Of a stretch of 64,000 bases of DNA, positions 1-64,000 are shown piece after piece (the first letter of the stretch is position 1; each line of letters starts with the position of its first letter). Source of the DNA: Enterobacter sp. 10-1 (GTDB taxonomy: Bacteria; Pseudomonadota; Gammaproteobacteria; Enterobacterales; Enterobacteriaceae). The stretch lies in the NCBI GenBank assembly GCA_002270295.1, contig NISF01000001.1, positions 1,178,001 through 1,242,000 on the forward strand. The letters are read 5' to 3'. A program made the position numbers and the translations under genes. The notes below the pieces were generated by a model. That model had not been told where the DNA came from, did no database searches, and was given only the letters and a program-made list of their open reading frames with translations.

Positions 1-107
1 TGCGCCACGATTTCAAGCGCGGAAGAGTGGGTTATTTTGACATTGCGCGACTCAAGCGAGTTGCGCAGTTTTGTCGCCATAAGTTTTGCCTGCTCGATCG
101 AAAACAT
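1..107 (-). CDS. Glyoxalase-related N-terminal domain protein (partial, 5' end only)
   Basis: Only the first 35 codons lie in the window; the gene runs off the left edge. The peptide starts MFSIEQAKLMATKLRNSLES and continues into a segment like KITHSSALEIVA. This resembles the short helical domain that precedes the fold of some glyoxalase-superfamily proteins (pattern: AK.LR..L...... SHS.ALE.VA). The start is set by a good AGGAG ribosome binding site 6-7 bases upstream of the ATG. Function cannot be judged from this fragment. Confidence 0.5.
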   Translation of the reverse strand, partial: MFSIEQAKLMATKLRNSLESRNVKITHSSALEIVA

Positions 108-435
108 CTTTTCTCCTGTCGTCAGGGTATTTTGGCGCTCGCATTACCAAACCCCGATCGTCACAAGATGTGAGCTAAGCAACGTGGGATAATGACGTGC
201 TTTCACCCTTTCCCGAAGGAAGCGAGCGGCAGGCAGCACGGGCCGAAGATTAAAATATATAATGAGAGTTAAGGACGCAAGCGCTACGCCAGGCATCCGG
301 GACGTCGGTCCGGGATTAAAGGAGTCGATAAACGCGGGCGTCGCTTTCTTCACCCGACCGGCGCCAGCAGCCTGGTACATCGGCAAAAATTACAGGTATA
401 ATCCCACGCATTATTCAACGGGTTCAGAAGCGGAA

Positions 436-975
436 ATGACAAAACTTACCTTACAAGAGCAGATGCTAAAAGCGGGTCTGGTGACCAGCAAAAAAATGGC
501 TAAAGTCCAAAGAACGGCCAAAAAATCACGCGTTCAGGCGCGTGAGGCGAGAGAGGCGGTGGAAGAAAACAAAAAGGCGCAGCTTGAGCGCGATAAGCAG
601 CTAAGCGAACAACAAAAACAGGCCGCCTTATCTAAAGAGTATAAGGCTCAGGTGAAGCAGCTGATTGAAATGAACCGAATCAGCGTCTCAAGAGGCAATA
701 TCGATTTTAACTTCACCGATAACAATTTAATTAAAAAAATCGTGGTCGATAAGCCGACCCACGCCCAGCTGATTAACGGCCGCCTCGCTATTGCGCGCCT
801 GATTGCTGAGGGCAGCGGCGAGAGTGAATACGCGATTATCCCCGCCGTCGTCGCCGATAAAATTGCGCAGCGCGATGCGAACAGTATTGTCTTAAACAGC
901 GCGCTGAGTCAGGAAGAGCAGGATGAAGACGATCCGTACGCCGACTTTAAAGTGCCTGATGATTTGATGTGGTAA
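436..975 (+). CDS. yaiL: YaiL family protein (DUF2058), nucleoid/polysaccharide-associated
   Basis: This 179-residue protein matches E. coli YaiL in length and pattern: an N-terminal basic, coiled-coil-prone half (about residues 1-75, KKMAKVQRTAKKSRVQARE) and a C-terminal compact half ending in an acidic tail (DEDDPYADFKVPDDLMW). The reading frame is open further upstream, but the family start MTKLTLQEQMLKAGL fixes the ATG at 436. The family is conserved in gammaproteobacteria; its role is not settled (annotated as nucleoprotein or polysaccharide-associated). It is a single gene followed by a strong palindromic hairpin. Confidence 0.85.
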   Translation: MTKLTLQEQMLKAGLVTSKKMAKVQRTAKKSRVQAREAREAVEENKKAQLERDKQLSEQQKQAALSKEYKAQVKQLIEMNRISVSRGNIDFNFTDNNLIKKIVVDKPTHAQLINGRLAIARLIAEGSGESEYAIIPAVVADKIAQRDANSIVLNSALSQEEQDEDDPYADFKVPDDLMW

Positions 976-1000
976 GCCGGCTTTCGCCGCGGCTTGCAGA

Positions 1001-1024
1001 TGAAAAGTCCTGCAGGACTTTTCA
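1001..1024. terminator. Perfect 24-bp palindrome between convergent genes
   Basis: Positions 1001-1012 and 1013-1024 are exact reverse complements (TGAAAAGTCCTG/CAGGACTTTTCA) centred on CTGCAG. It sits 25 bases after the yaiL stop and just downstream of the cold-shock gene on the other strand. The A4 and T4 runs inside the arms suit a bidirectional terminator, although no long external T-tract is present. Confidence 0.55.
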
Positions 1025-1097
1025 TTCAGTTTTGCGGGCGGAGAGCTTTTGGCGAACGTGGCCCTGGCCCTTCGGCACGGGGCCGCTCCGCGCGATC

Positions 1098-1580
1098 TCA
1101 GACCTTGAGCATTTTCACCGTGGCATCGACGTCTATCTCATCTTCCGAGAAGATTAGCGTCGTTCCCTGGAAGGTGGTGATCGCCAGTTTTTTCAGCGCG
1201 CGCATTTCACCCGGCTCGGCGGCTGACTTCGGCCGGATACTCCCCATCAGCGCCCCCACCGAGAGCACCGCATTTTCTTTATCGATACGGATATCGGCAG
1301 GCACTTCTTCGCTGTAGACCAGGTAAGACTTGATCGACGTGAGCTTAATGCGCTCGCCGGCGATATAGATATATTTGCTTTCCGGGACGACCTTCACCGC
1401 ATAGGCCGACAGGCCCTTGTTATTGGTCGTGGGTTCGAAAGTCACCGCCGCATCTTTCTTAATCAGCTCCGGATTGGCGACCTTAATCACATGAAAATAA
1501 CGGTTATCGCCGTTTTCATCTTTGATAAATCCAAAACCTTTATCTTTAAACCAGGTTGTGATTGTTCCGTTCATCGCCAT
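1098..1580 (-). CDS. Cold-shock-domain protein with C-terminal extension
   Basis: A 160-residue protein. Residues about 3-65 form a CspA-like cold-shock domain: the RNP1-type stretch KDKGFGFIKDE (residues 12-22) is clear, and RYFHVIKV stands where Csp proteins have the RNP2 VFVHFS motif, so the second nucleic-acid motif is diverged. Residues 70-160 are an extension I cannot assign, rich in beta-type sequence. Canonical CspA is about 70 residues, so this is a fusion-type Csp. Two starts are possible (1580 or 1574); an AGGCGGT site lies 4 and 10 bases upstream of them. Likely binds RNA or ssDNA. It is monocistronic and convergent with yaiL. Confidence 0.7.
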   Translation of the reverse strand: MAMNGTITTWFKDKGFGFIKDENGDNRYFHVIKVANPELIKKDAAVTFEPTTNNKGLSAYAVKVVPESKYIYIAGERIKLTSIKSYLVYSEEVPADIRIDKENAVLSVGALMGSIRPKSAAEPGEMRALKKLAITTFQGTTLIFSEDEIDVDATVKMLKV

Positions 1581-1771
1581 TACCGCCTACTTAATCGTTT
1601 ATCTACTGAGTTTTTGCAGCGCGCAGTGTAAAGCACAATGCCTGCGCAGACTACGTCTTTGCTTTAAGTCTGGATGATAAATTTCAGGTATGCGAGCAGG
1701 CGGCGGCCGGCTAACGGCGAATCAGCCGCGGCCTGGCTCATTGAGCACGGGTTGACAAGCGCATACGTCGT

Positions 1772-2827
1772 TCAGGGAATGAGCCTCATCTGGCGAAACC
1801 GGGTAAACAGCTGATAGAACATCTGCTCGGTTTCACGGTAATCATGGAAGCCGGCGCGGCGGATCTTGCTGCCATCGGCGAACATGTCGTAGTCCCAGCT
1901 AAAAACAAAATCGACGAATTCCCAGCCGGTAATTTGGCCGATATCGCTCTCCCTGAGCCGATATTTTGCCGCCATTTTTTGCCAGATGGCCGCTTTATCC
2001 GCCATCACCTCCCGCAGCGACATCGGCAGGGGCGGGGCGACCGGCAGTTCGAACCAGGCCGCAATGCGGGGCCACATCTCCTGCCAGCGGAACAGATCGC
2101 CGTTATTGACGTTGAAGGCCTGGTTCTCAGCCGCCTCGCTGGTGGCCGCCCACAGCGTCGCTTTGGCCAGCAGGCCGGAGTCGGTCATCTCAATCAGGCT
2201 CTGCCAGGCGCCCGGCCTGCCGGGGAAGCGCAGCGGAATGTTTAACTCCTTGCAAATAGCCGCATATATCGCCAGCGACAGGGCAAGATTCATCGGGTTG
2301 CCGGTGGATAGCCCGCCCACGACGGAGGGGCGTAACGCCGTCCAGTGCCAGCTTTTCCCTCGCTGACGCTCCTCCAGCAGCCCCTGCTGGGCAACGTTGA
2401 ACTCCGGCGGCATATGCTCCGCGTCGCTTTCGCGCGCCGGGGTCTTAAACGGGCCAAGATGCGCACCATAGACCTTATAGCCCTGCATCAGGCTGACGTG
2501 CGCCAGCCGGGGCGACTGCTCGGCGGCGCTGAGCGCGTTATCCAGCATATTGAGATTCGGCTCCACCAGCCCGGCCCAGCTATCGGCATGCTGATAGGCG
2601 GCATAAAACAGATGGCTGACCTCCAGATGCTCCAGCGCCGCCATCGTCGCCTGTCGGTCATGCAGGTCTACCGCCAGGTAGCGCACGCCGGGACGCGAGA
2701 TGCCTCCCCGCCGCGACAGCCCAATGACCTGCCAGCCGGACTGCTCCAGCTCATCGATAAGCTTGTTTCCGGCGACGCCGTTGGCGCCGGCAACCACGGC
2801 CAAACGCTGATGTTGTTGAGTCTTCAT
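1772..2827 (-). CDS. SDR-family NAD(P)-dependent oxidoreductase (PRISE/VEP1-like)
   Basis: A 351-residue extended short-chain dehydrogenase/reductase. The Rossmann glycine motif GANGVAG is at residues 14-20, and a YKVYG segment with the catalytic-type tyrosine follows at mid-length. The overall pattern resembles the progesterone-5-beta-reductase/iridoid-synthase-like (PRISE) enzymes, which reduce activated enone double bonds with NADPH. The start at 2827 is chosen because AGAGGTG lies 8 bases upstream; the frame stays open 16 codons further. It is divergent from a LysR regulator with about 110 bases between them, so it is probably that regulator's target. Natural substrate unknown. Confidence 0.75.
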   Translation of the reverse strand: MKTQQHQRLAVVAGANGVAGNKLIDELEQSGWQVIGLSRRGGISRPGVRYLAVDLHDRQATMAALEHLEVSHLFYAAYQHADSWAGLVEPNLNMLDNALSAAEQSPRLAHVSLMQGYKVYGAHLGPFKTPARESDAEHMPPEFNVAQQGLLEERQRGKSWHWTALRPSVVGGLSTGNPMNLALSLAIYAAICKELNIPLRFPGRPGAWQSLIEMTDSGLLAKATLWAATSEAAENQAFNVNNGDLFRWQEMWPRIAAWFELPVAPPLPMSLREVMADKAAIWQKMAAKYRLRESDIGQITGWEFVDFVFSWDYDMFADGSKIRRAGFHDYRETEQMFYQLFTRFRQMRLIP

Positions 2828-2938
2828 GCTAAGCACCTCTTTTCGGGTCGAAAGTGAAACCAGAGCATGATTCATTAGCGATGAAGGCAGAAGATAGGGA
2901 TATGTAATAAGATTAATAACAAAACCTTTGAAGTGAAG

Positions 2939-3886
2939 ATGATGAACAAGCTCAAAGCGATGGAAATTTTTATCCGGGTGGCTGAAACCGGCAATCTCTC
3001 GGCCGCAGCCCGTAGCCTGGGGCTGACCCAGCCGGCGGTCAGCCAGCAGGTCATGGCCCTCGAACAGAGCCTCGGCGTGGCGTTACTGCTGCGCACCACC
3101 CGCTCGGTTACCCTCACCGAGCCGGGCGAGCGCTACTATCAGCAGATTCGCCCGATCCTCGATGCGCTGACCGAGACCGAGGAGACCTTGCTCAGCCAGC
3201 AGCAAAAACTCAGCGGAACGCTACGCGTGCAGGCGCCCACCGGGATCGGCCAGCATCTTCTGACGCCGATTGTTATCGCCTTTCAGCAGCGTAATCCGCA
3301 GCTTAGCGTCGAGCTGATGCTGGAGGACCGGCTTGCTGATGTGGTGAGCGAAGGGATCGATCTTGCCATCCGCCTGGGAGAACCCACCGGGCTCAGCCAG
3401 GTCGTCAGACGGCTGGCTAAAGTTCAGCGCGTGCTGGTGGCCGCGCCGCATTATCTGCAGCAGGCAGGGACGCCGTCGCGGCTGTCAGAGCTGGCGCAGC
3501 ACCGGACGCTTCGCTACAGCGGCCTGGCCGCCGGGGATGAGCTGACGCTGGAAGGGCCGGGCGGAAAAGAGACCGTGCGCCTGAACGCCGTTTTCCGCGC
3601 CAACAATAGCTTTTCGCTCATTGCCGCGCTGGAAGCGGGAGGCGGGATCGGCGGCATTCAGCAGCCGCTGGTGGCCAGCCAGCTGGCACAGGGAACGCTG
3701 ATCCAGGTGCTGCCGGATTACCGCTGGCAGCCGCTTGCGCTGTATGCGCTCTATCCCGCCAGGCGCTTTATCCCGCTGAAGGCCCGGATGCTCACCGAGG
3801 CCATTATCAGCGGATTGAACAACGTCAGCGGGATAGCAATGCATAGGTCCCTCGACCCTCGCGGTACATCGTTTGCCGGTCTCTGA
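2939..3886 (+). CDS. LysR-family transcriptional regulator
   Basis: About 315 residues with the usual LysR layout: an N-terminal winged helix-turn-helix (residues about 5-62, LSAAARSLGLTQPAVSQQV) and a C-terminal periplasmic-binding-protein-like effector domain. Start is ambiguous between GTG 2933, ATG 2939 and ATG 2942; there is no strong Shine-Dalgarno, so 2939 is a compromise. Divergent orientation to the SDR gene is the classic LysR arrangement, so it likely controls that oxidoreductase. Effector unknown. Confidence 0.85.
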   Translation: MMNKLKAMEIFIRVAETGNLSAAARSLGLTQPAVSQQVMALEQSLGVALLLRTTRSVTLTEPGERYYQQIRPILDALTETEETLLSQQQKLSGTLRVQAPTGIGQHLLTPIVIAFQQRNPQLSVELMLEDRLADVVSEGIDLAIRLGEPTGLSQVVRRLAKVQRVLVAAPHYLQQAGTPSRLSELAQHRTLRYSGLAAGDELTLEGPGGKETVRLNAVFRANNSFSLIAALEAGGGIGGIQQPLVASQLAQGTLIQVLPDYRWQPLALYALYPARRFIPLKARMLTEAIISGLNNVSGIAMHRSLDPRGTSFAGL

Positions 3887-3983
3887 ACGCCCGAGCTGGA
3901 TACTGCTCCGAACCTGCCGCTGAAAGGCCGGATCGGCAAGCGAGGTTGGCGAACGTTGCTGAGCGGGGATAGGCGACTCGCCG

Positions 3984-5768
3984 TCAGTCGGTCTTGAGCA
4001 TCCCGAAGCTGACGATCCGCGAGCGGCCGAGCTCTTTTGCCCGATACAGCGCGGCGTCGGCGGCGCGCAGCAGGCTGTCGCTTTGCGTATGCTGCGGGAA
4101 GCTAGCAATCCCGATAGAGACATCTATCTGACCCATCTCGCTCAGGCCGTAGCGCAGCGTCATGTTGCGGACGTTGTTGTAAATATCCTCGGCGCACGCC
4201 AGCGCCGACTCTTCGTTGGTGCCGGCGAGCAGGACTAAAAACTCTTCGCCGCCGTAGCGGAAAGCCATGCCGATGTCGCGCACCGCGCGCTGCACGATGG
4301 ACGCCACGTTTTTAATCACCAAATCACCCGCTTCGTGACCATACCTGTCGTTGATCGCTTTGAAGTGGTCGATATCGATCATCAGGCAGCTCAGCGGCGT
4401 GCCGTTGCGTACCGCCAGATTCATTTGGGTATGCAGGGCGTCTTCAAGGTGGTGGCGGTTGCGCAGCCCGGTCAGCGAGTCGAAAAGCGCCTTTTCCAGC
4501 AGCGCGTTGCGCAGGCGCTGGTTCGCCAGCGCCAGGCCCAGCGCTTCGGCCATCAGCTCAAGATAGGCGCGTGAAGGGGCCGTGGCCGGCGTGACGTTTC
4601 TGAAGGAGAGCAGGCCGATGGCTTCCCCCTGGGCAATCAGCGGGACGCAAAGCGACCACTCCGCGCTCGACTCCGGCAGGTGGTAGCAGGCAATATCCGG
4701 CTCGCCGTTAACCGGAGGATGGCTCAGACCGCGCCGCACGGCCCAGCAGTTCTCGGGATGAAAGACCTCCGGTTCATCCGGCGGCGAGAGCCAGCGGGCG
4801 ACGCAGCGCATCTGCCAGGGGTCGAGGTCGAGAATATACAGCCGCCCGGGGATCTCCGGCGCGATGTTGGGCGCGAAAAGCTCGGCTACTTTAATCACAT
4901 CCTCGAAAGATTCGCACCCCTGCAGGCGCTGGGTCATCCGCGCCAGCAGCTCGCGGATCGCCCAGTCGGCGTCCCGCTCCTGCTCCAGACGCTGGCGCGC
5001 CAGGCCGTTCTCGCGGAAAATGCGGATCGCCTGCGCCATATCGCCAATCTCATCAATCTGGGTGAAATTAGGCGCTTCGACCGCATAATCCTGCGAGGCG
5101 AGCCTTTGCACGACATCGCTCAGGCGCACAACCGGGTACAGCACCCGGCGTTGCAGAATAAAACCAAGTACAAACAGGAACATCAGCGCCGTCAGTCCAA
5201 CCATCAGCTCTGACAGGCTGCGCCAGGTATGGGACTTTTCGGTGGCTTGCGCAATAGCGCTGTTGGCCCGGCCTTCCAGCAGCAGCCGGAAGTGGTCGAT
5301 CTGCGTCTGAACCCGCTCCAGCTCCTGCTCATAAGGCTTACCGTACAGCAGGCCGACCGCGTCTTTATCCTCACCGCGGGCGATATTAGCCAGCGCCGCC
5401 TGCTGCTCGTCCTGCAGCTCGTCGGCAATCCGCAACCCCTCGCGCAGCAGCCCCAGCTCCTCGGCGGTCGCGCCGTTATCTTTAAGCTTTCCTAGCCGCT
5501 GCTCGATGGCGGTCATCACCTGAGCCTGCTGGCGATACTCCTCCAGGACCTCAGGGCTTTTATTGATGACATAGGTTCGCGCGAGGTCCGAAAGCGCCCA
5601 GGCGTCCGTTTCAACTTCTTCGGTGAGCTGGTCGAAAATCTGGCGCTGTTGCACCGCCTGGCGTTCGGCAGTATCCGCGTTTGAGGCCATCAGCATCGCA
5701 ATGCCTGAGGCGAGGGTCAGGGCGACGGTGATGCCGTAGGCCCAGTTGGTCATGGTGGCGATTCTCAC
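3984..5768 (-). CDS. Membrane diguanylate cyclase with HAMP, GAF and GGDEF domains
   Basis: A 594-residue protein. It has a signal-anchor helix (residues about 9-28), a helical periplasmic sensor region (30-185), a second membrane helix (about 188-208), HAMP (210-262), a GAF-like domain (about 275-420) and a GGDEF domain with an intact GGEEF signature at 506-510. The product is predicted to be cyclic di-GMP. The inhibitory I-site is degenerate: R is present nine residues before the motif, but glycine replaces the aspartate expected at minus six. The start is GTG 5768, preceded by AAGGA at suitable spacing. It lies 82 bases downstream of an HD-GYP phosphodiesterase gene on the same strand, so the two opposing enzymes are probably co-transcribed. 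Confidence 0.88.
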   Translation of the reverse strand: MRIATMTNWAYGITVALTLASGIAMLMASNADTAERQAVQQRQIFDQLTEEVETDAWALSDLARTYVINKSPEVLEEYRQQAQVMTAIEQRLGKLKDNGATAEELGLLREGLRIADELQDEQQAALANIARGEDKDAVGLLYGKPYEQELERVQTQIDHFRLLLEGRANSAIAQATEKSHTWRSLSELMVGLTALMFLFVLGFILQRRVLYPVVRLSDVVQRLASQDYAVEAPNFTQIDEIGDMAQAIRIFRENGLARQRLEQERDADWAIRELLARMTQRLQGCESFEDVIKVAELFAPNIAPEIPGRLYILDLDPWQMRCVARWLSPPDEPEVFHPENCWAVRRGLSHPPVNGEPDIACYHLPESSAEWSLCVPLIAQGEAIGLLSFRNVTPATAPSRAYLELMAEALGLALANQRLRNALLEKALFDSLTGLRNRHHLEDALHTQMNLAVRNGTPLSCLMIDIDHFKAINDRYGHEAGDLVIKNVASIVQRAVRDIGMAFRYGGEEFLVLLAGTNEESALACAEDIYNNVRNMTLRYGLSEMGQIDVSIGIASFPQHTQSDSLLRAADAALYRAKELGRSRIVSFGMLKTD

Positions 5769-5850
5769 CCGTGTTTTCCTTGCGTGCAGATGAATTTATA
5801 ATGTCATTTTTTATTATAGAACCCCGTCCTGTCCGCCGGCTGCCGGCAGG

Positions 5851-7050
5851 TCACGGTGGCGACTGGTCGCGTTTTTTGCCGATAATTTCGCGATGGAGCG
5901 TTGCGGCATGCTGGCGTAAAACGGCAAAAACATTCGCATCCAGCGCGCCATTTATAACATCGTTTTCAATCAGCCGTAATGCCTGCTGATAGCTCATCGC
6001 CTGGCGATAGGGGCGATTTTCGGTCAGCGCGGTAAAAATGTCGGCGACGGCGATGATTCTGTCCGGCAGATGCAGATAATCTGCGCTCAGATGCAGCGGA
6101 TATCCGCTGCCGTCGAGCTTTTCATGATGGTTGGCGGCCCAGTTAATAATCTCGCCAAGTTCGCTAAAGGCGCTGAGAAGCTCGCCGGTCATATAGCTGT
6201 GTTCGCGCACCTGCAGCCGCTCCTCCGGGGCCAGCTCTCCCTGTTTTTCCAGAATATTTAGCGGGATAAAGATCTTGCCAATATCGTGCAGGTAGCCGGC
6301 GGCCTCGATTTTCTTACACTCTTCTACCGGCAGATCCATGTAGCGTGCCAGCTGCCAGGATATTTCGCCGACCATAATACTGTGGCTGGCGGTGAAGCTG
6401 CTGTAGGTATCAACGATTTTGGCAATCAATAAGCAAATATCCTTCAGGCCGTCGATATCGATATACAGATCGTTAATCGGGCCGATAATTTCCAGCATCC
6501 GCTGGATATGGCCGGGATTAAGATGCAGCCAGAAGTGCTCCTTTTTCGCCAGCTGACACAGGGTACGGCACAGCTGCGGGTCCAGCTCCTGATGCAGGGT
6601 GCGGAATTTATCAATAATAATATCAGTCTGATACGCGGTCGCCGTCTCGTCTGCGGAGAGCAGACGTTCGAAGGAGTCGGCAAAACAGACGATATGCTCG
6701 TCGAGGCTACCTTTATAGTCCACGCTGAAGTGGTGGTGACGAATAATGGGCAGGATCGGCGCGAAGGTGGCGAGGCCGCTGAGCATTTCCACCCCTCGCT
6801 GCTGGTGAGGATCGTCAAGGTTATCTATCGCATTGAGCGAGGTAATCATCCGCTTATCGCCCAGCACGCCGATATCGTGCAGCAGCGCGGCGCAAAAGAT
6901 GGTCTGCTGCTGCTGACGCGGCAGCCGTAACGCCAGCGAAAGCTCAAGGGCGATGAGGGCCGTTCGCTGCATATGCAGATGGAGTTCGGGATTGATTATC
7001 TGTATGACACGAGTGGTAAGCATCAATGCTGATTTTAAGGCGAGACGCAT
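5851..7050 (-). CDS. HD-GYP cyclic-di-GMP phosphodiesterase with tandem HD domains
   Basis: A 399-residue protein. The C-terminal half has a full HD-GYP signature: HDIGKI (H255-D256) and HHEKLDGSGYP (308-318). This predicts metal-dependent hydrolysis of c-di-GMP to GMP. The N-terminal half holds a second HD-like unit (LLHDIG at 57-61, then HHHFSVDYKGS around 105-115) in which the GYP part is not kept, so it looks degenerate and perhaps regulatory. No membrane segment is obvious. The start at 7050 has AGAGGGA upstream; the frame is open 25 codons further. It is first in a likely two-gene unit with the GGDEF gene. Confidence 0.88.
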   Translation of the reverse strand: MRLALKSALMLTTRVIQIINPELHLHMQRTALIALELSLALRLPRQQQQTIFCAALLHDIGVLGDKRMITSLNAIDNLDDPHQQRGVEMLSGLATFAPILPIIRHHHFSVDYKGSLDEHIVCFADSFERLLSADETATAYQTDIIIDKFRTLHQELDPQLCRTLCQLAKKEHFWLHLNPGHIQRMLEIIGPINDLYIDIDGLKDICLLIAKIVDTYSSFTASHSIMVGEISWQLARYMDLPVEECKKIEAAGYLHDIGKIFIPLNILEKQGELAPEERLQVREHSYMTGELLSAFSELGEIINWAANHHEKLDGSGYPLHLSADYLHLPDRIIAVADIFTALTENRPYRQAMSYQQALRLIENDVINGALDANVFAVLRQHAATLHREIIGKKRDQSPP

Positions 7051-7360
7051 CGTTTTTCCCTCTTCGCGATATCCACATAAAATAGGTCGATCATGGCCGT
7101 TACTGTCGTGATAATTTAATGGCAACGCGTCTGAAGCGGGACGACGAAAATAATAAACGCTTAGTCCGGCGGCGATTTCATTGTCAAAACATGCCCATCC
7201 TGGAGCATCGCTGCACCAAATCTGCGCGAGAAATGAATGAAAAAGCCTTTACTGCCCGATAGTTAACCATTTTGCCTGTAAAAAGAAAATAAATAGTGGC
7301 AAGCCGTTTGCATTAACTCTCCGCCAGTTTGATTAATATCTATTTTGGGGATGAGTGAAT

Positions 7361-8404
7361 ATGAATTTTAGAGCATTACTTGCGATTGCGTTACTGACAA
7401 TGAGTTCGTTGGCTGCCAGTGAAACGCGCCTGCCGCATATCGTGATCCTCGCCACCGGCGGGACCATTGCCGGGTCGGCGGCCAGCAATACCCAAACTAC
7501 CGGCTATAAAGCCGGCGCAATTGGCGTCCAGACCCTGATTAACGCGGTGCCTGAAATGAGCAAGGTTGCGCGGGTGGACGGCGAGCAGGTGGCGAATATC
7601 GGCAGTGAAAATATGACCAGCGATATTATCCTCAAACTCTCTAAGCGGGTGAATGAACTGCTGGCCAGAGACGATGTTGACGGAGTGGTGATCACCCACG
7701 GTACGGATACGCTGGATGAAACGCCTTACTTCCTCAACCTGACGGTGAAAAGCAATAAGCCGGTCGTCCTGACGGCGGCGATGCGGCCGGCAACGGCGAT
7801 AAGCGCCGATGGCCCGATGAACCTGCTGGAGGCGGTCACCGTCGCCGCCGATCCCGAGGCGAAGGGGCGGGGAGTGATGGTGGTGCTGAACGATCGCATC
7901 GGCGCCGCGCGCTTTGTGACCAAAACCAACGCCAACTCCCTCGATACCTTCAAAGCGCCGGAAGAGGGCTATCTGGGCGCTATCGTCGGCGGCAAGCCGC
8001 AGTTTGAAACGCGCGTCGATAAGATTCATACCCTGCGTTCGGTATTTGACGTCCGTCAGCTGAATACGCTGCCGAAGGTGGTGATCATTTACGGCTATCA
8101 GGACGACCCGGAATATATGTACGATGCGGCGATTGCTCACCACGTTGACGGCATTGTCTATGCCGGAACCGGCGCCGGTTCGGTATCCGTGCGCAGCGCC
8201 GCAGGGATCGAAAAAGCGCAAAAAGCCGGCATCGTGGTGGTGCGCGCCTCTCGTACCGGCAGCGGCGTGGTCCCGGCCGACGATAGCCAGCCTGGGCTGG
8301 TGGCCGACTCGCTGAACCCGGCAAAAGCGCGCATTCTGCTGATGACCGCCCTGACGCAAACGCGTAACCCGGAGGTGATTCAGAACTATTTCCATACTTA
8401 CTGA
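7361..8404 (+). CDS. ansB: Periplasmic L-asparaginase (type II)
   Basis: A 347-residue protein with a cleavable signal peptide (residues 1-20, ending SSLAAS). The first asparaginase motif [10 protein letters not shown] carries the nucleophile T35, and the second motif [10 protein letters not shown] holds T115-D116. It hydrolyses asparagine (and to some degree glutamine) to aspartate and ammonia in the periplasm. ATG 7361 is preferred over GTG 7355 because GGGGATG lies 7 bases upstream. It is a stand-alone gene, convergent with fecE with 25 bases between stops. Type II enzymes are usually induced by anaerobiosis and CRP; I could not place convincing sites. Confidence 0.9.
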
Positions 8405-8429
8405 TCGCCCTGTTAGCCGGAGGCGTGCG

Positions 8430-9197
8430 CTATTTCATCACGCACATCGGGCGCTTTGAGATAGGGTCGGGGTGAATTTCCGCCTCCAGCTGGAAAACGT
8501 TGCGCAGCAGCGCGGGCGTCAGCACCTGCTCCGGCAGGCCCTGGGCCCGCACTTTACCGCTTTCCAGCACCACCAGATGGTCGCAGTAGCGGCTGGCCTG
8601 ATTAAGATCGTGAAGGACGGTAACCACCGTCTTTCCGCACATCTGCAGCTCGCGCATCAGCTTCATCAGCTCCACCTGATGATTGATATCCAGCCAGGTT
8701 GTCGGCTCATCAAGCAGTACCAGCGGCGTATCCTGGGCAAGGATCAGCGCCACAAACGCCCGCTGTCTCTGCCCACCGGAAAGCTCGCTAAGCGTCTGCC
8801 CGGCGAGCGGCGTCATGCCGGTACGTTCAAGCGCGTCGGCAACGATCCGCCGATCCTCGGCGTTGAGGCGTCCCCACAGCGGCAGCCACGGGCTGCGGCC
8901 GTAGCTGACCAGCTCGCGTACGCTAATCCCTTCGGGGGTATGGTGCTGCTGCGGCAGCAAAGCCAAATGGCGGGCCAGCAGGCGCGGGCTAAAGCCTGAC
9001 AGGGCCCGCTCGCCGAGCCATATTTTACCCGCCGTCGGCGTCAGCAGCCGCGAGAAGCACTTCAGCAGGGTTGATTTACCGCAGCCGTTTGGCCCGAGCA
9101 GGGCGCTGATCTGGCCGCCGGGAAGGGTCAGATCCAGCCGGTCGATAATGCGTTTGGCGCCGTAGCCGGCGCTCAGGTTTTCAGTTCTCAGTTCCAT
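8430..9197 (-). CDS. fecE: Ferric citrate ABC transporter ATP-binding protein FecE
   Basis: A 255-residue ATPase with Walker A GPNGCGKST (about 35-43), ABC signature LSGGQRQR, Walker B LVLLDEPTTWLD and a switch histidine in VLHDLNQ. It powers import of citrate-delivered iron across the inner membrane through FecCD. It is the last gene of fecABCDE, starting one base after the fecD stop. Sequence and order match the E. coli fec operon. Confidence 0.95.
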   Translation of the reverse strand: MELRTENLSAGYGAKRIIDRLDLTLPGGQISALLGPNGCGKSTLLKCFSRLLTPTAGKIWLGERALSGFSPRLLARHLALLPQQHHTPEGISVRELVSYGRSPWLPLWGRLNAEDRRIVADALERTGMTPLAGQTLSELSGGQRQRAFVALILAQDTPLVLLDEPTTWLDINHQVELMKLMRELQMCGKTVVTVLHDLNQASRYCDHLVVLESGKVRAQGLPEQVLTPALLRNVFQLEAEIHPDPISKRPMCVMK

Positions 9198-10151
9198 TCA
9201 ACGTACTCTTACCAGCAGCCAGATGAACCATGGCGCGCCGATAACGGCGGTTAATACGCCCGCCGGCAGCTCCATTGGGGGATGAATCGTACGGGCCAGC
9301 AGATCGGCCAACAGCAGCACCAGCCCGCCGGTCAGCGCCGAAACGGGCAGCAGGTAGCGGTGGCTGCCGCCCGTAAAGCGGCGCACGAGGTGCGGCACCA
9401 CCAGGCTAATAAACGCGATCGGGCCGCAGACGGCGACGCTAACCGAAGCCAGGGCTACCGCCAGCAGCAGGCCGCCGCGGTGGAGCAGCCGGAGATTGAC
9501 GCCGAGGGTCCCGGCCCGCTCATGGCCAAGCGCCAGTAAATCCAGGCTGCGGCTAAGCAGCAGGCTTAACGGCAGCAGGATCGCCAGCACGGGCAGGGCG
9601 ATAGCGACGAATGAGCCGTCCCGCGCCCACAGGCTGCCCGTCAGCCACAGCAGCGCGTTGTTGATCTCCTGGGGCCGGGAGAGCAGCAGGTAGTCGGTAA
9701 GGCTGGCCCAGCAGGCCGACAGCGCCACGCCGGTGAGCGCCAGGCGCATCGGACGGGCAAAACCGGCCAGTGCAACCAGCGCCAGCATTGCCGCCATGCC
9801 GCCGCTAAACGCCACCAGCGGTAGCCACAGCACGGACAGTGACGGGATAAAATAGAGCGCGGTTACCGACGCCAGGCTGGCGGCATGGTTGATGCCGAGA
9901 ATATCCGGCGACGCCAGCGGGTTGCGGACCAGGCCCTGAATCAGCACCCCGGAGACCGCCAGCGCGGCGCCGACGATCTGCGCCAGCACCACCCGCGGCA
10001 GGCGATACTGCATCAGGACGTAGTGGTACTCGCTGGTTTTGTGCCAGCCGTCGAACAGCGCCTGCCAGGGCAGCGGAACGGCCCCCATAAGCAGGGAGAT
10101 CGCGTTTAACGCCAGCAGCGCCAGCAGCAGGCAGGCGATGCGCATTTTCAT
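9198..10151 (-). CDS. fecD: Ferric citrate ABC transporter permease FecD
   Basis: A 317-residue FecCD-family permease with about nine to ten hydrophobic helices. The family pattern VRNPLASPDILGINHAA lies near residues 83-100, and PIAFISLVVPHLVR marks the segment that contacts the ATPase. The start at 10151 makes a 4-base ATGA overlap with fecC, implying translational coupling; the open frame extends 59 codons upstream inside fecC. It pairs with FecC to form the channel. Confidence 0.95.
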   Translation of the reverse strand: MKMRIACLLLALLALNAISLLMGAVPLPWQALFDGWHKTSEYHYVLMQYRLPRVVLAQIVGAALAVSGVLIQGLVRNPLASPDILGINHAASLASVTALYFIPSLSVLWLPLVAFSGGMAAMLALVALAGFARPMRLALTGVALSACWASLTDYLLLSRPQEINNALLWLTGSLWARDGSFVAIALPVLAILLPLSLLLSRSLDLLALGHERAGTLGVNLRLLHRGGLLLAVALASVSVAVCGPIAFISLVVPHLVRRFTGGSHRYLLPVSALTGGLVLLLADLLARTIHPPMELPAGVLTAVIGAPWFIWLLVRVR

Positions 10152-11146
10152 CCGCGCCTCCTGACCAGCCAGACAAAGCACGGCGCTCCGACCAGCGCCA
10201 GCACCGCGCCCGCCGGGAGCTCTCCGGGCCAGGCCAGCGCGCGGGCGAGAATATCCGCCAGCAGCATAAATATGCCGCCCAGTAGCGCCGCCATCGGCAG
10301 CAAAACGCGGCAGTCCTGGCCAACCCACAGGCGCGCAAGATGCGGTACCAGCAGGCCGATAAAGGCCACCGGCCCCGCCACGCTGACGCAGGCGCCGGTC
10401 AGCAGCAGCACCGCCGCGTTGATCGCCAGCCGCAGCCGGGAGAGATTCACCCCCAGCGAGTGGGCGGTGCTATCGCCGACGTGGAGTAAATTCAGGGAGT
10501 TTGCCAGCAGAAATACGCCGGGAATAATCAGCGCCGCAAAGGGAAACAGCTGCCAGAACTCCGGCCAGCGAACGTGCGAAACGCCCCCGGCCAGCCAGTA
10601 TAAAATTCCGTAGGCGTGATCTTCGGCCAGCAGCAGCGTAACGCGGGTCAGCGCCATGCACAGCGCTGACAGGGCGATCCCGGCGAGGATCAGGCGGTTG
10701 CGGTCGAGCTCCTGACGCCAGCCGCCGCCGGCCGCCATCACCAGCAGCCAGCTGACGCTGCCGCCGCAGGCGGCAATCAACGCCAGAGAATAGCCCGCCA
10801 ACGGCGCCGGGCTGAAGGCGCTGGTTAGCGACATCGCCAGCGCCGCGCCGCTGTTGATGCCGAGCAGGGACGGCGAGGCCAGCGGATTATGGGTTAAGAT
10901 TTGCAGCAGAGAGCCAGAGAGCGCCAGGCTGCTACCGAGCGCGATCGCCACCAGGCTTCGCGGCAGGCGAAGATTAAGCACCAGCGCCTGGGCCAGAGAG
11001 GGCGTTTTGGGGACCAGCAGCGCCTGCAAGGCCTCCAGCGGCGCAACGGGGATCGCCGAATAGCTAAACAGGCTCAGCCACAGCAGACCCGCCAGCCCGA
11101 CCAGCGGCAGCCCCCAGACCAGCAAAGCGGAACGGGATGATTTCAT
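10148..11146 (-). CDS. fecC: Ferric citrate ABC transporter permease FecC
   Basis: A 332-residue inner-membrane permease. It shares with E. coli FecC the segments LRLPRSLVAIALGSSLALSG, THNPLASPSLLGINSG and a C-terminal end FVWLVRRRG. Its ATG overlaps the fecB stop by 4 bases and its stop overlaps the fecD start, so the BCD cistrons are coupled. The family forms heterodimers, here with FecD. Confidence 0.95.
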   Translation of the reverse strand: MKSSRSALLVWGLPLVGLAGLLWLSLFSYSAIPVAPLEALQALLVPKTPSLAQALVLNLRLPRSLVAIALGSSLALSGSLLQILTHNPLASPSLLGINSGAALAMSLTSAFSPAPLAGYSLALIAACGGSVSWLLVMAAGGGWRQELDRNRLILAGIALSALCMALTRVTLLLAEDHAYGILYWLAGGVSHVRWPEFWQLFPFAALIIPGVFLLANSLNLLHVGDSTAHSLGVNLSRLRLAINAAVLLLTGACVSVAGPVAFIGLLVPHLARLWVGQDCRVLLPMAALLGGIFMLLADILARALAWPGELPAGAVLALVGAPCFVWLVRRRG

Positions 11147-12045
11147 TGCTGCACGTCGACCGCCTGGTGGTGAATAATTTTAACCGCATCAGCGGCGATG
11201 CGTTCGGCGGCAAACATGCCGCGCATCCGCGCCCAGCTGTTGCTGTCAACGGCGGCCACCTGCTGCTTCTGCTGCGCCTGCAGCATCTGCCATAGCGGGT
11301 CCTGCTGCCATTTGCGCACGATGCTTTCCGTCCGATAATGAGCAACAAACAGCCACTGCGGGTTGATGGCCAACAGCTGTTCGAGGCCGATCGTCGCCAT
11401 CGGCGCGCCGGCGATGGCCGCCGGAACCGACAGCCCCAGCGCGCTCAGCACGCTGCCGGTATAGGTATCGCGCGAATGCAGGTTGAACTGCTGTTCGCGG
11501 GAGGTGCCGAATACCACGCTGGCGCCGGCCGGCAGCTGGCCGGCGAAATCAGCCATCCGCTGGCGATGCTGCGCCAGGCGCTGCTGCATAAGCGGGTCCT
11601 GGCCGACGACTTTGCCGATAATGGCCGCCGACTGCAGGTTTTCTGCGTAGGTTTCATTGCGCGACTTCAGCAGCAGCACCGGGGCGATTTGCCGCAGGGC
11701 GGCGTAAATACCGCGATGGCGGCTGCTATCGGCCACGATCAGGTCCGGGCGCAGGGCGCTAATCGCCTCCAGAGAGGGCTGGGCGCGGGTGCCGACCGAC
11801 TGCCACGGTTTCAGATGCGCGCGGACCTCGGGCAAAATGCGCGCGGGGTCGTTATCGTCGGCGATGCCGACGGGGCTGACGTCAACCGCCGCCAGCGCAT
11901 CGGCGAAGGAGAGCTCCAGCACGACGATCCGCTGCGGGGGGGTATCGAGGGTAAATCGCCCCTGCTGATCCTCGACCGTCACGGCAAAAGCCGCGCCGCT
12001 GAGCGCCAGCTGCGCGGCGAATAGAAAACGTAAAATAGCCAACAT
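11143..12045 (-). CDS. fecB: Periplasmic ferric citrate/iron-binding protein FecB
   Basis: A 300-residue substrate-binding protein with a signal peptide (about residues 1-21, ending GAAFA) and the siderophore-binding-protein fold (PQRIVVLELSFADALAAV near the N-terminus). It hands iron to FecCDE. The start at 12045 matches the E. coli protein start (MLA..RFLFA); the frame is open for 20 more codons. It is separated from fecA by 91 bases holding two stem-loops. Confidence 0.95.
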   Translation of the reverse strand: MLAILRFLFAAQLALSGAAFAVTVEDQQGRFTLDTPPQRIVVLELSFADALAAVDVSPVGIADDNDPARILPEVRAHLKPWQSVGTRAQPSLEAISALRPDLIVADSSRHRGIYAALRQIAPVLLLKSRNETYAENLQSAAIIGKVVGQDPLMQQRLAQHRQRMADFAGQLPAGASVVFGTSREQQFNLHSRDTYTGSVLSALGLSVPAAIAGAPMATIGLEQLLAINPQWLFVAHYRTESIVRKWQQDPLWQMLQAQQKQQVAAVDSNSWARMRGMFAAERIAADAVKIIHHQAVDVQQ

Positions 12046-12060
12046 ACTCACTCCAGAATG

Positions 12061-12125
12061 GCGGGACGCCGGGATCGTCCCGCCGATATCATCCACAAAC
12101 ATCACCGCCTCAGGCTGAGGCGGTG
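12061..12125 (-). other. Two stem-loops in the fecA-fecB gap
   Basis: The 91-base gap contains two perfect hairpins: 12103-12112 with 12116-12125 (10-bp stem, 3-base loop) and 12061-12068 with 12076-12083 (8-bp stem, 7-base loop). Neither is followed by a U-tract on the minus strand. Known fec operons have high fecA and lower fecBCDE expression, so these probably protect the fecA mRNA end or partly terminate. Confidence 0.6.
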
Positions 12126-12136
12126 AACGGCCATCG

Positions 12137-14467
12137 TCAGAATTTCATCGACCCCTGCAGGTACAGGGTGCGCGGCTGACCGGCGTAAATGCCTTTGTTG
12201 TTATCGTCGTATGAACGGGTGTAGTACTCGTGGTCGAAGATATTCTTCACCCCGACCGCCAGGTTGAGGTTGGCCATTTGTGGACCAAAATCGTAGGCGA
12301 CGCGCGCGCCCCACAGCATAAAGCCCGGGATGCGGCCGGTGCTGCCGTCGGCGCTTTCCGCAACCGTGTTGGCGTTGTCGGCAAACTGGCTGGACTGGAA
12401 ATCGCTATTGAGGTTGAAGGTCCAGCTGCCCGGCTTATAGTCCACGCCGAGGGTGCCTTTATGCTTCGGCGAGAACGGGACCTGATTGCCGTAGGTGTCC
12501 CCTTTTTCACGGATTTCGGCGTTAACGTACGCGTAGCTGGCGTATACCGACAGGTTGTCGAGGCGCGGCGTGAGATCGCCAAGATCGTAGCGTGCCTGGG
12601 TTTCCAGCCCGCTATGGCGGGTTTTACCGCGCGCGGTGACGGTATCGTTGGTCTGGTTGGAGTCGTACTGATTATTGAAGTTAATCAGGAACAGGCCCAT
12701 TTCCGCGCTCAGCGCGCCGTTGTCGTAGCGGCTGCCGATTTCCCAGGTGCGGGCCTTTTCCGGCTCCACATTGCCGCTCTGCACAGCCTTGCCAATTTGG
12801 CTGTACTGTACGGTGCCGAACGATCCTTCGGTGTTAGCATAAAGATTCCAGCTGTCGGTGAGATGATAAAGCACGTTGAGCGCCGGCAGCGGGGCGTTGT
12901 AGCTGACCTGCTCGCGGGTGCCCTTCAGGTTATTATCCTGATAGGACTCAATATGTTCGAAGCGCATGCCCGGGGTGATCGTCCAGTCGCCGATATCAAT
13001 GCGGTCGTCGATATACCAGGCGTGCGCCTCGGTACCGGAACGGGTATCGCGATCGTAAGGGCTGGCGGTGCTCGGCAGCTCGCCGCTGGCGGTCGTGGTG
13101 TAGTAGCGCATCTCATGGGTGGATTCATTCACGTAGCGATAGCCGACGCCCACTTCATGCGCGGTAGCGCCGAGCGTAAAGCTCTGGCTGTAGCGCGGCT
13201 CGATCCCCCGAACCCAGTATTCGCGCGGAGAAAGCGTAATGCGCTTGCCCTGCTCAAGGTAGCCGCTGCGCAGCGTGTGGGTATAGAAGCCCTGAATATT
13301 GAACTTATGCATGGCGTCCGGCTGAAACTGATAGCCGAGGCTGGCGAGCTGGCGGCGCCCCCAGAAGCGGTCGTACGGGCGGGTAGACTGCCAGCGGTCG
13401 GCATCATAATCGGCGCGGGAGAGCCCGCCGGGCATGTCGGCCTCGCCGTCATAATATTGCAGCAGGCTGTTAAAGGTATGCACCTCGTTTGGCGCATATT
13501 TACTTTTCAGCATCACGTCGTCAATGCGGGTGGCGCTGTGCTCGCGCCAGTCGCTGCCGCGCGTTCCTGAATAGAGCAGCGCGGAGCCAAACCCGTTATC
13601 CGCCGTGCCGCCAATCATCAGATTGTGCGTCTCCTTGGGATTGTTCTGCGAGGAGGTTGGGCTCAGCTGGCCTTCGATGCCGCCCTCAATGCCAAAATCC
13701 TGCGGAATAGCGCGGGTGACGAAGTTAACGACGCCGCCAACGCTCTGCGGTCCGTAGCGCACGGCGCCCGCGCCGCGAACAACGTCGACGGCATCCATAT
13801 TGCCCAGCGATACCGGAGCCAGCGACAGCTGGGGCTGGCCGTAGGGGGCGAAGGGCACCGGGATACCGTCCATCAGCACCGTGGAGCGGCTGGCCAGGCG
13901 CGGGTTCAGGCCGCGGATGCCAAAGTTCATCGCCAGGTCGTGGCTGCCGGTGCCGGTATTATCCGGGGCGTTGACTCCCGGGATGCGGTTCAGCACCTCA
14001 CGCATGGTGGCGGCGCCGGTTTTGGCAAACTCGTCGCGGCGGATGACGTCGCGGGCGCCGGCGTGTTCAAACACATCGTTTTCCCGCGCGTCTCCTAGCC
14101 AGTCGCCGATAACCGTCAGCGACGCCTCATTCTCAACGGGTGCGGGCTCCAGCGTCCAGGCGTTATTGCCCAGCGCTTTGAGCCGCAGGCCGCTGCCGTT
14201 CAGCAGCGTTTGCAGACCATCCTCAACGTCGTAGCTGCCGTGCAGGCCATCGCTATGCTTGCCCCGCGTCAGGCTGGCGTCGGTTGAGAGGGTGATGCCG
14301 CTGCGGGCGGCGTACTGATTGAGCGCGGTATCTAAATCTCCGGCGGCGATATCAAACTGAGCGGCGGCAAAGACCGGCGCAGCGGCCAGCGCCGCCAGCG
14401 GCAGCAGGCTTAAACGGATTGCCATCACCAGAGGCATTGGTTTGCGTAGAACGCGTAAAGGCGTCAT
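12137..14467 (-). CDS. fecA: TonB-dependent ferric citrate outer-membrane receptor FecA
   Basis: A 776-residue protein. It has a signal peptide (about 1-33), an N-terminal STN signalling domain that talks to FecR (about 35-110, [20 protein letters not shown]), a TonB box-like LTVIGD around 115, a plug domain ([34 protein letters not shown]) and a 22-strand barrel ending in ..LYLQGSMKF with terminal phenylalanine. It binds dicitrate-iron and both imports it and signals to FecR/FecI. The start at 14467 matches E. coli MTPLRV; the frame is open 45 codons further upstream. Virtually every segment aligns by eye with E. coli FecA. Confidence 0.97.
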
Positions 14468-14489
14468 GTGTTCTCCACGATTGTTTTGG

Positions 14490-14560
14490 TTGTTTTCACC
14501 TGTTAAGTCGAACGAGCAGGGGAAAAGGGACAATGGAGAATGAGAATTTTTTGTATTTTT
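14490..14560 (-). promoter_or_regulatory. FecI-dependent fecA promoter region
   Basis: The 97 bases between fecR and fecA contain, on the minus strand, ATTGTCCCTTTT followed by CTCGTTCGACT. As I recall it, the E. coli fecA promoter contains ATTGTCCTTTTTACC and CTCGTTCGACT in the same order. The FecI sigma factor uses this region. The assignment rests on remembered similarity; the -35 element is less clear. Confidence 0.5.
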
Positions 14561-14564
14561 TTTC

Positions 14565-15512
14565 TCAGGCGGGGACGACGGTGACCCAATAGCGGGTGGC
14601 AAACTGCAGTTTTACCGGCAGCGTTTGCGTAATAACCTGCAAAATCGTCCCGGTATCGTTCAGCGGGAAGGTGCCGCTCAGGCGTAAATCGGCAACGCGG
14701 GGATCGCAGCGCAGAATGCCGGGGCGATAGCGGGACAGCGTGGCGATAACCTCGCGCAGGGGGCGGTCGCGAAAGCTGAGCACGCCCTGAGTCCAGCTAT
14801 CTTCACCGGCGCTCAGCGTCTGTATCGGGGAGAAGGCTTCAGCGCTGAAGCGCAGGCTTTCTCCGGCTTCCACCCTCCGGTACTGGCCGTGCGCTAATCG
14901 CACCTCAACGGCGTGCTGCTGCACCGCCAGGCGGGTTTCATCGGCAAACTGGCGAACGGTAAACTCCGTGCCCAGAGCGGTGAGGTTGCCGTCGCGGGTC
15001 TGTACGCGGAACGGCCGCTGGAGAGCGTCGCGGGCGGTGCGGATGGCAATTTCGCCGTAGCGCAGGCGCACCAGGCGCTGCTGCGCGTCGAAATAGATGT
15101 CGGCGGCACTGTCGGTGTTCAGGGTCAGAACCGAGCCATCCGCCAGCGGCTGGCGACGCGTTATCCCCTTGGCCGTGCGGTAGTCGGCGCGAAGCCCCTC
15201 CGCCAGCTCGCTGTCCCACAGCCGCCAGCTCCCGCCGGCCATCGCCAGCAGCATCAATCCTTTCAGCACCTGACGGCGGGCTGCCCGACCGTCGTTGAGG
15301 GCCCGGCTGGCAAGCGCGCCCGGAAGGTGGCCCATCTGCTGACGCAGGTTTTCGACCTGCTGCCAGGCCCAGCGGTGGTCAAGGTCCTGCTCATACCACT
15401 GCTGCCAGCGGGCTTCCTGCTGCGGATTGGGGCGCCCGTCGCTTAGCAGGGCATACCAGTGGGAGGCCGACCGCAGGGCCTGGCGACGCGAGTCGGTAAG
15501 TTTCGTGGTCAC
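14565..15512 (-). CDS. fecR: FecR, anti-sigma/transmembrane regulator of ferric citrate uptake
   Basis: A 315-residue protein. A cytoplasmic N-terminal FecI-binding region comes first (residues 1-85, including a DUF4880-like stretch [20 protein letters not shown]). A short membrane helix follows (about 86-100), then a periplasmic FecR domain and a C-terminal STN-like region. It relays the FecA signal to FecI. It overlaps fecI by 4 bases (ATGA). Length is near the 317 of E. coli FecR. Confidence 0.94.
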
Positions 15513-16030
15513 AGGCCGTTCTCCAGGCGAAAGAGCAGGCAGTGCTCGGTCGCTTTGGCCACATATTTTTTCACCGAACTGACGGAGACCGTCAGGCGTA
15601 CGGCGATCTCGGCGTAGGTCAGGCCTTCCAGCTGCGAGAGTAAAAAGGCTTCCCGCGCCTTCTGACTCAGGCCATCCAGCATCGCGTCGATCTGCTGCAG
15701 CGTTTCCAGCTGAATTTGCTGCAGCTCGGCAGAGGGCGCCAGCGCCTCGGGGAGCTGGGCAATCATCTCAAGCCAGGCGCGCTCCAGCGCATTGCGGCGA
15801 AACAGATCGATCATCACCCGTTTCGCGATGGTGCACAGAAAGGATTTCGGATCGCGGATGGTCGTTAAGGATTCACCGGCCATCACCCGCATAAAGGTGT
15901 CCTGGGCGACGTCATCGGCGTCGAACGAGGATTGCAGTCTGCCGGTCAGCCAGTTTTTCAGCCAGCCGTGATGGGCGTGATACAGCGAAGCAAGCGTCAG
16001 CGGTGCGGCGGTGGCGGAAAGTGAGGACAT
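15509..16030 (-). CDS. fecI: FecI, ECF sigma factor for fecA transcription
   Basis: A 173-residue ECF sigma factor, the same length as E. coli FecI. Region 2 ([18 protein letters not shown], about 35-52) and region 4 ([20 protein letters not shown], about 130-155) are intact. The start at 16030 is chosen by family length; the frame is open 11 codons upstream. A Fur-box-like inverted repeat lies 42 bases upstream within the likely promoter, so fecIR should be iron-repressed. Confidence 0.94.
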
Positions 16031-16071
16031 GGCCGAATTCAGAAAAATGGAACGATAGCGCATATGTTAAT

Positions 16072-16093
16072 ATGAGAATGTTTCTCATTACAA
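16072..16093 (-). promoter_or_regulatory. Fur-box-like operator in the fecI promoter
   Basis: TGAGAA (16073-16078) and TTCTCA (16082-16087) form an exact inverted repeat with a 3-base spacer, matching the core of Fur operators. On the minus strand it is preceded by TTGTAA (16093-16088), a plausible -35, so the repeat falls in the promoter spacer where Fur would block RNA polymerase. Confidence 0.7.
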
Positions 16094-16149
16094 TTAAAAC
16101 GCAGCGTTAAGTTCGTCTCCAGGCCGGGTGGTTACTTTAAGTAATTGTT

Positions 16150-16165
16150 ATCAATTGCAATTGAT
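16150..16165. promoter_or_regulatory. 16-bp perfect palindrome mid-way in the fecI-methyltransferase gap
   Basis: ATCAATTGCAATTGAT is a perfect palindrome, preceded by TTGTT so that the local string resembles a relaxed Fur site. It sits between the two better Fur-like sites and could serve either divergent promoter. Confidence 0.4.
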
Positions 16166-16212
16166 TTTACCGGCGCGCGGCGGCGGCTTGCGAACGGTCA
16201 AATGCAAATAAA

Positions 16213-16259
16213 AGTCATTATCAATATTCCCTCGTCAAAGATAATGATGTATTTATAAT
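16213..16259 (+). promoter_or_regulatory. Fur-box-like sites upstream of the methyltransferase gene
   Basis: TCATTATC (16215-16222) and GATAATGAT (16240-16248) are exact matches to halves of the Fur consensus GATAATGATAATCATTATC, 17 bases apart. The second overlaps a likely -10 region (TATAAT at 16254-16259), some 30 bases before the start codon. This suggests iron repression of the methyltransferase gene. Confidence 0.6.
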
Positions 16260-16287
16260 GCATCTTATAAATCATGAGGTGCTGCAG

Positions 16288-17070
16288 ATGAATGCGAGTG
16301 AAAAGGCCGGACACACATTTTTAGCCAGTCTGGGAAAAACCCGGCTGCGGCCCGGCGGCGTAGAAGCGACGGAGTGGCTGTTCCGCCAGGCCGATTTATC
16401 CTCCGAGAGTACGGTGCTGGAGGTGGCCTGTAATATGGGAACCACTTCGATAGAGCTGGCGAAACGATTTGGCTGCCGCGTGTACGCCATCGATATGGAT
16501 AAAGATGCGCTGGCGAAGGCCCGGCAAAATATCGTGCTGGAAGGTGTGGATAATAAGGTGCTGGTGATGGAAGCTAACGCCACCCGGCTGCCGTTTCCCG
16601 ATGCCACCTTTGATGTGGTGATTAATGAGGCGATGCTGACCATGTATGCCGATAAAGCCAAAGAGAAGCTGGTGGCGGAATACTATCGCGTGCTCAAACC
16701 CGGCGGCCGCCTGCTGACCCACGATATTATGTACACTCAGCAGGCGCTGGGGGAGGGGGAGCGCATGGAGCTGCAGGGGGTGGTCAAATCTCACGTCAGC
16801 CCCATGAGCCAGGCGCGCTGGCAGTCTCTCTTTGAAGAGGTGGGGTTTGACTCCGTTCGCTGCCACGCGGGGCCGATGTCGCTGATGTCGGCGCGGGGGT
16901 TGATCAAAGACGAAGGTTTCAGCCAGGCGCTGAGAATCATCTGTAATGGCCTGCTTAAGCGGGAGAATCGTCCGCGTTTTCTGGCGATGATGCGCTTTTT
17001 CCGGCGTCAGCGGCGGCAGCTGAATTTTATTGCCTGCTGTTCGGCGAAAGGCATTGCTGTACATAAATAA
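16288..17070 (+). CDS. Class I SAM-dependent methyltransferase, probably Fur-regulated
   Basis: A 260-residue protein with a Rossmann methyltransferase core. The SAM motif I VLEVACNMGTTSIELAK is at about 42-58, the acidic motif II residue in VYAIDMDKDAL follows, and FDVVINEAMLTM is the motif IV region. YRVLKPGGRLLTHD is the usual post-motif. The N-terminal 40 residues and C-terminal 90 residues, basic at the end (RFFRRQRRQ), are lineage-specific. The start at 16288 has GAGGTG 8 bases upstream; an earlier ATG at 16258 lacks one. It is divergent from fecI across a Fur-box-rich gap. Substrate unknown; a link to iron or siderophore metabolism is inference from position only. Confidence 0.8.
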   Translation: MNASEKAGHTFLASLGKTRLRPGGVEATEWLFRQADLSSESTVLEVACNMGTTSIELAKRFGCRVYAIDMDKDALAKARQNIVLEGVDNKVLVMEANATRLPFPDATFDVVINEAMLTMYADKAKEKLVAEYYRVLKPGGRLLTHDIMYTQQALGEGERMELQGVVKSHVSPMSQARWQSLFEEVGFDSVRCHAGPMSLMSARGLIKDEGFSQALRIICNGLLKRENRPRFLAMMRFFRRQRRQLNFIACCSAKGIAVHK

Positions 17071-17654
17071 TGCGGAATAAGCGTTCGAAATAAAAGCAAC
17101 CTTATATATCTGTCATTATTTGTCAGGAAGATAAAATAAGCCGAGTCTTATTTTTGTTCTCCCCGCCGGCGATAAATTTTTGTTCCAATATGAACGGGGA
17201 GAATTATTCGCACCGATGCCGCCCTGGACCTCGCGGCTGCTTCCTCTGCGCCTCGGCCCGCGTCATTATTACGCCGCGCCAGGGGTCGCTGAACGCGCTG
17301 ACAGCGCCGGGGCGCCGGGCCTTTGCTGAACGGGCGCGGTGCCGGGTGCGAGGCGGGGAGCGGCGGCACAAAGGGGCTCTTCTGCAGGTGCAGGCCCATC
17401 ACCTGCATAAATGAATAGCATGGAAATGATTTTACAGAAGAATACTTTTAATTTATTATTCATTTTTAATTTACATTTTGTAACAAGTATGCTGGTATTA
17501 TGTTTTTTTCCCCTCCCTGTTCATTTTTACTTGCCCGAGTGAATTTAGGCAGATTACTATTGTCGTACTAGCTATATGTACCGCCTAACGACTGATGAAA
17601 GGAATCGTTTTTTCCTTAAGCGTTACCTCATTTAGGATGTTTACAGGAAAAATC
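17071..17654 (+). other. 584-base intergenic region with candidate lpxP promoter and long leader
   Basis: AT-rich ends flank a GC-rich middle (about 17200-17390). Opposed reading frames of 86 codons occur on both strands of that middle; neither has a ribosome binding site or a convincing protein, so I call no gene. An extended -10 candidate (TG-G-TATTAT, 17493-17501) would give a leader of about 145 bases before lpxP. Long leaders are known for cold-induced genes, but I found no recognisable cold-box. Confidence 0.4.
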
Positions 17655-18569
17655 ATGCCTTCCGCTTTTAATAAGAGTCTTTTGCATCCCCGCAATTGGG
17701 GGACCTGGTTTGGCCTGGCCATTCTCTGGTCAATCGTGCAATTACCCTATCCGCTCCTGCACAGCATCGGTACCACCGCCGGTAAGGCCTCGCGACGCTT
17801 CCTCAAACGCCGGGAGCATATTGCCAGAAGAAACCTTGAGCTCTGTTTCCCCGACATGTCTGCTGAAGCGAGAGAAAAGCTGATCGAGCAGAACTTTATG
17901 TCGCTGGGAATGGGGTTGATTGAGACCGGCATGGCGTGGTTCTGGAGCGATGAGCGCGTCAGGAAATGGTTTGACGTAGAAGGTCTCCAAAATCTCGAAA
18001 AGGCCATGAATGCTGGTAAGGGCGTAATGGCGGTCGGCGTGCACTTTATTTCTCTTGAGCTCGGCGGTCGTACTATGGGCCTGTGTCGGCCGATGATGGC
18101 GACCTATCGTCCGCACAACAGCCCGCTGATGGAGTGGGTGCAGACCCGTGGACGCCTGCGCTCGAATAAAGCGATGATCGATCGCCGTAATTTGTCCGGC
18201 CTGGTGCACGCGCTGAAGGCCGGCGAAGCGGTGTGGTTTGCCCCCGATCAGGATTACGGCCCGAAAGGCAGCGTCTTTGCCCCGTTTTTCTCCGTGCCGC
18301 AGGCCGCGACGACCAACGGTACCTACGTCCTGTCGCGTCTCTCCGGCGCCAAAATGCTGACCATCAGCATGGTGCGTAAAGCGAACGGCCAAGGCTACAC
18401 CTTATATATCAGCGAGACGCTGGACGATTATCCTGGCGAAGATAAGCAGGAAGCGGCCGGCTACATCAACAGGGTTATCGAAAGAGAGATTCTGCGCGCG
18501 CCCGAGCAATACCTGTGGGTTCACCGGCGTTTCAAAACGCGTCCGCTGGGCGAAGGTTCTTTGTACTAA
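17655..18569 (+). CDS. lpxP: Kdo2-lipid IVA acyltransferase LpxP (palmitoleoyl type)
   Basis: A 304-residue inner-membrane enzyme of the HtrB/LpxL family. The HX4(D/E) catalytic pair is H130 and E135 in GVHFISLELGG. The N-terminal hydrophobic anchor covers about residues 17-40. It adds a secondary acyl chain to lipid A. Segments such as MMATYRPHNSPLMEWVQTRG and YLWVHRRFKTRP match E. coli LpxP better than LpxL in my reading, but the LpxL1/LpxL2 naming used in Klebsiella is an alternative. The start at 17655 follows AGGA at 7-base spacing; the frame is open 20 codons further upstream. Confidence 0.85.
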   Translation: MPSAFNKSLLHPRNWGTWFGLAILWSIVQLPYPLLHSIGTTAGKASRRFLKRREHIARRNLELCFPDMSAEAREKLIEQNFMSLGMGLIETGMAWFWSDERVRKWFDVEGLQNLEKAMNAGKGVMAVGVHFISLELGGRTMGLCRPMMATYRPHNSPLMEWVQTRGRLRSNKAMIDRRNLSGLVHALKAGEAVWFAPDQDYGPKGSVFAPFFSVPQAATTNGTYVLSRLSGAKMLTISMVRKANGQGYTLYISETLDDYPGEDKQEAAGYINRVIEREILRAPEQYLWVHRRFKTRPLGEGSLY

Positions 18570-18660
18570 GCCAACAGGCACCGTAAGCTCTTTCAAAATC
18601 ACGTTAGTTGCGTTAACGTGAGCGCGATCATATTGTTTGTTGAACGCGAAGGAGTGCAGT

Positions 18661-19299
18661 GTGTTCGCTGAGTTTGGTGTTTTGAACTATTTGACCTACC
18701 TGGTCGGGGCTATTTTTATCATTCTGGTGCCTGGCCCAAATACCTTTTTTGTCCTGAAAACCGGCATCGCGCACGGCGTCCGGAAGGGCTATCTGGCGGC
18801 GGCCGGCGTGTTTATCGGCGACGCGGTGCTGATGCTGCTGGCCTTTGCCGGCGTAGCCACGCTGATTAAGACGACGCCGGTACTGTTCAATATTGTGCGC
18901 TATCTCGGCGCCATCTATCTGCTGTGGCTGGGCGGGAAAATGCTCTACGCGGTGCTGACGCAGCGGGAAGGTCATGCCGACACCGACGCCGAGCCGGCGA
19001 GCGCGATCCTGAAACGTTCGCTGACCCTCAGCCTGACCAACCCGAAGGCCATCCTGTTCTATGTCTCCTTTTTCGTCCAGTTTATCGACGTTACCGCGAA
19101 GACGCCGGGCCTGGCCTTCTTTATTCTTGCGCTGACCCTGGAAGTGATTAGCTTTATTTACATGAGCTTCTTAATTGTTTCCGGCTCTTTTGTGACGCGC
19201 TACGTTAAAACGAAAAAGAAGCTCGCCAAAATTGGCAACAGCCTGATTGGCCTGATCTTTGTCGGTTTTGCTGCGCGCCTGGCGACGCTGCAGTCGTAA
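18661..19299 (+). CDS. leuE: Leucine exporter LeuE (LysE/RhtB family)
   Basis: A 212-residue membrane protein with six hydrophobic segments, the same length as E. coli LeuE. The family motif [13 protein letters not shown] is at about 24-36. It exports leucine and analogues. The start is GTG 18661, read as V in [14 protein letters not shown] sequence and preceded by AGGAG at 7 bases. It is followed by a short gap to a DUF2534 gene. Lrp control is known for E. coli leuE; I did not identify a site here. Confidence 0.9.
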
Positions 19300-19427
19300 A
19301 CGGTCGGCCGGTATCGCTGAGCCGGCCTGGCAGCGATAATCTCTGGCTTGTAACAAAAGCCCTTCAATTTTAATTGCGTTGGTGTTACATATACAGCCGA
19401 TTATCGGTCAGATAAAAGGGAACCCGG

Positions 19428-19691
19428 ATGATTCTGCATAAGCTCATCAGCAATAAAAACAGTAAGAAATTTTTCCTGTCGGTAACGGTGGTGTTTGCCA
19501 TCGCTCTTGCCGTAGTTGGACGTGCGACGTTTGGCGGCGTGGTGAGTGAGTACAATATGCCGTACTCAGAGTGGACAACCTCGATGTTCTTCCTGCAAGG
19601 GGCGATGGTGACGGTCTACAGCATCGTGTTTACGCTGCTTTTCTCCATTCCGCTGGGCTTCGTCTTTTTAGGTTCTGACCGCCAGGACTAA
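19428..19691 (+). CDS. Small inner-membrane protein, DUF2534-like
   Basis: An 87-residue protein with two clear hydrophobic helices (about 16-36 and 56-80) separated by a short polar loop (SEYNMPYSEWTTS). It resembles the DUF2534 family of enterobacterial small membrane proteins; function unknown. It lies 128 bases after leuE and ends at a strong hairpin shared with the convergent lipoprotein gene. Confidence 0.6.
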   Translation: MILHKLISNKNSKKFFLSVTVVFAIALAVVGRATFGGVVSEYNMPYSEWTTSMFFLQGAMVTVYSIVFTLLFSIPLGFVFLGSDRQD

Positions 19692-19697
19692 ATGAAA

Positions 19698-19735
19698 CAA
19701 GGCGAACGCCGGTTCGCCTTGATCCGCCTTTTTTC
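19698..19735. terminator. Intrinsic terminator after the DUF2534 gene
   Basis: AAGGCGAAC (19699-19707) and GTTCGCCTT (19712-19720) form a 9-bp stem with a GCCG loop, followed by GATCCGCC and T6. It serves the plus-strand gene and sits against the 3' end of the minus-strand small lipoprotein gene. Confidence 0.75.
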
Positions 19736-19856
19736 ACCAGCCTCTGCCGTCGTAATGATGGTGGTGGTGTCTGTGATGATAGCCATCATCAACGATACAT
19801 CCCGATAACAGCGTGCATAGCGCGAGCAGCAACGACAACACGATCGGTTTTTTCAT
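19734..19856 (-). CDS. His-rich 40-residue lipoprotein
   Basis: A short gene not found by length-based calling. The product has a lysine-rich start, a hydrophobic core and the lipobox LLSGC (cysteine at position 20). A 20-residue mature tail follows with seven histidines, five of them consecutive (residues 30-34), and a closing DGRGW. The start has a GAGAAGTGAG-type site just upstream. Likely a processed envelope lipoprotein. The histidines could bind metal, which is inference. It is convergent with the DUF2534 gene. Confidence 0.7.
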   Translation of the reverse strand: MKKPIVLSLLLALCTLLSGCIVDDGYHHRHHHHHYDGRGW

Positions 19857-19986
19857 TCTCACTTCTCCGTTAGTCCGCCGTCCGCCCGCGACTGGCGGCG
19901 GGTTCGGCTGGTGAAGTGAGTGTATCGCGTTAAGTTATTGAGTGGATAAGACAACTCTGCAATTTAAGCGCGACGGCAAAGGGCGG

Positions 19987-20061
19987 TTACCACCAGCCAA
20001 ACTGCACGCCAGCTAGCGCGATAGCGGCGATAATAACCATCAGAATGGTGCTTTTTTTCAC
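19987..20061 (-). CDS. yoaJ: Small membrane protein YoaJ
   Basis: A 24-residue peptide, MKKSTILMVIIAAIALAGVQ followed by FGWW. It is a single transmembrane helix with the same length, KKxT start and GWW end as E. coli YoaJ. It starts at a GTG that overlaps the yoaK stop (GTGA), so translation is coupled to yoaK. The order yoaJ-yoaK-dgcP is as in E. coli. Confidence 0.8.
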   Translation of the reverse strand: MKKSTILMVIIAAIALAGVQFGWW

Positions 20062-20162
20062 GATGCGCCGCCCGGTGCCGCGTAGCCGCCAACAAAGAAC
20101 CAGCCAAGAAAAATAACGGCGATGATAAAAATTACTACCGGAAAAAGAATACCCAATTTCAT
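20058..20162 (-). CDS. yoaK: Small membrane protein YoaK
   Basis: A 34-residue one-helix membrane protein (MKLGILFPVVIFIIAVIFLG, then WFFVGGYAAPGGAS). It shares the IFPVVIFI..V.FL.WFF.GGYAAPG pattern of E. coli YoaK, which has 32 residues. It lies 57 bases downstream of dgcP on the same strand and overlaps yoaJ. Role unknown; placement next to a GGDEF gene is conserved. Confidence 0.82.
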   Translation of the reverse strand: MKLGILFPVVIFIIAVIFLGWFFVGGYAAPGGAS

Positions 20163-20219
20163 TGTGTTGTCCCTGAGCATGCGAGTGATGTCCGCTATCA
20201 TACTGGAAATACCGGCAGT

Positions 20220-21233
20220 TTAGTCAATATCCAGGAAGGTCTCTTTACGGCGCGACTTTTTATCCTGATACATCGCATCGTCCGCGGCCCGCAGCGCGCT
20301 CTCCATATCCATCGTTTGCGGATTGACGTCAATCACGCCAAAGCTGGCGCCCGGGTAGCTGATACGATGCCCGGCCAGGAAGTAAATTCCGCTGATCTCT
20401 TTGCGCAGAGCGGCGATAAACGCCCGCTGCTCTCCGGCGTCGAGACCCGCCCCGACAATCAAAAACTCGTCACCGCCGAGGCGACCCACCAGATCCCCTT
20501 TGCGCACGCGGGCGTTTAAGCGTTCGCCGATCTGGATCAGGAAGCTATCGCCGCACGGATGGCCGAACCGATCGTTGATCGCCTTAAAGTCATCGAGATC
20601 GATAAAGATCAGTAAAATATTGCGCTGCAGTTCGCGCGCGCGCGGGAACATCGCCGAGAGGTGCTTGAACAGCGCGCGACGATTGGGTAGGCGGGTTAAT
20701 TCATCGGTGTAAGAGTGCATCTCCAGCGCCGAGTTGGCGGCGCGCAGCTGTTCGACCAGCGTCTCTTTCTCAACGTAATGGGAGATGAGGTTGGCGAACA
20801 GGCTCATCACCTGCTCACCTTCCAGGTTGTAGGGCTGTTTCTGACGGCTGGTGGCGCAGAGCGTGCCGTACAGTGAGCCGTCGGTCAGGCGAACGGGAAT
20901 GCTGAAAAAGGTGGCGATACCGAGCTCCTGGGCGGCAATGCACGAGCGCCAGCGGCTGGCAACGTCGTTGCTGAACAGGCAGTTATCATCGATGGCACGT
21001 TTGCACAGCGACTCATTCCACGCTATGGAAAATCCTTCCGGTATCGTCATTTCGCTACTGTTGTGCGCATACATAACCAGCTGGCGCTGAGCGCTAAGAT
21101 CAATACGAGTCAGATAGGTTGACTCCATTCGGGTCACAAGTTCCAACATTTCAAGCAGTTGTCGCACTAACAGCTCCAGCGAATGTTCGTTGGCGAGCGT
21201 TTGCGAGACGCGGGCAAGAATAAAATCTGACAT
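20220..21233 (-). CDS. dgcP: Diguanylate cyclase DgcP (GAF-GGDEF)
   Basis: A 337-residue soluble protein with an N-terminal GAF domain (about 1-155) and a C-terminal GGDEF domain with intact GGDEF in GRLGGDEFLI. The inhibitory I-site RKGD is present at the right distance. It aligns along its length with E. coli DgcP/YeaP (MSD..IARVSQ.LA.E.SLE.LVRQLLEMLE). It makes c-di-GMP; DgcP is polar-localised in other species. It precedes yoaK-yoaJ. Confidence 0.92.
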   Translation of the reverse strand: MSDFILARVSQTLANEHSLELLVRQLLEMLELVTRMESTYLTRIDLSAQRQLVMYAHNSSEMTIPEGFSIAWNESLCKRAIDDNCLFSNDVASRWRSCIAAQELGIATFFSIPVRLTDGSLYGTLCATSRQKQPYNLEGEQVMSLFANLISHYVEKETLVEQLRAANSALEMHSYTDELTRLPNRRALFKHLSAMFPRARELQRNILLIFIDLDDFKAINDRFGHPCGDSFLIQIGERLNARVRKGDLVGRLGGDEFLIVGAGLDAGEQRAFIAALRKEISGIYFLAGHRISYPGASFGVIDVNPQTMDMESALRAADDAMYQDKKSRRKETFLDID

Positions 21234-21365
21234 GAATGTACGGCTCCCGATCGCCGAGCGTTATCGCCGGTAAAGAAGGCTGAAAACGGCCAACAGCGAA
21301 AAGTAAACATAGATACAACAAATTTAACACATTAGCTGAGGGAATACCTGCGGTCGCAGCGGGAA

Positions 21366-21390
21366 AAAAGCCCCGTCGGGGGCGACGGGG
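21366..21390 (-). terminator. Strong intrinsic terminator on the minus strand without an obvious gene
   Basis: CCCCGTCG (21371-21378) pairs perfectly with CGACGGGG (21383-21390) around a 4-base loop. On the minus strand it is followed by C and T6. No minus-strand protein gene ends here: the nearest upstream one, yeaO, ends at 21774, beyond yoaF. The hairpin may terminate yeaO read-through or a small RNA (see findings). Confidence 0.65.
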
Positions 21391-21532
21391 AAAACTCATT
21401 GATTATGGAATGATCTGTTCTCTGGTCAATTAGAGAACAAGCGCTACTCTACGGCGCAAAAGTGTAGTTAAAATGGAGAAACCGTGAAGAATCAGGGCAC
21501 CATAGCGGCTTTGATCAACAAAAGGAGTCAAA

Positions 21533-21784
21533 ATGAAGTGGATGACCATACTACTGCCTCTGGCACTGGCCGGATGCGCGAAACAGCCGCAGCCGCAGGA
21601 TGCGCCGCCGCCGCCGAAGTCTATCGGCATGGCGAACCCGGCCTCGGTCTACTGCGGTCAGAAGGGCGGTAAGCTGATACCGGTACAGACGCCGCAGGGC
21701 GTACGCAGCGACTGTAAGCTGCCCGGCGGGGAAACCCTCGATGAATGGGAGCTGTGGCGCCGGGATCACCCCGCTAAGGCGTAA
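21533..21784 (+). CDS. yoaF: DUF333 lipoprotein YoaF
   Basis: An 83-residue protein with lipobox LALAGC (cysteine 15), a proline-rich linker (QPQPQDAPPPPK) and a DUF333 domain with two cysteines (SVYCGQKGGKLIP.....SDCKLPGGE) and a closing DEWELWRRDHP. It matches E. coli YoaF, also between yeaO and dgcP. GGAG lies 5-6 bases before the ATG. Its 3' end overlaps that of yeaO by 11 bases. Envelope lipoprotein of unknown role. Confidence 0.88.
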   Translation: MKWMTILLPLALAGCAKQPQPQDAPPPPKSIGMANPASVYCGQKGGKLIPVQTPQGVRSDCKLPGGETLDEWELWRRDHPAKA

Positions 21785-22139
21785 CCTCGCCGGCAGGCAG
21801 GTTTTCCAGCCACTCAGCCAGCACCAGCGCATGGTTTTGCCGGGTATTTTTGGCGGCGTAAATCAGCGTTAGCGGCTGCTGGCGAGCCAGCGCGGCAAGG
21901 CGCAATCCTTCGACACGGTGGCTTTCCAGCTCCCGGCAATACTGCTCGCGGAAGCTGGCGAAATCGATGACTTCACCGTGCAGGGCCTTGCGTAACTCCG
22001 CGGAGGGGGTCAGGGTTTTGCACCACTCATCGTAGCGCAGAGCCTCTTTTTTAATTCCCCGAGGCCAAAGCCTGTCGACCAGCACGCGATAGCCGTCGCC
22101 GGCTTCAGCCGGATCGTAGACGCGTTTACATTGGATCAT
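21774..22139 (-). CDS. yeaO: DUF488 family protein YeaO
   Basis: A 121-residue protein starting MIQCKRVYDPAEAGDGYRVL. It has the DUF488 core VDRLWPRGIKKE and LTLIYAAKNTRQNHALVLAEW, as in E. coli YeaO (115 residues). Function unknown. Its ATG lies inside the 3' end of the upstream DUF523 gene (14-base overlap), suggesting an operon. It is convergent and overlapping with yoaF. Confidence 0.88.
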   Translation of the reverse strand: MIQCKRVYDPAEAGDGYRVLVDRLWPRGIKKEALRYDEWCKTLTPSAELRKALHGEVIDFASFREQYCRELESHRVEGLRLAALARQQPLTLIYAAKNTRQNHALVLAEWLENLPAGEVTP

Positions 22140-22716
22140 CGCTATTCTCCATCTGTTCCATCCAGGCAAGCAGCTGCGGGATCTGCCCGTCGGAAAAAAC
22201 CGTAATACCGTGTTGGCGCAGCAGGGCGGCCGCCACGCCGGAGCCGGGCTTACGCTGCCCGCTAAAGGTGCCGTCGTAGATAAACTGGCTGCCGCAGGTC
22301 GGGCTGCCGTCGGTGAGCAGCGCCGCCTGACAGCCTCCCTCCTGGGCGGCCTTCAGCGCCAGCCAGGCGGCCAGCTGATAGTGCGCGGTGACGTCGTGGC
22401 CGTCGCTTTCAACGATGCGCCCGCGATTTTGCATCACCTCCGCGCCCTGGGCATCGAGAATTTCTGCCGGCAGTCTTGGCACCGGTAGCCCGGCGGCCAG
22501 CTCAGGGCAGTGGATCACCAGCCGGTTTTCGCGCTGCCAGCGCGCCAGAGTCTCGGCCAGCTGCGCCTTGTCGCTGCCGTTATAGCGTACCTGAAACCCC
22601 ATCAGGCAGGCGCTCACCAATATTTTACCGCCGGTAATAGCGCCAGGCTGCTCCGGCCGGGGCGAAAGCGAACGGGTCGTCCCGTCATCATCCATAATGG
22701 GAAGTGGTTTTAGCAT
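22126..22716 (-). CDS. DUF523 domain protein
   Basis: A 196-residue protein with the DUF523 cysteine motifs ILVSACLMGFQVRYNG (about 33-48) and LLTDGSPTCGSQFIYDGTFSG (about 135-155). The three conserved cysteines/serine suggest a metal or cofactor site; the family's reaction is unknown. Start 22716 is chosen for the GGAG 7 bases upstream; the frame is open 35 codons more. It is translationally overlapped with yeaO downstream. Confidence 0.75.
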   Translation of the reverse strand: MLKPLPIMDDDGTTRSLSPRPEQPGAITGGKILVSACLMGFQVRYNGSDKAQLAETLARWQRENRLVIHCPELAAGLPVPRLPAEILDAQGAEVMQNRGRIVESDGHDVTAHYQLAAWLALKAAQEGGCQAALLTDGSPTCGSQFIYDGTFSGQRKPGSGVAAALLRQHGITVFSDGQIPQLLAWMEQMENSDDPM

Positions 22717-23305
22717 CGGTATCTCCGGTATAAAAAATTCACTGTGATGCCTCAGTGATATCGCGGCAGGCGCGCAAAGCAGCCCGCAGCGTTTGGCAAT
22801 GCAGATATTATCATCTGCCATGACCGACTGCCAAAGCGTGTCAGGGCGTCGCTGCCGGCAGGGGGTGGTCTTGTTGCAACGGCTGCAATCCCCCTGGAAT
22901 CAGGAGTGTTATTTTTTTGTGCAACGCATAGAATAGATCAGGACACATTGAGTTGTTATTGCTACAAATGGATTTTGCTCTTGAATCAGCCCGTATCTCT
23001 GCGGGTTTTTTTTATTTAAAAAACGGGGCTTTTCTACGCCACGCGGCTCTTGTAATATATTATTTGCACGACTATCTGAAGTTCTTTTTATAATAACGTA
23101 TTAAAAATGATACCTTAAAAATATATTAAATCTCAGGTGCTATTTTTGATACTTTAAAAGTCCTCGTGATAAATCAGGTTATGTGATCGCCGTATGTACA
23201 TCAGTTTGGCTTAGTTTAATAAAATAGCAAAACAAACACTGCGATTTATTACCTGAAACAGAGCCCGTTAAATTGGGTTCCACTCTATATTATTGAGGCC
23301 ATATT
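22717..23305 (+). other. 589-base gap: orphan intrinsic terminator and AT-rich sdaC promoter region
   Basis: Positions 22990-23013 make a plus-strand intrinsic terminator: CCCGTA/TGCGGG with a 4-base loop, then T8. No protein gene precedes it on the plus strand, so the 150 bases before it could encode a small RNA. From 23040 to 23300 the DNA is very AT-rich and must carry the sdaC promoter. A TGTGA half-site at 23182-23186 is the only CRP-like element. Confidence 0.5.
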
Positions 23306-24589
23306 ATGGAAAGCGTTCAAAATACCCTCGTCGCTCGCGAGAGCAGCGGCTGGAGAAAAAGTGACACCGTCTGGATGCTGGGACTGTACGGGACGGCTAT
23401 TGGCGCCGGGGTTCTTTTTCTGCCGATTAACGCCGGGGGTGGCGGTTTAATTCCGCTGATCATCATGGCTATTCTCGCATTTCCGATGACCTTTTTTGCC
23501 CATCGCGGTTTAACCCGTTTCGTGCTCTCAGGTAAAAACCCTGGCGAAGATATTACCGAAGTGGTGGAAGAGCATTTCGGCATTGGCGCCGGCAAGCTTA
23601 TTACCTTGCTCTACTTCTTTGCTATTTACCCGATTCTGCTGGTTTATAGCGTCGCGATCACCAATACCGTCGACAGCTTTATTACCCATCAGCTTGGCCT
23701 GGTCTCTCCGCCGCGCGCAATTTTGTCGCTGATTTTAATTGTGGGCATGATGGGCATTGTGCGTTTTGGCGAAAAAATGATTGTTAAGGCCATGAGCGTG
23801 CTGGTGTTCCCGTTTGTGGCGGCGCTGATGATCCTGGCGCTGTATTTGATTCCACAGTGGAACGGTGCAGTTCTGGATACCCTCTCGCTGAGCAGCGCCT
23901 CCGCAACGGGGAACGGCCTGTGGATGACGCTGTGGCTGGCTATTCCGGTGATGGTGTTTTCCTTCAACCACTCGCCGATTATCTCATCCTTCGCGGTGGC
24001 GAAACGTGAAGAGTATGGCCAGGACGCCGAGCGTAAATGCGCCCGCATCCTCAGCTATGCGCACATCATGATGGTGCTGACGGTGATGTTCTTCGTCTTC
24101 AGCTGCGTGCTGAGCCTCTCTCCGGCAAACCTCGCGGAAGCGAAAGCGCAAAACATCTCCATCCTCTCTTACCTGGCGAACCACTTCAACGCGCCGCTGA
24201 TTGCATGGATGGCGCCGATTATCGCCATGATCGCGATTACCAAGTCCTTCCTCGGCCACTACCTCGGCGCGCGTGAAGGCTTTAACGGCATGGTGATCAA
24301 GTCTCTGCGCAGTAAAGGCAAATCTATCGAGATTACCAAGCTGAACAAAATCACCGCGCTGTTCATGCTGGTGACCACCTGGATAGTGGCGACCCTGAAC
24401 CCGAGCATTCTGGGTATGATTGAAACCCTCGGCGGCCCGGTTATCGCCATGATCCTGTTCCTGATGCCGATGTACGCCATCAATAAAGTACCGGCCATGC
24501 GTAAGTACAGCGGCCACATCAGCAACGCGTTTGTGGTGGTGATTGGCCTGATTGCCATCTCCGCCATCTTCTACTCTCTGTTCAGCTAA
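23306..24589 (+). CDS. sdaC: Serine/H+ symporter SdaC
   Basis: A 427-residue HAAAP-family transporter with 11 hydrophobic segments. Stretches such as [20 protein letters not shown] and [19 protein letters not shown] are almost identical to E. coli SdaC. It imports serine with protons. It is followed after 63 bases by a serine deaminase gene, forming a serine uptake-and-breakdown unit. In E. coli sdaC lies elsewhere (next to sdaB and xni); here the pair is embedded in the yea/yoa region. Confidence 0.93.
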
Positions 24590-24597
24590 GCCCCCGG

Positions 24598-24620
24598 CGC
24601 CTCCTGTCACAGGAGGCGCA
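24598..24620 (+). other. Stem-loop between sdaC and the serine deaminase gene
   Basis: GCGCCTCCTG (24598-24607) and CAGGAGGCGC (24611-24620) form a perfect 10-bp stem with a TCA loop. It is followed by ATTCGTTTTGCTTTG rather than a clean T-run. It is likely an mRNA-stabilising or partially terminating element that sets the sdaC:deaminase ratio. Confidence 0.55.
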
Positions 24621-24652
24621 TTCGTTTTGCTTTGTAACCCTATGGGTGCCAC

Positions 24653-26020
24653 ATGATTAGCGTTTTCGATATTTTCAAAATCAGTATCGGGCCCTCCAGC
24701 TCACACACCGTCGGGCCGATGAAGGCGGGGAAACATTTTGTCGATACCCTGCAGGAAAAAGGCCTGCTGCATAAAGTGACTCGCCTGGTGGTGGACGTAT
24801 ACGGCTCCCTTTCGTTAACCGGTAAGGGCCACCATACCGATATTGCGATTATTCTTGGACTCTCCGGCTATTTGCCGGATACCGTCGATATCGACGCCAT
24901 TCCCTCGATTATTCGTGACGTTAATACCCTGCAGCGTCTGCGTATTGAAGAGGGCCAGCGGGAAATTGCGTTCCCGGTGGTGGAATGCATGCGTTTTCAT
25001 AATGAGTTTCTGCCGCTGCATGAAAACGGTATGAGCATTACGGCGCTTTGCGACGGAAAAATCGTCCACTTCCAGACCTATTACTCCATCGGCGGCGGCT
25101 TTATCGTCACCGAGGAGGAGTTCGGCAAGAGCCAGGATGCTGAAGTCGACATCCCTTTCCCGTTCTACTCAGCCCGCAACCTGCTGGCGCACTGTCACGA
25201 CAACTGCCTGTCGATTTCCGCGGTGATGATGAAAAATGAGGCCGCCCGCCACGGACGAGACAGCGTTGAGCAGAATATGGCGAAAATCTGGGAGACCATG
25301 AGAAACGCCATTAACCGCGGCATGAGTACCGAAGGCCTTCTGCCGGGGCCGTTAAAGGTGCCGCGTCGCGCCTCGGCGCTGCACCGCGTGCTGGCTCCCC
25401 AAAGCCAGTCAATTACGCCGCTTAGCGCAATGGATTGGGTCAACATGTTCGCGATGGCGGTGGGGGAAGAGAACGCCTCCGGCGGACGGGTGGTCACTGC
25501 GCCCACCAACGGCGCCTGCGGCATCGTGCCGGCGGTGCTGGCCTATTATGACCGCTTTATCAAAACGGTGACGCCGGAAATCTATATGCGCTACTTCCTG
25601 ACCGCCGGCGCGATAGGCATATTGTACAAAATGAATGCCTCTATTTCCGGCGCGGAAGTTGGCTGCCAGGGAGAGGTGGGCGTGGCGTGTTCCATGGCTT
25701 CCGCCGGGCTGGCGGAGCTGCTGGGCGGCAGCCCGGAGAAAGTTTGCATTGCCGCTGAAATCGGCATGGAGCACAACCTCGGGCTGACGTGCGATCCGGT
25801 TGCCGGTCAGGTACAGGTACCTTGTATTGAGCGCAACGCGATTGCGGCAGTGAAGGCGATCAACTCGGCCAGCATGGCGATGCACCGCACCAGCGATCCG
25901 AAAGTTTCGCTGGATAAAGTCATCGATACCATGTTTGAGACGGGGAAAGACATGAACGCGAAATATCGGGAAACCGCCCGCGGCGGGCTGGCGATTAAAG
26001 TCGCGGTCTGCGAATCCTGA
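24653..26020 (+). CDS. sdaB: L-serine ammonia-lyase (SdaA/SdaB/TdcG family)
   Basis: A 455-residue iron-sulfur serine dehydratase. [16 protein letters not shown] is near the N-terminus. Cysteines of the 4Fe-4S site lie in [37 protein letters not shown] and VPCIERNA. It converts serine to pyruvate and ammonia. The symbol is given by pairing with sdaC; the middle of the protein (about 170-260) is diverged from SdaA, SdaB and TdcG alike, so it may be an extra paralogue. It ends in VAVCES before a strong terminator. Confidence 0.85.
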
Positions 26021-26032
26021 AGTCCGCCAACG

Positions 26033-26058
26033 CCGCCTGCGCCGCAGGCGGTTTTTTT
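26033..26058 (+). terminator. Intrinsic terminator after the serine deaminase gene
   Basis: CCGCCTGC (26033-26040) pairs with GCAGGCGG (26044-26051) and is followed by T7. It starts 13 bases after the stop codon. Confidence 0.88.
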
Positions 26059-26111
26059 CGGCCCTCCTCCTGAACGACTACTCCAGCCCGCGGGCTGTTT
26101 CCCTTATCAGG

Positions 26112-26552
26112 CTAGCTTTTTTTCTCTGCCTCCGACGGCAGAAAAGACCAGACAACGCTGTGGGACGCTGACGAGGTGTACCATTCGTTAATGGTGGCGT
26201 TCGCTTCGCTGGCCTGTTCGGCGACGGCGCATTTCTCTTTTGGCGGCTGCGCTTTTTTGCGAATACGGATGCGGGGAGGGGCGGTGGCATTGATTTGCGC
26301 ATTAAAAGTTCGAATGTGCGAATCGAATAAAATCGACTCCAGCTGATGCAGCCGATCCAGACCGCGCAATATTCCGATCAGCGTGCTGAGGGTAACGGAT
26401 TCACCTAATTCTACGCGTTTGATGGTTGCCGCCCCGACCTGCGCGCGCTCGGCGAGTTCAATTTGGGAGAGCCCGAGCTGCATGCGAGTTTCTTTAATTC
26501 TGCGGCACAGTTCAGAGATAATTTCGCTATCGGACATCGTACTGAAACGCAT
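26112..26552 (-). CDS. XRE-family helix-turn-helix regulator
   Basis: A 146-residue protein. Residues about 12-68 are a Cro/C1-type HTH (ETRMQLGLSQIELAERAQVG, then AATIKRVELGE) followed by a HipB-like LSTLIGILRGLDRLHQLES. The rest (75-146) is a basic, low-complexity tail (RIRIRKKAQPPKEK). The layout recalls HipB-type antitoxins and regulators, but no HipA-like toxin gene is adjacent. The start at 26552 has GAGG 8-9 bases upstream. Likely a solitary regulator; target unknown. Confidence 0.75.
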   Translation of the reverse strand: MRFSTMSDSEIISELCRRIKETRMQLGLSQIELAERAQVGAATIKRVELGESVTLSTLIGILRGLDRLHQLESILFDSHIRTFNAQINATAPPRIRIRKKAQPPKEKCAVAEQASEANATINEWYTSSASHSVVWSFLPSEAEKKS

Positions 26553-26883
26553 CTTGCTGCCTCTACTGCTTAATAAATCGTTACAGATTATTTAACAGGC
26601 TAATTTATAAATAAAGCGAATAATTTCTTTTTTGCGATAGTAATAACACTGTTTTTTATTTAACAAAATAGCTACAGAAAAAGGGATAAATAAATAGCGG
26701 GAATTGAACAGGATAGTGAAAGACAAGCTATATTTTTTTATTTATTTCCCCGCGGATAACGCCCCTCACGCCAAACTCCGGTTGTCCGACGGGCGAAAAA
26801 TAAGGATTGTGTTCCGTGAGGGAGATCGCTAATCTGAGGCTCCTTGTGTTGCCCGAAAATCGTTCTGACATAAGGACCCTGCT
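26553..26883 (+). other. 331-base AT-rich gap with a structured leader before the amidotransferase gene
   Basis: Positions 26575-26750 are strongly AT-rich and hold the divergent promoters. Nearer the next gene, CCCTCACG (26763-26770) and CGTGAGGG (26815-26822) can pair around a 44-base insert that itself contains GTTGTCC/GGGCG. No gene is seen. Confidence 0.4.
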
Positions 26884-27576
26884 ATGAACACTCCCCTGCG
26901 TATTGCCCTGGTTGGCGACTACAACCCTGACGTTATTGCTCACAAAGCGATTCCCCTCGCCATTGATGATGCTGCTGCCGTGCTGGAACTGCCCCTGCGC
27001 TATGACTGGCTGGCGACCAGCGATATCCACGATGCCGAGGCGCTTGCCGATTACGACGCCATCTGGGTCGTTCCCGCCAGCCCCTATAAAAATGCCGCCG
27101 GCGCGTTTATCGCGATCCGCTATGCGCGCGAAAACAGCATTCCGTTCCTCGGCACCTGCGGCGGTTTTCAGCACGCGATCGTCGAGTATGCGCGCAACGT
27201 CATGGGCTGGCAGGATGCGGGGCATGCGGAAACGGATAGCGAAGGGCGAATGGTTATCGCGCCCCTGAGCTGCTCGCTGGTGGAGAAAACGGCGGCGATT
27301 GAGCTGCGCGCTAATACGCTGATCGCCCGCGCCTACGGCCGCGACAGCATCGAAGAGGGCTATCACTGCAGCTACGGTATTGCCGAGGAGTTTGCCCGCG
27401 AGCTTGAGCAGGGCGACCTGCGGGTGACGGGCTGGGACGAAGAGGGTGATACTCGGGCGGTGGAGCTGGTGACGCATCCGTTCTTTGTCGCGACGCTGTT
27501 CCAGCACGAGCGCAACGCGCTTGACGGACGTCCTTCGCCGCTGGTACACGCCTTTTTACGCGCGGCCAGCCAATAA
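26884..27576 (+). CDS. CTP-synthase C-terminal-like class I glutamine amidotransferase (degenerate triad)
   Basis: A 230-residue protein with a class I GATase fold. A nucleophile-elbow cysteine is present (C92 in FLGTCGGFQHAIVEY) and histidine 198 in VTHPFFVATLF. The usual catalytic glutamate of HPE is replaced by phenylalanine (HPF), so glutaminase activity may be lost or altered. There is no CTP synthase amidoligase domain. Similar proteins are annotated as CTP synthase C-terminal region-related. AAGGA lies 8 bases before the ATG. It is a single gene, convergent with nimT. Confidence 0.75.
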   Translation: MNTPLRIALVGDYNPDVIAHKAIPLAIDDAAAVLELPLRYDWLATSDIHDAEALADYDAIWVVPASPYKNAAGAFIAIRYARENSIPFLGTCGGFQHAIVEYARNVMGWQDAGHAETDSEGRMVIAPLSCSLVEKTAAIELRANTLIARAYGRDSIEEGYHCSYGIAEEFARELEQGDLRVTGWDEEGDTRAVELVTHPFFVATLFQHERNALDGRPSPLVHAFLRAASQ

Positions 27577-27598
27577 TTAACCCTGGCCCGCACGACGA

Positions 27599-27614
27599 CC
27601 CCGGAACGCCGGGG
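27599..27614. terminator. Short hairpin between convergent genes
   Basis: CCCCGG (27599-27604) and CCGGGG (27609-27614) pair around AACG, with flanking GAC/GTC extending the pairing imperfectly. There is no T-run. It lies in the 65-base gap between the amidotransferase and nimT stops. Confidence 0.45.
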
Positions 27615-27641
27615 CCGTCAGGGCGAGGGCAAAAGAGCGCT

Positions 27642-28826
27642 TTAGCCGTTAATCTCCCTGGCGCGGCCGGCAAGGGCGCCAAATATGGCCATCGCCACGG
27701 CGCTCAGCGCCACGACGATTAACGGAATATGCCAGTCGCCGTTGGCATCATGGATTTTCCCCATCACCGGCGGCCCGCAGGCGGCCAGCAGATAGCCGAC
27801 GGCCTGCGCCATACCGGAAAGCGCCGCTGCCTGGTGCGCCGAGCTGGCGCGCAGGCCGATAAACGTCAGTCCCAGAATCATCGTCGCCCCGGAACCGAAA
27901 CCAAAGACCAGCGCCCAGATAACCGCCTGCCCGGGCGCCAGCCACAGCCCGGCGGAGCTGACGGCGCACATTAGCGCCACCAGCACCGCGATGCCGCGCT
28001 GGTCTTTCAGTCGGTGCAGAATCAGCGGGATCGCGAGGCCCGGCGCGGCGGTGGCCAGCTGAAGCAGACCGTGCAGGGAGCCGGCCTGCGCTTCGCTATA
28101 GCCAAGGCTCTGCAAAATTGCCGGCAGCCAGCCGACTATCACGTAATACACCAGCGAGTTAATGCCGAGGAACAGCGTCACCTGCCAGGCCAGCGCCGAG
28201 CGCCAGATCCCGCGGTTGTGCATTGCGCCTGACGCGGTCAGCGGAGCGGCGACCTGCCTGCGCGACTGCGGCAGCCAGAAGAACAGCGCCAGCAGCGGGA
28301 AGGCCATCAGCATGAGCAGCGCGCCGCGCCAGCCAAAGCCGGCCAGCGCCAGCGGGACCACCACGGCCGAACCCAGCGCCGCGGCGGCGCCCATGGTGAG
28401 CGAATAGGCGCCGGTCATCTTAGCGACGTGCTGCGAAAAATCGCGCTTGATTAAGCCCGGCAGCAGCACGTTCCCTAAGGCGATACCGCAGCCGATCACC
28501 GTCGTACCGCCAAAGAGCATCGCGGCGGAAGGCAGCGAGCGCAGACCCATACCGAGGCAAATCAGCCCCAGCGCGATCAGCAGGCTGCGTTCGATACCAA
28601 AGCGGCGGGCTACGCCTGCCGCCAGCGGCGAAACCAGACCAAAGGCCAGCAGCGGTAGGGTGGTTAGCAGCCCGGTCTGGGCGGTGGTCAGACCGTACTC
28701 CGCGCGAATGGCGTCCAGCAGCGGGGCGGCGCCGGTAAAGGTCACGCGCAGCGTGGTGGCGATCAGTAAAATACCGGCAATCAGCAGCAGATTACGGCGG
28801 CCGGCAGTGGGAGGAACAGAACTCAT
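27642..28826 (-). CDS. nimT: MFS exporter NimT (CynX family)
   Basis: A 394-residue major facilitator with 12 hydrophobic segments, closely following E. coli NimT/YeaN (IATTLRVTFTGAAPLLDAIR, FLGINSLVYYVIVGWLPAIL, AAACGPPVMGKIHDANG-like). NimT exports 2-nitroimidazole in E. coli. It is divergent from nimR, its AraC-type regulator, with 100 bases between. Confidence 0.9.
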   Translation of the reverse strand: MSSVPPTAGRRNLLLIAGILLIATTLRVTFTGAAPLLDAIRAEYGLTTAQTGLLTTLPLLAFGLVSPLAAGVARRFGIERSLLIALGLICLGMGLRSLPSAAMLFGGTTVIGCGIALGNVLLPGLIKRDFSQHVAKMTGAYSLTMGAAAALGSAVVVPLALAGFGWRGALLMLMAFPLLALFFWLPQSRRQVAAPLTASGAMHNRGIWRSALAWQVTLFLGINSLVYYVIVGWLPAILQSLGYSEAQAGSLHGLLQLATAAPGLAIPLILHRLKDQRGIAVLVALMCAVSSAGLWLAPGQAVIWALVFGFGSGATMILGLTFIGLRASSAHQAAALSGMAQAVGYLLAACGPPVMGKIHDANGDWHIPLIVVALSAVAMAIFGALAGRAREING

Positions 28827-28898
28827 GGCTATCTCAGACCAGTAAACAGGGTGGCTACAATAGCGCGTTTGCCGATTGTTTAAATCAAGCTAAAATGA

Positions 28899-28926
28899 CA
28901 GATTATCGCTAATATCGGACAATCTG
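28899..28926. promoter_or_regulatory. NimR-type operator abutting the nimR start
   Basis: CAGATTATC (28899-28907) and GGACAATCTG (28917-28926) form a near-perfect inverted repeat (CAGATTRTCC). The right arm ends on the base before the nimR ATG. The position in the divergent nimT/nimR gap fits autoregulation by NimR. Confidence 0.6.
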
Positions 28927-29718
28927 ATGATTGGTTTGAGTCTTGACGGCTATGACCCGGACAGCGGGCGCGAAGCGGCCCTCGCGTTTCATATTCAGGT
29001 AGTTGAGGATGAGCAGTTTATTCCGCGCCATCAGCACCGCAAAGGGCAGCTGATCCTGGCGCTGCACGGCGCGCTAACCTGTGAGGTGGAAAACGGGATG
29101 TGGATGGTGCCGCCGCAGTATGCGGTGTGGGTCCCGGGCCAGCAGCCCCACAGCAACCGCGCAACGCCGGGAGCGCGGATCTGCTTTTTGTTTATCGAGC
29201 CGGGAGCGGCCCCGATGCCGCAGCGCAGCTGCACGCTGAAGATCTCTCCGCTGGTGCGCGAGCTGATCCTGACCCTTGCCGGGCGCAGCGCGACGGAGAG
29301 TGACAATCCCACGACCCGACGGCTGGTGCAGGTGCTGTTTGACGAGCTTCCGCAGCAGCCGGAGGAGCATCTGCAGCTGCCGGTTTCCGCGCACCCGAAA
29401 ATCCGCCAGATGGCGGAGCTGATGGCGGTATCTCCGGCGCAGTGGCAGACCCTCGGCCAGTGGGCGGCGGAGTTCGCGATGAGCGAGCGTAACCTGGCGC
29501 GGCTGGTGGTTCGCGAAACCGGCCTCAGCTTTCGCCGCTGGCGGCATCAGCTGCAGCTGATCCTGGCGCTGCAGATGCTGATCCGCGGGCAAACGGTGCA
29601 GCAGGTCGCGCACGGCCTGGGGTATGACTCGACGACCGCGTTTATCACCATGTTCAAAAAGGGCCTCGGCCAAACTCCCGGACGCTATCTTGCCAGCCTG
29701 ACTACGACTTTCCGATAA
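28927..29718 (+). CDS. nimR: AraC-family regulator NimR
   Basis: A 263-residue protein with an N-terminal cupin-like sensor ([19 protein letters not shown]) and a C-terminal AraC double HTH (about 160-255; [38 protein letters not shown]). Its pairing with nimT identifies it as NimR/YeaM, which represses nimT and itself in E. coli. No Shine-Dalgarno precedes the ATG at 28927; the operator fills that position. Its 3' end overlaps yeaL's by 17 bases. Confidence 0.88.
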
Positions 29719-30148
29719 ACAGCGAGATGATCCCCGCGGCGATCAGCGGGCCGACGGGCACCCCGCGGAAAAGCGCGACGCCGAGGACGGTCCCCACCAA
29801 CAGTCCGGCGACCAGCTGCGGCTGAGAACCCATCAGCGAGACGCCGCGTCCGCCGAGCCAGGAGACAAACACCCCGACGGCGATAGCCAGCAGCGACTTC
29901 CAGTTAACGAACGAGTGCAGCAGCGTCGAGGGGGGCAGAGTGCCGCTGGCGATGGGCGCCATCACGCCGATGGTCAAAATGATAATACCGATCGTCAGCC
30001 CCTGTTTTTCAATCCACGGGAAAAAGACGTTGAGCGGCGTGACGCGCACGATAATTAAAACCAGGATAGAAATTGCCACGGTGGTGTTGTGGCTGATAAA
30101 GCCGAGCGCGGCCAGCCCCAGAAGCACGAACAGGGTGGTATCGAACAT
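29702..30148 (-). CDS. yeaL: DUF441 membrane protein YeaL
   Basis: A 148-residue protein, the same length as E. coli YeaL. It has four or more hydrophobic segments and the family phrases [20 protein letters not shown] and [20 protein letters not shown]. Inner-membrane protein of unknown role. It is convergent with nimR (17-base overlap) and downstream of yeaK on the same strand. Confidence 0.9.
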
Positions 30149-30263
30149 GTCAGGAGATCCTTGCCAAAATAATAAGCCCGTCTACTTTACGCATAATAGC
30201 GTGAATAAACAGGCTTATTTGTCACGCTGGCGCGCTTTCAGGAGGCAGCTAATACGAGACCGC

Positions 30264-30764
30264 TCAGGCTTCCCGGCGAAAGGCGACCAGTTCGGGGCGG
30301 GCGATGCGGAGATAGTCGGCCGTATCGAGGATAATTGACCTGTCCAGCCGTCCGGCGTTAAAGGCGATTTCGCTGAAGTTTTCGAACAGCAGCGGGTCGG
30401 CCACCAGGCGCAGAGCCGGATGGAAGCTGAAAGGGGGAATGGCGCCAAAGACGCAGGCCGTCAGGGCATCGACTTCGGCGGGGCTGGCCAGCGAGGCTTT
30501 GCTGCCGCCAATGTGCAGCGCCAGGCGCGAGAGATCGGCCTGCTGGTCGGCGGCGAGGATCGCCAGCACATGCTGATTTATGCCGTGGCCTTTCACTTTG
30601 CAGACCAGCGCCTTCGCCCCTTGTCCGAGAGCGGTGCCGCGAATTTCAGAAACCGCCTCGCATTTTCCCACCGCCTCATGCTCTACCAGCCGGTAGCGGG
30701 CCTGGCGTTCGTCGAGTAACGCCAGCAGCCGGCGGTGGGTGTTCGGTTTTTCAGGTGCATTCAT
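30264..30764 (-). CDS. yeaK: YeaK, aminoacyl-tRNA deacylase of the YbaK/ProXp superfamily
   Basis: A 166-residue protein with the YbaK/EbsC fold: GQGAKALVCKVKG carries the conserved lysine, and VFGAIPPFSFHPALRLVADP is the central loop. It hydrolyses mischarged aminoacyl-tRNAs (Ser, Thr and related) in trans. The start at 30764 matches the E. coli length of 167; the frame is open 32 codons upstream. In E. coli it sits between dgcJ and yeaL. Confidence 0.9.
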   Translation of the reverse strand: MNAPEKPNTHRRLLALLDERQARYRLVEHEAVGKCEAVSEIRGTALGQGAKALVCKVKGHGINQHVLAILAADQQADLSRLALHIGGSKASLASPAEVDALTACVFGAIPPFSFHPALRLVADPLLFENFSEIAFNAGRLDRSIILDTADYLRIARPELVAFRREA

Positions 30765-31030
30765 GCGCGGTTCTCTCCGGGGACAAAACGGCAAGTTTAA
30801 TCTTCTCCGCGCCGGATGAAAACCGTCGGCCGTTGCCGCGATCTTCCACATTAAATTCATATTTCACTCATTTTATCTCCGGAACGATATGCTGGAATAG
30901 TGAAAAGTATTACTATCCTCCCGCTGCTCAAAGCGAAAGGAATTTATTAATCAAGCGAACTTTTCTCATTTTCTTTAGTCCTTAATCAGACTAACGAGGT
31001 GCTGTTGATAGTGGTAACGAGGTTATGATG

Positions 31031-32176
31031 ATGGAAAACGCAGCGGTGCAGGTATCCCCCCGGAAGTTCAAAAAAATAAGGGAACTGAACAGGCGCCGTA
31101 ATTATTTTATAAAGAAAGTCCGCAACGTGATGCGCGTTTATATTGCTAAAGCGTTCTGGGACAAGCATACCCGTCGGGAGGTCGACGTCAGTTCGGCGAA
31201 AACCGTGCTGCTGATGCGTAACGAAGGCGCGGTAGGGGACGTGGTCGTTGATTCCGCGCTGGTCAAATGCCTTCATGAATCCGGCTATATCGTGGATTTC
31301 CTGCTGACCAAATCGAATAGTCAGGTGATGCGCCATAACCCGCGAATCCGCCACATTTATGAGGCTGACAATGTCGATTCCGCCGCTTTTCTGCGCAAGT
31401 TTACGCACAATGTTCCTCAGTCTGTTATTAATGAGCTGGCGAATAATAAGTACGATATCGTTATTGACCCCTCTTTGTTTGATATGCCCGTACACAGAAT
31501 GTTGCTTCTCCGACAAATAAAAGCAAAATCAGTGCTCGGCTTTAATAAATGGCCATCAATTAACCATTACACCACCTCGTTTAAATTTGATTGCGAAAAC
31601 TGGCATGTCAGCAAAACGTTTGATTTTATTGCTGAGCATATGAATCTGGATAAGAAACATCTCACAACCTACGACCTGCATATTCCGCAGGATGTCCACC
31701 AGCAGGTTCGCCAGCATCTGGCCGCTATCGACGGACCCAGAGCGGTGGTGAACATTTTTGCCGGCCATCAGGATCGCAGCCTGTCGCAGGAGCAGCTGTC
31801 GGCGCTTATCGCCAGACTGCAGGCGGAGTATCCTCGGGTTAACGTTATTCTGCTCGATCATCGCAACGAAATTCGCATTCCGCTGCCGGAGAAGGTGAGC
31901 GTGAATCCGTTTAAAACCCTGCATCATGCGATGGCGCTGATTGCCGAAGCCGACCTGGTTATCTCGCCGGATACGTCGATCGTGCACATGGCGGCGGCGT
32001 GGAAGAAACCGCTGGTTGCGGTCTATAAAGATGTGCGGATGAACAACCGGCTGTGGGCGCCGGGGTATGACAACGCGCGGCAGATCATCGTTAAATGCGG
32101 CAAGGTACACCAGCAGCACGATATCGCCGATCTGATCGTGGCGCAGATCGATCCTCAGGTGCTGAAAAACCGCTAA
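31031..32176 (+). CDS. Glycosyltransferase family 9 (heptosyltransferase-like) protein
   Basis: About 381 residues. A basic N-terminal tail (residues 8-45) leads into a GT9 GT-B fold. LLMRNEGAVGDVVVDSALVK (about 60-80) is the acceptor-domain start typical of WaaC/WaaF-type enzymes, and AEADLVISPDTSIVHMAAAW is the nucleotide-sugar site with the D-T-S-I-VH motif. It likely transfers a heptose or related sugar to lipopolysaccharide. Three ATGs follow at 31025, 31028 and 31031; GAGG at 31019-31022 best suits 31031. It is a solitary gene; no LPS locus is nearby. Confidence 0.78.
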   Translation: MENAAVQVSPRKFKKIRELNRRRNYFIKKVRNVMRVYIAKAFWDKHTRREVDVSSAKTVLLMRNEGAVGDVVVDSALVKCLHESGYIVDFLLTKSNSQVMRHNPRIRHIYEADNVDSAAFLRKFTHNVPQSVINELANNKYDIVIDPSLFDMPVHRMLLLRQIKAKSVLGFNKWPSINHYTTSFKFDCENWHVSKTFDFIAEHMNLDKKHLTTYDLHIPQDVHQQVRQHLAAIDGPRAVVNIFAGHQDRSLSQEQLSALIARLQAEYPRVNVILLDHRNEIRIPLPEKVSVNPFKTLHHAMALIAEADLVISPDTSIVHMAAAWKKPLVAVYKDVRMNNRLWAPGYDNARQIIVKCGKVHQQHDIADLIVAQIDPQVLKNR

Positions 32177-32323
32177 GCGCAAAATCGGCCCGGGCTACCG
32201 CCCCTCGCTAAAGTTCGGCGGCGGGGCCTATGCCCGACGATGGACGTGCCCGATAGGCCGCCCCGGGGAGATAAAACCTGGGGCAGGCACTCCCGCAATC
32301 ACGTGCGGCAGTTGCCGGTGAAT

Positions 32324-33211
32324 CTACTCCTGCTGCAGATCCCGCAGCGCTGCAAGCAGATGCTGCGTCGATAGCTCGTTTTCACTCTCCCGCCAGGCTA
32401 ATCCTAGCTCTCTCCACAGCGCCGGCTTTAAGGGACGAATGGCGATACGGCTATCGGCGGAGAGCTGGGTACCCGATTCAAGAGGCAGCAACGTGGCGCC
32501 ATACCCGGCACCCACCAGGCTTTTAATGGCATCGTTGTAATCAAGCTTGATCCGCGGCGTGGGGCTATGGCCCGTATCGGCAAACCAGCCGCTGGTCAGC
32601 TGCGACAGGTGGGTGCCGGAGCCGTTCAGCACCAGGGGCTTTGCCATCATCCATTCCGGCGTCACCACGTCCGGCGCCGCCCAGTCCGCAGGCAGGAACG
32701 CGACAACGGGATCTCGCCGCCAGGCATCAATTTTCAGGCCGCTGCTTCGGGGCTGTGGAAGCGCCACGATACCGATATCGAGCGAACCGGATTTCAGCTG
32801 CTCAAGGGTCTGCTGCGACGTCAGGACGGTAATGTGTACGTCAATATTCGGATGGGACTGCGCCAGTTTTTCAATCGCCCGCGGCAGCAGATAAGCAATG
32901 GCTCCGGTCGACGCCCCAAGCCTGACCTGACCGCTCAACCCCTGAGCCTGGCGGGATATGTCGTCAAGCGCATAGGCGACGTCGGCAAGGAGCCGGCGGG
33001 CGTGCGCGACCATGTTCTCTCCAATGGCCGTCGGCCTGACTTTGCCGCGGGTGCGGGAGAGCAGCTTAGCCCCGACGCGGCTTTCAAGCTCGGAGATATG
33101 CAGGCTGACCGTCGGTGGCGCCAGGTGCAGCAGGCGGGCGGCTTCGTTGAAAGAGCCGGTATCGGCAATGGTGATCAGCGTGCGCAGCTGATCGAGATTG
33201 ATCTCCCGCAT
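32324..33211 (-). CDS. LysR-family regulator divergent to type-2 argC
   Basis: A 295-residue protein with N-terminal HTH (residues about 5-62, FNEAARLLHLAPPTVSLHIS) and LysR effector domain. It is divergent from argC with 112 bases between, so it probably controls that gene. The effector might be an arginine-pathway or acyl-amino-acid intermediate; this is inference. Confidence 0.85.
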   Translation of the reverse strand: MREINLDQLRTLITIADTGSFNEAARLLHLAPPTVSLHISELESRVGAKLLSRTRGKVRPTAIGENMVAHARRLLADVAYALDDISRQAQGLSGQVRLGASTGAIAYLLPRAIEKLAQSHPNIDVHITVLTSQQTLEQLKSGSLDIGIVALPQPRSSGLKIDAWRRDPVVAFLPADWAAPDVVTPEWMMAKPLVLNGSGTHLSQLTSGWFADTGHSPTPRIKLDYNDAIKSLVGAGYGATLLPLESGTQLSADSRIAIRPLKPALWRELGLAWRESENELSTQHLLAALRDLQQE

Positions 33212-33323
33212 AGGCGTACCTCAGAAAAACTGAATTTGACGTTAGGATAATTCAACTTTACCAATACTTAAACCTGGCACAACATTCATGCACTGACGTT
33301 CTGTCTGGTTTAAGGAAACGACG

Positions 33324-34247
33324 ATGACTCACGTATTTATTGATGGCGAGCAGGGCACAACGGGTTTGCAAATCCACGATCGTCTGCGCCACCGTTCAGA
33401 TATTAAACTGATGACTCTGCCCGTATCCCAGCGCAAAGATCGGCGCCTTCGGGCTGAGATGCTGAACGGCTGCGACATCGCGATTCTGTGCCTGCCCGAT
33501 GAGGCGGCGCGTGAGTCGGTCGCGATGCTGGAGAATCCACTGGTGCGGGTAATCGATGCCAGCTCGGCCCATCGCACCGTCTCAGGGTGGACGTACGGTT
33601 TCCCGGAGATGAGCGCCGACCAGCCCGATCGCATCAGAGCGTCGAAGCGCGTAACCAATCCAGGCTGTTACCCAACCGGCGCCATTGGGCTCCTGCTCCC
33701 GCTGGTGAACGCCGGGCTGCTGCCCGCTGATTATCCCGTTTCCATCCATGCCGTATCCGGCTATTCAGGAGGCGGAAGGGCGGCGATTGAGCTGTACGAA
33801 GGCGGTTCTGCAGGCTCCGGGCCTGCTTTTCAGGCGTATGGTTTAGGCCTCAGGCACAAGCATGTGCCGGAGATCGCGCGCTATGCCGGGCTCTCCACGC
33901 CGCCGTTTTTCATGCCGGCTTACGGCGCGTACCGTCAGGGGATTATCCTCAGCGTGCCGTTACAGCAGCGCCTGCTGCCTGAACGTGCCGATGCAGCAGC
34001 AATACACGCCTGTCTGACGCAGCATTATCTCAATAGCGGGCAGGTAACGGTGCTGGCACCTGAAGTCGCCGGCGAGACCGAACGTCTCAATCCGGAGCGT
34101 CTGAACGGCACCAACGATATGGAACTTGGCGTATTTTCCAATCCTGAGAGCGGGCAAATACTGCTGACGGCGGTCTTCGATAACCTCGGCAAAGGGGCAT
34201 CGGGAGCCGCGGTGCAAAACCTGAACCTGATGATCGGCGCCGGCTAA
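33324..34247 (+). CDS. argC: N-acetyl-gamma-glutamyl-phosphate reductase, type 2
   Basis: A 307-residue protein of the short ArgC class (type 2, about 310 residues). The NAD(P) motif [15 protein letters not shown] is at the N-terminus, the catalytic cysteine lies in [11 protein letters not shown] (about residue 114), and [11 protein letters not shown] and [13 protein letters not shown] follow. The family reduces N-acetylglutamyl-5-phosphate to the semialdehyde. Enterobacterial arginine synthesis normally uses a type-1 ArgC in argCBH, so this is a second, separately regulated copy. AAGGA lies 8 bases upstream. Confidence 0.85.
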
Positions 34248-34611
34248 CTTTCGCCTGGCGCGACACAACGGTGTTCTTCCAATGGTTCGGCAAGGCGAAA
34301 GATATCATATCCGGGCCCGGAAGAGGCGTGAAACCCCTTTTTTTCAAATTGTTATGCACTAATACGCCCGGCTCATTGTCTGCGCCGGGCGCCGCGTTGT
34401 CCTGCGCATCCGCTCTCCTCAAAAAAGCCATCCGCGCTGCATCCATGCGTTAATTCCCAAACGGAATATTTTCGCCGAACAATTAAGTTGACAGATTTCA
34501 GTGATGCGATCAAAACTAAACCGTACAGTTCACATTGAGTGTGAATTTGACTGTTTTTACGCAAGGCTGGCCGGTAGGCGCAGCCCTTAACCAAAACGAA
34601 AGGATCTGCAC
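34248..34611 (+). other. 364-base gap containing the promoter and operator of the pqi-like operon
   Basis: The first 230 bases show nothing I can name. From 34510 an operator-like ACCGTAC core (34520-34526, within AAACCGTACAGTT) is followed directly by an inverted repeat TTCACA/TGTGAA (34529-34534 and 34540-34545). The ACCGTAC core matches the perfect palindrome in front of the tetR gene at 39581. A ribosome binding site AAAGGA precedes the 34612 start. Confidence 0.55.
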
Positions 34612-35274
34612 ATGAAGATGTTAAGGCAAATCGGTGGGCTGGCGGTTATCGGTGTCACCCTGCTGTTGGCGGGCTGTGCCGGTAATGAGCCCGTGCGTTA
34701 CAGCGGTATCGACTCGGCTTCAAAGCTGACGGCAAACACCGATGATAATGCCGATCGCATGCCATATCGTTATTCGCCTCTGGTGGACTGGCGTAAGTAC
34801 GACAGCATCATCATTGACCCGGTGAGAATTTATCAGGGCAACGATGGACAGTTTGACGATATGGCGCAGGCCGATCGCCAAACGCTTGCCGCTCACATGC
34901 AACAGGAGTTCAGCAAAGCGCTGAGCGCGCGCTTTAAAGAGCTCAAAGAGCCCGCGGCGAATACCTTGCGTCTGAAGTTGACGCTGACCGGGGCTGACAC
35001 CACCCCGCAGGTGATCGGAACGTTCACCAAATTCGATCTGGCAGGGGGCCCCTACAACATTGTGCAATCGGTGCGCGGCGGTCGGGGGCTAATGAGCGGT
35101 TCGGTGGATTATGCCGTCGAAATTTATGACGCAAACAGCCACGAACTGCTGAAAGCCTACGTTGCCCGGCAGTATCCGAATGCCATGAATATCTCTGCCA
35201 GCATCGGCTCGCTGAGCGCCGCCGAAGTCGGTATTGAAAAAGGGGCGGAAGAGCTGGCGGAAGCGCTCAGGTAG
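34612..35274 (+). CDS. DUF3313 lipoprotein, first gene of a PqiABC-like operon
   Basis: A 220-residue lipoprotein: signal peptide with lipobox LLLAGC (cysteine 22), then a soluble DUF3313 domain with YSPLVDWRKYDSIIIDPVRI near residues 54-73. The mature N-terminus AGNEP lacks the +2 aspartate retention signal (residue +2 is alanine), so outer-membrane sorting is likely. It sits 87 bases before a pqiA-like gene. It may add an outer-membrane component to the lipid-transport apparatus; that role is inference from position. Confidence 0.75.
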   Translation: MKMLRQIGGLAVIGVTLLLAGCAGNEPVRYSGIDSASKLTANTDDNADRMPYRYSPLVDWRKYDSIIIDPVRIYQGNDGQFDDMAQADRQTLAAHMQQEFSKALSARFKELKEPAANTLRLKLTLTGADTTPQVIGTFTKFDLAGGPYNIVQSVRGGRGLMSGSVDYAVEIYDANSHELLKAYVARQYPNAMNISASIGSLSAAEVGIEKGAEELAEALR

Positions 35275-35292
35275 CCTCAGACACAGTACGCG

Positions 35293-35322
35293 CAGCCGGA
35301 AGCTTTTAAGCGCAACCGGCTG
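35293..35322 (+). other. Stem-loop between the DUF3313 gene and pqiA-1
   Basis: CAGCCGG (35293-35299) and CCGGCTG (35316-35322) pair around a 16-base loop and are followed by TGATTTTCCCC. It resembles an attenuator between the lipoprotein cistron and the rest of the operon. Confidence 0.45.
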
Positions 35323-35361
35323 TGATTTTCCCCATTAGCAACGTCCTGGCGGCCCGGCGTT

Positions 35362-35988
35362 ATGAAGACATTCCCTCATCTGATCATCTGCCCACATTGC
35401 GACAGCGTTTACCAGAGATTACCCTGCGCGTCGGGCGAAATCGCGCTCTGCCAGCGTTGTTATGCAGTGCTATGGCGTGGTCACCGGCGTGTGCCTGGCC
35501 ATGTACTGCCCCTGATGCTGACGGCGGCAATCATCCTATTTCTGGCCTGTATTTTTCCGGTTATATCCGTTGGGTTTCACGGGATGGCGAACGACGTCAC
35601 GCTGTGGAATGTGGCATGGGCGCTGGCTGCCGGAGATGGCAATCCGATTATGGCGGTCTGTACCGCTTTTCTTCTGGTTATTGCCCCTTTCTTACAGATA
35701 ACCCTCACGGTATGGCTGCTGAGCTTTGCGTATTTCGCGCGTCCGGCACCGGCGTTTATCTTCATTATGAGAGCGCTCAAGTGGCTGCATCCCTGGAGCA
35801 TGGTGGAAGTTGGCGTGCTGGGGTTTCTTGTCGCCGGGATAAAGCTCTCGTCACTGCTGGATGTCTCCATAGGGCCGGGCGGTTGGGCGCTGGCCCTATC
35901 TTGCGTGCTGGTTGTCCTCATCAACAGCCACGATCTGCGTCCGCTGTGGGATCTGCTTACGGTCGAGGAGAAGGGCCGTGGTGAGTAA
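35362..35988 (+). CDS. PqiA-type membrane protein, first half (split PqiA)
   Basis: A 208-residue protein. It has an N-terminal zinc-ribbon-like motif (CPHCDSVYQRLPC and CQRCY, residues about 10-31) followed by four hydrophobic helices of one PqiA domain (ACIFPVISVGF, SMVEVGVLGFLVAGIKLSSL). E. coli PqiA is a single protein of about 417 residues with two such units; here the two are separate genes. PqiA-type proteins are the inner-membrane partners of MCE tunnels. Its stop lies inside the next gene (8-base overlap). Confidence 0.82.
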   Translation: MKTFPHLIICPHCDSVYQRLPCASGEIALCQRCYAVLWRGHRRVPGHVLPLMLTAAIILFLACIFPVISVGFHGMANDVTLWNVAWALAAGDGNPIMAVCTAFLLVIAPFLQITLTVWLLSFAYFARPAPAFIFIMRALKWLHPWSMVEVGVLGFLVAGIKLSSLLDVSIGPGGWALALSCVLVVLINSHDLRPLWDLLTVEEKGRGE

Positions 35989-36601
35989 TCCCCCCTTTGC
36001 CCGTCAGATGCAGGTGTGCCGCTGTTCTCTGTGTGGCCTGGTGTGCGCCGACGAAACGGCGTTCGGCGTGCGTGGTAAATGTCCTCGCTGCCAGACGGTG
36101 CTGCCCGGCCGCCAGTCCGGGCGTCCGCATTTGAGCTGGGCGCTGCTTTTAACCTCCATGATCCTATACGTACCCGCCAATATTTTCCCGGTAATGTACA
36201 CAACGCTTCTCGGTCATGGCAGTGAAAGCACGATCCTTTCCGGCATCGTGGCCTTCTGGCGAAGCGGGTCGTGGGGCATTGCGGCGATCATTTTTATTGC
36301 CAGCGTGATGGTTCCCTGCCTGAAATTTCTGTCAATGAGCGTATTGCTGATCTCAACTGCCCGAAAGAGCCGCTGGGCCAGATGCGAACGGGCCAGGCTG
36401 TACCGGATAACGGAGTGGATTGGCCGTTGGTCGATGCTGGATGTGGTGGTGGTGGCCGCAGTGTGCGGTCTGCTCCGCTTTCATGTGCTCAGCGAGGCCG
36501 AACCCCGGGTTGGGATTCTGCTTTTCGGCCTGGTGGTCATTTTGACTATGTTTTGTGCGCTGAGTTTTAAACCAAAAACGCTATGGGAAGACAAGCAATG
36601 A
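35981..36601 (+). CDS. PqiA-type membrane protein, second half (split PqiA)
   Basis: A 206-residue protein with a second cysteine motif (CRCSLCGLVCADE and KCPRCQ, about 10-42) and four helices (ILYVPANIFPVMYTTLLG; SMLDVVVVAAVCGLLRF). It starts at GTG 35981 (or 35978), with GAGGAG about 10 bases upstream inside the preceding gene. The overlap with both neighbours indicates coupled translation. Together with the first half it rebuilds the two-domain PqiA. Confidence 0.82.
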   Translation: MSNPPFARQMQVCRCSLCGLVCADETAFGVRGKCPRCQTVLPGRQSGRPHLSWALLLTSMILYVPANIFPVMYTTLLGHGSESTILSGIVAFWRSGSWGIAAIIFIASVMVPCLKFLSMSVLLISTARKSRWARCERARLYRITEWIGRWSMLDVVVVAAVCGLLRFHVLSEAEPRVGILLFGLVVILTMFCALSFKPKTLWEDKQ

Positions 36602-38232
36602 AGCCTCCTGTTTCGGGTATTCCTCTTTTTCGTCACGGCCGCTGGCGCAATGCCGTCATCTGGCTGATCCCCGCGGTCGCGTTTGTGGTCGCCGTGTCGA
36701 TGGTTATCCAGGCACGCCTGTCCGTCGGGCCGGAGGTGGTGATTACGTTTCGCAGCGCCGCCGGTCTCGAAGCCGGAAAAACAGCGGTGAAATATAAAGA
36801 TGTCACCGTCGGGCTGGTGAAGGAAATCACCCTCAGCCCCGATAACACCCAGGTGTTAGTACGGGTCACGCTTGGCAGAAGCGCTCAGCATCTGGCGCTC
36901 GCCGACACCCGATTTTGGGTGGTCAGGCCGCGAGTCGGGATGAGCGGCGTCAGCGGCATTGATACGCTGTTGTCAGGGGCCTACATCGGCGTGGACAGAG
37001 GGAAGTCCGATGAAAGTAAATACCAGTTCACCGGAATGGAAACCCCTCCGGCTATTGTCAACGACATGACGGGCAGCCAGTTTATGCTGGAAGCGGACGA
37101 CCTTGGATCGCTGGATATTAACTCTCCGGTTTACTATCGCCGCATTCCGGTGGGGCGGGTCACCTCCTGGCAGCTGCGCAAAGACGGCAGGGGAATCGAT
37201 CTCAACATCTTTATTGATGCCCCTTATGACCGCCTGGTCACGGCGGATTCGCGATTCTGGAATGTGAGCGGCGTGGATCTCTCGGTAGGGAGCGACGGTT
37301 TTCAGCTTAAAACCCAGACGCTCGCCGCCATCATGGCGGGGGGGATCGCGTTCTCAAGGCCGGATGACCCAACCCGCGGCGTGCTCTATAAGCAAACGCG
37401 TTACAAACTGGCAGCTGATCGGGAAAGCGCGATGGCGCCTGAGGATGGTCCGCCGGTGCGTTTTCAACTGCGTTTTGAACACGGCTTACATGGCCTGAAC
37501 ATTGGCGCTCCGGTTGAGTTTTCCAGCGTGCGGATCGGACGCGTTGCCGCCGTCGAGCTTGACTATAACCCCGACGGATATCGCTTTCCGACCATTGTGG
37601 ATATTGACGTTTATCCCTCGCGGATGGGCAATGTGCTGGAAAAGCTGCCGAAACCAACAGGCGACACGGACCTCAATACGGCCCTTTTCACGCGCGAGAT
37701 GATCGCGCACGGGCTGCGAGCGCAGGCCACTTCCAGCAGTCTGCTGACGGGGCAACTTTACATCTCGCTCGATTTCTTACCGGATGCGCCAAAAGTGAAC
37801 TTTGATGCGACCAGGCGCCCGGTTGAGCTGCCCACCGTGAATGGCGGGCTGACAATCCTTCAGGACCAGCTCACGGATATCGCCAGGAAAATAAACAAAA
37901 TGCCGCTGGATAAGATCGGGACCAACATGAATAACACGCTGGAAGAGCTGAATAAAACTCTGCGAATGGTGAACAATCAGTCTCTGCCCGCCGCCAACCG
38001 CCTGATGCAACAGACTCAGAAAACGACACAAGACGCGCGGAACCTGCTGGCGGAAGATTCCCCCCTGATGATTAACCTCCTGCAGTCCTTACAGGAGACC
38101 ACGCGAACGCTGCGGGCCGTCCGCAGCCTGACAAACCAGCTGGATCGCCAGCCGGAATCGCTATTGCAGGGCCGCTCCGCAGATGCAGAGCTGAACGATC
38201 CCCGTTCACTTAAGGCAGGAGAACGACCATGA
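36598..38232 (+). CDS. pqiB: PqiB-like MCE-domain protein
   Basis: A 544-residue protein, close to E. coli PqiB (546). A signal-anchor helix (about 20-38) is followed by three MCE domains (starting near residues 45, 160 and 285; motifs AGLEAGKTAVKYKDVTVG, LDINSPVYYRRIPVG, GLNIGAPVEFSSVRIG). A long C-terminal helical needle region follows (about 415-525, rich in N, Q and L). It should form a hexameric periplasmic tunnel for lipid movement between membranes. Start ATG overlaps the pqiA-2 stop (ATGA), and its stop overlaps the pqiC start. Confidence 0.9.
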   Translation: MKPPVSGIPLFRHGRWRNAVIWLIPAVAFVVAVSMVIQARLSVGPEVVITFRSAAGLEAGKTAVKYKDVTVGLVKEITLSPDNTQVLVRVTLGRSAQHLALADTRFWVVRPRVGMSGVSGIDTLLSGAYIGVDRGKSDESKYQFTGMETPPAIVNDMTGSQFMLEADDLGSLDINSPVYYRRIPVGRVTSWQLRKDGRGIDLNIFIDAPYDRLVTADSRFWNVSGVDLSVGSDGFQLKTQTLAAIMAGGIAFSRPDDPTRGVLYKQTRYKLAADRESAMAPEDGPPVRFQLRFEHGLHGLNIGAPVEFSSVRIGRVAAVELDYNPDGYRFPTIVDIDVYPSRMGNVLEKLPKPTGDTDLNTALFTREMIAHGLRAQATSSSLLTGQLYISLDFLPDAPKVNFDATRRPVELPTVNGGLTILQDQLTDIARKINKMPLDKIGTNMNNTLEELNKTLRMVNNQSLPAANRLMQQTQKTTQDARNLLAEDSPLMINLLQSLQETTRTLRAVRSLTNQLDRQPESLLQGRSADAELNDPRSLKAGERP

Positions 38233-38834
38233 GAACCGTTTTATGTCTTATCCTCGGCGTCATGTGCCTGCCGGCAGGATGCTCATCTCCCCAGGTGCGC
38301 TACCACTCGCTGGTCAATTCTGACTCCGTTTCCCGCGCCGTCGCGCAGGCCGACTTTGTGATTGATCTGCTGCCCGTTGGCGTTCCGGCCCAGCTGGACA
38401 CTCAACAAGTTGTGGTTCGCCAAAGCGACAGTCGCATCGTCGTTCTGGACAACGATCGCTGGCTAAGCCCGCTGGGCGATGAGCTGCAGACGGCGCTGTC
38501 CCTCAGCATGACGCAGCAGCTTAACACTGTGGATGTGGCGGGGCTGGCGCGGGATAACAGCAAACCTGTGATACGGGTTCTGCTGCAGGTTCGGCGTTTT
38601 GATAGCTGGCCCGGCAAGGCCGTCAGCCTGGATGCTGGCTGGAGCCTATCCACGCAGCGAGGGGACGAAAATCGCCGGCTGGTGTGCAAAAGCCACCTGT
38701 CGCAAACTCTCTCCGGCGATCCGGCGCAGATGTTTGCTGCCTGGCAGCGCGTGGTTGAGCGCCTGGCGAGCCAGATAGGACAGACCGCGACGGACTGGGT
38801 GGCGACGGGCGCGGCCGTTTGTCGCCGTGACTAA
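38229..38834 (+). CDS. pqiC: PqiC-like outer-membrane lipoprotein
   Basis: A 201-residue lipoprotein with lipobox LPAGC (cysteine 19) and an ABC-type transport auxiliary domain (FVIDLLPVGVPAQLDTQQVV; DRWLSPLGDELQTALS). In E. coli PqiC docks the PqiB needle to the outer membrane. It is the last gene of the operon, overlapping pqiB by 4 bases, and precedes a bidirectional hairpin. Confidence 0.88.
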   Translation: MRTVLCLILGVMCLPAGCSSPQVRYHSLVNSDSVSRAVAQADFVIDLLPVGVPAQLDTQQVVVRQSDSRIVVLDNDRWLSPLGDELQTALSLSMTQQLNTVDVAGLARDNSKPVIRVLLQVRRFDSWPGKAVSLDAGWSLSTQRGDENRRLVCKSHLSQTLSGDPAQMFAAWQRVVERLASQIGQTATDWVATGAAVCRRD

Positions 38835-38868
38835 TCTTTCTTAGCGTAACTTTCTTAGCGTATAAACA

Positions 38869-38894
38869 ACCGGGTTCGCGGCGGCGAACCCGGT
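38869..38894. terminator. Bidirectional terminator between pqiC and tetR
   Basis: ACCGGGTTCGC (38869-38879) and GCGAACCCGGT (38884-38894) form a perfect 11-bp stem with a GGCG loop. Just before it lies a tandem 14-base repeat (CTTTCTTAGCGTAA/T at 38836-38849 and 38850-38863). Confidence 0.75.
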
Positions 38895-38922
38895 CTTCAC
38901 ATGCCCGCTGGCCGGGCAGGGG

Positions 38923-39546
38923 CTATTCAGGTTTTTTAAGCGCGCCGTCGAGAAACAGCCGCACGCCATTCCTGACCATCTCACTGACTTTTTCCTGAGT
39001 AAAATCGGGCATATTGCGCAAGAAAAACAAGACCTCGGTTTCCGCTTTGATCAGCGATGTAAACTGGATGGCGCGAAGCATTGGCTCCGACGGCGCCAGT
39101 TCACCCCGTTCCATCGCCGCCTGCATTTCCTGGGCCAGCGCCTCCATGCTTTGGCGGATGCCGGATTCCAGAAACAGTTTCCCGATATCGGAGTGGCCGG
39201 CTTCGCCCAGCACAACGCGATAGATCTGCAGCGCCTGGTTATCGCATGCCACTACCCGCAGCATATCTTCACCAAAGCGGATGAGTTTTTGTTCCAGGGA
39301 GAGGTGCTGGTTTTCCGGTTGAGTCAGCCCGCTTGCCGCTTCGGTGAGAAACCTGGCGCTGTAGTTGCGCACAACCGTTTCAAACAACGCCTCTTTTGAA
39401 GAGAAGTATTTATAGAGCGTGGCCTTCGAGCCACCGGCACGTCTGGCTACTTCATCCATTGAGGCACGTTCGTAGCCAACCTCCAGAAACACCTCGGCGG
39501 CGGCGGCCACGATCCCCTCGCGGCGCGCTTGCGTCAGTACCTTCAT
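38923..39546 (-). CDS. TetR-family repressor facing the pqi-like operon
   Basis: A 207-residue protein. Residues 5-50 form a TetR HTH (GYERASMDEVARRAGGSKAT, LYKYFSSKEALFE), followed by an AefR/TetR_C_7-like ligand domain. AAGGG lies 7 bases before the ATG. A perfect palindrome lies 35 bases upstream, and its core also occurs before the DUF3313-pqi operon, so this TetR probably represses both itself and that operon. Ligand unknown. Confidence 0.85.
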   Translation of the reverse strand: MKVLTQARREGIVAAAAEVFLEVGYERASMDEVARRAGGSKATLYKYFSSKEALFETVVRNYSARFLTEAASGLTQPENQHLSLEQKLIRFGEDMLRVVACDNQALQIYRVVLGEAGHSDIGKLFLESGIRQSMEALAQEMQAAMERGELAPSEPMLRAIQFTSLIKAETEVLFFLRNMPDFTQEKVSEMVRNGVRLFLDGALKKPE

Positions 39547-39580
39547 GTTGAACCCTTAGCTGGTTAAAAAATGAATAACT

Positions 39581-39594
39581 ATACCGTACGGTAT
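39581..39594. promoter_or_regulatory. Palindromic operator upstream of tetR
   Basis: ATACCGTACGGTAT is a perfect 14-bp palindrome 35 bases upstream of the tetR start. Its ACCGTAC core and adjoining (A/G)GT recur at 34520-34529 before the pqi-like operon. Confidence 0.7.
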
Positions 39595-39786
39595 TCACGC
39601 ATTATGCCACGGTAGCGCGCTGAATGCCTTGACCGGGATCGCTCTCTGCGGGCAGCGCCGTCACGTCGCCGGCGGCATTTGCTGCCCGATATTGCTTTAA
39701 ACCGTCGTGGCCGGGAATTTCGCGGCCGGTTGAGCTCAACGGACATGTTTCCCGTGGTCATTACCGGGTGAGAAGGTATTGATTGA

Positions 39787-39795
39787 TGCTATAAT
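39787..39795 (+). promoter_or_regulatory. Extended -10 promoter of the dgcJ-like gene
   Basis: TGCTATAAT is a perfect extended -10 (TGnTATAAT). It would start transcription around 39802, giving a leader of about 34 bases to the TTG start at 39836. No good -35 is needed for this class. Confidence 0.6.
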
Positions 39796-39835
39796 TGCCG
39801 TCACTTGTTGGTGGTACGACAGGGAGTTAGCCATC

Positions 39836-41353
39836 TTGTCCAGTCAAAAATATATCAGCGCAATCGTACTGATCGTGGTTTGCACTACGGCTCTTTTTAC
39901 CGCGTTGGCCGTTCGTGAAGGGCGTGCTTTGCAGAATTATATGGGATATGTTGCCGAAAATGGTAAATCAGCACTTTTCCATGAAGAGTCCATTAACCAG
40001 AATATTGCCACCCGGCTTTCGCGGGCATTTTATACCCAGGCATTTTCTGCCCCCTCAAGCGAACGTGAACGGAAAAATGTCTGTCAGTCCCTTGAAACTG
40101 AAGGCGACATCCACGGCTTCAATCTGCTGAAAAAGAACAGAAATAACCTGCAAGGTACCCTGCAAACCCGCAATGAATCGTGTGAAGAATGGGCGGGTGA
40201 TATTAATGCGCTGGCGGTTATTCACTCCGCGGAGAGCGCGGCTATATCGAAGTACAGCTTTTCAAACTATGCCGGTTATACTTTCAGGAATATCAGATAC
40301 TATATCGATCTTTCTCATAACTATATTTATATTAATCATTTGATTAATACTCAGAATTACACTTTTAGTAACTGGTTAGTTGGCGATAATAGCAGCATCA
40401 ATATTGCGCGCAGCGCGCACACCATTTCTATTGATGACAACGCCCTGAATGACCTGCTTAAAGGTGAAAGCACGCTGTCTCATATCTATCATGATGGATA
40501 TACCCAAAACAATATTATCAGCATGCTTACCCCGGTGTTTTTGGGGGATAAGGTGAAGGGCATTCTGATCACAGACATCAATATTAACGATCTTGTGGTT
40601 TCGTTTAAAACCGTCGATCGCCCGCTGCTGTGGCGCTTCCTCTCGTTGTATGTTACTGATAATGTGACTGGAACGCATATTTTTTTCCATAAACCCTACG
40701 TCAAAACTTATGATTTGATCAGCTACGCAGACTCGCTTACCCAGTATTACACCCTCCATGCGAAGCTGGACGCCATCTACGTCATTATTGCCAATTTATG
40801 GCTGTTCATGCTTTATATCCTGGGAACCTGGGCGCTATGTCGCTATGCCCGTAAGCAGTTAATCAGGCATGAATCGCTTTCCCGGGATAACGTGACGGAT
40901 GCGATGACCGGACTGTGTAACAGAAAAATCATGGCGCCGGAGTTTGAACAAAAAATCCGCTCCCTCGTTGAGCGAAATATCCCGGTCACGGTTATTGCAA
41001 TTGACAGCGATGGGCTTAAAAAAATTAATGATACCCAGGGCCATCATATGGGGGATAAAGCGATACAGATGCTGGGGTCAGCGCTGGGGAGCGCCATTCG
41101 TAAGAGCGACTACGGAATACGGCTGGGCGGCGATGAGTTCTGTCTGGTTCTTATTGATTATTCCCTGAATAAATCCCGCGATGTTATTGCCCGCGCGCAG
41201 GAACATTTGCTCACCATCGATCGTGATAGGCTGGTGGCGTTTTCCTGGGGCGCGTATCAACTTCAGTCGGGGGATACGCTGGCGCAGGCGATGCTCAAAG
41301 CTGACGATTTACTCTATCAACATAAACGCAGCAAATATGCCGAACGGAAATGA
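39836..41353 (+). CDS. dgcJ: Membrane diguanylate cyclase, DgcJ-like
   Basis: A 505-residue protein with a membrane helix at about 8-28, a periplasmic sensor (about 30-320) and a second helix (about 335-357). The GGDEF domain (IRLGGDEFCLVL) has an intact I-site RKSD. Sensor phrases such as GDIHGFNLL, LQGTLQTRNESC and DRPLLWRFLSL parallel E. coli DgcJ/YeaJ. TTG 39836 is preferred as start because AGGGAG lies 9 bases upstream and the extended -10 is 41 bases upstream; the frame opens at TTG 39779, inside the promoter. It likely makes c-di-GMP in response to a periplasmic cue. Confidence 0.82.
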   Translation: MSSQKYISAIVLIVVCTTALFTALAVREGRALQNYMGYVAENGKSALFHEESINQNIATRLSRAFYTQAFSAPSSERERKNVCQSLETEGDIHGFNLLKKNRNNLQGTLQTRNESCEEWAGDINALAVIHSAESAAISKYSFSNYAGYTFRNIRYYIDLSHNYIYINHLINTQNYTFSNWLVGDNSSINIARSAHTISIDDNALNDLLKGESTLSHIYHDGYTQNNIISMLTPVFLGDKVKGILITDININDLVVSFKTVDRPLLWRFLSLYVTDNVTGTHIFFHKPYVKTYDLISYADSLTQYYTLHAKLDAIYVIIANLWLFMLYILGTWALCRYARKQLIRHESLSRDNVTDAMTGLCNRKIMAPEFEQKIRSLVERNIPVTVIAIDSDGLKKINDTQGHHMGDKAIQMLGSALGSAIRKSDYGIRLGGDEFCLVLIDYSLNKSRDVIARAQEHLLTIDRDRLVAFSWGAYQLQSGDTLAQAMLKADDLLYQHKRSKYAERK

Positions 41354-41417
41354 GGATATTAAGAAGGCGTCGCTGACGATAATAACAGCGACGCGGCTCT
41401 GTAAAGTGAAAAGTTAA

Positions 41418-41540
41418 TCAGAAGCAGTGGCTCATGCCGATATGCAGTATCAGGTCTTTATTTTCTCGCCACATGAGAAATATCAGCAGCAGGAGGGCCA
41501 GAATGAGGCAAGCCGCTACGGTCCTGAATGAACAATTCAT
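41418..41540 (-). CDS. 40-residue membrane peptide coupled to the MFS gene
   Basis: A short gene starting at the ATGA overlap with the MFS stop codon. The peptide has one strong hydrophobic helix (about 8-23, VAACLILALLLLIFLM), then WRENKDLILHIGMSHCF, with three cysteines overall. Overlap implies translational coupling. It resembles small transporter partner peptides in size and position only; no homologue is recognised. Confidence 0.6.
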   Translation of the reverse strand: MNCSFRTVAACLILALLLLIFLMWRENKDLILHIGMSHCF

Positions 41541-42739
41541 ACTTTCAGCCCCGTCAGCGCACGCTTTGAAACTTCCCGAATGGGCCAGTTCAGCGCCGCA
41601 GCGATAACGCTGAGAACGATACTTACGTACCAGACAATGCTATAGCTTCCGGTGATATCGTAAAGATATCCTCCCAGCCAGCCGCCAAGAAAAGCGCCTG
41701 CCTGATGCATCAGGAAGATAATTCCCCCCAGCATTGATAAGTTCCTTACGCCAAACATTGTTGCTACCGTTCCGTTAGTTAACGGTACGGTTGAAAGCCA
41801 GAGAAGCCCCATAGCGATACCAAAACAGTAGGCCGACCAGGTTGTAACCGGGAACGAGATAAACAAGGTAATGATTACCGCCCTGACAATGTACATCAGA
41901 CTCAGTAGCTTTGTTTTTGAATAGCGGCTGCCAAGCATCCCGGCGAAATAGGTCCCGAAAACATTAAATAAACCGACCAGAGCCAGCGTGGTGGTTCCGG
42001 CGATGACCGGGAGATGGTTATCCATAAGATATGAGGGTAGGTGAACACCAATGAAGACGACCTGGAATCCGCAGACGAAGAACCCGAGGGATAAAAGCCA
42101 GAATCCGGAGTGTCCCAGAGCTTCCCGTAATGCTTCGCTCATCGTCTGATGCGGTTCAGAATGCGCCGCTTCCTGACGCTGAAACAGCGCCGCGGCGGGC
42201 AGCATTAGCATAGCAACCATGCCGAGAGCGATCAGGGCCGATGCCCATCCCAGCCAGTGGATCAGCACCATGCTGCCGGGCAGCATGGCAAACTGCCCAA
42301 ATGACCCCGCCGCGGCAGTGAGCCCCATTGCCATGCTACGTTTTTCAGCGGGAACGGCGCGGCCAATAGCCCCGAGAATGACAGAAAATGAAGTGCCGGA
42401 CAGACCAATACCAATCAGTAATCCGGTACTGAGCGAGAGCAGCAGGGGGGTATGCGCAAACCCCATTAGCATCAGTCCCGCAGTATAAAAAATCGCCCCC
42501 GTGATGATGGTTCTGCGAGTCCCGAAGCGATCCGCCAGCGCCCCGGCAAACGGCTGCGCAACTCCCCAGATAATATTCTGTATTGCCATCGCAAACGCAA
42601 AAACTTCGCGTCCCCAGCCAAACTCAGCGCTCATAGGATGCAGAAAGAGGCCGAATCCATGCCTTATCCCAAGGGAGAGAAAGAGGACCAGCGCCCCGCC
42701 AGTAATCAGCCAGAAGCTTTTATTCTGCGAAAATGTCAT
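41537..42739 (-). CDS. MFS transporter
   Basis: A 400-residue major facilitator with 12 hydrophobic segments. The loop 2-3 motif AGALADRFGTRRTI follows helix 2, and GIRHGFGLFLHPMSAEFGWG near the N-terminus is typical of monocarboxylate/OFA-like MFS proteins. Substrate unknown. A tautomerase gene lies 80 bases upstream on the same strand and a MarR gene is divergent, suggesting a small regulated unit for an aromatic or keto acid; that is inference. Confidence 0.82.
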   Translation of the reverse strand: MTFSQNKSFWLITGGALVLFLSLGIRHGFGLFLHPMSAEFGWGREVFAFAMAIQNIIWGVAQPFAGALADRFGTRRTIITGAIFYTAGLMLMGFAHTPLLLSLSTGLLIGIGLSGTSFSVILGAIGRAVPAEKRSMAMGLTAAAGSFGQFAMLPGSMVLIHWLGWASALIALGMVAMLMLPAAALFQRQEAAHSEPHQTMSEALREALGHSGFWLLSLGFFVCGFQVVFIGVHLPSYLMDNHLPVIAGTTTLALVGLFNVFGTYFAGMLGSRYSKTKLLSLMYIVRAVIITLFISFPVTTWSAYCFGIAMGLLWLSTVPLTNGTVATMFGVRNLSMLGGIIFLMHQAGAFLGGWLGGYLYDITGSYSIVWYVSIVLSVIAAALNWPIREVSKRALTGLKV

Positions 42740-42818
42740 TAAAAACCCTCGAGGTTAATTGATAAAACGTCATCAACGACTTTATTTTTCACTTCTGACC
42801 GCACCCCGTAGCCCGGGA

Positions 42819-43202
42819 TCATTCGTCCGCGTACTGCGCCTCACCGTTGCCGAAGGACCAGTTTTCTTTTTTGACTTCCACCAGACTGATAAAGACATCT
42901 TGTTGACGAAGTCCCACCGCGTGGTGGAGTCCGTCTGCAATAGCCCGGTACAGCGCCTTTTTTTGCTGCGTGTTACGCCCTTCGTTCCAGGTTATCTGAA
43001 TGGCAACGAAGTCATCGGTGCGATTTATGCCGAGGTAGCCCGGATCATAAATCAACCCTGCCGGCTCATATTCACCGATCGCCTGAAAACGGTCATTCTC
43101 CGGGACGCCCACGCTCACCAATGCGTCGTAGACCGCGTCAGCTACTTTCTGACGATAGTCGGCGGGTTTCCCTTTACGTAAATCGATGCGAACAAATGGC
43201 AT
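42819..43202 (-). CDS. Tautomerase family protein (4-oxalocrotonate tautomerase-like)
   Basis: A 127-residue protein whose Met-Pro start (MPFVRIDLRKGK) would leave the catalytic N-terminal proline after methionine removal. It is longer than classical 60-residue 4-OT and fits the Tautomerase_2-type, two-unit fold. GAGGAG lies 6 bases before ATG 43202; the frame is open 20 codons more but those lack the proline. It is divergent from marR, with twin palindromes between. Confidence 0.82.
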   Translation of the reverse strand: MPFVRIDLRKGKPADYRQKVADAVYDALVSVGVPENDRFQAIGEYEPAGLIYDPGYLGINRTDDFVAIQITWNEGRNTQQKKALYRAIADGLHHAVGLRQQDVFISLVEVKKENWSFGNGEAQYADE

Positions 43203-43233
43203 AACGTCTCCTCGCGGCTGATTGAAAATACGT

Positions 43234-43268
43234 GCATATGCTCTTATTTGCAATATCAGCATATGCTG
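43234..43268. promoter_or_regulatory. Twin palindromes between tautomerase and marR genes
   Basis: GCATATGC (43234-43241) and CAGCATATGCTG (43257-43268) share the GCATATGC core, with centres 25 bases apart, in the 105-base divergent gap. They are candidate MarR operators. Confidence 0.6.
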
Positions 43269-43307
43269 GTAAAATCAAGACGTCAACGTTAATCAGGAAG
43301 GGGATGT

Positions 43308-43769
43308 ATGTCTCAGAATGAGGGTATCGGCGCGTCGTCTGGCGTAAGTTGTCACTGCACTACCTTGCGCAAAGCCTCCCGACGTCTGTCGCAATATTAC
43401 GACAGTATTTTGGCTGAAAGCGGGCTCAAGACCACCCAGAGGGCGATTCTGGCCCAGCTGCGGCGAGCTGGCAGCCTGTCGGTCAGTCATCTGGCTGAGG
43501 CCCTGGTCATGGATCGGGGAGGACTTGCCCATACGCTCAAACCTCTCCAGCGGGATGGCCTGATAAGCGTCGACGCAGACCCCTCCGATGGGCGCTCGCG
43601 TCTGGTGTCGCTGACTCCGGCCGGCAGGGAAAAACTCGGCGAGTCGGATGCCAGCTGGGCGCAGGCGCAGCAGCAGTTTGAACAAAAACTTGGGAAGGCG
43701 GAGGCGGCGACGCTGCAGGCCCTGTTGTCCCGTCTTGTGGCAGCCGAATTTGAACAGGACAACATCTAA
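43308..43769 (+). CDS. MarR-family regulator
   Basis: A 153-residue winged-helix protein. The DNA-binding part spans about residues 45-105 (LSVSHLAEALVMDRGGLAHT, DPSDGRSRLVSLT). A CHC motif near residue 15 could sense oxidants or metals. It is divergent from the tautomerase-MFS unit, which it likely represses. Confidence 0.85.
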   Translation: MSQNEGIGASSGVSCHCTTLRKASRRLSQYYDSILAESGLKTTQRAILAQLRRAGSLSVSHLAEALVMDRGGLAHTLKPLQRDGLISVDADPSDGRSRLVSLTPAGREKLGESDASWAQAQQQFEQKLGKAEAATLQALLSRLVAAEFEQDNI

Positions 43770-43820
43770 TAATGCAGGCAGTCAGGCTGATTCTCCGTCG
43801 ATCTTTGTCAGAGCGTGGTT

Positions 43821-44675
43821 ATGTCAGAAGTTGCTGAACAGGCGATGCCTGGAGACTGGCTCGATTTTCGTCGTGATGCCGAAACGGGCATTGAAAGCGT
43901 TAACGCCCACTTTACGGGTCACGCCTATGATAGCCACGATCATGAAGAGCTACTTCTGGGCGTAACCCTGCAGGGTTCACAGCGCTTCAGCTGCCATCGC
44001 ACGGTACATACCAGCACGCCGGGCAAGGCCATCCTCATCGAGCCCGGCGCTGTGCATGATGGTTACGCCGCCCAACGCGATGGCTTCACGTATTCCATGT
44101 TGTATATTCCGCAACGGTGGGTGTCGGACAGCTTCCGCCAGCGTGGTATGGGGGATATTTCGCTAATACAGGCGGCTTTTCGCCATACCCTCACGGATGA
44201 CCGCGCGTTAATTGCGTCGATCTCCCGGGCTTTTGATGCGCTACACAACGGCGAGGGGAGGCTTGCACGGGATGAAAGTCTGGACAGATTGCTGGCTCAC
44301 CTCACACCCCATGTCGAACTGAAGCCCTCGGAAGAGCTGACCGACTCTCGCATCAAAATGAACCGGGTCAGGGATTATTTGTATGAGCATCTGGCAAGAA
44401 ATCCCGGACTTGATGAGCTGGCAAAGGTCAGCGGTATCGATCGCTTTCGCTTAAGCCGCCAGTTCAAGGCTGCATTCGGTCAGTCGCCTCATGCCTATCT
44501 TGTCAGGCTACGCCTTCGCACCGCGCGCGGGCTGTTGGCCCGAGGATTTGCTCCGTCGCTGGTGGCGTCGCAGACGGGGTTCGCCGACCAAAGTCATTTA
44601 GGCCGCTGGTTCAGACGCGCTTACCGTATGTCTCCTGCGGCATTCCAGAATCACTGCTCAAACGTTCTATACTGA
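43821..44675 (+). CDS. AraC-family regulator with cupin sensor
   Basis: A 284-residue protein with an AraC_binding cupin domain (about 15-110, HDHEELLLGVTLQGSQRF) and a C-terminal HTH (about 180-280, LDELAKVSGIDRFRLSRQFK, then GFADQSHLGRWFRR). Start ATG 43821 is preferred over GTG 43815. It is followed after 55 bases by a DUF2000 gene, a frequent neighbour of this type of AraC regulator. Confidence 0.83.
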   Translation: MSEVAEQAMPGDWLDFRRDAETGIESVNAHFTGHAYDSHDHEELLLGVTLQGSQRFSCHRTVHTSTPGKAILIEPGAVHDGYAAQRDGFTYSMLYIPQRWVSDSFRQRGMGDISLIQAAFRHTLTDDRALIASISRAFDALHNGEGRLARDESLDRLLAHLTPHVELKPSEELTDSRIKMNRVRDYLYEHLARNPGLDELAKVSGIDRFRLSRQFKAAFGQSPHAYLVRLRLRTARGLLARGFAPSLVASQTGFADQSHLGRWFRRAYRMSPAAFQNHCSNVLY

Positions 44676-44730
44676 TATTCCGCCGTCATGTGAACATGCC
44701 TGCTTCGTAGTTAAAAACGGGAATATTTGA

Positions 44731-45141
44731 ATGACGTTTGACACCAAAATTGCATTTATCGTGAGAGATGACTTACCTGACTGGCAGCGCCTGAATGTTG
44801 TGGCATTTCTGGCTACGGGGATTGCTTCTGCGGCTCCGGAAATTATGGGTAAACCTTACGTCGATTCGCTAGGCCGGCATTATGGCAACATGTCCGGCCA
44901 GCCCATGCTGATTTTTGAGGCGGACCTTGAAAAACTGCAGGCGGTTCACCGTAAGGCGCTGGAGCGGGAAGTGACCATCATTCCTTATATTCATGCCATG
45001 TTCTCCACCGGGCATGATGAGGCAAATCGCGAAGTATTTATCGCCGCCGATGCGGATAATCTGGACTTCGTCGGTATCGGTATCCGCGGCCATAAAAAAG
45101 CGGTGGATAAGGTTATAAAGGGTTTATCCCTGCATAAATAG
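44731..45141 (+). CDS. DUF2000 family protein
   Basis: A 136-residue protein with the DUF2000 pattern: KIAFIVRDDLPDWQRLNVVA, FLATGI and, near the end, FVGIGIRGHKKAVDKVIKGL. The fold is peptidyl-tRNA-hydrolase-like in related structures, and the function is unknown. It is probably co-transcribed with the AraC gene. Confidence 0.78.
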   Translation: MTFDTKIAFIVRDDLPDWQRLNVVAFLATGIASAAPEIMGKPYVDSLGRHYGNMSGQPMLIFEADLEKLQAVHRKALEREVTIIPYIHAMFSTGHDEANREVFIAADADNLDFVGIGIRGHKKAVDKVIKGLSLHK

Positions 45142-45385
45142 TTTACCGCCACAGCGGGGCCTGGCAGCGATTCCTTTCCTGAACCTCTGCACTTCGTCAG
45201 TCCGAAAGTATCCCGGCCCCGCATCAACATCGCTTTTCACCTGATTGCTGCCTGACGGAGATGAAACGCGTTGCTTGCTCTCTTTATGGCCGGTGTTTTC
45301 CGCATAGTCAGGCGCCGGCGGCGATTCAAACTGGGGAATGTTCCGTTATGGGCGGCTCAATATGAGCTACTGAGCCGATGTAAAG

Positions 45386-45679
45386 TCAGAAAATATTTTC
45401 GAGCAGCGGAGCCTTCATACTGGCATCGAAGGGAATAATTTCCGCTTTAGCTATTTTTAATTTTTGGAATGGGTCCTGGCGGAGACGTTCTTCCAGAGAT
45501 TCGAGGTTGTCAGATTTTGCAAGTATGACGCCGCCATTACGGGGAATTCTTCTTCCTGATGCCAGAAACACGCCATCGGAGTAGCCTTGTTTAAGCCACT
45601 CAACATGTGCAGGTATTTGAGAATCAACTTCTTCGAGTGGTTTTATATAAGTTAAAACAACTACATAAATGATGCTCAT
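45386..45679 (-). CDS. YciI-like protein
   Basis: A 97-residue protein with the YciI ferredoxin-like fold: VVVLTYIKPLEEVDSQIPAH, then HVEWLKQGYSDGVFLASGRR with the conserved histidine and an arginine-rich loop. Start 45679 has AAGGAC upstream; the frame is open 6 codons further. Possible small-molecule dehydrochlorinase/isomerase-type enzyme; activity unknown. The 244 bases upstream of its stop, back to the DUF2000 gene, show nothing clear. Confidence 0.75.
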   Translation of the reverse strand: MSIIYVVVLTYIKPLEEVDSQIPAHVEWLKQGYSDGVFLASGRRIPRNGGVILAKSDNLESLEERLRQDPFQKLKIAKAEIIPFDASMKAPLLENIF

Positions 45680-45861
45680 TTTAAAGTCCTTATGCAAAGA
45701 AAGCCTTAAAATGCTACCACCGCAGGAAGTAAAGCTGAAGCAGTAAGATAAGCGCCCGGCATATTAGCGTCGCAGACGGGATGGCGACAGCGACGCTATT
45801 ATGGCGGTGGAAAATTACCGGTATAAGGACATATGGGGGTTGGCTATAAAACCGACCTTAA

Positions 45862-46233
45862 TTACTTCTGCAGGATCTGCCCAACATCGATACGATTTCC
45901 ATCCGGGTCGGCGAAAACAAATGCCCGAATACCATAATCTTTATCTTCCAGGCCTTTAATAATCCTGGCGCCAATTTCCTGACAACGGGCGTACAGGGCA
46001 TTTGCATCATCAACCAGAAGATGTGCGACAGGCCACGAGGACGCTTTGTGCCGCGGCTGGAGAGTCAAATGTAGCTCAGCCTCTTCACGCTTTATGATCA
46101 TAAAACCCAGCGGATCTCCGTTTTCAAAAACGGCCTTGAAGTTCAGCCCGTTGATATAGAACTCTTTGGCAATCATGATGTTTTTAACGGGTAACACGGC
46201 GGCTATACGACCAAATCTGACAAGATGCTGCAT
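45862..46233 (-). CDS. VOC-family (glyoxalase/bleomycin-resistance fold) protein
   Basis: A 123-residue protein with two beta-alpha-beta-beta-beta units: AAVLPVKNIMIAKEFYINGL at the start and FVFADPDGNRIDVGQ at the end, the standard VOC pattern. GAGG lies 6 bases before ATG 46233. Such proteins bind hydrophobic drugs (for example bleomycin-type) or are metalloenzymes; which applies here is not visible. Confidence 0.75.
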   Translation of the reverse strand: MQHLVRFGRIAAVLPVKNIMIAKEFYINGLNFKAVFENGDPLGFMIIKREEAELHLTLQPRHKASSWPVAHLLVDDANALYARCQEIGARIIKGLEDKDYGIRAFVFADPDGNRIDVGQILQK

Positions 46234-46575
46234 GATCAACCTCAATATTGTTAATCAATGAATAGCATAGCGCTGGGCGGTGCTGGAGCTACGCGGCTGG
46301 GCGGTGCCAGATGATTGATGAAGATATAATATTTCCCCTCGGGGTGAAATTGAAACTTTTGCGGCGCGTGACCAGACCTTATTTACCCGCGCTCCTCCGG
46401 GTCATTAACGCCGGCCTCCGGCGCTGGGCAGGCTATTTGATAAACCGCGTTCGGCATCCGCGCCGGCTGCGCTTTCCTTGCGGAGCTGGCTGATGCAGGG
46501 GCAGGGCGGCCCCTGATGATTATTTAGTAAAAAATCCGCCTTTATCCGGAAGGGGCGGGCAGCGTTTTGGCGCCG
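46234..46575. other. 342-base gap with a hairpin before the salvage cluster
   Basis: CAGGGGC (46496-46502) and GCCCCTG (46509-46515) pair around AGGGCG. This is a possible terminator region for the minus-strand gene cluster that ends at 46576. A 60-codon plus-strand frame here looks random (R- and L-rich, no ribosome binding site). Confidence 0.4.
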
Positions 46576-47691
46576 TTAGTCCATCCAGTCGTCGATAATC
46601 GCCCCGTACAGTCGCTCAGCCTCGTCCAGCCGGCTGAGCAGGCAGTACTCGTCGGTCTGGTGGGCCATCGACGGTTCGCCGGGGCCGAGAATAATGCAGG
46701 GCGGATTATCCAGCGCGGGCAGCAGCAGGGAGGCGTCGGTAAAGTAGGGCACAACGCGCGGCTCCAGCGGCCTGTCGTGCAGCGGCTGGCAGCGCCGATA
46801 AATCTGCGCTATCCATGCGTGCCTCTCTTCGCTCAGCACCGCGGGCAGATCGACCAGCGTGGAGAGCGTCACGCTCTCGCCAAGCAGCGAGCTCAGCCGC
46901 TGTCGAATGGTGGCGTGCTGTAAATTGGGCGCGCTGCGGATATCCACATCAAAACGCGCTCGGTCCGGCACGGAATTAATATTTAGCCCGCCCTCAATGC
47001 GCCCGACGTTCAGCGTGGGCTGCTTCATCAGCGGATGCGGCGCTCCCGGCGAAAAATGGCGGATCTTACCCAGGGCATCCGCCGCCAGATAGATAGCATT
47101 AATCCCCAGCTCCGGCATCGCCCCGTGGGCGGTTTTCCCCCGGGTTTCACAGCGCAGCCACAGCGCCCCTTTATGGCCGATAACCGGGTAGTTGGCGGTG
47201 GGTTCGCCGACGATCAGCGCGCCGATCTCCGGCAGCGGAGCGGACTCGATCAGCGCCCGCGCGCCGTCGCAGCCGGTTTCTTCCCCGCCGGTGATGAGCA
47301 GCACCGCGCCGCGTCCGGCGAGGATCTCCTCCCGCCGCCGGACGCAGGCGACGGCGAACGCCGCTATCGCCGCTTTCATATCGCTGGAGCCTCGTCCGTA
47401 AAGACGCCCGTTCTCGATCTGCGAGCCGAAGGGGTCATACCGCCACCGCGCATTGCCGAGCGGAACGGTATCCAGATGGCCGGTAAAGGCCAGCGGTTTA
47501 CCGGCCGCCGCTCCCGGCAGACGAGCAATCAGATTGCTGCGCCCTTCGCCGAACGACGACAGCGAAATCTCGAAGCCGCTATCGCGAAGCCAGTCGGCAA
47601 AAAAACGCATGCAGTCGGCTTCGTTTCCCGGCGGATTGATGGTGTTAAAGCCCAGCAGATGCCGGGCCAGTTCGAGGGTGGTGGTCGCCAT
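46576..47691 (-). CDS. M20-family (ArgE/DapE) deacylase
   Basis: A 371-residue zinc amidohydrolase. Metal and catalytic motifs are FTGHLDTVP (about 68-76), RGSSDMKAA (about 99-107) and GGEETGCDGA (about 133-142, with the general-base glutamate). The dimerisation domain lies in the middle. Members remove N-acyl or N-formyl groups (ArgE, DapE, and YlmB, which deformylates a thiamin-derived pyrimidine in Bacillus). It is the last gene of a minus-strand series from the ABC ATPase gene, touching the upstream gene by one base. Substrate unknown. Confidence 0.85.
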   Translation of the reverse strand: MATTTLELARHLLGFNTINPPGNEADCMRFFADWLRDSGFEISLSSFGEGRSNLIARLPGAAAGKPLAFTGHLDTVPLGNARWRYDPFGSQIENGRLYGRGSSDMKAAIAAFAVACVRRREEILAGRGAVLLITGGEETGCDGARALIESAPLPEIGALIVGEPTANYPVIGHKGALWLRCETRGKTAHGAMPELGINAIYLAADALGKIRHFSPGAPHPLMKQPTLNVGRIEGGLNINSVPDRARFDVDIRSAPNLQHATIRQRLSSLLGESVTLSTLVDLPAVLSEERHAWIAQIYRRCQPLHDRPLEPRVVPYFTDASLLLPALDNPPCIILGPGEPSMAHQTDEYCLLSRLDEAERLYGAIIDDWMD

Positions 47692-48446
47692 CAGCCGCGT
47701 TCCGTCAGCCAGTCGAGGCAGTTAATCCACAGCTGGCGATAGCCGGGCCATTTGGCAAACTCCTCGGGCAGCCAGTGTGCGGACATATCGCTGGTCCACA
47801 CCAGCGAACGCCCCTGCTGATATTCGCGCACCGCCAGCAGCGGATGCCCGGTGCCGGCAACGGTCGCCAGCAGCCTGCCTTCCGGGTGCATTTCCACTTC
47901 GTTATAGCCCAGCAGCCACGGCCACTCGCCCGGAATATCGTTAAACAGCGCGTGGGATTCGGTCACTTCGGCATAGCAGCCCTCCGGGGTTTCAATGCGA
48001 TCGTCCCACGCCAGGCAGCGCACCGGCAGAACTTTCTCCACCGCGGTATGGCGATAGCGCGCGCTGCCGTTAATCCCCTGGAAGCTGTAATAGCCGCCAA
48101 TCATCATCAGCGAGCCGCCGGCAGCAACGTAGTCATGCAGCAGCGTCAGACGGTTGGCGGTACGGCGGCTTTTCAGCCAGGTGTCCGGGTGCAGCAGCAG
48201 CGTGTTGGCGCCAATATCCGACAGGATAATCGCATCCCACTGCTGCAGTTCCTCCTGCGTCAGCGGGAACTCGGTTGCCGCCGCGTGGGCCGGCATATAG
48301 GTGATGGCATAGTGGCTATCGGCCAGCGCCGCCAGGAAATCCGTCGCGCCGTTGTGCCAGGTAGCGGTAGCAAACTGATCGAAGCCTTTAACGTGCGTTG
48401 AGGTGCTGGTCCAGGATTCACCGACCAGTAAAATTTTCTTCTTCAT
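47691..48446 (-). CDS. Glutamine-amidotransferase-fold protein (GATase1-like)
   Basis: A 251-residue protein of the class I amidotransferase-like fold (PF07090-type, sometimes annotated as cytoplasmic glutamine amidotransferase): ILLVGESWTSTSTHVKGFDQ, then DAIILSDIGANTLLLHPDTW and GGSLMMIGGYYSFQG. At the nucleophile elbow GGYYS replaces the cysteine-containing G-x-C-x-G of true amidotransferases, so glutaminase activity is doubtful. It lies in tandem between the phosphotriesterase-like and M20 genes. Confidence 0.7.
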   Translation of the reverse strand: MKKKILLVGESWTSTSTHVKGFDQFATATWHNGATDFLAALADSHYAITYMPAHAAATEFPLTQEELQQWDAIILSDIGANTLLLHPDTWLKSRRTANRLTLLHDYVAAGGSLMMIGGYYSFQGINGSARYRHTAVEKVLPVRCLAWDDRIETPEGCYAEVTESHALFNDIPGEWPWLLGYNEVEMHPEGRLLATVAGTGHPLLAVREYQQGRSLVWTSDMSAHWLPEEFAKWPGYRQLWINCLDWLTERG

Positions 48447-48461
48447 TATGACCTTTCCTTT

Positions 48462-49541
48462 TTATCCGCCAAATACCCGCTGGGGATTTCTAATCATCAA
48501 GGTTTCAAGCTGTTCGCCGCTGACGCCGTGGCGCCGCAAGCGAGGAACAAAATGCTTGAGTATGTAGCCGTAACCGTGGCCGCCGTAGCGGGTGAGCATG
48601 GTTTTCAGGAAAACGTCCTGCGACAGCAAAACCTGCTGGATATAGCCGTCGTCAATCAGCTCCCGAATGGCGCGGGCGTTCTCCTCGTCGGAGGGCGACT
48701 GCGCCGACTCATCGGCGTAGTAGTAGCTCATGCCGATCATGTCGTATTCGAGAAACGCCCCGCGCTGCGCCAGCTCGCGCTGATAGCGCTTATCGGCAAA
48801 GCTGGGATTCATATGGCACAGCACCGTATGGCGCAGATCGGCCCCTTCCTGTTCGAGAATATCCAGCACCCGATGACCAAGCCGCTCCCAGCCCGGTAGG
48901 TGGACCTCGATCGGTACGCCGGTCGCGGCGCTGGCCCGGCCCGCCGCGCGCAGGGACTTCTCTTCATCCGGGGTGAAGCGGCTGGATATGCCGATCTCGC
49001 CGATCACCCCGGCGACGATCTCCGGCTTCTCCTCCGCGCCGCCGAGGTCGTAGATCAGACTCTCGGTCAGCTGTTCGACGCTGCTGCTCTTCACCCACTC
49101 GGGGTGCGACGGCTCCAGATAGAAGCCGGTGCCCATAATAATGTTCAGCCCGGTCAGACGAGCGATGCGCGCCAGCGCCTGCGGATCGCGGCCAATGCCG
49201 ATATTGGTCGGATCGACCACCGTTTCCCCGCCAAGGGCGCGATATTTCGTCAGCTCTTCAATCGCCACGTCGACGTCAAACAGCTGGCAGTTATCGCGGC
49301 TGATCAGCGGGTTCAGCGACAGCTCGCCGAGGTTTTCCATCTTCACCGGCATTTCGGCAAGATGGCGATCGCTACAGCAGCAGGGCGGAACCCATTTGCC
49401 GGAGGCATCCAGCAGGATATGCTCATGCATCAGCGTTACGCCCATCTCGCTGACCGGCAGCGGGCCAAGCACCGTCATCACGCAGCCGCTGCTGATGCCG
49501 ACCGGCAGCGGAGTGGGGTGGCGAAAAATTGATCCTTTCAT
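48462..49541 (-). CDS. Phosphotriesterase-family metal hydrolase
   Basis: A 359-residue TIM-barrel amidohydrolase with binuclear metal ligands: H39 and H41 (LMHEHILLD), bridging-type E182 (GVIGEIGISS, the Glu variant seen in PHP-type members instead of carbamylated Lys), H214 (IEVHLPGW), H243 (LCHMN) and D309 (LSQDVF). An unusual CCC run (54-56) follows the first motif. Family members are lactonases, esterases and phosphodiesterases. The cluster context suggests lactone or phosphoester cleavage of the imported compound. Confidence 0.83.
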   Translation of the reverse strand: MKGSIFRHPTPLPVGISSGCVMTVLGPLPVSEMGVTLMHEHILLDASGKWVPPCCCSDRHLAEMPVKMENLGELSLNPLISRDNCQLFDVDVAIEELTKYRALGGETVVDPTNIGIGRDPQALARIARLTGLNIIMGTGFYLEPSHPEWVKSSSVEQLTESLIYDLGGAEEKPEIVAGVIGEIGISSRFTPDEEKSLRAAGRASAATGVPIEVHLPGWERLGHRVLDILEQEGADLRHTVLCHMNPSFADKRYQRELAQRGAFLEYDMIGMSYYYADESAQSPSDEENARAIRELIDDGYIQQVLLSQDVFLKTMLTRYGGHGYGYILKHFVPRLRRHGVSGEQLETLMIRNPQRVFGG

Positions 49542-49544
49542 GAG

Positions 49545-50555
49545 CTATCCTTTCGCCGCTGAGCGCGTGGGGTTAAGAATGCGGGTGTTCAGCCAGATAG
49601 CCAGCAGGATAATGGTGCCGGTGGCGATCTGGGTGTAGAACGGCGAGATATGCGACAGGATCAGCCCGTTCTGAATGACCGCAATCGACAGCGCGCCGAG
49701 CAGCGTGCCGATAATGGTACCGAAGCCGCCGAACAGGCTGGTGCTGCCGAGTACAACGGCGGCAATGACCTGCAGTTCGAAGCCTTCCCCCTGGTTGGAT
49801 GAGCCGCTGCCGAGGCGCGCGGTAATAATCATTCCGGCCAGCGCGGCGGCCATTCCGCTGATGATGTACACCCTCATAGTCACCGCTTTGGTGTTAATCC
49901 CGCTGCGCCGTGCGCCCTCGGCGTTGGCGCCGATAGCCGTAACGTAGCGGCCAAAGCGCATATGATTCAGCACGATATGCCCGATAACCAGAACCATAAC
50001 GCCGATCAGCGCCGGCATGGGGATACCCACGACCCAGGCGCGCCCGATAAAGGTAAACAGGCTGTCGGCGGGAACCGGAATCGAATAGCCCTGGGTCACC
50101 AGCAGCGCGATGCCGCGAACAACGGCCAGGGTGGCGAGGGTGACGATAAACGCCGGAATGCCTTCATAGGCAATAAAGAAGCCGTTAATGGCGCCGACTA
50201 ATCCGCCGAGCAGCAGACCGCCGAGCAGCACCACCGGCCACGGTAAACCCCAGCTGTTGAGGGCGATGGCGGAGAGCGCGCCCACCAGCGCGAGGGTGGA
50301 GCCCACCGACAGGTCGATGCCGCCGGTGGTAATCACCAGGGTCATCGCGGTCGCCACGATCAGCAGCGGGGCGCTCTGGCGAATGATATTCAGCCAGTTG
50401 GTACCGGTAAGGAAGTTGCTGGTAATGAGCGAAAACACCACGCAGCAGAATACGAAAAACAGCGCGATGCTGACCACGCCCGAGTGGTTATGCAGCAGGC
50501 GCCGGGGCAGCGAATGCTGGATCATGCGGGAGCTGCTTAAGTTCATGATACTCAT
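49545..50555 (-). CDS. ABC transporter permease (RbsC/BPD_transp_2 type)
   Basis: A 336-residue inner-membrane protein with eight to ten helices and the sugar/nucleoside permease signature ITTGGIDLSVGSTLALVGAL (about 75-95) and GANAEGARRSGIN near the EAA-type loop. It acts with the ATPase 9 bases upstream and the binding protein at 53060. Ribose-type importers take sugars, nucleosides or autoinducer-2. Confidence 0.88.
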   Translation of the reverse strand: MSIMNLSSSRMIQHSLPRRLLHNHSGVVSIALFFVFCCVVFSLITSNFLTGTNWLNIIRQSAPLLIVATAMTLVITTGGIDLSVGSTLALVGALSAIALNSWGLPWPVVLLGGLLLGGLVGAINGFFIAYEGIPAFIVTLATLAVVRGIALLVTQGYSIPVPADSLFTFIGRAWVVGIPMPALIGVMVLVIGHIVLNHMRFGRYVTAIGANAEGARRSGINTKAVTMRVYIISGMAAALAGMIITARLGSGSSNQGEGFELQVIAAVVLGSTSLFGGFGTIIGTLLGALSIAVIQNGLILSHISPFYTQIATGTIILLAIWLNTRILNPTRSAAKG

Positions 50556-50564
50556 CCTGTTACC

Positions 50565-51347
50565 TCAGTGTGCAGCCGCAGAGCGGGCGGTGAATTTTTC
50601 GCCCACGATCAGGTTAACGATATCGCTCAGGCTGGTGTCGGCCACCCGGCGGTCGGCGACGTTGGTGCCTTCATACATCACCATGATCCGGTCACAGACC
50701 AGGAACAGGTCCTGCAGGCGGTGGGTGATCAGAATGACGCTTACGCCGCGAGCGGAAACGCGGCGGATAAGCTCCAGAACCGCTTCCACTTCCGCAACGG
50801 CCAGCGCGGCAGTGGGCTCATCCATAATCAGCACCTTGGGGTCAAAAGCCGCCGCGCGGGCGATGGCGATGGCCTGGCGCTGGCCGCCGGAGAGATTGCG
50901 TACCAGCAGACGGGTATCGGGAATAGAAATACCCAGCCCCTTTAGCATCTCCCGCGCGTCGGCGTGCATTTTGGCCTCGTCGAGGAAGGGGATGCCGAGC
51001 ACCGATTTCATCGGCTCGCGGCCCATAAACAGGTTACCCGCGACGTCGACCGTGTCGCACAGCGACAGATCCTGATACACCATCTCGATATGGCAGCGGC
51101 GAGAGTCCGCCGGATTGGTAAACTGGTGCTGTTCGCCATCGATGCGGATGGTGCCGCTGGTGGGGATCACCGCCCCGGATAGCACTTTGGTCAGGGTTGA
51201 TTTCCCCGCGCCGTTATCGCCCACTAAGCCCAGCACTTCGCCCGGAGCCAGCTCCAGGTTCACGCCGCGCAATGAGCGTATCGACCCGTAGGTCTTGGTG
51301 ATATTGATCATCTCTACCCTTGGCGGGGTAGTTTGTGGCTGCTGCAT
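50565..51347 (-). CDS. ABC transporter ATP-binding protein (single-domain RbsA-like)
   Basis: A 260-residue ATPase with Walker A GDNGAGKST (about 43-51), signature LSGGQRQAIA and Walker B VLIMDEPTAAL. RbsA-class proteins have two ATPase halves (about 500 residues); this one has a single copy, as in FrcA/XylG-like short forms, so it presumably dimerises. It is the first gene of the minus-strand series; two GTAAACCGGTTTAC palindromes lie upstream. Confidence 0.87.
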   Translation of the reverse strand: MQQPQTTPPRVEMINITKTYGSIRSLRGVNLELAPGEVLGLVGDNGAGKSTLTKVLSGAVIPTSGTIRIDGEQHQFTNPADSRRCHIEMVYQDLSLCDTVDVAGNLFMGREPMKSVLGIPFLDEAKMHADAREMLKGLGISIPDTRLLVRNLSGGQRQAIAIARAAAFDPKVLIMDEPTAALAVAEVEAVLELIRRVSARGVSVILITHRLQDLFLVCDRIMVMYEGTNVADRRVADTSLSDIVNLIVGEKFTARSAAAH

Positions 51348-51428
51348 CCGATCACTCCCATCGCTATTGCCGGGAAAATGTTCGCCCTTCCGGGTAAAAG
51401 AACTCCATCCAACACGGCTTACACCCTT

Positions 51429-51442
51429 GTAAACCGGTTTAC
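51429..51442. promoter_or_regulatory. LacI-type operator O1 upstream of the ABC operon
   Basis: GTAAACCGGTTTAC, a perfect 14-bp palindrome with the central CG typical of LacI/GalR operators, 82 bases upstream of the ATPase start. Confidence 0.75.
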
Positions 51443-51601
51443 CTGCGGAGTGGAGCTTTCACAAGCACGGTCAGGTCAAACGCTATTTAAGATATTTGTT
51501 CGCCAGTTAGAACATTGCAGCATCCGTGCCAGGGCAGAAAAAACACAGCAGCCCCATTACTTAACTCTCTGTAAAAGAAAGAATTTATTAACGGTTTATA
51601 A

Positions 51602-51615
51602 GTAAACCGGTTTAC
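51602..51615. promoter_or_regulatory. LacI-type operator O2 upstream of the ABC operon
   Basis: A second exact copy of GTAAACCGGTTTAC, 173 bases from O1 centre to centre and between O1 and the lacI-like gene. The spacing allows repression by looping. Confidence 0.75.
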
Positions 51616-51692
51616 TAATTATAATCAACAGATTTTGAGTTGAACGTTTTTTGCGCCAAAACTGGGCGCTTTTGCGCCATTTTGGGACGCGC

Positions 51693-52715
51693 TTAACAAA
51701 TCTTGATCGAATCGCGACCGATCCATTCCACCGGCAGGCGGGTTTCCGCCGGGATATCTTTCTCGTTATTCAGCAGGCGCAGCATGATGCTCACCGCGGT
51801 GCGGCCCAGCTCGCGCGCGGGCTGGCGAATGGTTGAGATGCGCGGCTGGGTAAAATCGGCATAGTTTGCGTCATCGAAGCCGACCAGCGACAGCGCCTCC
51901 GGCGCCTGCAGCCCGCAGGCGCGCAGCCCGTCGAGCAGACCAAGTACCAGATAGTCGCTGGCGGCGAAGACGGCGGTGGGGCGAAGCGGCTGGCTGAACA
52001 GGTGCCGCAGCGCCTGCTGGCCGAACTCGCGCTGGTAGTCGCCGTACATTACCCACTCGGGGGGCCAGCTCAAACCGGCCTGCTCCATCGCGGTGCAGAA
52101 TCCCTGGTAGCGTTCACGGACGCTCATCAGCTTGTCCGGCCCGCCGACGAAGGCGATACGGCGGTGCCCGGCGGCGATCAGCTTTTCCGTCGCAATCCGC
52201 CCACCCTGGACGTTATCGGCAAAGACTTTCGGCACCTTGCTGCCGGGAATGTCCTCATCCAGCAAAACGATGCGCTCGTGACGCTGGATCTCTTTACGCA
52301 GCAGGCCGTTATCGGGGCGGTTGGTGGTGAACAGCAGGCCGTCGACCTGGCAGGTATCCAGCCAGCGAATGAACTGGCACTCTTTTTCCGGATTATTGCG
52401 GGTGATGCACAGCACCAGGCTGTAGCCGCTGGCCGAGGCGGCCTCTTCGGCGGCATCGGCCAGTTCGGCGAAGAAGGGGTTGGTAATATCGGGGAGTACC
52501 AGCCCGAGGGTTTCGCTGCCCCCTTTGCTAAGGCGGCGCGCCAGGCTATTTCCGCGATAGTCCAGCTCGCGGATCGCCGTTTCAATGCGGTCGATAGTTT
52601 CCTGCGGCAGCACAATATTGTTGTTCATATAGCGAGATAAAGTGGCCTTCGACAGTCCCGCCAGCTTTGCCACATCGGATAACAATACGCGTTTTATACT
52701 CATTTCCTGCGCCAT
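51693..52715 (-). CDS. LacI/GalR-family regulator of the salvage cluster
   Basis: A 340-residue protein: N-terminal LacI HTH and hinge helix (about 9-65, LLSDVAKLAGLSKATLSRYM; hinge NSLARRLSKG), then a periplasmic-binding-protein-like effector domain (LGLVLPDITNPFFAELADAA, FDDANYADFTQPRISTIRQP). The start could be 52715 or 52703. Two perfect operators downstream and one near-match upstream indicate that it controls the ABC operon and the binding-protein gene. Confidence 0.88.
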   Translation of the reverse strand: MAQEMSIKRVLLSDVAKLAGLSKATLSRYMNNNIVLPQETIDRIETAIRELDYRGNSLARRLSKGGSETLGLVLPDITNPFFAELADAAEEAASASGYSLVLCITRNNPEKECQFIRWLDTCQVDGLLFTTNRPDNGLLRKEIQRHERIVLLDEDIPGSKVPKVFADNVQGGRIATEKLIAAGHRRIAFVGGPDKLMSVRERYQGFCTAMEQAGLSWPPEWVMYGDYQREFGQQALRHLFSQPLRPTAVFAASDYLVLGLLDGLRACGLQAPEALSLVGFDDANYADFTQPRISTIRQPARELGRTAVSIMLRLLNNEKDIPAETRLPVEWIGRDSIKIC

Positions 52716-52799
52716 TTCTACCAGAGTCGGCTATCTGTAACATAGTTAAGCGCGGTCAATACAGCAATTTCTCGGGCAACAACGACGTTAAATAAATGC

Positions 52800-52875
52800 T
52801 TGACAAAATTTAATCGGCGGAGAATTGTATAGGCAGTTTACCGCATCATCCGGGAAATGATTCCCAAACCCGTTT
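52800..52875 (+). promoter_or_regulatory. Promoter and operator-like site upstream of the binding-protein gene
   Basis: A perfect -35 TTGACA lies at 52800-52805, followed 20 bases later by TGTATA. AAACCCGTTT (52866-52875) matches the AAACCGGTTT operator core at 9 of 10 positions. The remaining 184 bases to the 53060 start show no gene. Confidence 0.5.
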
Positions 52876-53059
52876 AAGTCATTCCAGTCGCGCACCGACA
52901 CGGACCGGTTGCCGGAATGAAATTAAGCAGGTCCAGCCGAACAATCGACGATCGTTCTGGCCATCTGGACGATATTTGCCCGCCAAAAAATAATCCTTCT
53001 GCGTTCGCACCGCGGCGCGGAACTCTGCTGGCTATCAACTATTCCCGATGAGGATACTG

Positions 53060-54013
53060 ATGATGTTATTTAACACCGGAAAACTGCGTTCTATTGCTAT
53101 TGCAACGTCTCTGCTGGCATCGCTTAGTTTTATTTCTTCCGCCAGTGCCGCCAATCCAACCTATGCTTTAGTTCAAATTAATCAGCAGGCTTTGTTTTTT
53201 AATCTGATGAATAAAGGCGCGCAGGATGCAGCCAAAGCGAGCGGAAAGGATTTAGTCATTTTCAACTCCAACGATAATCCCGTCGCGCAGAATGATGCGA
53301 TTGAAAACTATATTCAGCAAGGAGTTAAAGGCATCCTCGTCGCCGCCATCGACGTTAACGGAATTATGCCAGCGGTAAAAGAAGCCGCCGCCGCTAACAT
53401 TCCGGTGATTGCTATCGATGCCGTATTACCGGCGGGGCCTCAGGCGGCTCAGGTCGGTGTGGATAATATCGAAGGAGGCAGAATCATTGGTAAATACTTC
53501 GTTGACTACGTGCAGAAAGAGATGGGCGGCCAGGCGCGGCTGGGTATCGTCGGCGCCTTGAACTCGGCGATTCAGAACCAGCGGCAGAAGGGCTTCGAAG
53601 AGACGCTGAAAAGCAACCCGAAAATTACCATCGCCAACGTAGTCGACGGGCAGAACGTGCAGGATAAAGCGATGACCGCGGCGGAAAACCTGATTACCGG
53701 CAACCCGGATCTGACGGCGATCTACGCCACCGGCGAACCCGCTCTGCTGGGCGCCATTGCCGCAGTGGAAAACCAGGGGCGCCAGAAGGATATTAAAGTC
53801 TTCGGCTGGGACCTGACGGCGAAGGCGATTTCGGGCATTGACGGCGGCTACGTTACCGCCGTGCTGCAGCAGGACCCTGAGCAGATGGGGGCTGAGGCCC
53901 TGAAGGCGCTGAACGCGATCGCTTCGGGTAAAACCGTGCCGAAAACCATTCTGGTTCCGGCTACGGTGGTGACCAAAGCGAACGTGGATACCTACCGCTC
54001 GCTGTTTAAGTAA
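53060..54013 (+). CDS. Periplasmic sugar/nucleoside-type binding protein (RbsB-like)
   Basis: About 317 residues with a signal peptide (about 1-30, ending SSASA) and the type I periplasmic-binding fold: VQINQQALFFNLMNKGAQDA, QNDAIENYIQQGVKGILVAA, then VGVDNIEGGRIIGKYFVDY. Start 53060 is chosen because GAGG lies 7 bases upstream. It is encoded on the opposite strand from its permease and ATPase, so the importer is split across two transcripts. The ligand is unknown; ribose-like or nucleoside-like is a guess from family. Confidence 0.86.
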   Translation: MMLFNTGKLRSIAIATSLLASLSFISSASAANPTYALVQINQQALFFNLMNKGAQDAAKASGKDLVIFNSNDNPVAQNDAIENYIQQGVKGILVAAIDVNGIMPAVKEAAAANIPVIAIDAVLPAGPQAAQVGVDNIEGGRIIGKYFVDYVQKEMGGQARLGIVGALNSAIQNQRQKGFEETLKSNPKITIANVVDGQNVQDKAMTAAENLITGNPDLTAIYATGEPALLGAIAAVENQGRQKDIKVFGWDLTAKAISGIDGGYVTAVLQQDPEQMGAEALKALNAIASGKTVPKTILVPATVVTKANVDTYRSLFK

Positions 54014-54016
54014 TCT

Positions 54017-54886
54017 TCAGGCATCGCCCGTCGCTAACAGGGCGGCGAGTTCCTGGCCGTCGGGGAATGCGCTGAACGTCCCCCGGCGGCTCACGGTGAT
54101 GGCGGCGGCGCGGCTGGCATGAGCCAGCGCCAGGGCGTCCGGCGCCACTCCGCGCCGCAGCGCCGAGGCCAGCATAACGGCGAGAAAAGTGTCGCCGGCG
54201 CCGGTGGTATCAAGCGCCTCGACGGCGGCGGCGGGCGAGAAGCTGCGCTGGCCTTCGCGGACCAGCCAGGCGCCGGCGGCGCCCTGGGTAATGACTAAGG
54301 TCTGCACGCCGTACGGCTGCAGCTGCTCCGCCTCTGACTCATTGACGACCGCGATATCGACCAGCGGCCACAGGAGAGAAAAATCAGGATTGACCGGCGA
54401 AGGATTAAATACCGTCGTCATACCGCGCGCTTTGGCGAACTGAAACAGAGCCCGCGTTTTTTCCAGCGAGAAATTACCCTGCTGCAGCAAAATATCGCCT
54501 GCAGCGCCGTCTGCCAGATGCGGAATAATATCATCGAGGCTAAATGTATCGGCGGCGGCGGTAGTGGTAATAATCGCATTATCGCCGTCGGCGCTATTTA
54601 AGATAATCGAGGTGTCGCTATGTTGGTTGAAATGTCCGGTGGGTAGCAGCGTCAGTGGTTCATTTATTAGCTGCTGGCGTATCCAGGCTCCGTTGCTGTC
54701 ATTTCCCGTGGCCGCAATTAAGCGTGTATCTATGCCGCAGCGGGATAATATAATCGCCTGATTCGCGCCTTTTCCGCCGAGATCCTGCGAAACTTTAATA
54801 CCATGAATTGAGGCGCCTTTTTTCGGGATATCCGAAATGGACCAGGTTTCATCTACGGTAATATTACCGATAACGTAAACACGCAT
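54017..54886 (-). CDS. PfkB-family (ribokinase-like) kinase
   Basis: A 289-residue kinase with the N-terminal GGKGANQA motif (about 37-44) and the C-terminal anion-hole/catalytic-base motif DTTGAGDTFLAVM (about 226-238). The N-terminus VYVIGNITVDETWSISDIPK resembles ribokinases. It would phosphorylate a sugar or nucleoside-type substrate. Its stop is 3 bases from the convergent binding-protein stop, and its start is 26 bases from the divergent BtpA start. Confidence 0.85.
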   Translation of the reverse strand: MRVYVIGNITVDETWSISDIPKKGASIHGIKVSQDLGGKGANQAIILSRCGIDTRLIAATGNDSNGAWIRQQLINEPLTLLPTGHFNQHSDTSIILNSADGDNAIITTTAAADTFSLDDIIPHLADGAAGDILLQQGNFSLEKTRALFQFAKARGMTTVFNPSPVNPDFSLLWPLVDIAVVNESEAEQLQPYGVQTLVITQGAAGAWLVREGQRSFSPAAAVEALDTTGAGDTFLAVMLASALRRGVAPDALALAHASRAAAITVSRRGTFSAFPDGQELAALLATGDA

Positions 54887-54912
54887 AGTGTTCCCTTAAC
54901 AGGATGGATAAC

Positions 54913-55758
54913 ATGACTTCTATATCAGCAGAAAAGACCAATGCAATACAAGATATTTTTTCACGTAGTAAAGTAGTCATTGGTGTGATTCACTGCGACC
55001 CATTTCCTGGTACGCCTAAATATCGTGGTAAATCAGTAAGTGGTATTATTGAACGGGCGCTTCGTGATGCGGAAAATTATATTGCGGGCGGCGTTCACGG
55101 TCTGATTGTTGAAAACCACGGCGATATTCCCTTTTCCAAACCAGAGGATATCGGTCCTGAAACATCGGCGCTGATGGCGGTCATTACCGAGAAAGTTCGC
55201 GAGCGCTTCGGCGTGCCGCTGGGCATTAACGTGCTGGCCAACGCCGCTATTCCGGCGCTGGCTACCGCGCTGGCGGGGGGGGCCGATTTCGTCCGCGTAA
55301 ACCAGTGGGCCAACGCCTATATCGCCAACGAGGGGTTTATTGAAGGGGCGGCGGCGAAGGCGCTGCGCTATCGCAGCCAGCTGCGCGCGGAGCATATTCG
55401 CGTCTTTGCCGACAGCCACGTCAAGCACGGTAGCCACGCAATCGTGGCCGACCGTTCGATTCAGGAGCTGACCCGCGACGTGGACTTCTTCGAAGCCGAC
55501 GCGGTGATCGCCACCGGCCAGCGCACTGGCGATAGCGCCACCACGGAGGAAATCGATGAGATCCGCGCCGCAACCGCGCTACCGCTGCTGGTGGGCTCCG
55601 GCGTGACGCCGGCTAACGTCTGCCAGATCCTCGGACGCACCCAGGGAGTGATCGTCGCCAGCACCATGAAAGTAGACGGCGTCTGGTGGAACGATGTCGA
55701 TCTGGCGCGGGTTAAGCACTTTATGTCGGTCACCCAGGCCGTGCTGGAGGATGCGTAA
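54913..55758 (+). CDS. BtpA/SgcQ-family TIM-barrel protein
   Basis: A 281-residue protein with BtpA/SgcQ family stretches: VIGVIHCDPFPGTPKYRG near residue 23, GVHGLIVENHGDIPF, then ADFVRVNQWANAYIANEGFI and VLVGSGVTPANV-like phosphate-binding loop (LLVGSGVTPANV). Members are sugar-operon associated, and their reaction is not established. The start at 54913 is chosen because AGGA lies 8 bases upstream; an ATG at 54904 lacks one. Its stop overlaps the TenA-like start (TAATG). Confidence 0.8.
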   Translation: MTSISAEKTNAIQDIFSRSKVVIGVIHCDPFPGTPKYRGKSVSGIIERALRDAENYIAGGVHGLIVENHGDIPFSKPEDIGPETSALMAVITEKVRERFGVPLGINVLANAAIPALATALAGGADFVRVNQWANAYIANEGFIEGAAAKALRYRSQLRAEHIRVFADSHVKHGSHAIVADRSIQELTRDVDFFEADAVIATGQRTGDSATTEEIDEIRAATALPLLVGSGVTPANVCQILGRTQGVIVASTMKVDGVWWNDVDLARVKHFMSVTQAVLEDA

Positions 55759-56402
55759 TGGAAGCGTTTAGCGAGCGCCTGCTGCGTGAACATCAGCAGG
55801 TCTGGCAGGCGATGCAGCAGCACCGCTTTGTGGTTGATATTGAGCAGGACCGCCTGCCGGAGACGGTATTTAACCGCTATCTGGTTTTTGAGGGCAACTT
55901 CGTCGCTACGGCGATTGCGATTTTTGCCCTCGGCGTCAGCAAGGCGCCGGATATTCGCCAGCAGCGCTGGCTGATCGGCGTCCTCAATGCGCTGGTGGAC
56001 ACGCAGATCGCCTGGTTTGAACAGGTACTGGCCGAGCGCCGGGTTAATCCCGCCGACTATCCGGACGATCGGCCCGGGGTGCGCCGCTTTCGCGACGGCA
56101 TGCTGCGGATAGCCCGGGAGGGGAGCTATGAACAGATTATTACCCTGATGTTCGGCGCGGAGTGGATGTACTACCACTGGTGCCGGCGGGTGAGCGAGGG
56201 CAGCCAGAGCGATGCGGACCTCCGGCGCTGGGTAGAAATGCATGCGGAAGAGGAGTTTTACCGCCAGGCCCGCTGGTTGAAGGAGGAGCTGGACCGCTGC
56301 GCGATGGCGCTTAATGAAAGCGAAAAGCAGGCGCTGTCAGCGCTGTACGGCGAGGTGCTGCAGTGGGAGATCGATTTCCATACCGCGGCGTATGAGGCGT
56401 AG
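55758..56402 (+). CDS. TenA-like protein (TenA_E type, without the catalytic cysteine)
   Basis: A 214-residue all-helical protein of the TenA/thiaminase II fold (YLVFEGNFVATAIAIFALGV; HAEEEFYRQARWLKEELDR; EVLQWEIDFHTAAYEA). In TenA_C enzymes the nucleophile lies in a LPCYW-type motif. Here the aligned helix reads MFGAEWMYYHWC, with no cysteine at that point and a glutamate near it, so it fits the TenA_E group, some of which hydrolyse aminopyrimidines. Translation is coupled to the BtpA gene. Confidence 0.75.
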   Translation: MEAFSERLLREHQQVWQAMQQHRFVVDIEQDRLPETVFNRYLVFEGNFVATAIAIFALGVSKAPDIRQQRWLIGVLNALVDTQIAWFEQVLAERRVNPADYPDDRPGVRRFRDGMLRIAREGSYEQIITLMFGAEWMYYHWCRRVSEGSQSDADLRRWVEMHAEEEFYRQARWLKEELDRCAMALNESEKQALSALYGEVLQWEIDFHTAAYEA

Positions 56403-56575
56403 CCGCATCGATAAACACGAGGTGAGCTGAAGCGGCGCCCCGATCCCTGGGGCGTCAAATACCGCATCCGGCGCGTTGTGCGGCAGAGGGGGAAACATAT
56501 GCCCCTCTGTGCTGACAAACTAAATGCAAACGGACTGCCGGGGCCGTAGCGTGCCGCCAGCTGAGGCTCGGCGCT

Positions 56576-57274
56576 CTAACGGCGGGTGATATGTTTGACG
56601 TTGTATTTGTTGGTATTCTGGTAGATATCGGATAAATCGACGCAGATATTATTCTGCGCATAGCTGAGCGACTGCACCCGCAGCAGGAGGCTGTTTTGCG
56701 GCACCTGCAGGAACTCCGCCTGTTCCCGGGTTGCCAGAACCGGCGAATAGCTACGATGGCTCTCGAGAATGGAAATATTGCACTCTTTCTTGAAATAGTT
56801 AAATTTCGATCTTTCCAGATTGCCGATGCTTAACCACGGAAAAATCGCCACCGGGATATAGCTGTTTTCAATCAGAATGGGCACGTCGTCGATAAGGCGA
56901 ATGCGTCGGACGTAATAGACTTTTTCCCCAGGCTCAATTTTTAACTGCTGGGCGATAGCTAGAGGGGCGTTGATCATGGTGAATTCAATCACCTTATTGC
57001 GATAATTGGTCACGCCGACGACATGCATCTGGTAGTTAAACCCATCGAGCTCCCCTCCATGATAGTTGCTCTTGCGCGCCACATACGAGCCGCTGCCGTG
57101 CCGTTTGACGATCAGTTTTTCCTCTTCAAGCAGCGTTAGCGCCTTACGGATAGTCATCACCGAAGCCTGAAGCTCCTGCGCCAGCGTCTTTTCGCTGGGT
57201 AACGCATCCCCGATTTCGTATTCGTCGCTGTTGATGCGATTTTTTAGCTCACCTGCAATTGATTTGTATATCAC
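56576..57274 (-). CDS. GntR/HutC-family regulator of the alpha-glucoside PTS genes
   Basis: A 232-residue protein with GntR winged helix (about 5-68, ALPSEKTLAQELQASVMTIR, KRHGSGSYV) and a UTRA effector domain (about 85-225, IENSYIPVAIFP). It is divergent from the PTS gene with a 260-base gap, so it is likely its repressor, with a phosphorylated disaccharide as plausible inducer. The gap to the TenA-like gene (56403-56575) contains only imperfect hairpins. Confidence 0.85.
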   Translation of the reverse strand: MIYKSIAGELKNRINSDEYEIGDALPSEKTLAQELQASVMTIRKALTLLEEEKLIVKRHGSGSYVARKSNYHGGELDGFNYQMHVVGVTNYRNKVIEFTMINAPLAIAQQLKIEPGEKVYYVRRIRLIDDVPILIENSYIPVAIFPWLSIGNLERSKFNYFKKECNISILESHRSYSPVLATREQAEFLQVPQNSLLLRVQSLSYAQNNICVDLSDIYQNTNKYNVKHITRR

Positions 57275-57420
57275 TTATAGATGTCTCTGGTGGATGAGTT
57301 GCTGCGAGATTATAATTTAATTCATTGATTAATAATAAAATAAATAAATTAACCGTTACAGATATCGAAATGTCATCTAAAAATAGGCTTTTACATATAT
57401 ATCTATTCCATTCAAAGGTA

Positions 57421-57436
57421 TATGACTTTCATCACA
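57421..57436 (+). promoter_or_regulatory. CRP site upstream of the PTS operon
   Basis: TATGA-CTTTCA-TCACA matches the CRP consensus TGTGA-N6-TCACA at 9 of 10 positions. Its centre is 106 bases before the PTS start codon, compatible with class I or II activation. The AT-rich DNA on both sides would hold the divergent gntR promoter. Confidence 0.65.
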
Positions 57437-57534
57437 AATGATGATTTTGCCGATCTGATTTATTTCGACCCCGACATAAGCTGGGTTCCATGTTCCGCGG
57501 CGCTGGCAGGCGCCGGATGGTAAAGGGGTCGATA

Positions 57535-60410
<2,876 letters not shown>

Positions 60411-60435
60411 GCCCCGCCTGCCGATAATCTTATCT

Positions 60436-60464
60436 ATGCCCGATGAAGCTGGTCGGGCATTTTC
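60436..60464 (+). terminator. Intrinsic terminator after the phospho-alpha-glucosidase gene
   Basis: ATGCCCGA (60436-60443) and TCGGGCAT (60453-60460) form an 8-bp stem with a 9-base loop, followed by TTTTCATC. It lies 26 bases after the stop. The remaining 220 bases to the yagU stop contain nothing I recognise. Confidence 0.7.
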
Positions 60465-60685
60465 ATCATGGCTTTGCACAGCAGCGGAGCGCAGGCGGTC
60501 GCGATCCGCGATCTTAGCTGGAAAAGGTGCCCAGGGTACCTTGTGAGGATGCATTAACTTGCCCACAAGGCTCGCAAACACAACATACCTGAACTCCGTC
60601 CTTAGCCCTTATCGGGGAGCAGGGGGGCAAAAAAATCGTGCACTTTACTCCCCCCTTGAGGCCAATTTTTGCAGTGCGGTCCGGA

Positions 60686-61249
60686 TTACCTGAACGGAGA
60701 GCTCAGAGGGACTTCTGCGTCGGGTTGGTGAGTAATACGGTTACGCAGATCGCGACGGATCATCTCAATCGCCCAGAACCAAAATATATGTCCGACAAGT
60801 TCAGAGATATATTCACTGGCGGGGATATTGAGCAATGATGGCGTCAGGCCCAGTAACGGGAATGAGATCCAGTGAACAGCAATGGTGGCGACGATCCCCG
60901 CCCATGCCCCTTGCCATAATTTCACTTTAGGAAATACCTCAGCGACTACACAATAACCAATGGCGAACACCAGAGAGAAAATAATATGCGTAACCATGAC
61001 CGGGTTAATAATGTGTTCTGAAAAAGTGTAGACCGTATGAGTAGGATCAATGCCAAGATAATCACGCAAGAAAATGTACGGCGGGTTAAACTCATCCCGG
61101 CCGCCGGAAAATGTTCTCGGCGGCAAAGGAACCTCTGCTCCCCATTTTACAAACGCCGACATTACCCCGGCAATAATACCTACAAATAACGCGACGCCAT
61201 AACGACGCCGGCCGGGTTCCGTCTGCACAAAAAAATCTTTAACTGCCAT
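60686..61249 (-). CDS. yagU: YagU family inner-membrane protein (DUF1440)
   Basis: A 187-residue protein with four hydrophobic segments. It matches E. coli YagU ([60 protein letters not shown]), but it is about 17 residues shorter in the loop after PPR. YagU affects acid resistance in E. coli. Start 61249 has GAGG 8 bases upstream. It separates the PTS operon from the sucrose isomerase gene. Confidence 0.88.
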
Positions 61250-61719
61250 TTCTACCACCTCGGAATTACATAAGTTTACGATTATTCATACTCATAAATA
61301 TGTAGATTCAATTCTTTGATCTCGATCACGCTAAGCTCATAGAATCGCACTGGTATTTATCATGAAATGAGAGTATATCGAGGGCCAGTAATGGTAGTTG
61401 ACAAACCCTACGCTGGCGCAATCGTGAATATTCCATCGGAATGGCTTTCGTTCACAGGTGGGCTTATCATGCCCAAACCCGGTGTCTGAAAGGGAGAGAG
61501 TTTCAGCGTGGATGGGCTATTTTTCAATCGCGTCAGCCCCCCATCCAGCGGCGATTTTAATAAATTTAAATAGCTTCCCCGGTACCGTTTTCCATATTAT
61601 ACCGGGGGCCGTGCGTTTTATTTAATCACCTCTGGAACATCATCGCCCGCGTATTTTTATGCGTGTCCAATAGCGCAATACATTGCGGAAACATAATGCC
61701 GATAATGTCCTGTACAGGC
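61250..61719 (-). other. 470-base gap between yagU and the sucrose isomerase gene
   Basis: It holds the yagU promoter (AT-rich 61260-61380) and, nearer the isomerase gene, an 8-bp inverted repeat CCCCGGTA (61579-61586)/TACCGGGG (approximately 61602-61609) with a 15-base loop that may end isomerase transcription. No reading frame here looks genuine. Confidence 0.4.
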
Positions 61720-63519
61720 TTACTGTAATTTATATACCCCCGCTTGCCACGGACTCAATGCGATCGCGGTACTTTCTTTTGCTGTATCACGGCGCTGATT
61801 CGTCTCGATAACAACCTGCTCAACGGCGTCCTTAGACGGCAGGGTATAGCGAACCGGCTGTTCTTTAAAGTTCACCACCACCAGATAACGTTCATTATCC
61901 AGGGTTCGGGTATAAGCGTAAACGGTATTATCCTGCGGGTTGAGGTCCTGATACGCGCCATAAACGAGCGCCGGGATTTGATGACGCAGGTGAATCATTT
62001 GTTTGTAGTAGTTCAGCACCGATTTATCCTCAGTTAACTCGCGTTCAGCGTTGATTTGCACATAGTTCGGATTGACGTGAAACCAAGGCGTAGCGGACGT
62101 AAACCCTGCATTATGACTGTTATCCCACTGGAAAGGCGTTCTGCTGTTATCCCGGCTGGTCAGGCGCACGTTGTCGAGAAATTCCGCTGCCGTCACTTTT
62201 CCGCTTTCGACATAATCATGCCAGAAACCTTTAACTTCAATATCGTCAAATTCGCTTAGCTTTTTAAAAGGATAGTTGGTCATTCCCAGCTCTGACCCCT
62301 GATAAATAAACGGCGTCGCCCGCTGGGTGAGGGTGATTGTCGCCAGCGCTTTAGCCGATGCTTCCCGCCACTGCGGTTTGTCATCGCCGAAATGAGATAC
62401 CGCGCGGGGATTGTCATGGTTATCGAGGAAGAACGTGTTCCATCCGTACTCCCCGACGGTGGTATCCATTTTACTGATGATCTGACGGAACTGAGAGAGC
62501 GTCCACGGCTTATGGCGCCAGCGCTCATTGCTGTCGCGGTCAAGACGAATTAAGTCAAACATAAAAGCCATGTTCAGCTCATGGCGCCGGCGGTCAAAAA
62601 ACTGCGACGAGCGATCCAGCGGCACGCCAAAGATTTCCCCTGCGGTGGCGACATCATAGCGGGAAAGGACCTCCCGGTTCATTTCCTGAATATATTGATG
62701 AATATTGGGGCCCATGGTGTATTGTTGGGCAAAATTTTTCTGTTGCTCAGGAGTCAGGTCGGGGAATCCAGGTATTTTTGAATAGGTCGCCACGGTGTCA
62801 AAGCGCATCCCTGAAACGCCTTTATCCAGCCAGAAACGGAGCATTGCGTAGAGATCTTCGCGGACCTTCGGGTTATCCCAGTTGAGATCGGGCTGCTGTT
62901 TGGCAAAATAGTGCAAATAGTATTGTCCTGACTTCGCCTCTTTTTGCCACGCCGAGCCGCCAAAAAAGGAAGGATAGTTATTCGGTGGCTGATTATCCTT
63001 TCCGTCACGCCAGAAGTAGTAGTCACGATAAGGATTGTTTTTATCACTTTTACTTTGAATAAACCACGGATGCCGATCGCTGGTGTGATTGATGACGACG
63101 TCGATCATTAAGCGCATATTTCGTTTTTTCATTTCGGCGATGAGCGTATCGAAGTCCGCCATAGTGCCGTACTCTTTCATGATCTGACGATAATTGCTGA
63201 TGTCATAACCGTTGTCGGTATTCGGCGAGTCGTAATGGGGATTTATCCAGATAGCGTCAATGCCGAGTGATTTGATATAGTCCAGTTTTTCGATAATGCC
63301 TCGAATATCGCCAATGCCATCGCCGTTGGTATCTTTAAAAGAACGCGGATACACCTGATAAAAAACCGCCTCTTTCCACCATGCCGGGAAAGTATTTTCC
63401 TTATGAACGCCGATATCCTCGGCGAAGGAGGCGGGGGCGCTGAAACCCGGACAAGCCCAGGTCATCATGAGAGATGATAGTGCAACCGCAACCGCCGTGC
63501 GGCGTTTAACAAAAGACAT
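61720..63519 (-). CDS. palI: Sucrose isomerase (isomaltulose synthase), GH13
   Basis: A 599-residue secreted enzyme with signal peptide (about 1-28, ending PGFSA). Catalytic residues of the GH13 barrel are D241 (GMRFDTVATY), E295 (ATAGEIFGVP) and D369 (FLDNHDNPRA). The product-specificity motif RLDRD is at 325-329, the same numbering as the Klebsiella sp. LX3 enzyme. It converts sucrose to mainly isomaltulose plus trehalulose in the periplasm or outside. Start 63519 has AAGGA about 9 bases upstream; the frame opens 26 codons earlier. It lies 47 bases after an amino acid permease gene on the same strand and 1.3 kb from the alpha-glucoside PTS operon. Confidence 0.95.
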   Translation of the reverse strand: MSFVKRRTAVAVALSSLMMTWACPGFSAPASFAEDIGVHKENTFPAWWKEAVFYQVYPRSFKDTNGDGIGDIRGIIEKLDYIKSLGIDAIWINPHYDSPNTDNGYDISNYRQIMKEYGTMADFDTLIAEMKKRNMRLMIDVVINHTSDRHPWFIQSKSDKNNPYRDYYFWRDGKDNQPPNNYPSFFGGSAWQKEAKSGQYYLHYFAKQQPDLNWDNPKVREDLYAMLRFWLDKGVSGMRFDTVATYSKIPGFPDLTPEQQKNFAQQYTMGPNIHQYIQEMNREVLSRYDVATAGEIFGVPLDRSSQFFDRRRHELNMAFMFDLIRLDRDSNERWRHKPWTLSQFRQIISKMDTTVGEYGWNTFFLDNHDNPRAVSHFGDDKPQWREASAKALATITLTQRATPFIYQGSELGMTNYPFKKLSEFDDIEVKGFWHDYVESGKVTAAEFLDNVRLTSRDNSRTPFQWDNSHNAGFTSATPWFHVNPNYVQINAERELTEDKSVLNYYKQMIHLRHQIPALVYGAYQDLNPQDNTVYAYTRTLDNERYLVVVNFKEQPVRYTLPSKDAVEQVVIETNQRRDTAKESTAIALSPWQAGVYKLQ

Positions 63520-63566
63520 AATTTTTTCCTTATGAAGTACGTTGTGAATGCTTAAATTTTTTATCG

Positions 63567-64000
63567 TTAAATAAAGGCGTAAATCATCAGCAGCCAAAGT
63601 ATGGCGCCAACGACAATGATAAATTTCAGCAGGAGGTTATTCCCCGGGAAGGTATATACCGGAGGCAGCGACGAGCGTCGGGCCTTAATGAGCAAGGAGG
63701 GCGGGAGTAATATACTCCACAGCACTAATGAGAGTCCGCCAAAGGCCAGAGCAGATAAAAAACCTTGCGGGGTGAAAATGCCGGCCAGGGCCGGAGGAAA
63801 ATATGTCAGAAATATCGCCAGCGGCCGCGAGGCGCGGCGGTACCGGTTATTAAGCATATCCTCAAGATAATCACACAGGCCGATTGAGGCTGACATCAGA
63901 GAGGCCAAAACGGCAATGCATCCGAATGATATGAACATCAGACCGGTGCCGGACGCGGGCTGGTTGATGTTGAGGGCCGCCATAAACGCGCCGATGTTTC
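63567..64000 (-). CDS. Aromatic amino acid permease, HAAAP family (partial, 3' end)
   Basis: The last 144 codons of a gene that continues past the right edge; the frame is still open at 64000 (NIGAF before the internal methionine). It has four hydrophobic segments, the loop SASIGLCDYLEDML and YFPPALAGIFTPQGFLSALA, as in the Mtr/TnaB/TyrP group that imports tryptophan or tyrosine. Which amino acid cannot be told from this part. Confidence 0.8.
   Translation of the reverse strand, partial: NIGAFMAALNINQPASGTGLMFISFGCIAVLASLMSASIGLCDYLEDMLNNRYRRASRPLAIFLTYFPPALAGIFTPQGFLSALAFGGLSLVLWSILLPPSLLIKARRSSLPPVYTFPGNNLLLKFIIVVGAILWLLMIYAFI

Follow-up and report, generated by a model that had tools for sequence, protein, structure and literature searches.

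Parts of the gene cluster described here are familiar from other systems. The ribose system RbsDACBKR combines an importer, a regulator and a kinase of the same families, and RbsA-type ATPases have two domains. Thiamin salvage employs TenA_E, a TenA that lacks the Cys and has Ala-Glu at that position, together with the M20 enzyme YlmB. In the E. coli PsuT-PsuK-PsuG system a PfkB kinase carrying Asn143 is followed by an enzyme acting on the 5'-phosphate, and the accessible portion of PMC9247573 describes this asparagine as contacting N3/O4 of the pseudouridine base. The E. coli sgc operon (sgcABCEQX) encodes a BtpA/SgcQ protein, a sugar uptake system and a metallohydrolase. Its substrate is likewise not known, and the available text of PMC13343008 gives induction on some nitrogen-containing carbon sources and no growth defect of sgc mutants on the substrates tried. 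Mouse PTER hydrolyses N-acetyltaurine and N-acetyl-beta-alanine, and its top Foldseek match is 3K2G of Rhodobacter, as stated in excerpts of PMC11374699 and PMC13311154.

We analysed a stretch of 64,000 nucleotides from Enterobacter sp. 10-1 (the window). An ORF check and searches with Pfam/NCBIfam profiles confirmed all ten ORFs at 46576-56402 with their domain assignments, so the ten-gene neighbourhood of the original prediction is real, though the binding-protein gene placed at 53060-54013 opens at 53048 by ORF reading alone. The strands imply several transcription units rather than one:

46576..47691, minus strand: M20 (ArgE/DapE-type) metallohydrolase (Pfam PF01546/PF07687)
47691..48446, minus strand: GATase1_like protein without the Cys nucleophile (PF07090, 364 bits; PDB 2gk3 and 3soz matches)
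48462..49541, minus strand: PTE-family (amidohydrolase superfamily) hydrolase of the 3K2G clade (PF02126, 238 bits; 3k2g, E 7e-122)
49545..50555, minus strand: RbsC-type ABC permease (BPD_transp_2, PF02653)
50565..51347, minus strand: single-domain ABC ATPase (ABC_tran) of 260 aa (PF00005)
51429..51442, no strand: putative operator GTAAACCGGTTTAC, copy 1, a perfect palindrome (genome-wide site search)
51602..51615, no strand: putative operator GTAAACCGGTTTAC, copy 2, 173 bp from copy 1 (genome-wide site search)
51693..52715, minus strand: LacI-family regulator (PF00356 with PF00532/PF13377)
53048..54013, plus strand: RbsB-type periplasmic binding protein (Peripla_BP_4) with an altered pocket (PF13407; PDB 5hsg, E 4e-177)
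54017..54886, minus strand: PfkB kinase, ribokinase-like (PF00294; PDB 3i3y/3ikh, E 4e-165)
54904..55758, plus strand: BtpA/SgcQ-family protein (PF03437, 230 bits, cut-off 30; TIGR00259, 214 bits, cut-off 153)
55758..56402, plus strand: TenA_E-type (Cys-less) TenA-family protein (TENA, PF03070)

The ten genes form a conserved, regulated system. Of 86 fetched loci, chosen by BtpA similarity, 78 extended far enough on either side of BtpA for gene presence to be counted. The importer with its permease, the PTE-like hydrolase, PfkB and BtpA occur in all 78, LacI in 77, the GATase1-like protein in 72, TenA in 69 and M20 in 44, making TenA, missing from 9 loci, and M20 optional members. A carbamoylase-type M20 is present at 14 of the 78 loci, and in a number of Rhizobiaceae a hydantoinase/carbamoylase-type M20 replaces M20. 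Many bacteria from soil, plants and the sea keep the set together, with pathway genes found in Enterobacterales, Rhizobiales and Rhodobacterales. Of 398 Pseudomonadota genomes, 10 carry the PTE clade (E<1e-150) and 11 the BtpA clade (E<1e-90), both cut-offs having been placed at a gap after the lists were seen. Nine genomes hold both, a sharing beyond chance with kinship of the 398 genomes uncorrected (hypergeometric P about 9e-16), and the two genes lie <7 kb apart in eight of these nine.

At up to one mismatch the genome contains just two copies of the palindrome GTAAACCGGTTTAC, both preceding the ATPase-permease-PTE-GAT-M20 genes, and the LacI protein probably binds there. Sites of the class GTAAAN4TTTAC occur in 42 of 43 enteric control regions, with paired sites retained at 33 of the 43 loci, and in 32 of 40 such regions from other bacteria, mainly Alphaproteobacteria; they are missing from one enteric and eight non-enteric loci. 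Such a site also stands upstream of lone M20 genes at two loci. The idea of one functional neighbourhood is borne out by the conserved gene set with its own regulator and operator, and the view that this set fits no known pathway agrees with our literature and database searches, which found no description of a characterised operon with the same genes.

In comparison with RbsDACBKR the cluster is without RbsD, has a single-domain ATPase whose match to the AlsA model covers positions 4-251 of 510, and adds five hydrolase or uncharacterised genes. Ribose-contact residues are altered in both binding protein and kinase. At the RbsB positions that we take to be ribose contacts, equivalents of F15, F16, D89, R141, D215 and Q235 are kept among the 83 binding proteins compared. 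The departures from the rbs type lie at N13 (A in 83/83), S103 (V in 83/83), N190 (G in 83/83) and R90 (A in 81, S in 2); the F164 equivalent is Gly or Asn depending on which of two alignments is used. Some of the ribose contacts have thus given way to smaller side chains, and we propose that the pocket is enlarged; the predicted importer for a compound with a ribose-like part is supported. In the kinase, the column of RbsK Glu143, presumably a functional position in ribokinase, is Asn in 84/84 cluster sequences and aligns with Asn143 of E. coli PsuK. As a control, none of the 14 other full-length PfkB kinases of the same genome has Asn there, and the RbsK orthologue, 85% identical to E. coli RbsK, retains Glu143. 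Elsewhere the column varies, with a gap in the BtpA-linked kinase of Sagittula stellata, Tyr in that of Halobellus, and Gly in two LacI-PfkB fusions, at L085 (beside GAT2) and at L135. The other PsuK base contacts Y97, M114, V166, S167 and K170 are not conserved, identity to PsuK is only 17-18%, and ribokinase Lys43 and the PxP motif are retained. Unlike PsuT-PsuK-PsuG, the cluster has an ABC importer for PsuT, BtpA for PsuG, and extra PTE, GAT, M20 and TenA genes. A profile search found no match to PsuG (PF04227) in the genome. Among 20 genomes of the genus two have both PsuG and the cluster, eight the cluster only, five PsuG only and five neither, and mutual exclusion is not significant (Fisher P 0.35).

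BtpA carries a phosphate-binding signature of TIM-barrel type (GSG...GVIVASxxK). Five of six BtpA proteins match the TrpA profile (E 0.0004-0.019) over this C-terminal phosphate motif, and one also matches HisA and TrpF there, all below Pfam cut-offs and with equally weak matches to the unrelated FMN_dh, Asp_Glu_race and Peptidase_C26. The sixth gave no barrel-family match in the sub-threshold Pfam search, and no PDB sequence relative was found at E 0.001. BtpA may be a phosphate-binding TIM barrel. This weak signature, the kinase asparagine and the altered binding-protein pocket together speak for a ribosylated compound rather than free ribose. An E. coli SgcQ shares 25.7% identity with the cluster BtpA, and the sgc operon differs in having a PTS rather than an ABC importer and kinase, in its epimerase-like SgcE, and in lacking PTE, GAT and TenA. 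In Halobellus BtpA adjoins an annotated carbohydrate kinase although no other gene is common to both loci. The S. stellata order is PfkB-BtpA-x-x-BtpA-TenA, beside annotated dihydropyrimidinase, RidA and AllE genes and a hydrolase that scores best, though below the cut-off, against the NCBIfam model for allantoate amidohydrolase. These ureide genes have their own separate transporter and may be mere neighbours of the BtpA set.

The PTE-type protein has the binuclear ligand set of HxH, carboxylate, H, H and D, with the presumed ligands H39, H41, E182, H214, H243 and D309 invariant in an alignment of six sequences. Its homology to PTER and 3K2G runs near full length, taking in N-terminal residues outside the E. 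coli Php match, and shares the Glu carboxylate at the metal site. Because its nearest solved homologue, 3K2G, tops the Foldseek matches of PTER, an N-acyl amide hydrolase would be as likely as the lactone, ester or phosphoester opening originally predicted. The substrate-side motif differs, reading HLPGW.R in the cluster clade and HPGRNER in 9efa, a solved 'Phosphotriesterase-related protein'. For the predicted GATase-like protein the PF07090 family assignment stands; a class I glutamine amidotransferase is rejected by motif, since 12 homologues share no invariant Cys and have GGYxS(F/Y) at the elbow. The M20 protein scores 215.2 bits against TIGR01910, just below the cut-off of 217.6.

Our preferred reading, held at somewhat less than even odds, is a dedicated LacI-regulated catabolic system for a ribosylated, nitrogen-containing (nucleoside-like) compound. 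The RbsB-type binding protein with its enlarged ribose pocket, together with the single-domain ATPase and permease, would import the compound; the PTE-type metal hydrolase and M20 (a carbamoylase in some rhizobia) would remove or open acyl or ureido amide parts, with the GATase1-like protein acting at some step of this branch. The PfkB kinase would then phosphorylate the ribosyl 5'-OH of the trimmed compound, and BtpA would cleave or isomerise the phosphoribosyl product, so that, much as with PsuK/PsuG, ribose 5-phosphate (or its ketose) would enter central metabolism. Finally, TenA would act on the nitrogenous part so released, hydrolysing one of its C-N bonds. The analysis establishes the gene set with its conservation and two-module make-up, the palindromic sites and the sequence signatures, while all of these reactions and their order are inferred. 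The carbamoylases and the ureide-type neighbours in S. stellata point to C-N chemistry, and a ureide or reduced-pyrimidine riboside is a low-confidence first guess at the substrate; dihydrouridine and the ribosides of hydantoins or ureides, as compounds with ring-reduced or ring-opened bases, would be first candidates. The fuller claim, that BtpA cleaves or isomerises phosphoribosyl compounds behind a PfkB nucleoside kinase and forms, with TenA_E, 3K2G-type PTE and PF07090, a new widespread route for a ribosylated nitrogen compound, is possible but doubtful.

A substrate that is an acylated or lactonised ribose derivative instead of a nucleoside (a sugar amide, sugar lactone or opine-like conjugate) is rather unlikely, and would have PTE opening the lactone or ester, M20 freeing an amino acid, GAT acting on the sugar, the kinase phosphorylating the trimmed sugar and BtpA isomerising the sugar phosphate. 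Gene neighbourhoods lend it some weight. The Monoglobus GAT region has an AHL-lactonase-family protein, ribokinase and ribose-type ABC genes; on pTiA47a fructoselysine kinase, SIS and hydantoinase genes are found close to GAT, albeit with a LysR gene between GAT and the sugar genes; the three kinases found next to GAT without BtpA retain Glu143; and a PTE+GAT+M20 module occurs with neither kinase nor BtpA in its stretch. Against this, Glu143 is gone from every cluster kinase, and the carbamoylase and TenA_E point to nitrogen-rich aglycones.

In a less probable alternative, unrelated neighbouring modules, PTE-GAT-M20 and PfkB-BtpA-TenA, handle one compound each through one importer family. When split, the set falls into importer+PTE+GAT (+M20 or carbamoylase) and importer+PfkB+BtpA (+TenA). 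In G249, the ninth shared genome, PTE and BtpA lie on two contigs in separate operons (L108, L109), each with its own importer, as also at L070. The PTE clade without BtpA occurs in one genome, G356 (L105), where PTE+GAT+M20 stands alone, and BtpA without the PTE clade in two, and also at L130 and L135; PTE is absent at loci with more distant BtpA. Scanned enteric control regions have no GTAAAN4TTTAC-class site before the binding-protein, pfkB or btpA-tenA genes, only before the PTE-GAT-M20 operon. Yet at most of the 86 mapped loci the two modules share a single importer, the BtpA clade is present in 9 of 10 PTE-clade genomes, the site heads the combined cluster upstream of lacI at 32 of 40 non-enteric loci, and the G249 binding proteins of both modules are each 56% identical to that of the window. 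The predicted neighbourhood is conserved as a set, then, but its modules form separate operons in G249 and L070 and the first stands alone at L105, which goes part of the way towards the independent occurrence in relatives that the original prediction named as its refutation. For the nucleoside-like reading, order and linkage of the steps are left loose because PTE+GAT+M20 and BtpA each occur without the other.

It is very improbable that the locus is an ordinary ribose/pentose operon with passenger genes: importer, kinase and regulator resemble RbsABCKR and the solved kinase 3i3y carries ribose, but the genome has a true RbsK orthologue, pocket residues differ without exception in the 83 binding proteins and 84 kinases, and PTE is kept in all 78 close loci. 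In TenA the Cys is Ala followed by Glu in 74/74 sequences, the missing Cys and adjacent Glu being what we take to define TenA_E, so the predicted type stands; in all 74, however, E replaces D44 and F replaces Y47, changing what we take to be pyrimidine-pocket positions of thiamin TenA enzymes, judged against one thiaminase II and, for Asp44 alone, the genome's second TenA, which lies elsewhere and is Cys-bearing with D44. Salvage of the thiamin pyrimidine by the FAMP route, with M20 as a YlmB-like deformylase beside TenA_E, is the least credible alternative, for although M20 and Cys-less TenA occur together here like YlmB and TenA in Bacillus (role of YlmB from the accessible part of PMC10470507), the TenA pocket is altered, a second TenA is at hand, importer and regulator are of ribose and LacI rather than thiamin type, TenA is dispensable, and S. 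stellata E-37, where a TenA of this kind sits next to BtpA, failed to grow on FAMP, which the same text attributes to a missing FAMP transporter.

The cluster ties BtpA/SgcQ, PF07090 and 3K2G-clade PTE into one unit with an importer and a kinase that have solved relatives. To our knowledge these three families have no established bacterial role, and our literature searches found none. Given solved relatives of the binding protein (5hsg) and kinase (3i3y/3ikh), a ligand screen on one protein could therefore assign the pathway. If the proposal is true, it would provide the first function for BtpA and PF07090 and a new function for 3K2G-type PTE and the TenA_E branch. The S. stellata TenA_E may likewise belong to a different pathway, which may bear on the failure of that organism to use FAMP if the TenA_E credited in the accessible part of PMC10470507 is the BtpA-neighbour gene.

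The ten-gene cluster consists of two modules, one in which the importer accompanies a PTE-family hydrolase of the 3K2G clade (PTE), the GATase1_like protein (PF07090) and, optionally, an M20 or carbamoylase-type hydrolase, and one in which it accompanies the ribokinase-like PfkB kinase and BtpA, with or without TenA. Genome G356 has LacI-importer-PTE-GATase1_like-M20 (L105) and no BtpA match. In G249, importer-PTE-GATase1_like (L108) and LacI-importer-TenA-BtpA-kinase (L109) lie on different contigs, and in Rhizobium sp. ASV8 (L070) both modules stand side by side with one importer each. The stretch read in Roseivivax marinus contains TenA and BtpA together with an importer and a pair of PfkB genes, one of them fused to LacI, and has neither PTE nor GATase1_like; in that of Halobellus limi, BtpA is accompanied only by a gene annotated as a carbohydrate kinase. 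In Enterobacter sp. 10-1 itself (6.1 Mb, 37 contigs; the window is C11:1178001-1242000) the domains named in the original prediction are all present and the ten open reading frames are intact across 46576-56402, with one-base overlaps between M20 and GATase1_like and between BtpA and TenA. Directly downstream, at 56576-60410, are what appear by sequence to be a GntR regulator, a PTS permease and a GH4-like 6-phospho-glycosidase, which give no sign of membership in the cluster.

Conservation was assessed by mapping the window proteins onto 86 loci, the best 80 from a BtpA-alignment scan with at least 515 relatives plus six annotated loci; genes in high-GC stretches were mapped by tblastn. Since these 80 were the top of at least 515, and 8000 candidates were scored in a further scan, the counts apply to near relatives of this BtpA alone. 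Eight loci with BtpA too near a contig end were excluded (at least 8.5 kb before and 3 kb after BtpA was needed; L006, where the cluster is reversed, was retained). PTE, permease, ATPase, binding protein, PfkB and BtpA are present in all 78 remaining loci, BtpA by construction as the loci were picked by it, followed by LacI (77/78), GATase1_like (72/78), TenA (69/78), M20 (44/78) and carbamoylase-type M20 (14/78). The six loci in which GATase1_like is missing between M20 and PTE, with the remainder kept, are all enteric (L033, L039, L044, L045, L046 and L048). At L008 (CP125156.1, Klebsiella pneumoniae) an annotated IS1 apparently lies inside pfkB, where the match to PfkB is split in two. L071 has an alphaproteobacterial layout on a contig labelled Enemella evansiae, an actinomycete, and is possibly mislabelled or a contaminant.

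Of 398 Pseudomonadota genomes, 10 carry the PTE clade, 11 the BtpA clade and nine both (P ~9e-16, a statistic that ignores relatedness); in eight of those nine the two genes are less than 7 kb apart. The exceptions are G356, with PTE and no BtpA, and G197 and G331, with BtpA and no PTE clade. As the TenA clade (E<1e-60) is found in only four of the nine genomes carrying both, TenA is accessory. Within the genus, a PTE orthologue of at least 84% identity is present in 10 of 20 genomes, this one included. The closest cluster among the best 80 of at least 515 BtpA relatives is that of Raoultella terrigena (BtpA 97% identical). Rhizobium johnstonii 3841 carries its copy on pRL9, at 237192-245364. 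Megablast of the block against the plasmid collection matched 30 records, nine over at least 80% of the block, mainly from Klebsiella and Pantoea; Rhizobium, Pannonibacter, Ponticoccus and others were matched in part. There was no match in 20,395 E. coli records.

The component genes also have other neighbours, as seen in a selection of contexts from the plasmid collection (19 of the matches listed; two records unannotated). GATase1_like occurs near CN-hydrolase and M24, near CN-hydrolase together with hydantoinase and an annotated N-carbamoyl-beta-alanine amidohydrolase, and near ribokinase, ribose-type ABC genes and a protein of the AHL-lactonase family. Two Rhodococcus plasmids have it beside LacI and a kinase. 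On one, R. aetherivorans pN1 (L139), GATase1_like-LacI-PfkB stands beside annotated ribose-phosphate pyrophosphokinase, nicotinate phosphoribosyltransferase, flavin-dependent oxidoreductase and flavin reductase genes, an odd ribose-linked cluster of its own. In Sagittula stellata E-37 the order is PfkB-BtpA-x-x-BtpA-TenA, adjoining annotated dihydropyrimidinase, RidA, (S)-ureidoglycine aminohydrolase and a Zn-dependent hydrolase for which allantoate amidohydrolase is the best NCBIfam model, under its cut-off. A 246-aa gene between the two BtpA genes has no Pfam match, and its relatives (120 of 226 listed) bear no informative name except one 'DUF3291' label. In Pantoea- and Rhizobium-type loci (L007, L019, L023, L025, L026, L042, L047, L060, L062, L082 and L085) the cluster is followed by a second linked module, made up of ATPase, binding protein, permeases and an M20 of ArgE/DapE type. 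The binding protein of this module is annotated as AI-2 type in L007, and in L060, L062, L082 and L085 the module includes a second GATase1_like and a relative of the L085 LacI-PfkB fusion.

Two perfect 14-bp palindromes, GTAAACCGGTTTAC, lie 173 bp apart between the end of lacI and the ATPase gene and are the only two copies in the genome at up to one mismatch; a reversed control pattern has no site in the genome. At up to three mismatches the window has five sites against 1.43 expected, the perfect ones being this pair. A further palindrome (54856-54869) falls within the pfkB coding sequence. The motif GTAAAN4TTTAC is found in the control region before the ATPase gene in 42 of 43 enteric loci (41 scanned, L009-L049, plus L007 and L008) and in 32 of 40 other loci before lacI, heading the importer-PTE-GATase1_like genes. 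Over these 83 loci, counted without L006, L058 and L074, where LacI or ATPase was not found, 108 of 111 occurrences are in the control region. Two of the three outside it precede, by ~70-80 bp, M20 genes that are transcribed separately (in L005 the site is at 14442 and the gene starts at 14374; in L071 the site is at 12627 and the match ends at 12550), which places M20 within the same circuit at these two loci; the remaining one falls among arsenic genes in L007. We infer that the LacI protein binds these palindromic sites. The control region lacks such a site in nine of the 83 loci, and enterics have none before the binding protein, pfkB or btpA, which counts against the whole cluster being a single regulatory unit. 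Promoter and terminator scans gave no more matches than shuffles.

Very close relatives of the binding protein (5hsg) and kinase (3i3y/3ikh) have solved structures, 5hsg and 3i3y presumably being Klebsiella proteins. GATase1_like matches 2gk3 and 3soz and PTE matches 3k2g; BtpA has no sequence relative in the PDB at E 0.001. The structure alignment retained 31 of 37 rows. Glutamine amidotransferase activity of the PF07090 protein is rejected as the Cys is absent, and its sub-threshold Pfam matches gave nothing useful. Residues were compared in 83 binding proteins, 84 kinases and 74 TenA sequences, with RbsB, RbsK and PsuK of E. coli MG1655 as references for the binding proteins and kinases, L008 and loci lacking a near-full-length match being excluded. 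The binding protein keeps part of the RbsB ribose contacts (D89, R141, D215 and Q235, with F15 and F16). Since these are kept and N13, R90, S103 and N190 are replaced by small or apolar residues in 83/83, its sequence fits a ligand that is ribose-bearing but larger; at F164 the residue is Gly in one alignment and Asn in another. BtpA may be a phosphate-binding barrel. The TrpA C-terminal phosphate region is a sub-threshold match in five of six members and HisA and TrpF in one of six, with equally weak single-member matches to FMN_dh, Asp_Glu_race and Peptidase_C26, and a GSG...GVIVASxxK stretch is conserved. The genome has a second, 29% identical BtpA/SgcQ gene (L001, G000:C32:115751-116515), in an sgc-like context after an ORF resembling, by eye, a DeoR-type regulator.

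All 84 cluster kinases align Asn with RbsK Glu143 and with PsuK Asn143, which binds the pseudouridine base at N3 and O4 (PMC9247573). Among the genome's 15 full-length PfkB kinases (four partial matches of 19 excluded) only the cluster's own has Asn, and Glu is retained in the orthologue of ribokinase (85% to RbsK). In other loci, three GATase1_like-linked kinases without BtpA also keep Glu. Counting against the PsuK-like reading, kinases neighbouring BtpA elsewhere have a gap (S. stellata) or Tyr (Halobellus) in this column, Gly stands there in the two LacI-PfkB fusions (L085 and L135), and the other PsuK base contacts are not kept.

The transporter, the altered kinase, the predicted phosphate-barrel BtpA and a last hydrolase that varies between ArgE-type M20 and carbamoylase lead us to a tentative general reading, for which we put the chances slightly under even, that the system catabolises a ribosylated nitrogen compound. 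The compound would be taken up by the transporter, relieved of acyl or ureido parts and then 5'-phosphorylated, after which BtpA might cleave or isomerise it to a product entering the pentose phosphates. Each specific substrate that might be named, dihydrouridine and hydantoin ribosides among them, is very improbable. The proposed scheme resembles that of PsuK/PsuG; the cluster is no member of that pathway since the genome has no PsuG match, and a role as PsuG substitute is rejected, with no significant mutual exclusion across 20 genomes. A beta-alanine-type product was considered from aminotransferase and aldehyde dehydrogenase neighbours in some alphaproteobacteria, which are inconsistently present and reach the equivalog cut-off in none of three scanned. 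Mouse PTER hydrolyses N-acetyltaurine (PMC11374699) and N-acetyl-beta-alanine (PMC13311154), with 3K2G as its top Foldseek match, and the substrate of the E. coli sgc operon, a BtpA context, is itself unknown (PMC13343008). No description of this gene set was found among the papers listed in searches of the open-access PMC literature.

Thiamin salvage is set aside. In TenA, Ala-Glu replaces the catalytic Cys, Asp44 is Glu and Tyr47 is Phe in 74/74, and a separate Cys-type TenA is encoded elsewhere in the genome. S. stellata E-37 reportedly carries TenA_E but does not grow on FAMP (PMC10470507). On its plasmid (L130), the one replicon searched, the single TENA match is in the BtpA-PfkB operon beside ureide genes. 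That the TenA_E-type gene of a strain unable to use FAMP adjoins BtpA-PfkB and ureide genes suggests that TenA_E counts may overestimate thiamin salvage.
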